Of a DNA stretch of 41,290 nt, positions 1 to 41,290 are shown one piece after another. Made by a program: the position numbers and the translations under genes. Under the pieces are notes generated by a model, which saw only the letters and a list, made by a program, of their open reading frames with translations, ran no database searches and had not been told where the DNA came from. Source of the DNA: Xenococcaceae cyanobacterium MO_167.B27 (GTDB taxonomy: Bacteria; Cyanobacteriota; Cyanobacteriia; Cyanobacteriales; Xenococcaceae); contig JASJCP010000051.1 in the NCBI GenBank assembly GCA_030065935.1, positions 1 through 41,290 on the forward strand. The letters are read 5' to 3'. The stretch's first letter is position 1. Each line of letters begins with the position of its first letter.

Positions 1-112
1 TTGACATCCTCCCATCGACAGAGTCGAGGGATTCCTAAGACTCACGACTTAGGCTTTCTGTTTCTTCGGCTTTTAACTAGACTACTGTTGCCAGAAGCCC
101 CCGCCAGATCGC
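1..112 (-). ncRNA. IS right end, candidate omega-RNA 3' region
   Basis: Just downstream of tnpB on the minus strand there are two hairpins. One pairs bases 34-39 with 48-53 (CCTAAG/CTTAGG). The other pairs 10-19 with 23-31 (a CCC/GGG and GTCGA/TCGAC stem with one bulge). They are followed by GATGTCAA. In characterised TnpB systems the RNA that guides TnpB derives from this position and the guide is the sequence beyond the element end, which here lies outside the window. Assignment as an RNA gene rests on position and folding only. Confidence 0.45.
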
Positions 113-1291
113 CTACACAGACATTTTTTCTAAAGACACGATTAGCCCAACCGCGCCTAATCCTCGTTTCAGGATTACTTCACTAGCTACTACATCACGA
201 TTATTCGTGTAACCACAATTATCACAGTGATGAATACGTACATCAAGAGACTTTTTTCCTGTCAAAGTATCGCATCTGGGACAGATTTGCGAGGTGTAAT
301 CTTTATCTACCTTGGCAAAATAGGTATCGGTTTTTTTACATACCCATTGAAGTATATTTACAAAGTTGCCAAAACCAGCGTCGGCAAAATGTTTTCGCAA
401 CATTCCTCGACTCCAGCTTTTGAAGTTTATATCCTCGACAAATATCATTCCTGCTCCTTGACACAATTTATGAGCAGTTTTGAAATGAAAGTCTTTTCTT
501 GTGTCCGTAATTCTTTGATGTAGCCTTGCTATTTTGTGATTAATTTTGGCTCGGTTATTAGAACCTTTTTTCTTGTTTCTTAACTTACGTTGCAGTAATT
601 TAATCTCGCGCTGTAATCTTTTAAGAAACTTGGGTCTAGCTATTAATAACCCTTCACTAGTTGCAGCAAACTTATCCAGTCCTAAATCAATACCTATGGC
701 TTTTCCATGAGGTATTGAATCTGGAATATCCACATCTAGTTGTAACGACAGCATCACAAAATAACCAGATGCTTTTCTGATTACTCTCGCTTGTTTGATT
801 TTACAACCATCTGGTATTGGTCGAGAGTTAATGTATGTCACCCAATCAAGTTTTGGTAATCTAATTTGGTTGTTAGTTATTACCTTTCCTTTGTTTAATT
901 GTGGATATACAAAACTTCTTAATCGATACTTGTTTTTAAATCTCGGAAAACCAAATCCTCGCTTCTTCATATCGACAAAAGCGGTTTCTAATTTTCTCAA
1001 GACCTGTTGTAAAACTTGCGATGGTGCAGATTTTAGGAAATCGTTGTTTTTTTTTGCAGCTACTAAATTCTGCGCTTGATGATAGTAATTAGGGAATGGC
1101 GCATCGGCTGGTATTATATATTCACTTACCCTAGAACAAGAATTAATGCTACAAATTCTAGAATTAAGATAGTCTTTTAACTCTCTCAAGTTATAGTTCC
1201 AAACAGACCTACAGACATCTAAAGTATGTTCTATGTATTCTTTTTGTTCTGGCGTTGGCAGTAACTTATACTCCCAATTCATTACTATCAT
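113..1291 (-). CDS. tnpB: TnpB, RNA-guided nuclease of an IS605-type element
   Basis: A 392-aa protein of normal TnpB length. The RuvC-like centre is visible: the first Asp in GIDLGLDKF (about residue 200), a Glu in VEDINF (about 287) and the last Asp in NNRDVVAS (about 365). A four-Cys zinc ribbon (CPRC...CDNCG) lies between the last two. The N-terminal WEYKLLPT start and the YNLRELKDYL region fit the helix-turn-helix N-terminus of the family. Either ATG 1291 or the second ATG at 1282 (MNWEYK) could be the start. No frameshift is seen, so the nuclease may be active. Related TnpB proteins cut DNA guided by an RNA from the element's right end, which helps retain the element. Confidence 0.9.
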   Translation of the reverse strand: MIVMNWEYKLLPTPEQKEYIEHTLDVCRSVWNYNLRELKDYLNSRICSINSCSRVSEYIIPADAPFPNYYHQAQNLVAAKKNNDFLKSAPSQVLQQVLRKLETAFVDMKKRGFGFPRFKNKYRLRSFVYPQLNKGKVITNNQIRLPKLDWVTYINSRPIPDGCKIKQARVIRKASGYFVMLSLQLDVDIPDSIPHGKAIGIDLGLDKFAATSEGLLIARPKFLKRLQREIKLLQRKLRNKKKGSNNRAKINHKIARLHQRITDTRKDFHFKTAHKLCQGAGMIFVEDINFKSWSRGMLRKHFADAGFGNFVNILQWVCKKTDTYFAKVDKDYTSQICPRCDTLTGKKSLDVRIHHCDNCGYTNNRDVVASEVILKRGLGAVGLIVSLEKMSV

Positions 1292-1499
1292 CGTGCTATA
1301 ACATATCGACCCACAAAAATACTTTAAAGGTTAATTAGAGAAAAGTCAAATTTTTCTAATTATGTGTTTAAATTGGAATATGAAAGGAATTTTTTTTCTC
1401 CTCTCTTATCAAGTTTAGGACAATTAAACCCTGACCGCGATTCATCCCGTCGCCTTTGGCGAGGGTCTTCTCGCGGAAGAGAGATAAAACTTGAAACCA

Positions 1500-1787
1500 A
1501 TGAAACAACTTGTACCAATCATAGTTTGTTTGTGGTTTTGGTTAATAGCTCCAGCAATTCTAAATGCCTCGACCGTAGAAGAGGAAACAAATTCTCAGAT
1601 ACAAGAACAATTAGTCCAGCCACAAGAAACTTATCATTTGCTTGTGTTAGCAGAAGCAAATGATAAGTTTCTTGAATATGAAGTCACTGCACCAGTAGTT
1701 AAGTTTTGGGGAGAAAATCTCAGCGAGACTCAAGTCAGGCTACAAATTGATGTCTATCACACAGTTCCAATAGAGATTATAGAGTAA
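1500..1787 (+). CDS. Small exported protein, unknown function
   Basis: A 95-aa protein starting MKQLVPIIVCLWFW, with a short basic N-terminus, a hydrophobic core and a plausible signal peptidase site near ILNASTVEE, so it is probably exported. A TTG three codons upstream is possible, but ATG 1500 gives the better signal peptide. Upstream sequence has no clear Shine-Dalgarno site. The mature part contains a stretch (YHLLVLAEANDKF) encoded by a perfect 21-bp inverted repeat. Its 3' end overlaps the 3' end of the minus-strand channel remnant by 11 bp. I do not recognise the family. Confidence 0.55.
   Translation: MKQLVPIIVCLWFWLIAPAILNASTVEEETNSQIQEQLVQPQETYHLLVLAEANDKFLEYEVTAPVVKFWGENLSETQVRLQIDVYHTVPIEIIE
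1623..1674. repeat. 21-bp perfect inverted repeat inside a coding sequence
   Basis: Bases 1623-1643 and 1654-1674 are exact reverse complements separated by a 10-base loop. The repeat is in frame with the host reading frame and adds no stop codon. It could be an inserted palindromic element that stayed translatable, or an mRNA hairpin. Confidence 0.85.
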
Positions 1788-2525
1788 TGGGTGAGTCTAT
1801 ATAAATAGTGGGTTCTTCCATTGTAAATTCAAGGTGATGGGATTTAAGCTTTTGAGAAATCTTTTCATTGGCTAATTGCAACAAACGCTTGCGTAACTGA
1901 AGTGAATTTTCCGAAGAACCCAAGATAAAAAACGTAATTCTGGCACGAGAAGCAAGATTATTTTCTGAGTCGATTAGAGTTACTTTGGTACTACCAGGAT
2001 CGATGCCAAATAGCTCCTTGCTAGTTTGTTTAACTACCTGCTCGATTAAAGCTGACTCTTGCTGCTTTAGTTGACGATTAAAATTAAGATAAAGTAGAAC
2101 CATTACTTTTCTACCCCGACTAACATTTTCAATATCTAAATTAGCCATAGTAGAGTATTGACGAAATAAACGAGAAGCTAACCAAGCAATACTAATAATT
2201 ACTGCTAAGTCAACAAAGAATTGTAAAAACTTAAATAATCCCTGATATGACTGTAAGAAATTTAAAGATAGTCTAATCAGAATTAAGCTGCCAGCAATTC
2301 TAAATAAACTTCCTAAAGGAACGAGGAGATTTTCATAAATTATCGTAAAAATTTTAGGGCAAATTGTCTTACTAAAAAACTGATTAAGCTCGGGGTAGCT
2401 CTTCCTACAATTACTGATAGTAATACAAAGAAAACAAATATGCCTACTTGAATTGCTAATTTAATTATTGCTTGCTGGGTTTGCTGATCGATATTTAACG
2501 AGCTTACAAGCTCCATAATATTCAT
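1777..2525 (-). pseudogene. MscS-type channel paralogue, frameshifted and lacking its pore
   Basis: The first frame (from ATG 2525, MNIMELVSSLNID) encodes a membrane segment and stops at about 2340. The coding sequence continues in another frame with ENLLVPLGSLFRIAG, a second hydrophobic stretch and the MscS C-terminal domain, ending YIDSPITL. The shift lies in a T-run near 2340-2350. Compared with the upstream gene, the join RLFRQYS-TMANLDIENVSRGRK skips about 125 residues that hold the pore helix and the MscS beta-domain. The gene thus has both a frameshift and an internal in-frame deletion. It follows the upstream paralogue by 7 nt and ends with nearly the same octapeptide, so it arose by tandem duplication. 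A functional channel is unlikely. Confidence 0.75.
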
Positions 2526-2532
2526 GAAACAA

Positions 2533-3616
2533 TTAAATAGTAATGGGTGAATCAATATTGATGGTTTTTTCTTCTAACTCAAAAGCAACTCCATATTTTT
2601 TAAGTTCTTTTGATAAGTTTTGTTTGGCAAGCTCTAGCAGCTGTTGTCTTAATTCCATAGATAATTTACCAGAACCCAAAATAAAAAAGCTGATTTGTAC
2701 TTGAGTATTCTTTGATTTTTTACCCTGAATAAGCTCAATAAATTTTACTTCTGTATTGCGAAGATCGAGTCCAAAAATATCTTTGGTACTCTCAAATATA
2801 ATCTGTCTAATAAAAACTTGCTCTGATTCTGGTATGGCTTGGTAGAAAGTTATGTAAATTAAAGAAATAACTTTTTTAGCTCTGGTATAGTTTTCTATAT
2901 TTACTTGGGTTAAAGAACTATTGGGGGCAATAATTACTGTTCCTTTACCCGAAGTTCTTATGCGAGTAGAGCGCAGACCAATAGATTCAATTTTACCAAA
3001 TGTACCATCTGGTAAACCGATATAATCATCCACAACAAAAGGACGGTCTAAGTAAAGAACAATACCTCCTAATAATTGTTCCAAAGTTTTTTGAGCAGCA
3101 AAGGCGATCGCTAGTACTCCAATACCCAAACTAGCAAATAATCCCACTAAATTAATCTGATGAGTTTGGGCAAAAATTAACACCATTATCAAAATAATTG
3201 CGCTATTAACTAGAAATTTACTGATGATTAATATTTCGCTATCAAATCGACCTCGATTTTTCACCACAGCATCTAATAAATAAGTATTATAAACTTGTTG
3301 AAAGATTTGATAGCCCAGTCGGCTTAATAAAATAACTATGGTAATTCCTAACGGTACTTCTATAGATTTTAGCCAAATTGATTTAGCTATACTCAACAGA
3401 ATTAAATCGCCAATAATTAAAAGAGAAGCCCAACCCAGTTGACTGTAATAGGGAGGAATAATTTTTTGATATACTTCTTGAATCTGGGGAGGAAAAAAAT
3501 TAGTAATTACCCAACTAATTAGACGAGGAAGTAAAAAAAACTAATAATAAGAAGCCACTGGTAAATCCCAGCAGTGTTAACAGAGTTTTAGTCTCAATAG
3601 TAATGGTTTCTGGCAT
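2533..3616 (-). pseudogene. MscS-family mechanosensitive channel with a single frameshift
   Basis: The main reading frame (2533-3396) holds the MscS hallmarks: the pore-lining helix LVGLFASLGIGVLAIAFAAQ, then KTLEQLLGGIVLYLDRPF, the beta-domain (DGTFGKIESIGLRSTRIRT, IIAPNSSLTQVNIENY) and an alpha/beta C-terminal domain. Upstream, ATG 3616 (MPETITIETK) encodes the first membrane segment but stops after TSSSN. A run of eight T (minus strand; plus strand 3533-3540) where seven would keep the frame separates the two parts. With seven, the product is a 360-aa channel with three N-terminal membrane segments. The shift may be a real mutation, a homopolymer sequencing error, or a slippery site. The family releases osmolytes on hypo-osmotic shock. 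Confidence 0.75.
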
Positions 3617-4124
3617 CTAATTCCATCATTTATAGTTGCTCAATTCATACTAAATTAAAAATACTTTAGAATGAAAAAATTTAATCTGTAATTAACGAGG
3701 TGACTTACACCCAATGGTAAAAATATCTATAAAAACTATTTACTTAAACGTTCTCAACAAGCTTTAGTGGGGAACTTATGCTGTTGAAACTCCACCAAAT
3801 AGAATTTGGCGGATTCTTGGTTCATCCACAGAGCTTACCACTAAATTCTTGCGGTTTTAGCCCTGGGCGTTACCTAAAAGTAGGCTGTTCGGGTATGCCC
3901 TACCCCTAGAGAAATATTGGACAAATAGGAGCAGTCTTCTGAGGCTATAGGTTTGGAGCCAAGAGTTTTTTCGCTTGTGTGGGACAAATTAGCCAAAGGA
4001 GGTGGACAGCCTTATATTTAGTTATTGGTTGAGAACAAGCAGCTATAGGTTTTTAAAGAGGTTAATTACCTTTTCCTCTAACACCTATACTACAGGAGTT
4101 CAAGACTTTGTTATATAAAAATGA

Positions 4125-4166
4125 GGACAAGGGTTGTGAGGATACCTCACCAACCGTGAGATGTCC
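4125..4166. repeat. Dispersed hairpin element, copy 1
   Basis: A 42-bp imperfect palindrome bounded by GGACA and TGTCC, with inner arms GGTTGTGAGG and CCTCACCAACC. A second copy at 19953-19993 has the same outer arms but different, still-pairing inner arms. Both are followed by CGT. Compensatory divergence suggests selection for the fold. Confidence 0.7.
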
Positions 4167-4452
4167 GTTTTGCATCGAAATTGTATATTTTGACTGCGGT
4201 TAAAACCGCCATCTCCTTTTGATCCTTCACTTAAAAGATGAAGGCAAGCAAGCTGCGTTTATTATCGTAAAAATAGCACAAAGCTCAACTATGCGATCGC
4301 TTTTCTTTAATCTCTCAATTTGATACCTGAATCCTTAATATATTGGCTTAATATTTATGCCAAGTAAATTGCTTTTTGTTCAAAGTCTAATTGATTCTGA
4401 TGCAGCCACAAAGTCTAACAACAGACTGTCTTTTGACAGCAGAGGTAAATAT

Positions 4453-4490
4453 GAGCCTCAAAGCTAGATACGGTAAACTTTCTGGAGTTA
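4453..4490 (+). promoter_or_regulatory. Leader motif shared with the 25.8-kb surface-protein gene
   Basis: GAGCCTCAAAG, CTAGATA and TCTGGAGTT occur in the same order here and at 25800-25829, here with ten extra bases before the last block. It lies 178 nt upstream of the 64-aa gene and about 620 nt upstream of the chitinase gene. The sites precede secreted-type genes in both places, so a shared untranslated regulatory element is plausible. I could not match it to a riboswitch class. Confidence 0.4.
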
Positions 4491-4667
4491 GCACTGGCAT
4501 TTTTTGTGAGAGATGCGAGTATGAGATTGTTATTAGGTGTATCTAAATTTTTTATTAGCTTTTTAGGTTGAAAAAGAGATGTACTCTCAAGAATAATATC
4601 TATAGAACTTAAGCATTTAAAAAGCTTTTTCTAAAAATATCAGCAATTATCAAGGATAATTTAACTT

Positions 4668-4862
4668 ATGAGCTTTGAGAATTTAACCTTTAAATTTGAT
4701 GGCACTATTGGAAAATATCCCATCATTACTAATGGAGTGAATAATAGTATTCAAGGTGCTGGTTGTAGCTCAGGTACTGGCTTTAATTCCAACGAACAAT
4801 TCATTTTTGTTGAAAACAAAGCTTCTTTCGCTGATATGACTTCGGGTTATACATTCATCTAA
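4668..4862 (+). CDS. 64-aa protein, unknown
   Basis: Starts MSFENLTFKFDG and ends ADMTSGYTFI. It is rich in Asn, Gly, Ser and Phe and has one Cys and no membrane segment. An AAGGA lies about 12 nt before the ATG, followed by taatttaactt, a leader resembling those before the chitinase and the 1413-aa surface protein (each also begins ATGAG). It may be a small extracellular protein or a truncated repeat unit of a larger one. I do not recognise the family. The gap to the chitinase gene is 251 nt with no obvious terminator. Confidence 0.5.
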   Translation: MSFENLTFKFDGTIGKYPIITNGVNNSIQGAGCSSGTGFNSNEQFIFVENKASFADMTSGYTFI

Positions 4863-5113
4863 TTCCAATTAAATCTGTAGGAATGTTTTGAGAAAATTAT
4901 CACAAAACACAGCAGTTAAGTTTACAAATTAGACACAGTTTTTACTCCAAATCTTTATCTGGTTTAAATTTTAGTATTAGTAAAATTATACTCAGCCCAA
5001 CATATAGGGTAACTCTCATAATTCAAAAAAAGAAAAATCTCATCCATAGAGATGTTTTCTAAATAGAAAATTACAAAAATTATCAATTTATGACTAAGTA
5101 GAGGTAATTTATT

Positions 5114-8100
5114 ATGAGCCGAGGAAATTTTGAAGCAGGACTAGAAGCATTAGGTGCATTTGAATCTGGCAAACCATCAGGAGATCCAGAACAATATAGA
5201 GTCCAAAATACTTTAGGCTTTACAGGCAAGTATCAATTTGGCGAAGCCTTACTAATCGATCTTGGTTATTACGAAGCAGAAACCTATTATGGTGCAGGTG
5301 CAGGTACTAACCTTTGGCAAGGCACATGGACAGAGAAAGCCCAAGCTTTTGGAGTCAATAGTATTGAGGATTTCCGCAATTCTCCTGAAATTCAGGAAGC
5401 AGCTATCCGCGATGCTTTTGAGTTTAATTGGAGCATTATTGAAAAAGTTTTAGGTGAAGCAGGTAAAACCGTAGAAGATTTTATTGGTCAGACCCTTGAC
5501 TTTAATGACCGAGGAACCCAAAAAACACTTACTATTACACCTTTCGGTATCCTAGCAGGAGCGCATCTGAGGGGTCCTTATGGTTTAGCTAATCTATTAC
5601 TTGATGGGACAGTTTCCCTAGACGAATACGGTACATCAATTCTACGTTATGTCAATGAATATGCAGGATATGACGTACCTCAAGACATTACAGGAGGAGT
5701 AGTTCCCAATCCACCCGTTGATATTATTCCCACTACGCCTAATTCAGGAGAATCCTTCATGGGTACAGATGGGGTAGCAGATATCTTCTCTTTTACTTGG
5801 GGTTGGGGTAAAAGTAATTTAATTGAAAATTTCGCTCCTACGGAAGATGTAATTGATTTAAAGCAATTTTGGTTGCCAGATTCTGACCAAGTTAAGATAC
5901 TTGACAGCAATCAAGGTGTGGTAATTGACCTAACAGAAGTTAACAATCAAACAATTATCCTTAAAGGTATTTCTAAGTCTCAGTTGACAGCTAATAATTT
6001 TCAAGGCTTACCCGATGCAGATCTGGTTTTAGATAATCCTCCCAATACTGGTGAGCCAACACCTCCAACCGCTCCAACACCTATGCCCGCTCCAATGACC
6101 ACAATATCGATCAATACGACATCGGTTATGGAAGGAGACAGTGGTAAGAGCAATGCTGTTTTTACTGTTGAACTTTCAGGGGCAAGCGAGCGCGAAATTA
6201 CAGTTAATTATAATACTGTAGATGGTAATGCAGATTCGATGACGGATTTTGTTGCCAAGACTGGTACTCTCACTTTTGCCCCTGGAGAAACTAGTAAAAC
6301 TATTTCGATTGAGGTTAATGGCGACACCACTGTTGAGAAATCCGAAGACTTTTACGTTGAATTAGACAATGCAGTAAATGCCACCATCTTTGATGGTAGA
6401 GGTGATGCCATAATTGTTAATGATGATATGGCACTGACACCCCCTACTAATCCCACCAATCCTACAACTCCATCCAATGGTCAAATAGTTAAAGTTGATG
6501 AGAATGGTTCTGATATTCTGAATTTCAATATAGCTACCGACAAAATTGACTTTGGTTCTTATTCCGTACACTCGATGATTATTACGGAAAAACCAGAAGG
6601 AGTAACTTTTGACAATCCCTGGAATAATAATGAGCAAACTCTGGTAGGCATTTCTTTAAAAGATCTTTCAGTTGATAATTTCCTACCCATCGCCAATAGT
6701 CACTTACGGGAAGATGTGGGTGGTGTTTTAGCTTGGGAGACGGGAAACGCTGTTATCAAACCCAATACCGTTTATGTTCGCTCCCATGAAGTAAATAAGA
6801 AAGAAGTAGTTAGGTTTAACGCAGCTACAGATAAAATCAGCTTTCTGTACTATGGGGGTCGAGAAACACTGGTGATGAGAGATACTCCTGAGGGGGTAGA
6901 AATTGCCACCGAAGCAACTGGTCAAAGTCTCATCCTTAAAGATACTCAGATTAGGGATTTATCCCCTGCTAATTTTGAGTTTCACTTCTCTCAAATTCGG
7001 GAAGATAATTTAGATGATAAGATCTTGATTAATGCTACAAACAACCAACTTGTCAGTCGCGATGGCATCCTCGATCCAGGTGGGTCAGTAGATTATCCCA
7101 CAATGCCTCATACTCATCCAGATGGTCATGGAGATGGTCATAATCATCCTGACCCAATGCCTGAGCCGATGCCCAATCCTGAGCCGATGCCCAATCCTGA
7201 GCCGATGCCCAATCCTGAGCCGATGCCCAATCCTGAGCCGATGCCTGAGCCTGAGTCCAACCCAATGGCAGATTATGTGGGGGTCAATGGGCAAAGTGAT
7301 ACCTTTAGTTTTTCCTGGAATTGGGGTAAAGAAAGTGTAATTGATAAGTTTAATCCTGAGGAAGATAGTATCGATCTCAAAAACTTTTGGACTAACTACA
7401 ATAGCTTTGAGATTATCCAAGAAGGCAATAATACTGTTATCGATCTCAATCAACTAAACAACCAAAAAATTACTCTTCTAGATGTCACCCCGTCCCAGTT
7501 ACGCGCTCAGAACATCGTTGGTGTAGCGGGAGAATTTCCTTTAGCTAATAATCCTACTCCTAATGACCCAACAACACCATCTGTACCTACATTATCGCTC
7601 AATAATGTTTCAATCCTTGAAGGAAACAGTGGTAAAACTAATGCAGTATTTGATGTAGAACTATCCCTAGCCAGCGCTCAAGCAGTAACAGTTAACTATA
7701 ATACTGTTGATAATACTGCCAATTCCCCTACAGATTTTATTGCTAAAAACGGAACTCTAACTTTTGCTCCAGGAGAAACCAGCAAAACCATTACTGTAGA
7801 AGTTATAGGTGATACCCAAATTGAACCCACAGAAAACTTCTATGTTCAGTTAGATGGAGCAGTCAATGCTGACATAGTTGACGCTCAAGCAGTAGGTACA
7901 ATTCGCAATGATGATCGCGCTCCCAACACTGGTGGCAATTCTCAACCCATTATCGGTGCTTACTATCCTGAATGGGCAATCTATGGTCGTAATTATGAAG
8001 TAACCGATATTCCTGCGGATAAAATTACTCACGCTTTTTATGCTTTTGCTAATATCAATAACAATGGTGAAGTAGTAGTATATGATTCTTGGGCAGCTAC

Positions 8101-9106
8101 GGATAGACGCATTGATGGAGATTGGAATACTCCCAAAGAATATGCTGGTAACTATGAGCAATTAAATAATCTCAAAGCAGCTAACCCCCATCTCAAAACT
8201 TTAATTTCTATCGGCGGATGGACATTATCAGGTAAATTCTCTGATGTAGCACTGACAGATGCTTCGAGAGAAAAATTTGCTAAATCTGCCGTAGAATTCA
8301 TGACCAAATATGGTTTTGATGGTTTAGATATTGACTGGGAATATCCTGTTAGTGGTGGTCTAGCTAGTAATACCTACCGCCCCCAAGATAAGCAAAACTA
8401 TACTCTATTGCTTCAAGAATTAGACGAGCAATTACAAATTCAAGAAGCCATAGATAACCGAGATTATCTCTTAACTATCGCATCTCCTGCGGGTTTTGAT
8501 AAGATTCAAAACTACGAACTAGCTGCTATGTCTCAGTATCTAGATTTCTTCAACGTCATGACCTATGACTATAATGGTGCTTGGCAAAATACCACTGGTC
8601 ACAATGCACCTTTGTACGCCAATCCTAATGATCCTTCTGCTAATGGCTCTCAATATAATGTGGATTACACCATTCAAACTTACTTAAATGAGGGAGTTCC
8701 AGCCGATAAGATTGTTTTGGGCGCACCCGCTTATGGTCGTACTTGGACAGGAGTAGGTAGTGATAGTAATGGCTTATTCCAATCCGCTACTGGTGCAGGA
8801 GCAGGAACATGGGAACAAGGAGTGATCGACTATAATGACTTATACAATAGGGTGCAAACCGATAGTAACTATCAAGTCTATTGGGATGATGCTTCTCAAG
8901 TGCCTTATGTTTATAACGAACAACAAAGATTCTTCAGTACTTATGAAAATGTGGAATCCATGCAGCTCAAATTGGATTACATCAAGGAGAATAACTTAGG
9001 AGGCACTTTCTTCTGGGATGCTTCCAGTGATATTCGTGATAGTAACGATCCTAATTCCTTAATTGGTCTTGCTGCTGCTGAATTAGGTGTTGTAACTCAA
9101 CCCTAG
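5114..9106 (+). CDS. Multidomain GH18 chitinase with lysozyme-like and Calx-beta domains
   Basis: A 1330-aa protein without an N-terminal signal peptide. Order: residues 1-190, a domain with FESG...GKYQFGEALLIDLGYY that resembles lysozyme/lytic-transglycosylase folds with E17 in the catalytic-Glu position; two related beta-rich modules beginning MGTDGVADIFSF and VGVNGQSDTFSF (about 215-300 and 718-800); two Calx-beta domains (about 335-440 and 830-937), each closing with NDD; between them a His-rich segment and a PEPMPN repeat linker (about 670-715); and a C-terminal GH18 domain from about 946. The GH18 signature is DGLDIDWE with D1069 and the proton donor E1076. GH18 enzymes hydrolyse chitin or related beta-1,4-GlcNAc polymers. 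The lack of a signal suggests type I-like secretion. An upstream leader may be shared with another exoprotein gene. A perfect hairpin follows the stop. Confidence 0.85.
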   Translation: MSRGNFEAGLEALGAFESGKPSGDPEQYRVQNTLGFTGKYQFGEALLIDLGYYEAETYYGAGAGTNLWQGTWTEKAQAFGVNSIEDFRNSPEIQEAAIRDAFEFNWSIIEKVLGEAGKTVEDFIGQTLDFNDRGTQKTLTITPFGILAGAHLRGPYGLANLLLDGTVSLDEYGTSILRYVNEYAGYDVPQDITGGVVPNPPVDIIPTTPNSGESFMGTDGVADIFSFTWGWGKSNLIENFAPTEDVIDLKQFWLPDSDQVKILDSNQGVVIDLTEVNNQTIILKGISKSQLTANNFQGLPDADLVLDNPPNTGEPTPPTAPTPMPAPMTTISINTTSVMEGDSGKSNAVFTVELSGASEREITVNYNTVDGNADSMTDFVAKTGTLTFAPGETSKTISIEVNGDTTVEKSEDFYVELDNAVNATIFDGRGDAIIVNDDMALTPPTNPTNPTTPSNGQIVKVDENGSDILNFNIATDKIDFGSYSVHSMIITEKPEGVTFDNPWNNNEQTLVGISLKDLSVDNFLPIANSHLREDVGGVLAWETGNAVIKPNTVYVRSHEVNKKEVVRFNAATDKISFLYYGGRETLVMRDTPEGVEIATEATGQSLILKDTQIRDLSPANFEFHFSQIREDNLDDKILINATNNQLVSRDGILDPGGSVDYPTMPHTHPDGHGDGHNHPDPMPEPMPNPEPMPNPEPMPNPEPMPNPEPMPEPESNPMADYVGVNGQSDTFSFSWNWGKESVIDKFNPEEDSIDLKNFWTNYNSFEIIQEGNNTVIDLNQLNNQKITLLDVTPSQLRAQNIVGVAGEFPLANNPTPNDPTTPSVPTLSLNNVSILEGNSGKTNAVFDVELSLASAQAVTVNYNTVDNTANSPTDFIAKNGTLTFAPGETSKTITVEVIGDTQIEPTENFYVQLDGAVNADIVDAQAVGTIRNDDRAPNTGGNSQPIIGAYYPEWAIYGRNYEVTDIPADKITHAFYAFANINNNGEVVVYDSWAATDRRIDGDWNTPKEYAGNYEQLNNLKAANPHLKTLISIGGWTLSGKFSDVALTDASREKFAKSAVEFMTKYGFDGLDIDWEYPVSGGLASNTYRPQDKQNYTLLLQELDEQLQIQEAIDNRDYLLTIASPAGFDKIQNYELAAMSQYLDFFNVMTYDYNGAWQNTTGHNAPLYANPNDPSANGSQYNVDYTIQTYLNEGVPADKIVLGAPAYGRTWTGVGSDSNGLFQSATGAGAGTWEQGVIDYNDLYNRVQTDSNYQVYWDDASQVPYVYNEQQRFFSTYENVESMQLKLDYIKENNLGGTFFWDASSDIRDSNDPNSLIGLAAAELGVVTQP
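7163..7252 (+). repeat. 18-bp tandem repeats coding PEPMPN linker
   Basis: Four exact 18-bp units (gagccgatgcccaatcct) at 7163-7234 plus a diverged fifth. They encode a flexible Pro-rich spacer between the His-rich segment and the second beta module. Identical units suggest recent expansion and possible length variation between strains. Confidence 0.95.
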
Positions 9107-9138
9107 TAACAAATTCGTGTTTCTGGAGAGAGAGTTAA

Positions 9139-9167
9139 TTAGAGGTTACTTTTTCAGTAACCTCTAA
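9139..9167 (+). terminator. Hairpin after the chitinase gene
   Basis: Perfect 12-bp stem (9139-9150 with 9156-9167) and a TTTTC loop, 32 nt after the stop codon. There is no long U tract, so termination efficiency is uncertain, but position and stem strength fit a transcript end. Confidence 0.6.
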
Positions 9168-9468
9168 AATTTACAATCATTATTTTGTTTTAAAGCATGA
9201 ATTTTAACAAAAAAACTAGCTTTAATATCAACTTTGACAATAGAAAAAGTAAAATTCAATCAAATTTATACTTTTTAAGAAAAAAGTCAAAAAAAGGCAT
9301 TTGACCTTCTGAAATAGTCGAGGCGAGAAAGATTTATTACTAAAAGATAATAGCAATAGATATTTCTGATATTTCCAGAATTTTTACTATGATACAGACC
9401 TTTAAGTAAAAAATAGATTATTTTCTATTTTTGCAGCAACCAATTAAATTAATGATAAAAAGCATTTT

Positions 9469-9642
9469 ATGAAGAGAAAACTTGTATTTATTGTCCTGCT
9501 GTTTATAGCTGCTATGTGGCAACCTACTCATCATTATCTAATGTCTTCTGGAATGTCTATGAATTCTGAGGTGCACAGCTTAGTAATGATGTGTCCTTTT
9601 TTCGGAATTTTACTAATTTTGATGAAATCTAGTTTTGAATAA
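9469..9642 (+). CDS. 57-aa Met/His-rich membrane peptide
   Basis: ATG 9469 opens a frame of 57 codons to TAA 9640-9642. The N-terminus MKRKLVFIVLLFIAAMW is a membrane anchor or signal sequence; the C-terminal FFGILLILMK is a second hydrophobic segment. Between them lie H21, H22, M25, M29, M31, H36, M40, M41 and C42, an unusual density of soft-metal ligands in so short a loop. The gene precedes, on the same strand, a membrane polyferredoxin. Some relatives of that protein (CcoG) reduce copper, so a copper-related role is a reasonable guess but not shown. No clear Shine-Dalgarno is visible. A chance frame cannot be excluded, though the membrane/loop pattern argues for a real gene. Confidence 0.5.
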   Translation: MKRKLVFIVLLFIAAMWQPTHHYLMSSGMSMNSEVHSLVMMCPFFGILLILMKSSFE

Positions 9643-10001
9643 GATAACTAATATTAAATCCGATTTGTAAAGTATAGTTTTAAGACTAATATCATTAATA
9701 CTGTGCTTCACAATAGCATTCATAGTAGTTCTCATACTAGTGAGGCACATTGTCTTTAAGCTTTTTATTTAGAGTTTATTGGCTGTACCGTATAACTGTG
9801 AGAACTACTATGGTACAAGACAATAATAATAGCTAGTCAATATTCTTAATTAGGTAAAAAGTTTGAAACTTATATCTTTTCTGTTTATTATTGCTCGAAT
9901 TCTATTTGTCATTCTCTTATTGAGTCTTTTATTATCTCTTATTTTTGATAATCAGTATTAAAAAATATTTGTTTTTTAAAATTAAATAAGAATATTATCT
10001 C
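9643..10001. other. Non-coding region before the polyferredoxin gene
   Basis: AT-rich region without a convincing gene. It contains the 92-bp inverted-repeat element listed separately. The polyferredoxin promoter presumably lies in its last 150 bases, but no -10/-35 pair stands out. Confidence 0.5.
9721..9812. repeat. 92-bp element with 14-bp terminal inverted repeats
   Basis: CATAGTAGTTCTCA at 9721-9734 is the exact reverse complement of 9799-9812, with 64 bases between. The size and terminal symmetry resemble a miniature transposable element. No target duplication is evident, so it could also be an operator pair. Confidence 0.45.
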
Positions 10002-11663
10002 ATGTTATCTCAATTTTCAGAAAACAAAATACATCAAGTTCGTTGGGTATTAACAATTGGTTGGTTAATACTAATTTTCTCTTTATTTTATGATCCTATA
10101 TCATACATCTTAACCGAGCCAAATAACTCAATTAGCCCTTTTAGTCTCTCTCATGAAGTTTTTACTCCTGAAGGATGTATCAAAGTTCAGCAAGAATGCT
10201 TAATTGAACGTCCTTATCCTATAGGTGCAAGAATTTGGTGGACAATCATTGTACCCTCTTCCATTATTATTATTTTTGTGTTTGGTCATGAGTTTTGGCG
10301 GCGCATTTGTCCTTTATCATTTATTGCTCAAATTCCCAAGGCTTTGGGGATACAACGCAAGATTAAAATAGGAAATCCACGAACCAGAAAATTTTTATAC
10401 CAAACAGTTGCTATTAAAGAAAATTCTTGGTTAGGGAAAAATCATTTATATGTACAGTTTGGTCTGTTCGTTTTAGGCTTATTTACCAGGATTATCTTTA
10501 TCAATTCCAATCGTACCCTTTTGGGAATATTTTTAATTGTTACTATTATTTCTGCATTTACCATTGGTTATCTATATACAGGAAAAAGTTGGTGTAGTTA
10601 TTTTTGCCCTATGGCACCTGTACAAATGGTTTATACGGGTCCCAGAGGTATATTTGGCACCAAGGCTCATCAAGATACTAAAGCCAAAATTCCCCAATCT
10701 ATGTGCCGAACTGTAAATGATGAAGGACAGGAAATAAGAGCTTGTGATGGTTGTAAATCTCTTTGTTTAGATATTGATGCAGAGCGAAGCTACTGGGGAG
10801 AACTAAAAAAACCTGGTCGCAGATTGGTTCAATATGGCTATCTGGGAATGGTATTTGCCTATTACTTTTACTATTTTTTCTATGCAGGTAACTGGAATTA
10901 TTATTTTTCAGGAGCTTGGACTCATGAAGAAAATCAATTAGGAGATATATTTGCTCCTGGTTTTTATATTTTTGAACAACCCATTCCTATTCCTAAATAT
11001 TTAGCGGTGATACTAACTTTCACTATTTGTATTGGGATATCCTACTTATTATGTTTTGGATTAGAAAAAGTTTATAAAGCTTATAGAAAAAATAGCAAAA
11101 AACCTGTAAGTGAGGAGCAAGCGCAACATAACATCTTTACTTTAGCCACTTTTGTGGCATTTTGGATTTTCTTTCCTATTGGAGGACGTTTTAGTACTAG
11201 TTTCTTACCTACACTAGGTTTTATTAGTTTTAAGACTTTTATGCTTTCAGTTAGTTCAATATGGCTCTATCGAACTTTAAAACGTAGTCGGGAACAATAT
11301 AATCGGGAACGTCTAACAGGTACTTTACGAAAACAGCTAGAAAAAATGAATCTTGACTTTTCTCAATTTCTTCAAGGTCGTTCTTTAAATCAGTTAAACC
11401 CTGATGAATTATATGTTTTAGCTAAGGTTTTACCTTGGGCTACTCAACAGGATAGAAAAAGGTTTTATATTTCTGTGATCAAAGAAGAATTGGGTTCAAA
11501 TAGAATAAATGTAGTTGATAGCACTAAGATTTTTAAACCTTTGCGTCAAGAATTAGGTTTGAGTGAAGAAACTCATTATGAAATATTAAATCAATTTTTA
11601 ACTGAGGCAAAACCTAATAATAAAACATTAGCTAAAGTTTGGGATAAAAAATGTGGAATTTAA
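10002..11663 (+). CDS. Membrane polyferredoxin (NapH/NosR/CcoG-like 4Fe-4S protein)
   Basis: A 553-aa protein. Membrane helices lie at about 15-30, 80-95, 150-190, 275-300, 330-350 and 380-420. The NapH/NosR-type motifs are C103-P (RRICPLSF), C198-x3-C202-P (WCSYFCPM) and C235 plus C248-x2-C251-x3-C255 (CDGCKSLC), enough ligands for 4Fe-4S clusters. C59 and C66 on the first external loop are extra. The C-terminal ~125 residues are soluble, charged and helical. Relatives pass electrons across the membrane; CcoG reduces copper for cytochrome oxidase assembly, and NosR and NapH serve denitrification enzymes. None of those partner enzymes is next to this gene, so the acceptor is unknown. A 57-aa Met/His-rich peptide gene lies upstream. 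Confidence 0.75.
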   Translation: MLSQFSENKIHQVRWVLTIGWLILIFSLFYDPISYILTEPNNSISPFSLSHEVFTPEGCIKVQQECLIERPYPIGARIWWTIIVPSSIIIIFVFGHEFWRRICPLSFIAQIPKALGIQRKIKIGNPRTRKFLYQTVAIKENSWLGKNHLYVQFGLFVLGLFTRIIFINSNRTLLGIFLIVTIISAFTIGYLYTGKSWCSYFCPMAPVQMVYTGPRGIFGTKAHQDTKAKIPQSMCRTVNDEGQEIRACDGCKSLCLDIDAERSYWGELKKPGRRLVQYGYLGMVFAYYFYYFFYAGNWNYYFSGAWTHEENQLGDIFAPGFYIFEQPIPIPKYLAVILTFTICIGISYLLCFGLEKVYKAYRKNSKKPVSEEQAQHNIFTLATFVAFWIFFPIGGRFSTSFLPTLGFISFKTFMLSVSSIWLYRTLKRSREQYNRERLTGTLRKQLEKMNLDFSQFLQGRSLNQLNPDELYVLAKVLPWATQQDRKRFYISVIKEELGSNRINVVDSTKIFKPLRQELGLSEETHYEILNQFLTEAKPNNKTLAKVWDKKCGI

Positions 11664-12634
11664 CATCTAAAATTAATAATTATGTCTCTGATTTTATTTA
11701 TAAGTAATTCAAAAACCTGTTATCTATCAAAGTTAAATGTTAGATAATTAAGCTAAAGGAAAACAAACTGTAAAAGTTGTCCCTTCTCCCAGTTGAGAAT
11801 GAATCCAAATCTCATTCCTTATTACCCAAAAAGATTCATAGGGTGATTTGATATAAATCACTTTAAATATGCTATTAATACAGTTAGCGCACCGCTACGC
11901 GGATCTCTGATACTGTTGGCGAAATGTGCTACAATTCATCTTACACAAAGTATTACTAAAGGCTAAAGTTAAGACGACTCCTTAGCTGCTACTGATGAGT
12001 TGTGACCTATTCTCCTCCACACGGTTTCAGGAATAATTTTTGTCCTTGCTCGTATCCTGTATTACGCTTTCTGTTTTCAAGCTGCCAATGCCTTTTTGTT
12101 TTGTAACCTTGATTTAAACCATGCCTTGATTCCTTAGATTTTTTATGAAAAAAACTAGCAAATATTTTAGCTAAATTTAGTCAAACAGATATCGCTTCTA
12201 TTACAGGATATGATTTTATTCTTGAGGCATTATCTGTAGCTGGACTTTAGGAAATTGGTATTACGAACTTACTCAAAAAAGATAGTTGGGTTGAAATGGC
12301 TAGAGAACATAAAATCAATTCTTTCCGCCACTAAATAATAGAAAACTTGCCCATAAATAACCCTTTTTGGCTATGTTTTGACAATGAATTAGCCTAAAAA
12401 TTTACAAAAATTTATGTCATGTCCTAATTTACAAGTATGTCGGCTATCCCCCTTATTGGCGCACAGTGGAATCGGAAGAATGTGCCTCAAATATTAAAAC
12501 TTCGATGTGCTTATTTGAATGGCGATATCAATTTAAGTATTTCTGCTTAATAAAAAAGTGGGATGCTCCCAAGATTACTATAGTAAAAAATTTTAAAATT
12601 TATTTTAGAGAAGCTAATCTAGTGAATAAATATA
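11664..12634. other. Region of gene debris
   Basis: Contains the end of a histidine kinase (separate entry) and scattered open stretches. Plus-strand 12167-12330 reads AKFSQTDIASITGYDF..., stop, GIGITNLLKKDSWVEM. Plus-strand 12437-12550 reads PLIGAQWNRKNVPQILKLRCAYLNG, which resembles the C-terminus of an ISKra4-type transposase, though weakly. Just before the next gene a 13-bp tandem duplication (atagtgaataaat) covers the start region. Confidence 0.45.
11748..11826 (-). pseudogene. Histidine kinase C-terminal remnant
   Basis: The minus strand reads EIWIHSQLGEGTTFTVCFPLA then stop, the typical last strand of a GHKL ATPase domain of a two-component sensor kinase (S-x-LGEGTTF-x-x-x-P). Upstream the similarity ends after about 20 codons. 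Only this tail remains, evidence of a deletion. Confidence 0.65.
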
Positions 12635-15600
12635 GTGAATAAATATCAAGTTGGTGGCAGTTTGCCGATGGATACAGTTTTTTACGTAGTACGTGCTGCC
12701 GATCACCAACTCTACGAAGCATTGAAACGAGGAGAGTTTTGTTATGTTCTTAATGCCCGTCAAATGGGCAAATCCAGTCAAATGGTAAGGATGATTAAGG
12801 GTTTGCTAGAGGAGGGATATTGTTGTACAGCGATCGATCTGACTCGTATTAGTGGGGAAAAAGTTACTATCGAACAATGGTATAAAGGATTGGTAGTGGA
12901 ATTATGGCAGGGTTTTAACCTAGTTAACAAAATCAATCTTAAGCAATGGTGGAAGGAACGGGAAGATTTATCTTTGATTCAAAGATTAAGTCAGTTTATT
13001 GAAGAAGTATTATTAGTTGAAACTAAAAGTAAAGATAATTCTCTAGAACCACCAATAGTTATTTGTTTTGATGAAATAGATAGTGTTTTAAGTTTAGATT
13101 TTTCGATTAATGATTTTTTTGCTCTAATTCGTTTCTGTTACAATCAGCGTAGCTTAAATCCTCAGTATGGACGTTTAACTTTTGCTTTGTTTGGTGTAGC
13201 TACACCTTCAGATTTGATTAACGATCATAGACGCACACCTTTTAATATTGGTCGCGCTATTCAACTAACTGGATTTGATTGGCAAGAAGCCAAGCCTTTA
13301 TTAGCAGGGCTACCAGCAACTATACCTAATCCTCAATTACTCCTCAAACAAATTTTAACTTGGACTAACGGTCAGCCTTTTTTAACCCAGAAAATATGTC
13401 AACTAGTTCGGGATTATTCTCCCCGAAAGTTTTTGAATAATCAAGAAGCTTGGCTCGAACAGCTAATCCAAAATCATATTATTAACAACTGGCAAACTCA
13501 AGACGAACCAGAACATCTAAAAACAATTCGAGATCGCCTTTTGAGTGACGAAGAAAAAACAGGTTCTTTGCTGACAATTTATCAACAGATTCTGCAACAA
13601 GGATTTATTACTGCGGATAACAGCATTGAACAACAAGAATTGCTGCTTTCGGGATTAATTATTAAACAAGAAGACAAGCTAAAAGTACGCAATCGAATCT
13701 ATCAACAAGTTTTTAATTTAACTTGGGTAGAAACACAACTAGCTCAAGTACGTCCTTATTCTGAAGCTTTACAAGCTTGGCAGAAATCTCAATACACAGA
13801 TACATCTCGCTTATTAAGAGGAAAAGCCTTACACGATGCCCAAAAATGGTCTTGGGGTAAAAGTTTAAGTGAACTTGACTATCGTTTTTTAGCCAGTAGC
13901 GAAGAATTAGACCGAAAAGAAGTCCAACAAGCATTAGAAATAGAACGCGCTCAAGAAATTAAAGCTCGACTCCAAGAACAACAAAAAACTGCCAGACTAC
14001 AACGGTATTTGTTGATAGTTCTCACTCTAGCTTTCTCCAGTGTTCTAGGAATTGGTGTGATCGCGTATAAGCAATACCGCCAAACTATTCTCAACGAAAT
14101 TAAAGCTCTGAGTAACTATTCTCAAGCTCTCTTTGCTTCGGAGCGAAGATTAGAAGCTTTGATCGCTGCTATTAAGGTAAAACAAAAATGGCAACAGCTA
14201 AACTATCAAGATGCGAATACCGATAAAGAGATTGAATCAGTATTACGACAAGCAGTATATGGAATAAATGAATATAATCGCTTATCAGGACATACGGCCC
14301 CAGTTTTTGGTGTGGATATTAGTCCTAACGGTGAGTTAATTGTGACAGGAAGCGAAGACCATACTGTAAAACTTTGGCAAAAGGATGGAACTTTACTCAA
14401 TACTTGTGCCAAACACCAAGCTGCTGTTTGGGATGTGACTTTTAGTCCCGATGGTCAGTTAATTGCTTCAGCTAGTCGTGATCGCACGATTAAACTCTGG
14501 AATAAAGATGGTGAGTTAGTAGATACTTTCACAGGACATCAAGATGAGGTTTTAGGAGTGGCTTTTAGTTCCGATGGTCAGTTAATTGCTTCAGGTAGTC
14601 GCGATCACACGATTAAACTCTGGAATAAAGATGGTGAGTTAGTAGATACTCTTAGTGATCATAAAAGTTCAGTATGGAAAGCTGCTTTTAGTCCTAATGG
14701 TCAAGTGATTGCCTCTGCTAGTGAAGATAAAACTATTAAACTCTGGAAATTAAATGCTCAAGGTAAGTTTAAACTTGTTCAAACTCTAACAAGTCACACT
14801 AATGAAGTAAGAAATATCGCTTTTAGTCCTGATGGTCAGTTAATTGTTTCGGTGAGTGTGGACCGAACTGCTAAAATTTGGCAAGTAGATAAGGGAAAAT
14901 TACTCCATACTTTAGAAAGTCATAATTCTCCAGTAATTGGGGTTGTTTTTAATCCTGATGGTCAAATAATTGCTACTGCTGGTTGGGATAATACCATAAA
15001 AATATGGAATCTTGAAGGTGCTTTATTAAAAACAATTAATATTGAAAAAAAAAGAATTTGGGACATTGATATTAGTCCTGATGGTAAAACTATTGCCTCG
15101 GCTTCTGAACAAGATATAGTCAAATTGACCAAATTAGATAACCCCCTATTAAAAGTTTTAAGAAGCCACAGTGCTCCGATAATTGATGTGACTTTTATGA
15201 CTCAAAAAAATATTATTGTCACCGCCAGCGATGACCAAACAGTTAAATTGTGGAGTGAAGATGGCTCTCTGTTAACTAGTTTCAAAAGCCCCCAAGGCTC
15301 AGTTTTAGGAATTGCTAGTAGTCATGATGGTCATAAGCTGGTGTCGGGACATTGGAATGGTGCAATTAACTTCTTACAAGTCGAAGATTTAAACCAACCC
15401 CACATACATCTAAAAAAAACTGTCAAAGGTCATAAAGTTGGTGTTTGGCGAATTGCTGTTAGTCCTAACAACAAAATAATTGCTACTGCTAGTGAAGATA
15501 AGACAGCAAAACTCTGGGATTGGCATGGTAATCTGATAACTAGCTTGAACGGTCATCAAGACGTGGTTAAAGCGATCGCGTTTAGTCCCAATAGCAACAT

Positions 15601-16159
15601 AGTAGGGACTGCTAGTTATGACAAAACTGTCAAGCTGTGGAATATTCAGGGAAAAACCATAGCGACCCTAAAACAACACGATCATAGTGTGGGAGCATTA
15701 GATATCAGTGATGATGGCAAGCTTATGGCTACTGCGGATGTGAACGGTACTATTAAATTGTGGGAACTAGACGGAGATAAAATTACAGTCAAACTCAAAC
15801 AATCTATCAAAGCTCATACCGACGCAGTGAGAAAAGTTGTTTTTAGTCCTGACGGTCAATTAATCGCTTCTGGTAGTGAGGACAGTACTATTAAACTGTG
15901 GCATCGCAGTGGTAAATTGCTCAAAACTTTCTATGGACATGATGAAGCAATTTGGAGCATTGCTTTTAGTCGTGACGGCAAAACCCTTGTCTCTGCTAGT
16001 GAAGATAAAACCGCAATTATTTGGCAACTTCAGCAAATGTTTGAACTAGATTTACTAGCTGCTGGCTGTAATCAAATACAAGATTATTTGCAAACTAATC
16101 TAGAAGTTAGTACTAGCGATCGCCAACTTTGTCTTCATAAATATACCCCTAAAAATTGA
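12635..16159 (+). CDS. AAA-like ATPase fused to 14 WD40 repeats
   Basis: A 1174-aa protein starting at GTG 12635 ([20 protein letters not shown]). Residues 1-370 form the cyanobacterial AAA-like domain with P-loop NARQMGKSS (40-48) and Walker [11 protein letters not shown] (about 141-150). A coiled segment and one membrane helix ([20 protein letters not shown], near 460-480) follow. From about 550, fourteen WD40 units can be counted (GH...W-D/K...LW or IW), enough for two seven-bladed propellers; units 7 and 9 are degenerate. Such proteins are STAND-like: the propeller senses or scaffolds and the ATPase switches. The target is unknown. A 13-bp duplication precedes the start. It faces a second AAA-like protein gene, with a Uma2 remnant between. 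Confidence 0.85.
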
Positions 16160-16170
16160 CAATTTACTGT

Positions 16171-16359
16171 TCAAAACCATGAACTTACCATTTTGAGCCA
16201 GCTAAAAACTTGAGAAGCCGTTAACTCTAATTCAATTCCATCTAAAACAGGTAAAGAGTCATTACCTTGTAATAATTGAGGTTGCTGTCCTGGAAGAAAA
16301 ACTAATATACTACTGTCATCAGGATTGAATTGGAAAGATCTTAAATTAAGAGGAGGCAA
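16171..16359 (-). pseudogene. Uma2-family nuclease-like C-terminal remnant
   Basis: The fragment LRSFQFNPDDSSILVFLPGQ...LPVLDGIELELTASQVFSWLK matches the C-terminal third of cyanobacterial Uma2 proteins (usually about 190 aa): a PD-(D/E)XK-fold family in which I/V-x-V/Y-x-PG and LPVL...L-L are typical closing segments. The catalytic core is missing and no start codon with a ribosome site is present. It is squeezed between two convergent ATPase genes. Confidence 0.55.
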
Positions 16360-16410
16360 GAAAAATAAAAAAAGTTACGCTGACTTTATTTTACGGTCAC
16401 AATTGCCAAA

Positions 16411-17751
16411 TCACAGTTTAGTTGTTGAATCTATCTGAATAAAATTCTGAGTAAAATAATCCTGATAAAGTTGGCAACTGACTACTGCTTCATTACCTAT
16501 CTGTTTAATTAATCCCATACTACTTAACTTATAGGCAACAATTGGCTTTAACTTTACAGGTTGATTACTTTGAAGGAGAAGATTAAAAAACTCAGCTAAT
16601 TCGGGTTCTTGTTGTAAAGTCAACCACTGACGATGTAGATGATGATGATAAATACCTTCAGGAGTTGAAGCTGTTTGTAATACTTTTTTTAGGGTAATTT
16701 CTTGACGACTAAGATGATATAAAGCAATTTGAATAAGTGCAGGATGACCACCAACTAAGTTTATTAATTGTTGCACTTCTTCCCCTGATCGCCAATCTAA
16801 TTGATATTGTTCGGCTAACTTTTTTACTTGATTAAGATTGAAGCTTTTTAATTGAATAGGTAAGCCAACATTAAAAGGAGACTGATAAATTTGCAGGGGA
16901 ATATAAACTTCTGTTGAATGTACCACAATCAAACGTACTTTTTGCCAAATCGGTGTTATTTTGGCATCTTCATACCAAGAACGAAATAGAGGTAAAACAT
17001 CTTTTGCTACTTGCGGATGTTCAAAAATTTGATTTAATTCATCAAATGCTAAGACTAGAGGAGAGTTTATCTGTTCAAGAAGATAGCATCGGAAATAGAG
17101 ACTGCAACTGACTTTACTACCAATATCATCATCCCAGTATTCCTCAAGTTTTGATTCAAGATTGAGTTGCTGAGTAGCACTAACACAGAAAAAGCGTAAA
17201 AAACGGTCTAAATCGCTCAGAATAGCACAGTCAATTTGTTCAAAATTAATAGTAATTGTCCGATAGCCTTGATTAACACCATGATTTAAAATTCTTAGCA
17301 GTAATGAAGTCTTACCCATTTCTCTTGGGGCTTTGATTCGTATTAAAGCTCCTGGTTTGCTAATCTCTTCATAAACTTGCTCTTCTACTGGTGGACGTTC
17401 AATATAAAAAGGAGAGTTTAGAGGTACTGCACCACTAGGATAAGTAGGTAATCTACTAGATGTACCTCCAATCTTAGACTCTATTAATAGGCGACAGGTT
17501 TTTTTCGTAACGTTTTTACCAAATAATTTAGAAAGCTTTTTGTATAGTTTGGGTGCAGCTACATTGGTGAGGTAAGCTGGACTATAATCTTCTTTTTGAC
17601 TAATTTTACTATAACTTAAATCTTCTAAAATTCCTTTTAACAGCAAGCCTTCCACAGTATTTAAAGGGTATTCATCGATCTCAATTAATTTTTTATCAAG
17701 CACCATTAGAAGAGAATCAAAAGTTATAAAAGTGGATAACATTAGGAACAC
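16411..17751 (-). CDS. vWA-MoxR-associated-type HTH plus AAA-like ATPase
   Basis: A 446-aa protein. Residues about 14-92 (LDKKLIEIDEYPLNTVEGLLLKG, SKISQKEDYSPAYLTNVAAPKL) resemble the N-terminal helix-turn-helix domain of vWA-MoxR-associated proteins. The AAA-like domain follows with P-loop APREMGKTS (141-149) and Walker B PLVLAFDELN (231-240), and a winged C-terminal part. The start could be ATG 17751 or the methionine at residue 4 or 16. Such proteins are STAND-like conflict or signalling ATPases that lack an obvious effector of their own. It is convergent with the AAA-WD40 gene and shares the same ATPase subfamily, so the two may have a common evolutionary source. Confidence 0.75.
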   Translation of the reverse strand: MFLMLSTFITFDSLLMVLDKKLIEIDEYPLNTVEGLLLKGILEDLSYSKISQKEDYSPAYLTNVAAPKLYKKLSKLFGKNVTKKTCRLLIESKIGGTSSRLPTYPSGAVPLNSPFYIERPPVEEQVYEEISKPGALIRIKAPREMGKTSLLLRILNHGVNQGYRTITINFEQIDCAILSDLDRFLRFFCVSATQQLNLESKLEEYWDDDIGSKVSCSLYFRCYLLEQINSPLVLAFDELNQIFEHPQVAKDVLPLFRSWYEDAKITPIWQKVRLIVVHSTEVYIPLQIYQSPFNVGLPIQLKSFNLNQVKKLAEQYQLDWRSGEEVQQLINLVGGHPALIQIALYHLSRQEITLKKVLQTASTPEGIYHHHLHRQWLTLQQEPELAEFFNLLLQSNQPVKLKPIVAYKLSSMGLIKQIGNEAVVSCQLYQDYFTQNFIQIDSTTKL

Positions 17752-18289
17752 TACTGAATAATTTTATGAGGAAAACTGTAAAAAACTTGTGGCAAAATAG
17801 TCAATAATATACGGACAGAGAATCATTACTATTACAATGCTAAACCTTGGGATAATATCTATCCTCTTCTTTTATATTGCTCAGATTTTTCGAGTAATCG
17901 ATCTAGATTAAATACTTTTAAAGATTTAATTGATTTAAATTCTGTCTGTAAATTTTCTAATTTCATGGATAGTGTCAATAATTACCAGACTTTTCCCTTA
18001 AGGCTTACAGCTATCTTTAACATTACTTTGTATCAAAGTAATTTGACTTAAACAGCTACTCAAGCTATTAATAGCTAGATTTAATTAATCATAAAAAAGT
18101 AAAAAAAAAGCTAATAAAAATTATAGATAGATTACTTAATTAAGACAATTTTATCTTAATGACCAAAAATAATCTAGAGATTTTCCTGGGAAAGGTAAGG
18201 ATTTAGGTTAAGCGCGATCGCATCTTATATTCGGAGGATTCAAGTCTCTGGGATTGAGAAATCGGTTAAATCAGATAAAGTGGCTAAAT

Positions 18290-18670
18290 TAGTCAGAATG
18301 AGTCCAATAGATTAGGCGACAATAATGTCTTGGGTACTTTCCATTTTTCAGTAGATGGCTTCGTGTATTAAATAAATTATTGGTGGTCGGAAAATTGTCG
18401 CGACAAGAGATATTCGAGCATAAGCAAGACTCCAAAAATTGTAGTACTTTAAATATTCAGTAAATTTCCGCTGTATGCCCTGTAATCCATGCTTATGACC
18501 CAGTTTGATAGAAAGCATAGGCGCAATTTGGGGAATAGAAATATGCCCTTCTAGTTGTTTCCTACGGAACGATATTGTTCGATTTCTTTGGTAATCGCGT
18601 CTTTGAGGTATTCGTTCTTAGTTAAAGTTTGCAGCTTTTTCAAGATGGTTGTATAAGTCTTGTGAGCATA
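18290..18670 (-). pseudogene. Decayed unknown gene
   Basis: The minus strand encodes KTYTTILKKLQTLTKNEYLKD and, after a one-base shift near 18566, RKQLEGHISIPQIAPMLSIK and onward to a stop about 75 codons later. The two pieces read as one protein with a frameshift. I do not recognise the family. Confidence 0.35.
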
Positions 18671-18841
18671 ATAGACCTCTTGCATTTTAGCAATGGTAAA
18701 AATATCTATAAAAAAGCTTTAGAACAATATGAAATCAATTATCCGTCTCATCAAAACATACTTATAGCTGATAGGCTAAAACCTAATGCTATACAGACGA
18801 AGTCTGACGACCCAGACTATAAAAATAAGCATACTGTGTCA

Positions 18842-18874
18842 AAATAGCTCAATTTGGCGCTCGCCAAATTGAGC
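18842..18874 (-). terminator. Terminator downstream of psaK
   Basis: A perfect 13-bp stem (18847-18859 with 18862-18874) followed on the minus strand by TATTTT. A second hairpin (GGGTGA...TCACCC, 18884-18906) lies between it and the psaK stop. Confidence 0.65.
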
Positions 18875-18925
18875 CCAAAGACAGGGTGAATCTGATAAAC
18901 TCACCCGATTAAAAATAAATAATGT

Positions 18926-19195
18926 TTATAGTGCGCCTACACTTGCTAGACCCAAGATAGCTCCTACGCCCAGAAGATGACCCAAACTAGTAGTACCTAG
19001 AAGTGCAGGTAAACCCATACCACCAAAAAAAGTTGGAGAAGGTAAAGCAGGTTCAGCACTGATGTTCTTGATTGTGTATTTGCCGAAAGCAATAGCAATA
19101 ATATTGCAGATGATCATTACAATTGCTACTTTGGGACTCCACTCTACGGTAGAGGGAACGGAAGAGGCGACAGCCAATAAAGTAGAATAAGCCAA
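18926..19195 (-). CDS. psaK: Photosystem I subunit PsaK
   Basis: An 89-aa protein with the PsaK layout: a short N-terminus, membrane helix VAIVMIICNIIAIAFGKYTI, a loop with PALPSPTFFGGMGLPALLGT, and a second helix HLLGVGAILGLASVGAL. The length is normal. GGAGA lies about 8 nt before ATG 19195. PsaK sits at the edge of photosystem I, binds chlorophyll and helps couple antenna to the core; many cyanobacteria carry two copies, one light-induced. It is transcribed divergently from the tRNA gene and followed by two hairpins. Confidence 0.95.
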   Translation of the reverse strand: MAYSTLLAVASSVPSTVEWSPKVAIVMIICNIIAIAFGKYTIKNISAEPALPSPTFFGGMGLPALLGTTSLGHLLGVGAILGLASVGAL

Positions 19196-19387
19196 AATTG
19201 ATTTCTCCTGTTATTTTAATGATGCTAAATTGACAATAATTTTATTGTTTCAGGTAAAGCAGATATTATTCTTTGTTGCAATATTTATTAATTAAGTAAA
19301 GTTTTTTATACAAAATTAATTTTTGCCAGTATCTTTAACGATTAAACTCTATGGTGTATTTTAGATCTTGTTATTCAACAATTTTAA

Positions 19388-19726
19388 GGGGCTGTAGCTC
19401 AGCAGGATAGAGCAAGTGCCTCCTGATTTTATCGGGCACCATGAAAGAAATTTCATGAGTGAATGTGGTCAAATTCAAGGAAGCCTAAGTCTGTTAAAGA
19501 TAGGGTAATCTTGAGCCAAGCTCCATTTGCTGTGGTGGAGAAGGTGCAGAGACTGGTTGTAAGGAGCAAACAGCAATAAAGACTGATTTTGAGCAGCACT
19601 TACAACATAACGGCCACCACCTAAAGACTAATAATATTAGTCCAAGGTGAAGGAATAGTCCAGAGAGTGAGGAAACTCACACCAATCTGAAGCACTAGGT
19701 CGCGCGTTCAAATCGCGCCAGTCCCG
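19388..19726 (+). tRNA. tRNA-Arg(CCU), split by a group I intron
   Basis: 5' exon 19388-19424 and 3' exon 19690-19726 join into a 74-nt tRNA. Acceptor GGGGCTG pairs with CAGTCCC, the D stem is GCTC/GAGC, the anticodon stem AGTGC/GCACT with loop CTCCTAA (anticodon CCT), and the T stem GCGCG/CGCGC with loop TTCAAAT. CCA is not encoded. The intron sits directly after the third anticodon base. CCU reads the rare AGG arginine codon. Confidence 0.9.
19425..19689 (+). ncRNA. Group I self-splicing intron in tRNA-Arg(CCU)
   Basis: 265 nt. The P1 helix pairs exon end CCT and intron GAT with ATCGGG, giving the U-G wobble at the 5' splice site. The intron ends in G at the 3' site. Conserved core blocks are visible: GGGTAATCTTGAGCCAAG (P4/P5 region, 19503-19520), AAGGTGCAGAGAC (P6/P7, 19541-19553) and AATAGTCC (P7 3' strand, 19654-19661), plus a GTGAG-GAAA-CTCAC hairpin near the end. 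These match the subgroup IC3 introns found in bacterial tRNA genes. No homing endonuclease is encoded. Confidence 0.88.
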
Positions 19727-19911
19727 TTTTCGTAAAATGTGAGTTCAACAAAGTCAGTAAGGGCTGCAACTATTGCTACTTTCAGTAGATCTAAAAGGTT
19801 ATGGTGGAGACTGGGTCTGTCTGCGCGCAAGTCGCACTTTTCATATTAAGTTGCTGGTGCGCTGACCTCTTTCGCGCGGATTGTTGAAGCCCTACACCCC
19901 ACACCCCCCGG

Positions 19912-20023
19912 GAGGAGACTTAATATATCTAGATATTGAACCCAAAAGAGGAGGACACGGGTGAGCGGGAGCACGGCTTACCGTAAGATGTCCGTATCGG
20001 TTTTGTAATGAAGTCTCCTTCGG
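19912..20023. repeat. Dispersed repeat, copy A (interrupted by hairpin)
   Basis: Its two halves (gaggagacttaatatatcta... and ...gaagtctccttcgg) match, in reverse orientation, the 66-bp sequence at 25534-25599. Between the halves this copy carries about 47 extra bases containing the hairpin 19953-19993. Confidence 0.8.
19953..19993. repeat. Dispersed hairpin element, copy 2
   Basis: 41-bp palindrome with outer arms GGACA/TGTCC and inner arms CGGGTGAGC/GGCTTACCG. Compare copy 1 at 4125-4166. Here it sits inside a longer repeat. Confidence 0.75.
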
Positions 20024-20068
20024 TGCCCTACACCCTACCTTCACCGATAAGTTTGTGATCTACTGACT

Positions 20069-21583
20069 TTATTTTGAAGCAATTGGCATTCTGCCATAAA
20101 GATAAGTGAGATACTTGAGATGTCCACTCAATCCTTCTGATAAAACATCTCCTCGATAACGCCATTCCCAGTTACCTTCTACAGTAGAAGGGGTGTTCAT
20201 TTTGGTATCACCACCATAGCCTAAGATGTCTTGTAGAGGGAAAATAGCAGTATTAGCTACTGAACCCATAGCGAGACGAATTAGACCCCAGTGGATACCT
20301 TCAGGACACAAACAACCTAAATAATCTATAACTTTAGCTTGGTCTTCAGGCGATCGCTCATAAAACCAACCCAAGGTAGTATTATTATCATGAGTCCCTG
20401 TATAAACTACACAGTTATGGTTGACATAGTTAAAAGGTAAAAAGGGATTAGCGCGGTCAGAATCAAAAGCAAAGTGGAGAATTTTCATTCCAGGGAAATC
20501 GAACTTATCTCGCAAGGCTTCTACTTCGGGAGTAATCACCCCTAAATCTTCCGCCACAATGGGTAATTCTCCTAAATCTTCTTTGAGTAGGGTAAAGAAA
20601 GCCTCTCCTGGCGCTTCAATCCATTTTCCTTTCATAGCGGTGGTTTCTCCTTCAGGGACAGCCCAAAATGACTCAAAACCCCGAAAGTGATCGATGCGAA
20701 TAACATCAACATATTCTAGGATGTCTTCAATTCTTTTGATCCACCATTTAAAATCAGTTTTTTCTAATTCTTCCCAGTCATATACAGGATTCCCCCATAA
20801 TTGACCTGTTGCACTGAAATAATCTGGGGGTACACCAGCCATCAATGCTGCTGCGCCAGTTTCTTCATCTAAACAGAAAATATCGGGATGAGACCAGACA
20901 TCTGCACTATCATGAGCCACATAGATCGGAATATCACCAAAAATCTTAATTCCTTTTTCGTTAGTGTATTTTTTTAAGTTTTGCCACTGACGGAAAAACT
21001 CGTATTGAGTAAATTTATGGAAAAATGTTTCATTTTCTAGCTTTGCTGCCCACTTTGCCATTGCTTCTGGCTTACGTGTAGCAATATCTTCATCCCATTG
21101 ATTCCAGCTTTGTCCTTGATGATGCTCCTTTAACGCCATGAACAAACCATAATCATCTATCCAATCAGCATGGCGATCGCAAAACTCTTGAAAAGATTGG
21201 AGTTGTTTGGGGGTCGCTTGGTTTTTAAAGCGATCGCAAGCTTTTTTGAGGAGTGGTATTTTAGTCCCGATAACCAGATCGTAATCAACCTTGTAGTCGA
21301 GATATTCTGGTAACTCAGCTACATCTTCGGGAGTTAATAACTCGTCTTCCAGTAACTTTTCTGGACTAATAAGTAAAGGATTGCCAGCTAAAGCAGAATA
21401 GCATAAGTAGGGAGAATTACCATAACCAGTAGGACCAAGAGGTAAAATTTGCCATACTTGCTGGTCAGCATTGGCAAGAAAGTCAATAAAATCATAAGCA
21501 CCAGTCCCTAAATCACCAATACCAAAAGGACTAGGTAGAGAAGTGGGATGGAGTAAAATACCGCTAACTCTGGAGTCAAACAT
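20069..21583 (-). CDS. malQ: 4-alpha-glucanotransferase (amylomaltase), GH77
   Basis: A 504-aa protein of full GH77 length. The catalytic residues are visible: nucleophile D298 in RIDHFRGF, acid/base E345 in VAEDLG, and D399 in GTHDNNTT; the N-terminal LHPTSLPSPFGIGDLG and GYGNSPY motifs are also present. The enzyme transfers alpha-1,4-glucan segments between maltooligosaccharides in the cytosol and works in glycogen turnover. AAGGAAGAG lies about 7 nt before ATG 21583. It is divergent from the permease gene and converges with the tRNA gene. Confidence 0.95.
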   Translation of the reverse strand: MFDSRVSGILLHPTSLPSPFGIGDLGTGAYDFIDFLANADQQVWQILPLGPTGYGNSPYLCYSALAGNPLLISPEKLLEDELLTPEDVAELPEYLDYKVDYDLVIGTKIPLLKKACDRFKNQATPKQLQSFQEFCDRHADWIDDYGLFMALKEHHQGQSWNQWDEDIATRKPEAMAKWAAKLENETFFHKFTQYEFFRQWQNLKKYTNEKGIKIFGDIPIYVAHDSADVWSHPDIFCLDEETGAAALMAGVPPDYFSATGQLWGNPVYDWEELEKTDFKWWIKRIEDILEYVDVIRIDHFRGFESFWAVPEGETTAMKGKWIEAPGEAFFTLLKEDLGELPIVAEDLGVITPEVEALRDKFDFPGMKILHFAFDSDRANPFLPFNYVNHNCVVYTGTHDNNTTLGWFYERSPEDQAKVIDYLGCLCPEGIHWGLIRLAMGSVANTAIFPLQDILGYGGDTKMNTPSTVEGNWEWRYRGDVLSEGLSGHLKYLTYLYGRMPIASK

Positions 21584-21763
21584 TAATTTCTCTTCCTTGG
21601 GATAAAATTGTTTGCAATATCCAAGCTAAAAGCTCATAGCTAAAAGCTCGTAGCTTTAAATGAAAAGTTTACTTTTGGGCATAGGTCTAATGTATCTAGA
21701 TCCCGTCAAAGATTTTATATTTAATATTTAGTCATATTTAGTGCTATCTGTAACTAATAAGAT

Positions 21764-24700
21764 ATGGATCTTCAACTGGTTTTTAACGGCATTGCCATCG
21801 GTAGTATCTTAGCTCTAGCAGCGATCGGTTTAACCTTAACTTACGGTATTTTGCGCCTTTCCAATTTTGCCCACGGGGATTTTATGACTTTAGGTGCTTA
21901 TCTAACTTGGTTAGCCAATATCAACGGCGTAAATATCTGGTTAGCAATGATTTTAGGGGCTGCTGGCACGATAATAGGAATGCTAATTGCAGAATTGCTC
22001 CTCTGGAAACCCATGCGCGATCGCCGTGCTAATTCTACAACCCTAATTATTATCTCTATTGGGTTAGCCTTATTTCTCCGTAGTGCTATTTTATTCATCT
22101 GGGGTGGTAGTGTGCGACTCGTTTAGAACAAAAGTACTGTAAAGTACGTAGTTCTAGCCTGGATTAAGGAGACATATGTTAAGGAAAGTTAAGAAATTAA
22201 CAATTTTTAACAAGTCAAATTGAACCATGATAACTAAATACTCTATGAAGGTGAGAAAGCCTGTAATAAGGTAGCTAAATATTAATAAAAGTGTAAATCT
22301 TCAAGTCCTTCTCTCTCGGTGTTGGGAGTAAAAGCGTAACCCCTACTGTAGCGACTGGTCATCAATCGGTAAAGCGGGGTTAAACGGGGCAATATCTGTA
22401 AAGGTTGTTTCGGATATCCCCTAGCAAGAATTCCAAGGATAGGGCGCAACGCTCAAAGCACCTCACCGCCGTAATCCAGAAGTAGCTAAATCAACCCTGA
22501 TAAGCTACAGCCAAAAGGCAATACCGCGCAAGATTGTTATTTACGTACTACCGTAAATAACCAACACCAATCGCGGTCGGTGGATGGGTAATAGTCTTAA
22601 TCATCGTAATTAGTAAATAGCTAAATCAACCCTGTCAAGCTATAGCCAAAATGGCAATACTGCATATGATTGTTATCTAATCTATAAGTAGATAACCAGC
22701 ACTAATCGCAGTCGGTGAACAGACGCATCCTAAAGATTCATATCAACAGAGTATTTGGAACGAGGAAAACCTCTAATAACTCTCTGGAATGGTCGAATAA
22801 TCCAGAGTAATCAACCAAGATGCAACCTCTCTAGAAATGGAGGTTATTAGAGGAAAAGGATTGGGTAAAAAGCTAACGCCTTAACTCGAATTAACGAGTA
22901 TTGCTTTTCTGAAACAAAGGAAAAGAAGGGTAATTCCAAGGATATACGGGGCGTACAAGCTTTTGAGGAGACCTCAAAAGACAGCCCCTCGCCGACGTAC
23001 CCACTGTTTTCAGGATAGTAGTGATTAAGTAGCATTGAATATGTCTAAGACAGATTTAAAAACGGGGCTTATAAAGGGGCGAACTAAATTCGCCCCACAG
23101 CCCCTCCTAAATACTGTGGAATGGAACACAATCAACTGGCGTAAAATCCAAAAAGCTGTGTTCAAGATGCAAAAGAGAATCTACCGAGCCTATGCCAGTG
23201 GTGATGTTAAGAAAGGAAGAAGGCTACAAAAAACCCTCATCAATTCTTATTACAACCGTTTGTTAGCTGTCAGAAAGGTCAGTCAGGATAACCAAGGCAA
23301 GAAGACTGCTGGCGTGGACAAGGTTAAATCCCTTACACCCAAACAACGTCTTCAACTCGCAAACAATTTAAAAATAGGGGATAAATCTCAACCCATCAGA
23401 AGGGTATGGATTCCCAAACCTGGAAGAAAAGAAGAGCGACCCCTGGGTATTCCTGTAATGCGCGATAGGGCAGTACAAGCATTAGTCAAAGCTGCCCTAG
23501 AACCCGAATGGGAGGCACTCTTTGAGGATAACTCCTACGGATTCCGACCAGGAAAGAGCGCACACGATGCTATTGGAGCAATATTTAACCATATCAAGTC
23601 TAAACCAAAATTTGTACTTGATGCCGACATTAGTAAGTGTTTTGACCGCATTAACCATCAAAAACTTTTAGCCAAGTTAAACACTTTTCCTAAAATAAGG
23701 AAACAAATCCGAGCCTGGCTAAAAGCGGATATCTGCGACTTTACCAAACATGAAAGAACTCCAAACCAACAAGGCACACCCCAGGGAGGTGTTATTTCCC
23801 CGCTATTAAGTAACATAGCCTTACACGGAATGGAGAACAGAATAAAACAAGTCAAAGGCGCATCACTTATTCGATATGCTGACGATTTTGTAATCTTCCA
23901 TGAAAACTTGGAAGTATTAAAGCAGTGTCAAAAGATAATCTGTGAATGGTTAACCCAATTTGACTTGGAATTAAAGTCAAGTAAAACTAGGATGGTGCAT
24001 ACCTTAAATGAATTGGATGATAATAAACCAGGTTTTGATTTCCTAGGCTTTAATATCAGACAGTACGAAGTAGGGAAACATCAGTCTGGGAAAAACACCA
24101 AAGGTAAATTACTTGGTTTTAAAACCATCATTAAGCCATCTGATGATAGTGTCAAAAAACACTACAACAAATTATCAGAAACAATCAATCGGTTTAATGC
24201 AGCACCTCAAACAAAGCTCATTAAAGAGTTAAACCCCATCATTAGGGGTTGGTGCAATTATTTTAAAACTGTGTGTAGTAAAGAAATCTTTTCTAAGTTA
24301 GATAATTTAACATATCTAAGAATACGCAGATGGGCTGACAGAAGACATCCTAATAAAGGTAAATATTGGGTATCTGATAAATATTGGAAAACGGTAGGAA
24401 AAGATAACTGGGTATTCGCTACTCAGTATAAAGGGAATAACCACGAACTGATAAAACATCAACAAACAGCCATTCAACGCCATGTCAAAGTAAAAGGTAA
24501 TAAATCACCTTTTGATGGAGATACACTTTACTGGGGTAAAAGGATGTCCAAACATCCAGAAATCAAAAACTCAGTATCCAAACTACTTAAAAAACAGGAT
24601 GGAAAGTGTAATTGGTGTAAACTTCCTTTCAGTGAAGGAGACATAATAGAAATCGACCATGTTACCCCCAGGGCTGCTGGTGGTAATAGTAAAAAAGATA

Positions 24701-25483
24701 ACACACAACTCCTTCACAGGCATTGCCACGACATCAAAACCAAAAGTGACCTACGGGTTATAAAGCGATATAAAGCTGAAAAGGAATGGTCAAAAATTCA
24801 ATTTCAGTTTAACAATTTGAACTGGGGTTGGGTGGATGATATGCCAACCTTACTCAACGGTTTGGGTATTCATAAAGAACCTGATAGCAGAGGAGCGCAG
24901 TGAGGTGAAAGTCTCATGCTGCGTTCTGAAGACGAGTCGTCTCGGTGACGAGATGGCTTAGTTTAACAATCAATCTTATGACCTTCCTGTGGTACAAGCG
25001 ATTCAAGTAGGAGATTTAAGAATTGCTTATTATCGAGTAGTGGGAATTGTTTTAGCGGTAATTGCCATCACTGCGCTACATTTTCTCTTACAAAAAACCA
25101 AAGTGGGTAAAGCTATGCGAGCCGTAGCAGATAATATAGACCTAGCTAGAGTATCAGGGATTAATGTAGAACGAGTTGTACTGTGGACTTGGATTATTAC
25201 AGGAATTTTAACCGCCCTAGCAGGGGGAATTTATGGCTTAATTACCGCAGTAAGACCTAATATGGGTTGGTTTCTGATTTTACCCATGTTTGCATCAGTA
25301 ATTTTAGGAGGAATTGGTAATGTTTATGGTGCGATCGCTGGAGCGTTAATTATTGGTGTCGCCCAAGAGTTGAGTACTAGTATTCCGTTTTTGGGTTCAG
25401 AATATAAGTTGGGAGTAGCTTTATTTATTATGGTGTTGATTCTGTTTATCCGTCCTCAAGGCTTGTTTAAAGGTACTTCTTAA
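21764..25483 (+). CDS. livH: LivH/NatD-type amino-acid ABC permease, split by a group II intron
   Basis: Two exons, 21764-22111 (116 codons) and 24968-25483 (171 codons plus stop), join exactly in frame into a 287-aa protein with the junction FIWGGS/NQSYDLPVVQAI, the sequence expected in this family at that place. The N-terminus (LVFNGIAIGSILALAAIGLTLTYGILRLSNFAHGDF) is the LivH hallmark; AVADNIDLARVSGINVERV and ASVILGGIGNVYGAIAGAL are the conserved cytoplasmic and membrane motifs. LivH-type proteins form the channel of high-affinity branched-chain or neutral amino-acid importers with LivM, ATPases and a binding protein; those partners are not in the window. Without splicing, translation ends three codons into the intron, so the transporter depends on intron removal. 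Confidence 0.85.
22483..22717 (+). repeat. Duplicated EBS1-bearing segment inside the group II intron
   Basis: 22483-22583 and 22618-22717 are about 100-nt direct copies (tagctaaatcaaccctg... to ...gtcggtg), roughly three-quarters identical. Each contains a hairpin at the same place. In copy 1 (22536-22561) the loop region holds the EBS1 that matches the exon. In copy 2 (GTTATCTA/TAGATAAC, 22672-22696) the loop reads ATCTATAAG and does not match the exon. Confidence 0.8.
23041..24903 (+). CDS. ltrA: Group II intron reverse transcriptase/maturase with HNH endonuclease
   Basis: 620 aa from ATG 23041; a TTG two codons upstream is less likely. The reverse transcriptase blocks are intact: KPGRKEERPLGIPVMRDRAVQ, SYGFRPGKSAHDAI, DADISKCFDRI, QGTPQGGVISPLL and RYADDFV (the catalytic YADD near residue 279), followed by the thumb/maturase X domain (GFDFLGFNIRQY, LIKELNPIIRGWCNYF). 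The C-terminal HNH domain has CNWC (about 523-526), EIDHVTPRAAGG and HRHCHD. Such proteins help the intron RNA splice, cut the bottom strand of the target DNA and copy the intron in. No frameshift is seen, so mobility is possible. Confidence 0.95.
   Translation: MSKTDLKTGLIKGRTKFAPQPLLNTVEWNTINWRKIQKAVFKMQKRIYRAYASGDVKKGRRLQKTLINSYYNRLLAVRKVSQDNQGKKTAGVDKVKSLTPKQRLQLANNLKIGDKSQPIRRVWIPKPGRKEERPLGIPVMRDRAVQALVKAALEPEWEALFEDNSYGFRPGKSAHDAIGAIFNHIKSKPKFVLDADISKCFDRINHQKLLAKLNTFPKIRKQIRAWLKADICDFTKHERTPNQQGTPQGGVISPLLSNIALHGMENRIKQVKGASLIRYADDFVIFHENLEVLKQCQKIICEWLTQFDLELKSSKTRMVHTLNELDDNKPGFDFLGFNIRQYEVGKHQSGKNTKGKLLGFKTIIKPSDDSVKKHYNKLSETINRFNAAPQTKLIKELNPIIRGWCNYFKTVCSKEIFSKLDNLTYLRIRRWADRRHPNKGKYWVSDKYWKTVGKDNWVFATQYKGNNHELIKHQQTAIQRHVKVKGNKSPFDGDTLYWGKRMSKHPEIKNSVSKLLKKQDGKCNWCKLPFSEGDIIEIDHVTPRAAGGNSKKDNTQLLHRHCHDIKTKSDLRVIKRYKAEKEWSKIQFQFNNLNWGWVDDMPTLLNGLGIHKEPDSRGAQ
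24893..24967 (+). ncRNA. Group II intron domains V and VI
   Basis: Domain V (24893-24926) is a hairpin GAGCGCAG/CTGCGTTC with an AGC triad and a GAAA tetraloop. Domain VI (about 24930-24967, stem CGAG/CTCG) leads to the 3' splice site TTTAAC. Confidence 0.85.
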
Positions 25484-25533
25484 AAGTTTTGCTTCTGCTA
25501 AGAAAGTATCTCTAAGTAGATCAACAATAGCTC

Positions 25534-25599
25534 CCGAAGGAGACTTCACAACAAAATCGATCTATTTGGGTTCTTTACCTAGATATATTAAGTCTCCTC
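25534..25599. repeat. Dispersed repeat, copy B (uninterrupted)
   Basis: 66 bp, the reverse complement of the two halves of 19912-20023 without the hairpin. Its own ends are near-palindromic (ccgaaggagactt and aagtctcctc). Confidence 0.8.
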
Positions 25600-25618
25600 A
25601 GTATAAGAAACGTTAGTT

Positions 25619-25741
25619 AATCAAAACTTTGAAACGATCAATTCGATTGAAGAAATCTTAATAAAGCGTTGTAATACTCTTAATAATATTAAGAAAAAAA
25701 TTAAAGATTTAACTAACTATCATTGGTTGACTAGCTCCTAG
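25619..25741 (+). pseudogene. IS630-family transposase C-terminal remnant
   Basis: The plus strand reads NQNFETINSIEEILIKRC...KIKDLTNYHWLTSS then stop. This resembles the last 40 residues of cyanobacterial IS630 transposases (SI-E-L-E-I--RC--L-----I--LT-FHW). The catalytic domain is absent. Confidence 0.5.
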
Positions 25742-25799
25742 TTTCAAAGTGGGTTGTGTTAATCAGATTTAGTATAATTGGAATTGGATCACAGTCATT

Positions 25800-25830
25800 G
25801 AGCCTCAAAGCCTAGATAGTCTGGAGTTGA
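25800..25830 (+). promoter_or_regulatory. Leader motif, copy 2
   Basis: GAGCCTCAAAG-CCTAGATA-GTCTGGAGTT, 63 nt before the surface-protein start. A following CAACTC (25852-25857) can pair with GAGTTG (25824-25829), so a hairpin in the 5' UTR is possible. An AAGGA lies about 13 nt before the ATG. Confidence 0.4.
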
Positions 25831-25892
25831 AGAGATTAAAAGCAGAAAGTCCAACTCAGGTTTATCTAGCTTGTAAGGAAGTGATTTAAATT

Positions 25893-28800
25893 ATGAGCAT
25901 ACTAACTTGGACAAATCTTAATAGTGGTTTTTGGGATGATAGTAATAACTGGTTAGATGGTATTGTTCCTCAAAATAACCCCGAAGATGATGTATTGATT
26001 GATGTGGTTGGAGAAATTAACACAACTCATAATCGGGGAGATACAGTAGTTAGAAACTTTACTAGTGCAGAAAAATTTAATCTAAGAGAAGGTAGTTTAA
26101 CGGTTGAAAATGCCACCTTAAATGATACCTTTACTCTCGGCAGTTCTAATTATGCTTCTGATAAGCCCCATTTCATTGTTAATGGTGTAGCGGAGCTTAA
26201 TGGCAATAGTTATCTCTGGGATGGCACATTAACAGGGATATTCGATAATGATGGCTTGTTGACTATTGAAGACAGTGTTGTTGAATTTCGGGATGCTACA
26301 TTAAATAACCACAACACAATTATTCAAAAAAATCTAAGTTTAGTTTATCTCTACAGTTCGGAGATTAATAATTTAGCTGACTCTGTTTATGAGATCAAAG
26401 GTGGTTCACTTTTGACTCGTGTTCCCAATGAAAATAGTATTTTTAGTTTATCTAATAGCACATTAGAGAAAAGCACAACCGATACAGGGACTATTGATGT
26501 TCAAGTAAATAGCAATAATGGAAAGATTTTAGTCAAAAATGGCACTCTCAAATTTACTGAAGGAGGAGAGATATTTGATAGTGAAATTATTATCGATCGC
26601 GATGGAATAATAGTTTTAGGAGAAGATTCAGGAGATCATGGCGATCGCACTTACCGTCTCAATAATACTACTATCAGTGGTAATGGTGTATTAGAAATTG
26701 GTAGCCAACTCTATGCAGAAGATACCGTTACTTTTGGCGATCGCACTACTCTGTTAACTTTTGGTACTTTACAAGGGGATACATTTATTAATCCTGCTAC
26801 GGGTAGATTTAGCATTGAAGGTTTAGCTAGTGATACCACCAGAGAATTAGAAGCAAATCTAGTTAACCTGGGAACAATTGAGCATAAAGCCCCAGGATTA
26901 TTCTTTAAGAGTGGAACTCTTACCAATGAAGGACTTTATAAGCTTCATGGTTCAACTTACGGTTTACCACAAGCTCTAGAAGGAGGATTGGCTGATGATT
27001 TAATTATCTATGATGTAACCATTGATGCAGGCTATTCCGCCGATCTCGATGGACATCTAAGTACCAATAATTTTTATGGTGATAGGTTGATCAACACAGG
27101 TACTATCAGAAACATTCAAGGTTATGGAGACTATAGTGAAATTGCTGTTTCTGTTGAGGATAATAACGGCATTATTGAAGCAGCATACGGAACTTTAGCA
27201 CTCAGTGGTGATAATAGCACCTATCAAGAAACTGAATTTATCACTACCAACTATTTTGATGATGAGGGTAACTCTCAACCAAGCATAATTAGATTCAATG
27301 GAGGCAGTCATCTTTTTAGAGATAATGTTAGTTTTGAGAATAATCTAGGCAATATTCAATTTGGCGGTTCGGGTACAAAAATAGAAGTAGAAAATACTCT
27401 AGATTTTTATAACGAAATAATTTGGGGAGAACTTGTAGGTTTTAGTTTTTTGCGTGGTACTGATACTGACAGTAAGATTGTTAATCATGGTACTTTTAGG
27501 ATAGCTACAGGACAAGCAATTCCCCCAGAGTTAACAGGTGGTATTCCCGTTTTTCTTGATGAATATTATGAACATACTGTAGAACTAAAATTAGTTAATG
27601 AAGTTGGTGCAACTATAGAGCATTCACGGGGCTATATTTATCTTGAATTAACTGAAAGTGGCAAAATTGATAATCACGGTACGTATAATTTTTTAGTAGA
27701 AGATGGTGCTGAGATAAAGGTTATTTTCAACGATCAAACCTATCACTTGGATAGTAATTTAGGTGGGAGTCGGGTTCTTGGGGATGGTGAAATAAATAAC
27801 TGGAGTACGGGGTTATTTACCAAGACAGGTAGTAAAGCGGGAAATATTGAAACTGTTTTTAATAACTATGGTACTGTAGATGTTAAAACTGGTGATTTGA
27901 GATTTTATGGGGGTGGCAAAAATGAAAATGGCACATATTTAATATCAGAAAATACTCAGTTAAATTTTACCGATAATAGGTTTGAATTTACCAACACCGA
28001 AATTGTTAATAATGGGAGATTGAATTTTCATTGGGGACATTATGTCATTAACGACCAGCTATTTTTAAGAGGGGAAATCCTCTGGAGAGATGATGCTTTT
28101 GGTACGCAGTTTTCTGGGGAAGGTACCGTTATTAATCAAGGAAATTTAACTCTTGACGAGAATGGAGTCCGATATGAAATTGGTGTCAAAGAATTTATCA
28201 ATGAAAATAATTTATTGATTGCAGGTGGTAGAGTTTATCTTAGTAATCAGCTTACCAATATTGAAGAAGCAACTATTACCCTTGGCGATGGTAATCCCAC
28301 AATTACTGAGTTGAATCCTCAAACGGAAAATAAATTAGTTAATCAAGGGGTTTTACAAACAACTGATGGCAGTCGTTCCACTTTGGAAGTATTTTTAGAA
28401 AATAATGGTTTATTAGATATTCAATCGGGAAAACTTGCTCTTTCGGGAGGAAGTTTCAACACCAACAGTCAGATCCAAATTGCTTCTGGTGCAACCCTTG
28501 AGATAACTGGAGAGAAAGGCTTTCTTGATGGCGATACTAATAAATTTCAAGCCACAACTTTTGATAATAAGGGCTTGATTCTAATCGGTCGAGGAACTTA
28601 CTCTGATGCTATTGCCTTAGAAGCCTTAGATGACTTGATGATATCTGGAGAAACAACTTGGGAAGGGGGAACTATAGCTGGTATTGGTTCAGTTACTAAT
28701 ACAGGTACATTTACTATTAATGGCTTAACCTATCTAGAAAGTACTCTCAATAATTCTAATTCTATGGTGATGGAAGGAGGGACTTTATGGTTTAAAGGGG

Positions 28801-30134
28801 GTACTCTCAATAACCAAACTGATGCAGAATTTGAGATGGAAGGAGGAGAGATTAAAGTTTGGTCGAGTCTTCGAGATAGTAGTAGCTTTAATAATGCAGG
28901 AATATTCCGCAAGACAAAAAATAATAACTTAACTGTCGGTGTTGCTTTTAACAATAGTGGAACTTTAGAAGTAGCAGCAGGAAAATTAACCCTGACAGAA
29001 GGGGGAAATCAAAGGGGACTGATTAAAATTGATCAGAATGCAACTTTAGTCTTAGATGATGGCACAGAAGATTTACCTTTTACCTTTACTGGCGGTAGCA
29101 GTATTGACAATGAAGGTACTCTCAGAATTGCAGCGAAGATCGTCACTGAAACTAACCGTCTGATTTTTAATGGAAACAACATACTAGATTTTTCAGGGGA
29201 ACTAGAAGGAATAGGATACCGCAACGAAGGAAAATTTACTATTACAGGCGGAAGAATAGAATCTGATTTCCAAAACCAAGGTGAAGTCAAATTATTAGGC
29301 TACAACGAAGTTACTCTTGTCAATGCAACTCTGGAAAACTCAGAACAAGGTACATTTGATTTTGGTCAAGGAGAAATTACTGCAAGTTCTTCTGAGAATT
29401 CTAGTTTTATCAACAAGGGAATTTTTAATAAACTCGATACTGGTACTAGTGATGTTGAAGTTGATTTTGTAAATGATGGTGGTGAACTTAACATTCAACA
29501 AGGAACACTCTTATTCAAAGAAGAATTCACCCAAACTTCAGGTAGTCTTCGCTTAAATAATAGTTCTGTCTCAAGTTGGAATGTACTAAATTTTGTGGGT
29601 GGTTTTGTTACAGGGGAAGGAACAATTAGTTCTTCTTATAATCCAGTTGAATTTGATGCAGCCAACATTAATATTGGTCTAGCTGATGGGGATGTCGGAA
29701 CAATTAAGATTAAAGGCGATTATGTTGAATCCGATAATACTACCCACTACATTGATATTAAAAGTAGTAGTCAATTCGACCAATTGGTTATTGAAAAGAT
29801 TAATTCCTCTACTAGCGATAGCGGAAATGCCCATCTTGGGGGTAGATATGAAATTCGAGTTGATGAAACATTCCAAAACCAACTTTCAGTAGGAGATCGT
29901 TTTGAGATTGTGCAGTTTGAAAGCCAAACCCTTGATAATGATGGTATTGAGTTAATCAACACAGAAATTGGGAATGGACTACGTTTTGAAGCAGAATTGA
30001 ACTATAATAGCTTAGATTTAGTGGTAGTTAGCAGTGATGGAGACAACTTAAACAATTCTGCTGAAGCGATATATCCTATTGCTAATAACTCAGAAATTTT
30101 AGACTTTTGTTTCGGACAATGTATTGAGTATTGA
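25893..30134 (+). CDS. 1413-aa repetitive beta-helix-like surface protein
   Basis: Begins MSILTWTNLNSGFWDDSNNWLDGIVPQ; the W-DDSNNW...VP...DDV pattern is common at the start of modular exoproteins. The body is a long series of degenerate, Asn/Gly-rich short strands with phrases such as NNGTL, LTNEG, FNNSGTLEVAAGKLTL and FINKGIF, consistent with a beta-helix passenger. The last ~120 residues (YVESDNTTHYIDI, FQNQLSVGDRFEIVQF, GLRFEAELNYNSLDLVVV) look like the closing segment found in autotransporter passengers. No signal peptide or membrane barrel is seen. Two Cys sit at the extreme C-terminus (DFCFGQCIEY). Likely an extracellular or cell-surface protein; ligand unknown. Confidence 0.7.
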   Translation: MSILTWTNLNSGFWDDSNNWLDGIVPQNNPEDDVLIDVVGEINTTHNRGDTVVRNFTSAEKFNLREGSLTVENATLNDTFTLGSSNYASDKPHFIVNGVAELNGNSYLWDGTLTGIFDNDGLLTIEDSVVEFRDATLNNHNTIIQKNLSLVYLYSSEINNLADSVYEIKGGSLLTRVPNENSIFSLSNSTLEKSTTDTGTIDVQVNSNNGKILVKNGTLKFTEGGEIFDSEIIIDRDGIIVLGEDSGDHGDRTYRLNNTTISGNGVLEIGSQLYAEDTVTFGDRTTLLTFGTLQGDTFINPATGRFSIEGLASDTTRELEANLVNLGTIEHKAPGLFFKSGTLTNEGLYKLHGSTYGLPQALEGGLADDLIIYDVTIDAGYSADLDGHLSTNNFYGDRLINTGTIRNIQGYGDYSEIAVSVEDNNGIIEAAYGTLALSGDNSTYQETEFITTNYFDDEGNSQPSIIRFNGGSHLFRDNVSFENNLGNIQFGGSGTKIEVENTLDFYNEIIWGELVGFSFLRGTDTDSKIVNHGTFRIATGQAIPPELTGGIPVFLDEYYEHTVELKLVNEVGATIEHSRGYIYLELTESGKIDNHGTYNFLVEDGAEIKVIFNDQTYHLDSNLGGSRVLGDGEINNWSTGLFTKTGSKAGNIETVFNNYGTVDVKTGDLRFYGGGKNENGTYLISENTQLNFTDNRFEFTNTEIVNNGRLNFHWGHYVINDQLFLRGEILWRDDAFGTQFSGEGTVINQGNLTLDENGVRYEIGVKEFINENNLLIAGGRVYLSNQLTNIEEATITLGDGNPTITELNPQTENKLVNQGVLQTTDGSRSTLEVFLENNGLLDIQSGKLALSGGSFNTNSQIQIASGATLEITGEKGFLDGDTNKFQATTFDNKGLILIGRGTYSDAIALEALDDLMISGETTWEGGTIAGIGSVTNTGTFTINGLTYLESTLNNSNSMVMEGGTLWFKGGTLNNQTDAEFEMEGGEIKVWSSLRDSSSFNNAGIFRKTKNNNLTVGVAFNNSGTLEVAAGKLTLTEGGNQRGLIKIDQNATLVLDDGTEDLPFTFTGGSSIDNEGTLRIAAKIVTETNRLIFNGNNILDFSGELEGIGYRNEGKFTITGGRIESDFQNQGEVKLLGYNEVTLVNATLENSEQGTFDFGQGEITASSSENSSFINKGIFNKLDTGTSDVEVDFVNDGGELNIQQGTLLFKEEFTQTSGSLRLNNSSVSSWNVLNFVGGFVTGEGTISSSYNPVEFDAANINIGLADGDVGTIKIKGDYVESDNTTHYIDIKSSSQFDQLVIEKINSSTSDSGNAHLGGRYEIRVDETFQNQLSVGDRFEIVQFESQTLDNDGIELINTEIGNGLRFEAELNYNSLDLVVVSSDGDNLNNSAEAIYPIANNSEILDFCFGQCIEY

Positions 30135-30299
30135 ATTGTTTATGAAATGAGTTTCACAGCTACAAAAAGTGCGATCGCAAACAGTCGAATTGAATTTTAA
30201 ATCAAGTAAAAGAACAATAATTATAAATTTCGGCAACTTCAATACGCCTGATTCGTCTTTGAATAATAAATTTTAGCGAATTATATTTTAGTTTCAATC

Positions 30300-31259
30300 G
30301 TGAATCAAGGTTTTAGATTTTTTTTCAAAAAAGCTACTATTTTACGGACAGTTGTTGCTCTGACCACTTTCATTAGCGTACATTTTCTGCCTTTTTTGCA
30401 GTTAACAAATCGAGAATTTTATAGTTCTATTACTTTGGCTGATAGTTTAGGAACGTCCAATGATAATTTAGATAGTCTTAATGTATTACAGTTGGGAACG
30501 CCTCCTTTTAGCCAAAATGCACCTGCTAATATTAGTATCAAACCCAGTCCAGTAAATCTAACTTTATTATCGGTAAATCCTAATCAAATCACTGATGATT
30601 CCGCGTGGTTTGAGAATAATAATTTAGCTTTACCTACCTATCAAGTACCAAATCCTTTTCGACAAATATCTGGAAATGTTCCCAGAAACCTTCCTAAAAC
30701 TTTTCGAGATAATATTTTAGTCAAAGCGATCAGCTACGCCGATGAAGAGTTTTTGATCTATGGGAAAAACTTTGCTGAAAGTCAATATTTATTAATTTAC
30801 GATTTAAAACAAAATAAAATTACTCAGGTCTACGATTTTAGTAATTATACTCTTTCTCCTAATTTCCAACAGAGCGATCGCCCATATATTAATCAAACTC
30901 TTAATTGGGTAATTCCTGAAGATAATATTTTATATTTTTCTCATAGCCACAATACTTACGCCAAATCTTCTAATGGGATGAATGGCTATCTGACCGCCCT
31001 TGACCGCAATACTAACCAGATACTCTGGCGCAGCCAACCTTTAGTATGTAATGCTAATAACTTTGTCGTGATCGATAGCGTAATTATCTGTGGTTATGGT
31101 TTCACCGCCGAGCCAGACTATCTTTATTTAATCGATAAAAATACAGGCAGCATTTTACAGCAGATAAAGTTAAAAACTGCACCTGATTATATTATTCAAA
31201 AAGGTAATAAACTGTACGTCCGTACTTATGATACGGATTATGTATTTAATATTAATTAA
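30300..31259 (+). CDS. Exported or membrane-anchored beta-propeller-like protein
   Basis: A 319-aa protein from GTG 30300. A hydrophobic N-terminal segment (ILRTVVALTTFISVHFLPFLQL) acts as signal or anchor. The C-terminal half has PQQ/WD-like blades (YLLIYDLKQNKITQVYDF, GYLTALDRNTNQILWRSQ, YLYLIDKNTGSILQQIKL), in which a D-NTG/NTN turn precedes each tryptophan or hydrophobic strand. Function is not recognised; proteins of this build often bind surface partners. It follows the surface-protein gene by 165 nt. Confidence 0.6.
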   Translation: MNQGFRFFFKKATILRTVVALTTFISVHFLPFLQLTNREFYSSITLADSLGTSNDNLDSLNVLQLGTPPFSQNAPANISIKPSPVNLTLLSVNPNQITDDSAWFENNNLALPTYQVPNPFRQISGNVPRNLPKTFRDNILVKAISYADEEFLIYGKNFAESQYLLIYDLKQNKITQVYDFSNYTLSPNFQQSDRPYINQTLNWVIPEDNILYFSHSHNTYAKSSNGMNGYLTALDRNTNQILWRSQPLVCNANNFVVIDSVIICGYGFTAEPDYLYLIDKNTGSILQQIKLKTAPDYIIQKGNKLYVRTYDTDYVFNIN

Positions 31260-31342
31260 CCCTCGTGATTTTAGGGTTTCAAGTCCTTCTGTAGAAAAAT
31301 CCTAACTCCGATAATTTCTCGGTTAGAGCGATCGATCGCCTT

Positions 31343-31446
31343 AGAGCTTTCCAAACGGTTGACCCCATCTCTGCCAATTCTCTTTATTAAAACGAGCTTT
31401 TCTATCTGCTGGTGTGTCGTACCAGAAAGCACTGCACACTTGGACA
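31343..31446 (-). pseudogene. C-terminal remnant of an unknown gene
   Basis: The minus strand reads VQVCSAFWYDTPADRKARFNK...ENWQRWGQPFGKL then stop, which looks protein-like and has no start. It overlaps no other feature. Family not recognised. Confidence 0.3.
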
Positions 31447-31538
31447 TCGCTCTTTGTATGGTTAGAATATCACACCCATGTTACCCGCTTTTTTACATCC
31501 ATTCGTTATTTTTATTTTTGATGCTAATAGAGGAAAAT

Positions 31539-31949
31539 ATGAATCCTGATTTTATCAATCAAGTTGTCGAGCTAATCAATGTTGAACGAACACAAGCTGG
31601 TTTAGATCCTCTGCAAATAGATAGTCAATTATCTCAGGCTGCCCAAGTACATACCGAAAGCATGGCTAATGATGATTTCTTTAGTCATTATGGGGTTGAT
31701 CGTTCTTCACCTTTCGATCGCATTCGGGATACAGGCTATCAATATTCAATTGCTGCCGAAAATATTGCTGCGGGATATCAAACTCCAGAAGCAGTTGTAG
31801 AAGCATGGATGGGTAGTGCAGGGCATCGTGCTAATATTCTTAACTCTGACTTGACTGAAATTGGTGTCGGTTACGAATATTTAGCCAATGATACTGGTTC
31901 TGTTAACTACAATAGCTACTGGACTACTACCTTTGGAACTCCTATATGA
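31539..31949 (+). CDS. CAP/SCP domain protein
   Basis: 136 aa from ATG 31539, which has AGAGGA about 5 nt upstream; longer upstream reading is not supported. The CAP fold motifs are visible: VVELINVERTQAGLDPLQID, LSQAAQVHTESMANDDFFSHYG, AAENIAAGYQTPEAVVEAWMGSAGHRANIL and GVGYEYLAND...YWTTTFG. The two His (SHYG and GHRAN) and the Glu residues form the usual CAP cavity. Bacterial CAP proteins are normally extracellular; here no signal peptide is seen, so export would use another route. The biochemical role of the family is poorly known. Confidence 0.85.
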   Translation: MNPDFINQVVELINVERTQAGLDPLQIDSQLSQAAQVHTESMANDDFFSHYGVDRSSPFDRIRDTGYQYSIAAENIAAGYQTPEAVVEAWMGSAGHRANILNSDLTEIGVGYEYLANDTGSVNYNSYWTTTFGTPI

Positions 31950-32016
31950 TCAATAGCTTGCTCTTGCTTGATAGACTTGTTCCAAACCTTATGTGCAACA
32001 TTTAACCTGATCAAAG

Positions 32017-33294
32017 CTATATATCGCTCATCAAATGTATAGCATTACCAGAAATGGTAAAGGCAGTTGCTCTCATTGCACGAATCATAATATTTCGTGC
32101 GCCGTTTAAATCACGTCCAGATTGATAATCACAATTAGGGCATTTGAAATATTTTGACGAACCTAATTTTTCGTGAATAGTTCCACATTCAGGGCAAGTT
32201 TTAGAAGTATAAGATTCATTACATCTAATCACTAAGCAATTTTTCCTGTTTGCCATTTGAGTTAAATGTTGAGCAAATTTATAATGAGAAAAAGTCAGCA
32301 TATTTCTTGCAGTCTTAGCTTTTATTTTTCTTGTTTGCTTCAATACCATTTGGCTTGATTCAAATGTTGGCAAGAAAATTACTTTGTAGTTATAAACTAA
32401 AAAAGATGCTACTTTATTGTGTAAATCCTTAATTAAGTTGCGGATTTTTTCTCTAGTTCTTGTCGCTGCCTGACGTTGTTTATATCTTTGACGTTTCGAT
32501 TTTGACAGAGATATTTTACTCATTAGTCGGTCAAGATGCGAACATAATCGATTGATTCGTCCGATATCTTTCTTGCCAACTTCTAAAACATTTTCTCCGT
32601 CGTATCCCGTCAAAAACGTTCTAATTCCAGGGTCTAAAGCAATTACTCTTTCTCGATTTGTTGGAGCAATTTCAATATATTCGGGAAAGCAACCATACCA
32701 TTTCCCTTTTTGATAAACCAACTGAGTACCATAGGCGCATTCAACTGGAATTACTTGTTTTGATTTAAATTGTAGATTTTTAGTGGTTCTTTGATACCAA
32801 GTCCCATTTTTAAAGTTTCCAACTTTGAATTTAATTACTTGAGAATAAGCCCGACAAGATTTGAAGTTACCATCACCACCATTCTTTCTGGCTTGGTTGT
32901 AAGCATCTACTGCATCCGATACAGCCTCTTGTAGTTGATGACCTGGAAGTTGTTTGACCCATTCTGGGCGTTCTGCGGACCTGGCTCGCGACTGTAAAGT
33001 GTAGGCACTATCAAAGTTTCCTGCTTTTAACTGAGCCATTGTCCAATTGTATATCCAACGGTAAGCTGCCAACCATTGTTTCCAAATACGATGTAAGTCT
33101 TTACACGGATACACCCTGATTTTCTTGACACTGTTTGGTGTCAACTTTTTCGTCTGGTGGCGAGGTTTTTTCTTGTATGTTTTTTTCGACTTGGGTTCGA
33201 TATTTTCCCAATCCGTATAGCCTACTAGAGAAGCAATGTAAGATGGAGAGTATATCCTCAACGAGTTCTTGCTCTGGAGAGAGTTTGCGTTCAT
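32017..33294 (-). CDS. tnpB: TnpB of the IS607 element
   Basis: 425 aa if started at ATG 33294 (MNANSLQSKNSLRIYSP). The frame is open further upstream to 33720, but that part lies within tnpA and reads as out-of-frame recombinase sequence. RuvC residues are present: D in VIALDPGIRTF, E in IFLPTFESSQM and D in SGRDLNGARNI, plus a zinc ribbon CPECG...CPNC. It overlaps the tnpA 3' end by about 190 nt, usual for IS607. It appears intact. It differs clearly from the TnpB at the left end of the window. Confidence 0.85.
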   Translation of the reverse strand: MNANSLQSKNSLRIYSPSYIASLVGYTDWENIEPKSKKTYKKKPRHQTKKLTPNSVKKIRVYPCKDLHRIWKQWLAAYRWIYNWTMAQLKAGNFDSAYTLQSRARSAERPEWVKQLPGHQLQEAVSDAVDAYNQARKNGGDGNFKSCRAYSQVIKFKVGNFKNGTWYQRTTKNLQFKSKQVIPVECAYGTQLVYQKGKWYGCFPEYIEIAPTNRERVIALDPGIRTFLTGYDGENVLEVGKKDIGRINRLCSHLDRLMSKISLSKSKRQRYKQRQAATRTREKIRNLIKDLHNKVASFLVYNYKVIFLPTFESSQMVLKQTRKIKAKTARNMLTFSHYKFAQHLTQMANRKNCLVIRCNESYTSKTCPECGTIHEKLGSSKYFKCPNCDYQSGRDLNGARNIMIRAMRATAFTISGNAIHLMSDI

Positions 33295-33727
33295 TGAGAA
33301 CCACGAGTTGGCATTCACCTTGTTGGCACAACCATTCAATAAGGGGAAATCCGAATCTAACGAGTCGGTCGCTATAGGCGACGACAAGCATTGAGATATC
33401 GCCAAAGTATATTCGTTCCAGTATAGAGAGCCGTTTTCGCCGTTTAAAATTGAGTCCGCTTCCAATCTCTTTAACCAATTCTCCTTTTGGATATTTTGAT
33501 TGTAAAAACTCAATTTGTCGCGATAAGTCATCTTTTTGGGAATTGGTAGAGACTCTTGCATACAGCACAACGGGCTTTTCTGTCTCTTCGTACTCTTCGA
33601 TGCAGAACCTTCTTTGACCTCCTGGAGTTCTAATTGACTTAATTTTCCCTTCTTTGTCCCACCGTCTAAGAGTGCTGATGGCAACTCCAAGGCGTTGGGA
33701 GGCTTCTCTGGGCGTAACATATTTCAC
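33101..33727 (-). CDS. tnpA: IS607 TnpA serine recombinase
   Basis: 208 aa from GTG 33727 (MKYVTPREASQRLGVAISTLRRWDKEGKI), a MerR-like helix-turn-helix with the GGQRRF wing. The recombinase domain follows: YARVSTNSQKDDLSRQ with the nucleophile Ser, and YSDRLVRFGF. The C-terminus continues past the catalytic domain in the overlap with tnpB. IS607 TnpA makes circular intermediates and integrates by serine recombination. It appears intact. Confidence 0.9.
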   Translation of the reverse strand: MKYVTPREASQRLGVAISTLRRWDKEGKIKSIRTPGGQRRFCIEEYEETEKPVVLYARVSTNSQKDDLSRQIEFLQSKYPKGELVKEIGSGLNFKRRKRLSILERIYFGDISMLVVAYSDRLVRFGFPLIEWLCQQGECQLVVLNERKLSPEQELVEDILSILHCFSSRLYGLGKYRTQVEKNIQEKTSPPDEKVDTKQCQENQGVSV

Positions 33728-33728
33728 G

Positions 33729-33768
33729 ATTATACCTACTCATATATTACTATTGTAGCAGGTATAAT
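33729..33768. promoter_or_regulatory. Inverted repeat upstream of IS607 tnpA
   Basis: ATTATACCT (33729-33737) and AGGTATAAT (33760-33768), 22 bases apart, just before the tnpA start. The HTH of TnpA probably binds here, at the element end. It may also overlap the promoter. Confidence 0.5.
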
Positions 33769-33847
33769 AAGTAACGATCGGGTTTGATAAGATAATTTGT
33801 TATTTAGTCAAGCTCATCAATTAGAAAGATAGTTCACTTGCTATTTT

Positions 33848-34927
33848 ATGAGAATTTTTGTACCAGGTCGCCTGTGTATGTTTGGGGAACATACTGATTG
33901 GGCTGGAACATATCGCACCATCAATCCTAAAATTGAAAAGGGTTATGCTCTAATCGTCGGGACAAATCAGGGGATTTACGCCAATATTAAACATCATCCC
34001 CAGAATTTGATGTTTCAGGCAACTCTCAATGATGGCAGTAAGCATCAACCTATTAGATTACCGATGAAACCCACTGTCCTTTTAGATAAAGCCAAAAAAG
34101 GAGGGTTTGCTAGTTATATTGCTGGAACAGCTTATCAAATTTTGACTAAATATAAGGTTGGGGGACTGGAAATTTATAACTATCTAACGGATTTACCAAT
34201 TCAAAAGGGATTATCTTCTAGTGCAGCAATTTGTGTACTGATTGCAAGGGCTTTTAATCGTCTATATAAATTAAATCTAACCATTCGCGAAGAAATGGAA
34301 CTCGCCTATCTTGGAGAGAGAAATACTCCTAGTCAATGTGGCAGAATGGATCAGGCTTGTGCTTTTGGGAATAAACCAATCTTAATGACTTTTGATGGTG
34401 ATTTAGTAGAACTTGAAGAGTTAAGGGTAAAACAAGAGTTATTTTTAGTCATTGTGGATTTAGGAGGGAGTAAAGACACACAAAAAATTCTGAGTGACCT
34501 AAATAGTTGTTATCCTATTGCTAAAAATCAAATTCAGCAAAATGTTCAGCAATATCTTGGTCAGATTAACTCCCAATTTATCCAGCAAGCTGTAACAGCA
34601 GTTAAGCAAGGAGATGCTAAACTTCTAGGAACTTTGATGAATCAAATTCAAGCAGAATTTGATCGCCTTATGATTCCAGCTTGTCCCGACCAATTGACAG
34701 CCCCCCTACTCCACCTTTTACTAACCCATCCAGCCCTTCAGCCTTTTATTTTTGGTGGAAAAGGTGTAGGCTCTCAAGGAGATGGTACAGCCCAATTAGT
34801 GGCTAAAGATCGAGAAAGTCAAAAAAGAGCGATCGCTATTATTGAGCGAGATTTCCCACAAATGCAAGCCTTAAATTTAACTATAAATTCTGATGACGAA
34901 TGCCATTTCCCCCCAGTCTCAAGTTAA
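33848..34927 (+). CDS. GHMP-family sugar kinase
   Basis: A 359-aa protein. GHMP motif 1 is PGRLCMFGEHTDW, motif 2 (the ATP loop) is LPIQKGLSSSAAICVL, and motif 3 is FIFGGKGVGSQGDGTAQLV. GEHTDW resembles the galactokinase/arabinokinase start (GEH-D). These enzymes phosphorylate a sugar or sugar-like hydroxyl with ATP. The next gene overlaps by 35 nt and encodes a sugar-1-phosphate nucleotidyltransferase, which suggests that the product is a sugar-1-phosphate destined for activation. Exact sugar unknown. Confidence 0.8.
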   Translation: MRIFVPGRLCMFGEHTDWAGTYRTINPKIEKGYALIVGTNQGIYANIKHHPQNLMFQATLNDGSKHQPIRLPMKPTVLLDKAKKGGFASYIAGTAYQILTKYKVGGLEIYNYLTDLPIQKGLSSSAAICVLIARAFNRLYKLNLTIREEMELAYLGERNTPSQCGRMDQACAFGNKPILMTFDGDLVELEELRVKQELFLVIVDLGGSKDTQKILSDLNSCYPIAKNQIQQNVQQYLGQINSQFIQQAVTAVKQGDAKLLGTLMNQIQAEFDRLMIPACPDQLTAPLLHLLLTHPALQPFIFGGKGVGSQGDGTAQLVAKDRESQKRAIAIIERDFPQMQALNLTINSDDECHFPPVSS

Positions 34928-35804
34928 AAAAGCAGTAATCCCTGCTGCTGGTTTTGGTACTAGAATGTTTCCTGCAACCAAAGTTGTTAAAAAAGAACTC
35001 TTACCCATTATCGATCGCGATGGTCGAGCCAAACCCATCATCTTGAAAATTGTGGAAGAGGCTATCTCTGCTGGTATAGAAGAAGTAGCTATTGTGGTAC
35101 AACAAGATGATGTAGAGATTTTTCAAGAATTTTTCCAAGCTCCCCCTAAAGCGGAACTATTAGCCAAACTATCCCCAGAAAATCGGGAATATAGTCAATA
35201 TCTGCAAGAATTAGGTCAGCGCATTACTTTTTTGATTCAAGAACAACAAGAAGGTTTTGGTCATGCTGTTTTTTGTGCCAAAACTTGGGTTAACAACGAA
35301 CCTTTTTTACTGCTCTTGGGAGATCACATATATCAGAGTAACCAAGCAATGTCCTGTGCAAGACAGTTATTAGCAGCCTTTGACTACAGCGATCGCAGCG
35401 TAGTAGGATTAACAGTAATGTCTGGAGAGATTATCCACAAAGCAGGATGCGTCACAGGAGTTTGGCAAAAGCCTAATTCAATCTTAGAAGTTACCAAACT
35501 CTATGAAAAGCCTGACCTAGAATATGCCAAAGCCAATCTTCATGTCCCAGGAATGCCAGAATCAGACTTTCTCGGAGTCTTTGGGATGTATGTCCTCAAA
35601 CCAGAAATTTTTGAGCATCTAGAAACAGAAATTGCCAATAATCTGCGCTATAAAGGAGAATTTCAGCTAACTACTTGTTTGGATCGCTTGCGACAAGCAC
35701 AAGGAATTGTCGGCTATTTAGTTCAAGGACAATATTTTGATGTCGGGATGCCTCAATTTTATCGGCAGACTATGCACGATTTTTATCAGTCGAACATCTT
35801 TTAA
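34893..35804 (+). CDS. Sugar-1-phosphate nucleotidyltransferase (GalU-like)
   Basis: A 303-aa protein with the signature KKAVIPAAGFGTRMFPATKVVKKELLPI (nucleotide loop), LLLLGDHIYQ (metal-binding Asp), GVFGMYVLKPEIF and FDVGMP. Closest in pattern to bacterial UTP-glucose-1-phosphate uridylyltransferases. It overlaps the kinase gene and is followed 2 nt later by the peptidase, so the three form one transcription unit. Probably makes a UDP-sugar, perhaps by salvage. Start ATG 34893 lies inside the kinase gene. Confidence 0.82.
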   Translation: MTNAISPQSQVKKAVIPAAGFGTRMFPATKVVKKELLPIIDRDGRAKPIILKIVEEAISAGIEEVAIVVQQDDVEIFQEFFQAPPKAELLAKLSPENREYSQYLQELGQRITFLIQEQQEGFGHAVFCAKTWVNNEPFLLLLGDHIYQSNQAMSCARQLLAAFDYSDRSVVGLTVMSGEIIHKAGCVTGVWQKPNSILEVTKLYEKPDLEYAKANLHVPGMPESDFLGVFGMYVLKPEIFEHLETEIANNLRYKGEFQLTTCLDRLRQAQGIVGYLVQGQYFDVGMPQFYRQTMHDFYQSNIF

Positions 35805-35806
35805 CC

Positions 35807-36643
35807 ATGAACTTAAAGCAAAATCTTAAAAATCATCTATTAGAAATCGTTAGAGAAAGAGATCCCTATGTTGCTTCGGGGGGTCATTTTTTAGTTAAGC
35901 AATATGTTCGTCAAGAATTATCTCAATGGGGAGAAGTAGAAACTCATGAATTTCAAGTACAAGGGAAAAGCTATGAAAATTTAATTCTGAATCTTCCTTC
36001 AGCAAATCAATCTAATTTACCACCAATTTTAATTGGAGCGCATTATGATGCTGTACCAGGAACACCAGGCGCAGATGATAATGCTACAGGAGTAGCTGTA
36101 TTGTTAGAATTAGCCTCTGTTTTTGCTACTAAACCAGCTAAATATCCTCTTCGTCTGGTGGCTTTTGATTTAGAAGAGTCGGGTTTACTAGGTAGTACTG
36201 CTTATGCAGAAGCTCTCCGCGCAGCTAAACAACCTCTGCGATTAATGATATCTTTGGAAATGTTGGGATATTGCGATCGCACTGAAGGTTCTCAAAGTTA
36301 TCCTCCAGTATTAAAATATTTCTATCCTTCACGGGGAGATTTTATTACTTTAGTGGGTAACTTGACTACTATTCCCACTTTGATTCGTTTAAGTCGTCGT
36401 ATTCGTAAACATACTCCTTGTGAGTGGTTAGGTGTGTTTAATAGTGGTAAGTTAGTTAGACAAACTAGATTAAGCGATCATAGTCCTTTTTGGGATCGAG
36501 GTTATTCCGCTTTGATGGTTACTGATACAGCTTTTTTACGCAATCCTCATTATCATCAAGCAAGCGATACCATAGAAACTTTGGATTTTAATTTTTTAAC
36601 TGGTGTTTGTCAGGGTTTAATTGATGGTATTTACGCTCTTTGA
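35807..36643 (+). CDS. M28-family metallopeptidase
   Basis: 278 aa, cytosolic-looking. M28 metal ligands: H in IGAHYDAVPGTPGADDN (with the bridging Asp in GADDN), the general-base Glu pair in DLEESGLLGS, and the late ligand in HYHQASD. The family cleaves N-terminal residues or cyclises glutamine. Here the substrate is unknown and its link to the sugar-nucleotide genes is only by operon position. Confidence 0.82.
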   Translation: MNLKQNLKNHLLEIVRERDPYVASGGHFLVKQYVRQELSQWGEVETHEFQVQGKSYENLILNLPSANQSNLPPILIGAHYDAVPGTPGADDNATGVAVLLELASVFATKPAKYPLRLVAFDLEESGLLGSTAYAEALRAAKQPLRLMISLEMLGYCDRTEGSQSYPPVLKYFYPSRGDFITLVGNLTTIPTLIRLSRRIRKHTPCEWLGVFNSGKLVRQTRLSDHSPFWDRGYSALMVTDTAFLRNPHYHQASDTIETLDFNFLTGVCQGLIDGIYAL

Positions 36644-36690
36644 TTTTGCTATTGGATTCTCATCGTTATTCTGTGAATAAAGACTAACAA

Positions 36691-36740
36691 GCGATCGCTT
36701 TTAGGTGTGGCTAGTCTTCTATCGGATCCATTACTGAGTA
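36691..36740 (+). repeat. Direct repeat L of a bracketed cassette
   Basis: 50 bp starting at a HIP1 site (gcgatcgctttta...ctagtcttctatc...gatccattact.agta). The partner at 37876-37924 is about 90% identical in the same orientation. Together they flank the DUF5367/TetR pair. Confidence 0.8.
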
Positions 36741-36748
36741 CTGTTTGG

Positions 36749-37147
36749 TTAAGTTTTTTGTATAATTTCTCTTGCCGAAATTAGCCAAGCAAAGCCAATT
36801 AACGATCCATAGCCTCCAAACAAAAAGGCTGCATATCGCCCTGCTGTTTCGGGCTGCATATTGCTCATCAATTCAGAAAAGCTTGAAAGAATTGGAATCT
36901 CACCTAGCATTCCAGGCAAAGCCAGACAAATTGCACCCTGTAACCAATCCTTTTGTTCAAGATTGTGCCATTTCATCAGTCCCAAACACAAAGCAGAATA
37001 CAAAATACCTGTGACAATTACGTTGAGCCAGTACTCAGCAACAGAAGCTTCAAATAAGTACGAACCCACCATCCGATAAACTACTGTTCCTACTACCCAG
37101 ATGAAGAAGCCTAGCAGGAGTAAGCTAATTCGCTTTTTCGTATTCAT
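36749..37147 (-). CDS. DUF5367-like four-helix membrane protein
   Basis: 132 aa with four hydrophobic helices (LLLLGFFIWVVGTVVYRMVG, LNVIVTGILYSALCLGLM, LQGAICLALPGMLGEI, YAAFLFGGYGSLIGFAWLI), the build of DUF5367. Function unknown. It is divergent from a TetR regulator with two operators between them, so it is likely the regulated target. Confidence 0.65.
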   Translation of the reverse strand: MNTKKRISLLLLGFFIWVVGTVVYRMVGSYLFEASVAEYWLNVIVTGILYSALCLGLMKWHNLEQKDWLQGAICLALPGMLGEIPILSSFSELMSNMQPETAGRYAAFLFGGYGSLIGFAWLISAREIIQKT

Positions 37148-37171
37148 GGCGATTTCTCTATATAAATAGTG

Positions 37172-37222
37172 TTAGTGTAATAGTCATTACGTTAATTATT
37201 AGTGTAATAGTTGTTACGTTAA
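37172..37222. promoter_or_regulatory. Tandem operators between DUF5367 and tetR
   Basis: Two 24-bp copies (37172-37195 and 37199-37222), ttagtgtaatagt(ca/tg)ttacgttaa, 27 bp apart. Each holds a partial palindrome (GTAAT-4-ATTAC in the first, GTAA-6-TTAC in the second). The position and symmetry fit TetR-dimer sites. Repression of both divergent promoters is the likely effect. Confidence 0.7.
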
Positions 37223-37232
37223 CTGTCAAGCT

Positions 37233-37775
37233 ATGAACCGACCCACTGAGCCTCACAAGAAAGAGGAGCTTTTAGAAAGATGTCTAGCGGTTGCAATGGA
37301 AGCAGGATCGTTAGATTTTAGGATTAATGCGATCGCTAAAAACATAGGTACTAGCGGACGAATGCTAGTTTATCACTTTGGCTCGAAACAGGAATTAGAA
37401 AAACAAATCATCAGTCTTTTAGAGACTCGCTTACGAGAAAAATTATGGTCATTTCAAGGCTTGTCACCACAGGGGAGTCTAACAGAATCCTTGCTTGAGA
37501 TGTGGAAGCATTTGACTTCACCAGAGATGGGTGGCTTGCTAAAACTGACAATGGAGCTAAATCAACGTGCTATGCAAGGAGACTTAGAAATACAAAGTCT
37601 CTTAGAGCGTGAGAGCCAAAAATGGATAGACTCTTTATTTAATCTCACCAATGACAAAACTACTGCTTTATCTTTATTTCATTTATTTCAGGGCGCGATC
37701 TTAGACTTTTTGACTACGGGAAACCCACAAAGGGGACAGCAAACTATTAAGGCTTTTACCGAAACTCTCAACTAG
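37233..37775 (+). CDS. TetR-family transcriptional regulator
   Basis: A 180-aa protein with an N-terminal helix-turn-helix (RINAIAKNIGTSGRMLVYHFGSKQELEKQI), typical TetR, and a helical ligand-binding C-terminus. Starts at ATG 37233, 10 nt after the second operator. The ligand is unknown. Probably represses itself and the DUF5367 gene. Confidence 0.85.
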   Translation: MNRPTEPHKKEELLERCLAVAMEAGSLDFRINAIAKNIGTSGRMLVYHFGSKQELEKQIISLLETRLREKLWSFQGLSPQGSLTESLLEMWKHLTSPEMGGLLKLTMELNQRAMQGDLEIQSLLERESQKWIDSLFNLTNDKTTALSLFHLFQGAILDFLTTGNPQRGQQTIKAFTETLN

Positions 37776-37875
37776 TTTGAACTGCAATCATTAAAGTCCT
37801 TGTCCAACTTAAAAGATTGGATTGAGGAAAAATCTGTAAAAGATTGAAAACTACTGTCCTTATATAATCTAAATT

Positions 37876-37924
37876 GCGATCGCTTTTATTGTAGCTAGTC
37901 TTCTATCCGATCCATTACTTAGTA
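37876..37924 (+). repeat. Direct repeat R of the bracketed cassette
   Basis: 49 bp, partner of 36691-36740, with one gap and four mismatches. No recombinase gene lies within the bracketed ~1.2 kb. Confidence 0.8.
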
Positions 37925-37960
37925 AGATGAAAACCAACAAAGCTATTTACACATACCCCG

Positions 37961-38194
37961 ATGAATTCAAAGACTAGTTTGTTCAATCGCATTACCCAAA
38001 CCCCTGGTCAGTGTGGTGGTCGTCCCTGTATTCGAGGAATGCGAATTAGAGTCAGTGATATTTTAGAAATGTTGGCTGAGAATGTTAGTGTTACTGAAAT
38101 CTTAGAAGACTTCCCTGATTTAGAATTAGCAGATATTCAAGCTTGTCTGATTTTCGCAGCACGACGCAGTGATTTTCCCACACTGACAGCATGA
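37961..38194 (+). CDS. DUF433 antitoxin
   Basis: 77 aa with the DUF433 pattern: RITQTPGQCGGRPCIRGMRIRV, DILEMLAENVSVTEILEDFPDL, ADIQACLIFAARR. The DUF433 fold is a winged helix; family members are antitoxins of DUF5615 PIN-like toxins. Its stop TGA overlaps the ATG of the downstream toxin remnant (ATGA), the expected antitoxin-toxin order. Confidence 0.85.
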   Translation: MNSKTSLFNRITQTPGQCGGRPCIRGMRIRVSDILEMLAENVSVTEILEDFPDLELADIQACLIFAARRSDFPTLTA

Positions 38195-38304
38195 AGATTT
38201 GGATCGATGCTCAATTGCCTCCAACTCTAGCGCAGTGGTTGATAGAAACCTTTGGTTTAGCTTTCCTAATCCATATTAGTTTTGGTATTCAAAAAAGTGG
38301 GTAA
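38191..38304 (+). pseudogene. Truncated DUF5615 toxin
   Basis: The first 23 codons (MKIWIDAQLPPTLAQWLIET) match the DUF5615 N-terminus with its first acidic residue, then the sequence diverges and stops after 37 aa. The family is normally about 110-120 aa, and the remaining catalytic acidic residues are missing, so the toxin is inactive. Confidence 0.7.
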
Positions 38305-38421
38305 TTGAGTTATCGAGAAAGGGGGAGGGCAGAAAGCTGGAGGCAGCTTATATTCTGTCCTCTACCTTGAGCCTGGTCAGCAAGAGGAGCCAGGATTTAG
38401 TAGCCCCACGCTGAGGAATTT

Positions 38422-38610
38422 TTAGGAGCGATTTTTCAAATACTCGGCAGCTACGTAAGCAGCACTAATCAGTGCAACGGCTGCTAAGAGGTATGCTAAG
38501 GCAGTCGCTGTAGCTGCTATCATGACAGGATGACCATCAACAACAAATTTAGCTACTAGTACACTGCCTGCGGGGATAGCTAGCTTACCGGCTTCATGAA
38601 GAGCTTTCAT
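38422..38610 (-). CDS. Small Ala-rich membrane protein
   Basis: 62 aa. A short amphipathic N-terminus is followed by a long Ala-rich hydrophobic stretch (PVMIAATATALAYLLAAVALISA), ending EYLKNRS. No ribosome site is obvious, but a palindrome lies 8 nt upstream. It could be a holin-like or bacteriocin-like peptide or a simple membrane subunit; no partner gene supports any of these. Unrecognised. Confidence 0.45.
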   Translation of the reverse strand: MKALHEAGKLAIPAGSVLVAKFVVDGHPVMIAATATALAYLLAAVALISAAYVAAEYLKNRS

Positions 38611-38617
38611 AAATAAT

Positions 38618-38638
38618 ACGTTGAACTTCTTTCAACGT
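38618..38638. promoter_or_regulatory. Palindrome upstream of the small membrane protein
   Basis: ACGTTGAA (38618-38625) and TTCAACGT (38631-38638) around a 5-base spacer, 8 nt before the ATG. Could be an operator or an mRNA hairpin covering the ribosome site. Confidence 0.5.
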
Positions 38639-38800
38639 TCGTGGTTTACAATCTCTAGAATAAGAGGGTCAAATTGGATTTCTGCCGATCATCAACAATC
38701 GAAATCAAAAAAATTTTCGCAGTGGTTCAAAGTATTTCCCAGTAAGTTTTTCGGGATAATGCTTTATGATGAAATCTAGTGCCGATCTTTTTTATGTGTA

Positions 38801-39484
38801 TTGCCGATCATCAGCATCTTAGATTTAAATGTGCAAAAGTCTGTGAGCGAGAAGAGCGAGGAGAAGAACAAGAAAGCGTGTGTATTAACTCCTACTGGTA
38901 GAGACAAGCTGCAGTCAGCTTTGGAGAAGTTAGAGAAAAAACCGAAAAAATGCGATCCACATGATCGGGATAACTACTATCGACAATCAAATGGTAATTA
39001 TATTATTTCAGCTATAGCTCGAAAAGCTGGAATACATCGTGATATTGTTAGGAAGATATTAACTCCAACCGGTTTAAAGCCAGAAAATGAATGTGACGGA
39101 GTAACTTATAGTAAGCTGAATAATTTATTTTCTGATGGTCTCAACATAGATTTAGATGATGATGATTGGAAGGAAGCGGACACACAAGCAAAATCATCTC
39201 GGCGAAAACAGCCTACAACTGTACCAAACAACTATGAAAAATTCACAGGTGCTTTGGGAGACTTAAACTACTCCCAACAAAAACAGTTATTCAAAAAAAC
39301 CATTGACGAAGTTAGACCAGCAGCAACTTTTTTAATTCACGGTAAACCTGATTTTGGTCAACGTTGGTTAGTGAACCAAATGAGGTATGAAGTCCCTTAT
39401 CATTCAGAGGCTTGGCAGAAATCAATTCACATTAACAGTAGATGGACAAGTTTTTCCCAGGGCGATCGCTTAAACCAAAAATGA
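38801..39484 (+). pseudogene. HTH plus STAND-like P-loop protein, cut by an IS
   Basis: The start is uncertain (TTG 38801 or a GTG at 38831 or 38843). Residues about 65-105 (NYIISAIARKAGIHRDIVRKIL) form a helix-turn-helix as seen at the N-terminus of cyanobacterial STAND proteins. Then LGDLNYSQQKQLFKKTIDEVRPAATFLIHGKPDFGQRWLVNQM matches the start of the inactive-STAND (iSTAND) ATPase-like domain. After HIN, the frame enters the terminal repeat of an IS at 39436, and the last ~16 residues are IS-encoded. The rest of the gene presumably lies beyond the window. Three copies of TGCCGATC sit at 38682, 38780 and 38802 near the start. Confidence 0.65.
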
Positions 39485-39530
39485 TTTAGAGGTACAATTT
39501 TTATCAGTACTTTAGTTCTGAATTCCTCTT

Positions 39531-39557
39531 ATTAATATAAGTCAAGCTTATATTAAT
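39531..39557. repeat. Hairpin in the IS left end
   Basis: Perfect 11-bp arms (ATTAATATAAG/CTTATATTAAT), five-base loop, 30 nt after the joined reading frame ends. Confidence 0.6.
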
Positions 39558-39669
39558 AACTGATCGAGCTTTAAATTATAGTAATATCTTCATGTTTGAC
39601 AAATCAAACTATTATAAAAGCAACAATATTTTCTAATTATTTAAAGTCAAAAAATAATTGAGGGATTGG

Positions 39670-39696
39670 ATTCAAGTTTTTTCAAAAAACTTGAAT
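39670..39696. terminator. Hairpin downstream of the transposase
   Basis: Perfect 13-bp arms (ATTCAAGTTTTTT/AAAAAACTTGAAT) around one base; the A/T runs make it a possible bidirectional terminator. Confidence 0.5.
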
Positions 39697-39806
39697 ATTC
39701 GACAGATTTTGACAAAAGCTATCTCTTAAACACGCCAGTTTGAATAATTTAAAAGACCCTCGTGCTTAGATTAAAGGTTATTTTTTTACCTGAGTAAAAC
39801 TATTAA

Positions 39807-41055
39807 CTAATTGTTGGGAATATAGACTACTTTTCTGACTTGATAAATTCGATTTATTTCATTAGATAAAAAGGATAACATTTGTTTTAAACTAAATAAG
39901 TAATTATAGACAAAACGTCCACCTCGTCTAGGCTTAGATATTTTTGACCATAAAAGATAAATCCAAATATTAACTAATAAAAAAGAGATTCCTACATAAA
40001 GTAGTCTAATTATCGGATTTTTAGTAGTAGTTCTAATCCGACAAATATTCTTAAGACGGTAAGAGAGGAGAAAAAAAATTAGGGGGTCTTCATTCATTAA
40101 ATGACTGTACCCAACCATTAATAGATAGGCTTTAAGACCCCCTAATTTTTAATTCCTTTTATAGCTTGCTTCAATACCAAATCGCCCGCGATAATCTTGA
40201 TAAATGTAATCCAAGCTTATCTTAACTTTATAAACTACATAAGCTAGATATTCAATGCCGAATTTTCCTCGTTTTCCTTTAAGATATTTACAAACAATCC
40301 AGAGAGCAAAAGTTACTTCATTATCTTTATTTTTATTTAATGTATGAGTTGTTTTATAACTCTTTCCTCCTTTCAAATACTGATTGATTCCCCCAGTTTT
40401 ACCATTTCTAATAGCAGGCATTATAAATGGTATATCTAAAGCTATTAACCATCTTATTACTGCACTACTATAAAAGCCTCGATCTAAATACAATGTTTTT
40501 ATTTTGAGGTTTAAAGAATTTATTTTCTCTAAAAGATAAGATATAATAGCTACAGATGTATAGCTTTTTTTAACCCCAATGATAGCTATAGTTAATCGCT
40601 TATTTTTGGCAATTATATAGATAGTAGCATAAGCAAAAAATGAACAAGTCCCATTTTTGGGTTGGCTGCGATAAATATAATCTTCCTCTTTTTCCCTAGA
40701 TGTACCTGTGTTAAGAAATTAAATTCAAATCGATTGCTAGTTTATGTTTTCTCTTCTTTATTCGACGGGGAAGCTTACTTATTAATGCTTGGTTAACTTC
40801 CTTTTCTAATTCTGGGAAATTGGGAATTTTATTTAAATGATATCTGACATTTCGACCAGACCAAGAGTTTTTTAAACTAGAAGCTGTATTTTCTATGGTA
40901 TCACTACGACTTGCTGCGCCCACTAAAATATTAAATAAATTGCTTTGTTGACAATCACTTTGGGTCTTAATCGAAATATTTTCTTGTAAACAATCAACAA
41001 CTTCTTTTAAAGTTTCTTCATCTGTTAAAACAGCTTTTTCCAATATTTTAGTCAA
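39807..41055 (-). pseudogene. IS4-like DDE transposase, broken
   Basis: Three segments of one protein. The first (41055-40711: MTKILEKAVLTDEETLKEVV...KHKLAIDLNLIS) stops where the first catalytic Asp region (AIDLNLI) is, and the frame shifts by one. The second, joined through TGTSREKEEDYIYRSQ, has the second Asp in TLYLDRGFYSS and the Y-x2-R-x3-E motif (YRGRFGIEASY), ending at 40149. A 77-bp palindrome follows, then the third segment (SYRLKNICRIRTTTKNP...LLVNIWIYLLW), ending at 39807. The protein must once have been about 400 aa. Family assignment within IS4-like elements is uncertain (ISH3-type is possible). Confidence 0.75.
40074..40150. repeat. 77-bp palindromic insertion in the transposase gene
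   Basis: 17-bp perfect arms: aaaaattagggggtctt (40074-40090) and its reverse complement (40134-40150), with a 43-base centre. It separates the YRGRFGIEASY and RLKNICRIRTTT segments, so it arrived after the transposase was intact or decaying. Probably a miniature element. No clear target duplication. Confidence 0.75.
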
Positions 41056-41290
41056 TTTTTTTACTTAAATTAATGGCAAACACTCCGAAGTATATAAGAG
41101 TTTTGAGAGAGTAAATAGCCAAAATATATATAACTAACTTCCTGTTCACAAATATAAGCAATACTTATTTTATATCTTAGGTATTAAAACATGAGTACTG
41201 ATAAATAGTTGTAAAAGTCAAGCCTCTTAGCATAGCGACCGCGAAGCGTTCTCTTCGAGATCGCCTTGGGGAAAACTTGTCCATCTACTG

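Follow-up and report, generated by a model that had tools for sequence, protein, structure and literature searches.

A group IIB-type intron in a permease gene carries two separately coded copies of the exon-reading unit of domain I

The target of a group II intron can be changed by rewriting EBS1, EBS2 and EBS3, as is done in targetrons, which have one programmable set by design. The intron described here, found in a stretch of 41,290 bases (the whole of the DNA analysed, called the window below), naturally carries two such sets. One EBS1/2/3 set per intron is also what is described in the available part of the work on TeI3 and TeI4 of Thermosynechococcus elongatus (PMC2882425), cyanobacterial families that have diverged in EBS1, EBS2 and EBS3 and hence in their targets. 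Likewise, RmInt1, a IIB intron, has one exon-reading unit in the accessible sections of its description (PMC3123198), while the window intron has two in tandem; the IBS2 span and the place of EBS3 given for RmInt1 agree with the registers found here. The nearest known relative in spirit is C.te.I1 of Clostridium tetani, likewise a bacterial group II system in which a repeated part sets exon choice. According to the portion of that paper at hand (PMC3919590), domains 5 and 6 are repeated along the gene and give rise to alternative 3' splice sites. Unlike C.te.I1, the window has one domain 5/6, and what is repeated is the exon-reading unit of domain I, inside the intron. Alternative splicing of the C.te.I1 kind, which would call for several downstream copies of domains 5 and 6, was considered and set aside, as RF00029 has a single match at gathering score in all 41,290 bases. 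Titles and the beginnings of abstracts in the open-access literature yielded no group II intron with two exon-reading units, subscription journals being mostly uncovered, and the term 'duplicat' does not occur in the main text, as far as it was accessible, of the review 'Evolution of group II introns' (PMC4424553).

Joining the two exons that flank the intron (Table 1) restores an uninterrupted permease reading frame of 287 aa, whose top NCBIfam matches are UrtB and LivH, all under their cut-offs. The splicing-related evidence for the window intron is limited to this restored frame. The typical group II ends, GUGYG and AY, are present (GTGCGAC at 22112, TTTAAC ending at 24967), and the 3' ends of 25 relatives, placed via Rfam matches, read TTTAAC in 24 cases and TTTAAT in one. 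The RF00029 match in the window is printed to 24979, which is 12 nt beyond the intron end. The intron-encoded protein clears TIGR04416 (338.6 bits, cut-off 300), and membership of the CL2 (cyanobacterial) maturase class would fit a cyanobacterial host, going by the part of PMC4424553 available, although no tree with reference CL2 proteins was made. The defining IIB pairings (EBS1-IBS1, EBS2-IBS2 and a single-base EBS3-IBS3 in the coordination loop) are satisfied at 11.5 of 12 in the window, while the usual IIB layout with a single exon-reading unit in domain I is violated. The element is a group IIB-type mobile intron, its splicing and retrohoming being inferred in the absence of splicing or mobility data. 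Between the 5' ribozyme part and the ORF lies a stretch of about 46 bases (22946-22991, + strand) that recurs widely in the window's genome and in related ones at 81-100% identity, and is probably a small dispersed hairpin element located in the intron. Elsewhere, the window holds a group I intron (19412-19682, + strand; RF00028, 84.2 bits), around which no tRNA was found by ARAGORN (19000-20100 searched). The ORFs at 32017-33727 (- strand) look by eye like a serine-recombinase/TnpB pair, which we take to be IS607-like, and the ORF at 113-1291 (- strand), also judged by eye, is presumably another TnpB.

Table 1. Coordinates of the intron, its exons and its two modules in the window
Feature	Position	Strand	Remarks
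5' exon	21764-22111	+	first part of LivH/UrtB-like permease gene, 116 codons; PF02653 match
IBS2	22099-22103	+	CTGGG, exon -13 to -9; module-1 EBS2 pairs 5/5, one G-U
IBS1	22106-22111	+	GGTAGT, exon -6 to -1; module-1 EBS1 pairs 6/6
Group II intron	22112-24967	+	GTGCGAC ... GGCTTAGTTTAAC; 5' motif and 3' end read from sequence
Module 1 (matches present exons)	22466-22585	+	ID(iv)-like helix, everything distal, and EBS3
Module 1 closing helix, 5' strand	22466-22471	+	pairs with 22578-22583; from fold; corresponding helix shows covariation, measured on modules not matching their exon
Module 1 EBS2	22475-22479	+	TCCAG
Module 1 EBS1	22547-22552	+	ACTACC
Module 1 EBS3	22585	+	T, pairs with A at 24968
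Module 2 (not matching present exons)	22601-22720	+	from repeat, register and fold
Module 2 closing helix, 5' strand	22601-22606	+	pairs with 22713-22718; from fold and covariation
Module 2 EBS2-like	22610-22614	+	TTAGT; placed by register; 1.5/5 with exon; hypervariable among five close introns
Module 2 EBS1-like	22682-22687	+	CTATAA inside loop ATCTATAAG (22680-22688); placed by register; hypervariable among five close introns
Module 2 EBS3-like	22720	+	C; placed by register; no pairing with A+1
Intron-encoded protein, 622 aa	23035-24903	+	reverse transcriptase, maturase, HNH; Pfam RVT_N, RVT_1, GIIM, HNH
Domains 5 and 6	24891-24967	+	RF00029, 52.3 bits against gathering 40
3' exon	24968-25483	+	IBS3 is A, its first base (24968)

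The sequence-only reading had described about 100 nt of the intron RNA as duplicated in tandem, each copy with an EBS1-like hairpin. The tandem repeat is real and is longer than that. One direct repeat (22470-22516/22605-22651) is 83% identical with a start-to-start spacing of 135, a second (22513-22543/22649-22679) is 81% identical with a spacing of 136, and the modules measure about 120 nt each, with a period of 135. The copies hold EBS2 and EBS3 too, not EBS1 alone. When 22466-22735 is folded, two distinct modules of the same layout result (-73.6 kcal/mol, z -5.82, equalled by none of 200 shuffles); in each, a closing helix of six base pairs is combined with a linker, a pair of small hairpins and a long stem capped by a variable loop. 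Rfam models run against 22000-23100 found no group II domain-I family even at E values up to 10, only three weak snoRNA-like matches far under their gathering scores, and domain I was therefore interpreted via folding, covariation and the registers of RmInt1. The helix name ID(iv) is accordingly an inference by analogy, drawn from where EBS3 lies with respect to the helix in the part of the RmInt1 paper available (PMC3123198). For EBS2 the register, taken from comparison of exons and modules in relatives, sets five linker bases against exon positions -13 to -9; for EBS1, six loop bases, at one of two neighbouring offsets, face -6 to -1; and for EBS3, one base past the closing helix, after a one-nucleotide gap, faces +1 of the 3' exon.

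In these registers, all 12 guide positions of module 1 in the window (5 + 6 + 1) find a partner in the present exons, one of them by G-U, and the module scores 11.5, while mismatched module-exon combinations score 4.6 ± 1.4. ACTACC exactly complements the last six bases of the 5' exon, as had been claimed, a match that has p = 0.006 when module 1 is taken alone. The second loop, ATCTATAAG, was said not to match, and indeed reaches 3.5 of 6 in the EBS1 register; nor does any six-base window of the module-2 hairpin fit the exon better than chance (p = 0.17). Module 2 keeps the fold of module 1 but has an unrelated code, and only one of the two modules fits the present exon, in agreement with the original description. 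The predicted module-2 target is ACTAANNTTATAG^G. A search of the window's genome for sites of the second code, which had been proposed as a check, gave 3 exact sites against 1 for a control pattern; this is chance level and uninformative.

The module profile was searched in 100 sources (the window, 80 genome stretches picked from matches, and 19 of 23 further loci). Two modules were found at 23 places, at one of which the second copy is split by an insert; two of the further loci coincide with two of these places. One extra two-module intron from the family of G336 brings the total to 24 places in 11 genomes, while the families of G049 and G260 gave no new two-module place, and plasmids only one partial match. 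Genomes with some DNA match amount to 15 of 27 in the family at E 1e-15 and, at E 1e-12, to at least 31 of 388 drawn for the order and at least 7 of 388 drawn for the class. The order and class counts are lower bounds, as only two candidates per genome were scored, and they include the window's own genome; many of the matches behind all of these genome counts are short matches to other group II introns. With L111 (no exon sequence) and L130 (a copy of L129) left out, 22 two-module introns were available for comparison with their exons. Three sets of candidates were excluded: L113/L039, truncated, with the end of one module followed by a complete one; L122-L124, with one module split by an insert; and L172, with two weak partial matches 2 kb apart.

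The second copy is common to most of the close relatives examined. Comparison with related introns, as had been advised, also turned up single-copy relatives of the usual one-unit form. L104 is without copy 1, of which a stub is left, and its retained copy, which by eye aligns with module 2, reads the exon at 12 of 12. L120 is without copy 2 (again a stub is left, judged by eye), and its single module scores 8 of 12, with EBS2 at 5/5. Other single-module scores are 11 of 12 in both L134 and L156 and 9.5 in L122, together with 8.5 in each of L109 and L137, which were scored without a known +1 base. In outgroup introns the unit is single and EBS2 occupies the equivalent linker; among 26 inspected, 22 were scorable, and 10 of these show 5/5 pairing (two of them one base further upstream), the remaining scored ones reaching 1 to 4.5. 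The outgroup check took the best of several possible linkers, had no permutation control and included some near-identical copies. That two such modules lie outside standard group II architecture, as first supposed, is supported by the one-unit outgroups and by the relatives with stubs. The idea would have been refuted had the second copy been a standard subdomain present in all close relatives, which the outgroups, L104 and L120 show it is not.

Further sequence differences were seen in and near the modules. An insert of about 60 bases beginning GGCACGCGACGCGG lies in the first hairpin of a module in L122, L123, L124 and L127 (two genomes), and in L127 it is placed in the idle module 2. Although only distantly related, L103 and L105 (also labelled L003 and L022) share a closely similar addition of about 32 bases, GAGCGTCCC...GAGAAGTT, at one and the same position of the alignment, within domain I and upstream of the modules. 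In L114 a module is interrupted in the EBS1 stem-loop by the apparent start of another intron, GTGCGACTCGT, which looks like a nested insertion or a rearrangement.

The best-fitting module is module 1 in 16 of the 22 introns and module 2 in 6, five of them strongly. Module-1 scores are 12 of 12 in L101, L102, L103, L110, L112, L115, L126, L128 and L129, 11.5 in the window, L105, L108 and L136, 10 in L127, and 9 in L131 and L140; module-2 scores are 12 in L159, 11.5 in L160, 11 in L107, 11 in L183 (12 once the 3' exon is read), 10.5 in L135 and 8.5 in L116. L116, L131 and L140 are weak, with no convincing module. Counting G-U pairs, the best module is paired at 104/110 EBS2, 130/132 EBS1 and 19/22 EBS3 positions (253/264 in total; EBS3 is unpaired in L135, L116 and L131), compared with 53/110, 64/132 and 7/22 (124/264) for the other module, and all 12 positions are paired by the best module in 16 introns and by the other in none. 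Because the best module is chosen by score, permutation of exons is the fair test. A module scoring at least 10 of 12 occurs in 19 of 22 introns, whereas 20,000 permutations gave 0.9 such introns on average and never more than 6; for module 2 alone the count is 5 of 22, where the permutations averaged 0.27 and did not exceed 3. On its own exon the other module averages 4.61, and mismatched combinations average 4.58 (sd 1.43, n = 924).

In all six introns that fit by module 2, EBS1 pairs at 6/6 (G-U included), EBS2 at 5/5 in L135, L159, L160 and L183 and at 4/5 in L107 and L116, and EBS3 in four (L107, L159, L160, L183), not in L135 or L116. These predicted pairings show EBS1 and EBS2 switching allegiance together, one module per intron serving as a unit. 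Two cases are ambiguous: the idle module 1 of L160 also fits the exon at EBS2 (4.5/5), and both modules of L183 bear a fitting EBS3 base. G006 and G026 each have one module-1 user and one module-2 user (L108/L107 and L136/L135, respectively), and the three introns of G336, at three different sites, carry the fitting code in module 2 every time. A role of the idle module as a helper guide for the reading module is unsupported, its match to its own exon being at background over the three registers together. The idle code as a memory of another known site fared no better, since only 1 of the 924 mismatched combinations (L136 module 2 with the L160 exon, at 10/12) reaches 10 of 12, no more than this number of trials would give. 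Within G336, the idle module-1 EBS1 loop of L159 contains, by eye, TAGTTC, the exact complement of IBS1 of L160; the joint score of 9/12 is compatible with chance among 924 comparisons.

A second, non-matching loop could be a relic of an earlier target, as was originally suggested. A mere decaying relic is disfavoured, because some relatives use copy 2 and because the non-matching copies show compensatory changes. In 18 of the 22 non-matching modules (L105, L115, L127 and L131 were not aligned), 90.8% of cells are paired, both sides have changed in 24 of 32 pairs, and doubly changed cells number 107, where shuffles give 36.6 ± 5.2; once the partner is slid by 1-3 columns, only 24-40% remain paired. 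Further pair types show no excess in these modules (44, against 43.0 in shuffles), and the structure was read from one of the tested sequences, which is somewhat in its favour. The weakest helix is the EBS1 stem (72% paired), probably due in part to misaligned loops. The compensatory base changes show that the predicted fold of the idle modules is conserved, as far as alignment of sequences can establish a fold.

The scaffold of the idle module diverges by 5-27% over 21 pairs of introns. When five close introns are compared in six-base windows, variability is highest in a set that includes EBS2 and EBS1 of both modules. The set also takes in 22186, 22348-22369, 22393 and 22834-22840, and at some of these latter places sequence has been replaced or inserted in L103 or L102. 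Idle guide bases differ at 51 of 84 positions, compared with 353 of 1155 four-fold sites of the maturase gene (seven pairs pooled; Mantel-Haenszel odds ratio 3.4, p = 3e-8). The seven pairs were chosen by hand out of the 21, and one EBS1 offset was used for all, though some modules use the neighbouring one. Individually, WIN-L101 (WIN being the window intron), L102-L103, L128-L129 and L110-L115 are significant, while L108-L136, L159-L160 and L107-L135 are not, the last showing no excess. Copy-to-copy exchange could add to this divergence. Why idle codes should change so fast even where a clade consistently reads with the other module is only partly accounted for.

Module use was placed on a maturase tree (33 rows; L112, L116 and L125, with under 250 residues, and L169, without a match, were left out) and on a tree of the RNA scaffold (35 rows), L116 being absent from both. 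In the maturase tree, the module-2 users L107 and L135 are sister to the module-1 users L128 and L129 (98/93), and a second set of module-2 users, L159, L160 and L183, is sister to L108, L136, L126 and L127 (84/88). The first grouping is supported by the RNA tree (84/98), in which the second is unresolved. Since module-2 users form two separate maturase clades, the reading module changed at least twice on the maturase tree, module 1 being taken as the common state. Members with known exons share one module per maturase clade (module 1 in 4 of 4 from the window's genome, module 2 in 3 of 3 from G336), so that changes of reader are rare; the introns examined include no two near-identical ones of which one sits at a module-1 site and the other at a module-2 site. 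Single-module introns are nested, L155, L156, L109 and L122 together in both trees, and copies have therefore been lost more than once. L104 stands beside L140 in the maturase tree and beside L110, L111 and L115 in the RNA tree, and the RNA of L120 groups with the single-module clade whereas its maturase places it outside the group. Given these disagreements, the RNA and the maturase of an intron have not always had a common history, and recombination between the two is possible for L120, L104 and L140. Modules 1 and 2 of the same intron have a mean identity of 0.745 (21 introns; 0.92 in L103), compared with 0.685 for module 1 between clades (189 comparisons). This similarity suggests putative sequence exchange between the heads, though the figures do not distinguish exchange from separate duplications, which are not excluded.

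The explanation we consider best, and hold with fairly high confidence, is a two-headed IIB intron, in which the exon-reading unit of domain I has been duplicated, one head reads, and the idle head is maintained as an alternative. Each head has its own EBS1/EBS2/EBS3 code, and a single module, acting as a whole, would do the reading in any one intron. The permease exons of the window would be read by module 1 while module 2 is idle, and in two other lineages the roles would be reversed. As each head would be held by its own helix adjoining the coordination loop, either one could bring its EBS1, EBS2 and EBS3 to bear on the exons. The idle head would be free to vary while splicing remains safe, and could become the reader after a move; most likely it is an alternative able to take over when a new site is reached, with splicing at the former site left intact. 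Docking of either module in the same active site, and participation of the idle module in retargeting, are inferred, and a wider choice of targets by a single intron is not shown. More speculative, and untested, is a bispecific RNA that could fold with either head docked, one head serving to splice it from its present site and the other to retrotranspose it into a different family of sites; exchange between the heads would allow target codes to be stored and swapped, like a silent cassette. This we regard as rather doubtful.

The alternative that survives best, though we think it unlikely, is that the idle module is a spacer or a slowly decaying leftover, a copy having once replaced the original in the module-2 lineages without there ever being two working heads. 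It would agree with the use of one module per clade, with the existence of single-module relatives, some of which pair well (L104 at 12, L134 and L156 at 11 of 12), and with the chance-level count of module-2 sites in the window's genome. It does not sit well with helices kept by compensatory changes in non-matching modules (18 of 22 examined), with a scaffold diverging by 5-27% (21 pairs) while guide bases exceed four-fold divergence (seven pooled pairs), or with the retention of two modules at 24 places in 11 genomes. We give still less credence to a non-exon partner, such as another RNA or DNA, or regulation, that would read the idle module and drive its fast change. The rapid change of idle guide bases within clades using the other module is what such a partner might produce, but none was found in what was covered, namely the three exon registers and, for the window's genome, a single exact pattern, and the peaks of variability coincide with the EBS2 and EBS1 registers. 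It is most improbable that the second copy is an ordinary domain-I subdomain mistaken for a duplicate, even though it is present in most close relatives examined: the repeats are 80-83% identical, the unit occurs once in outgroup introns, where EBS2 falls in the equivalent linker (10 of 22 scored), each of two relatives lacks a different copy and retains a stub of it, and in five introns the exons are matched by module 2 with scores of 10.5-12 of 12. An assembly or duplication artefact, in favour of which nothing was counted, is scarcely conceivable with diverged copies at 24 places in 11 genomes.

The two-headed intron bears on a standing problem, namely how a group II intron can change its target without losing splicing at its current site, which is difficult because one set of guide bases must serve both the current and the new site. 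A duplicated and independently coded reading head would be a natural answer. The system would test whether the exon-docking part of a ribozyme is a swappable module, and it may offer a natural blueprint for gene-targeting introns with two specificities.
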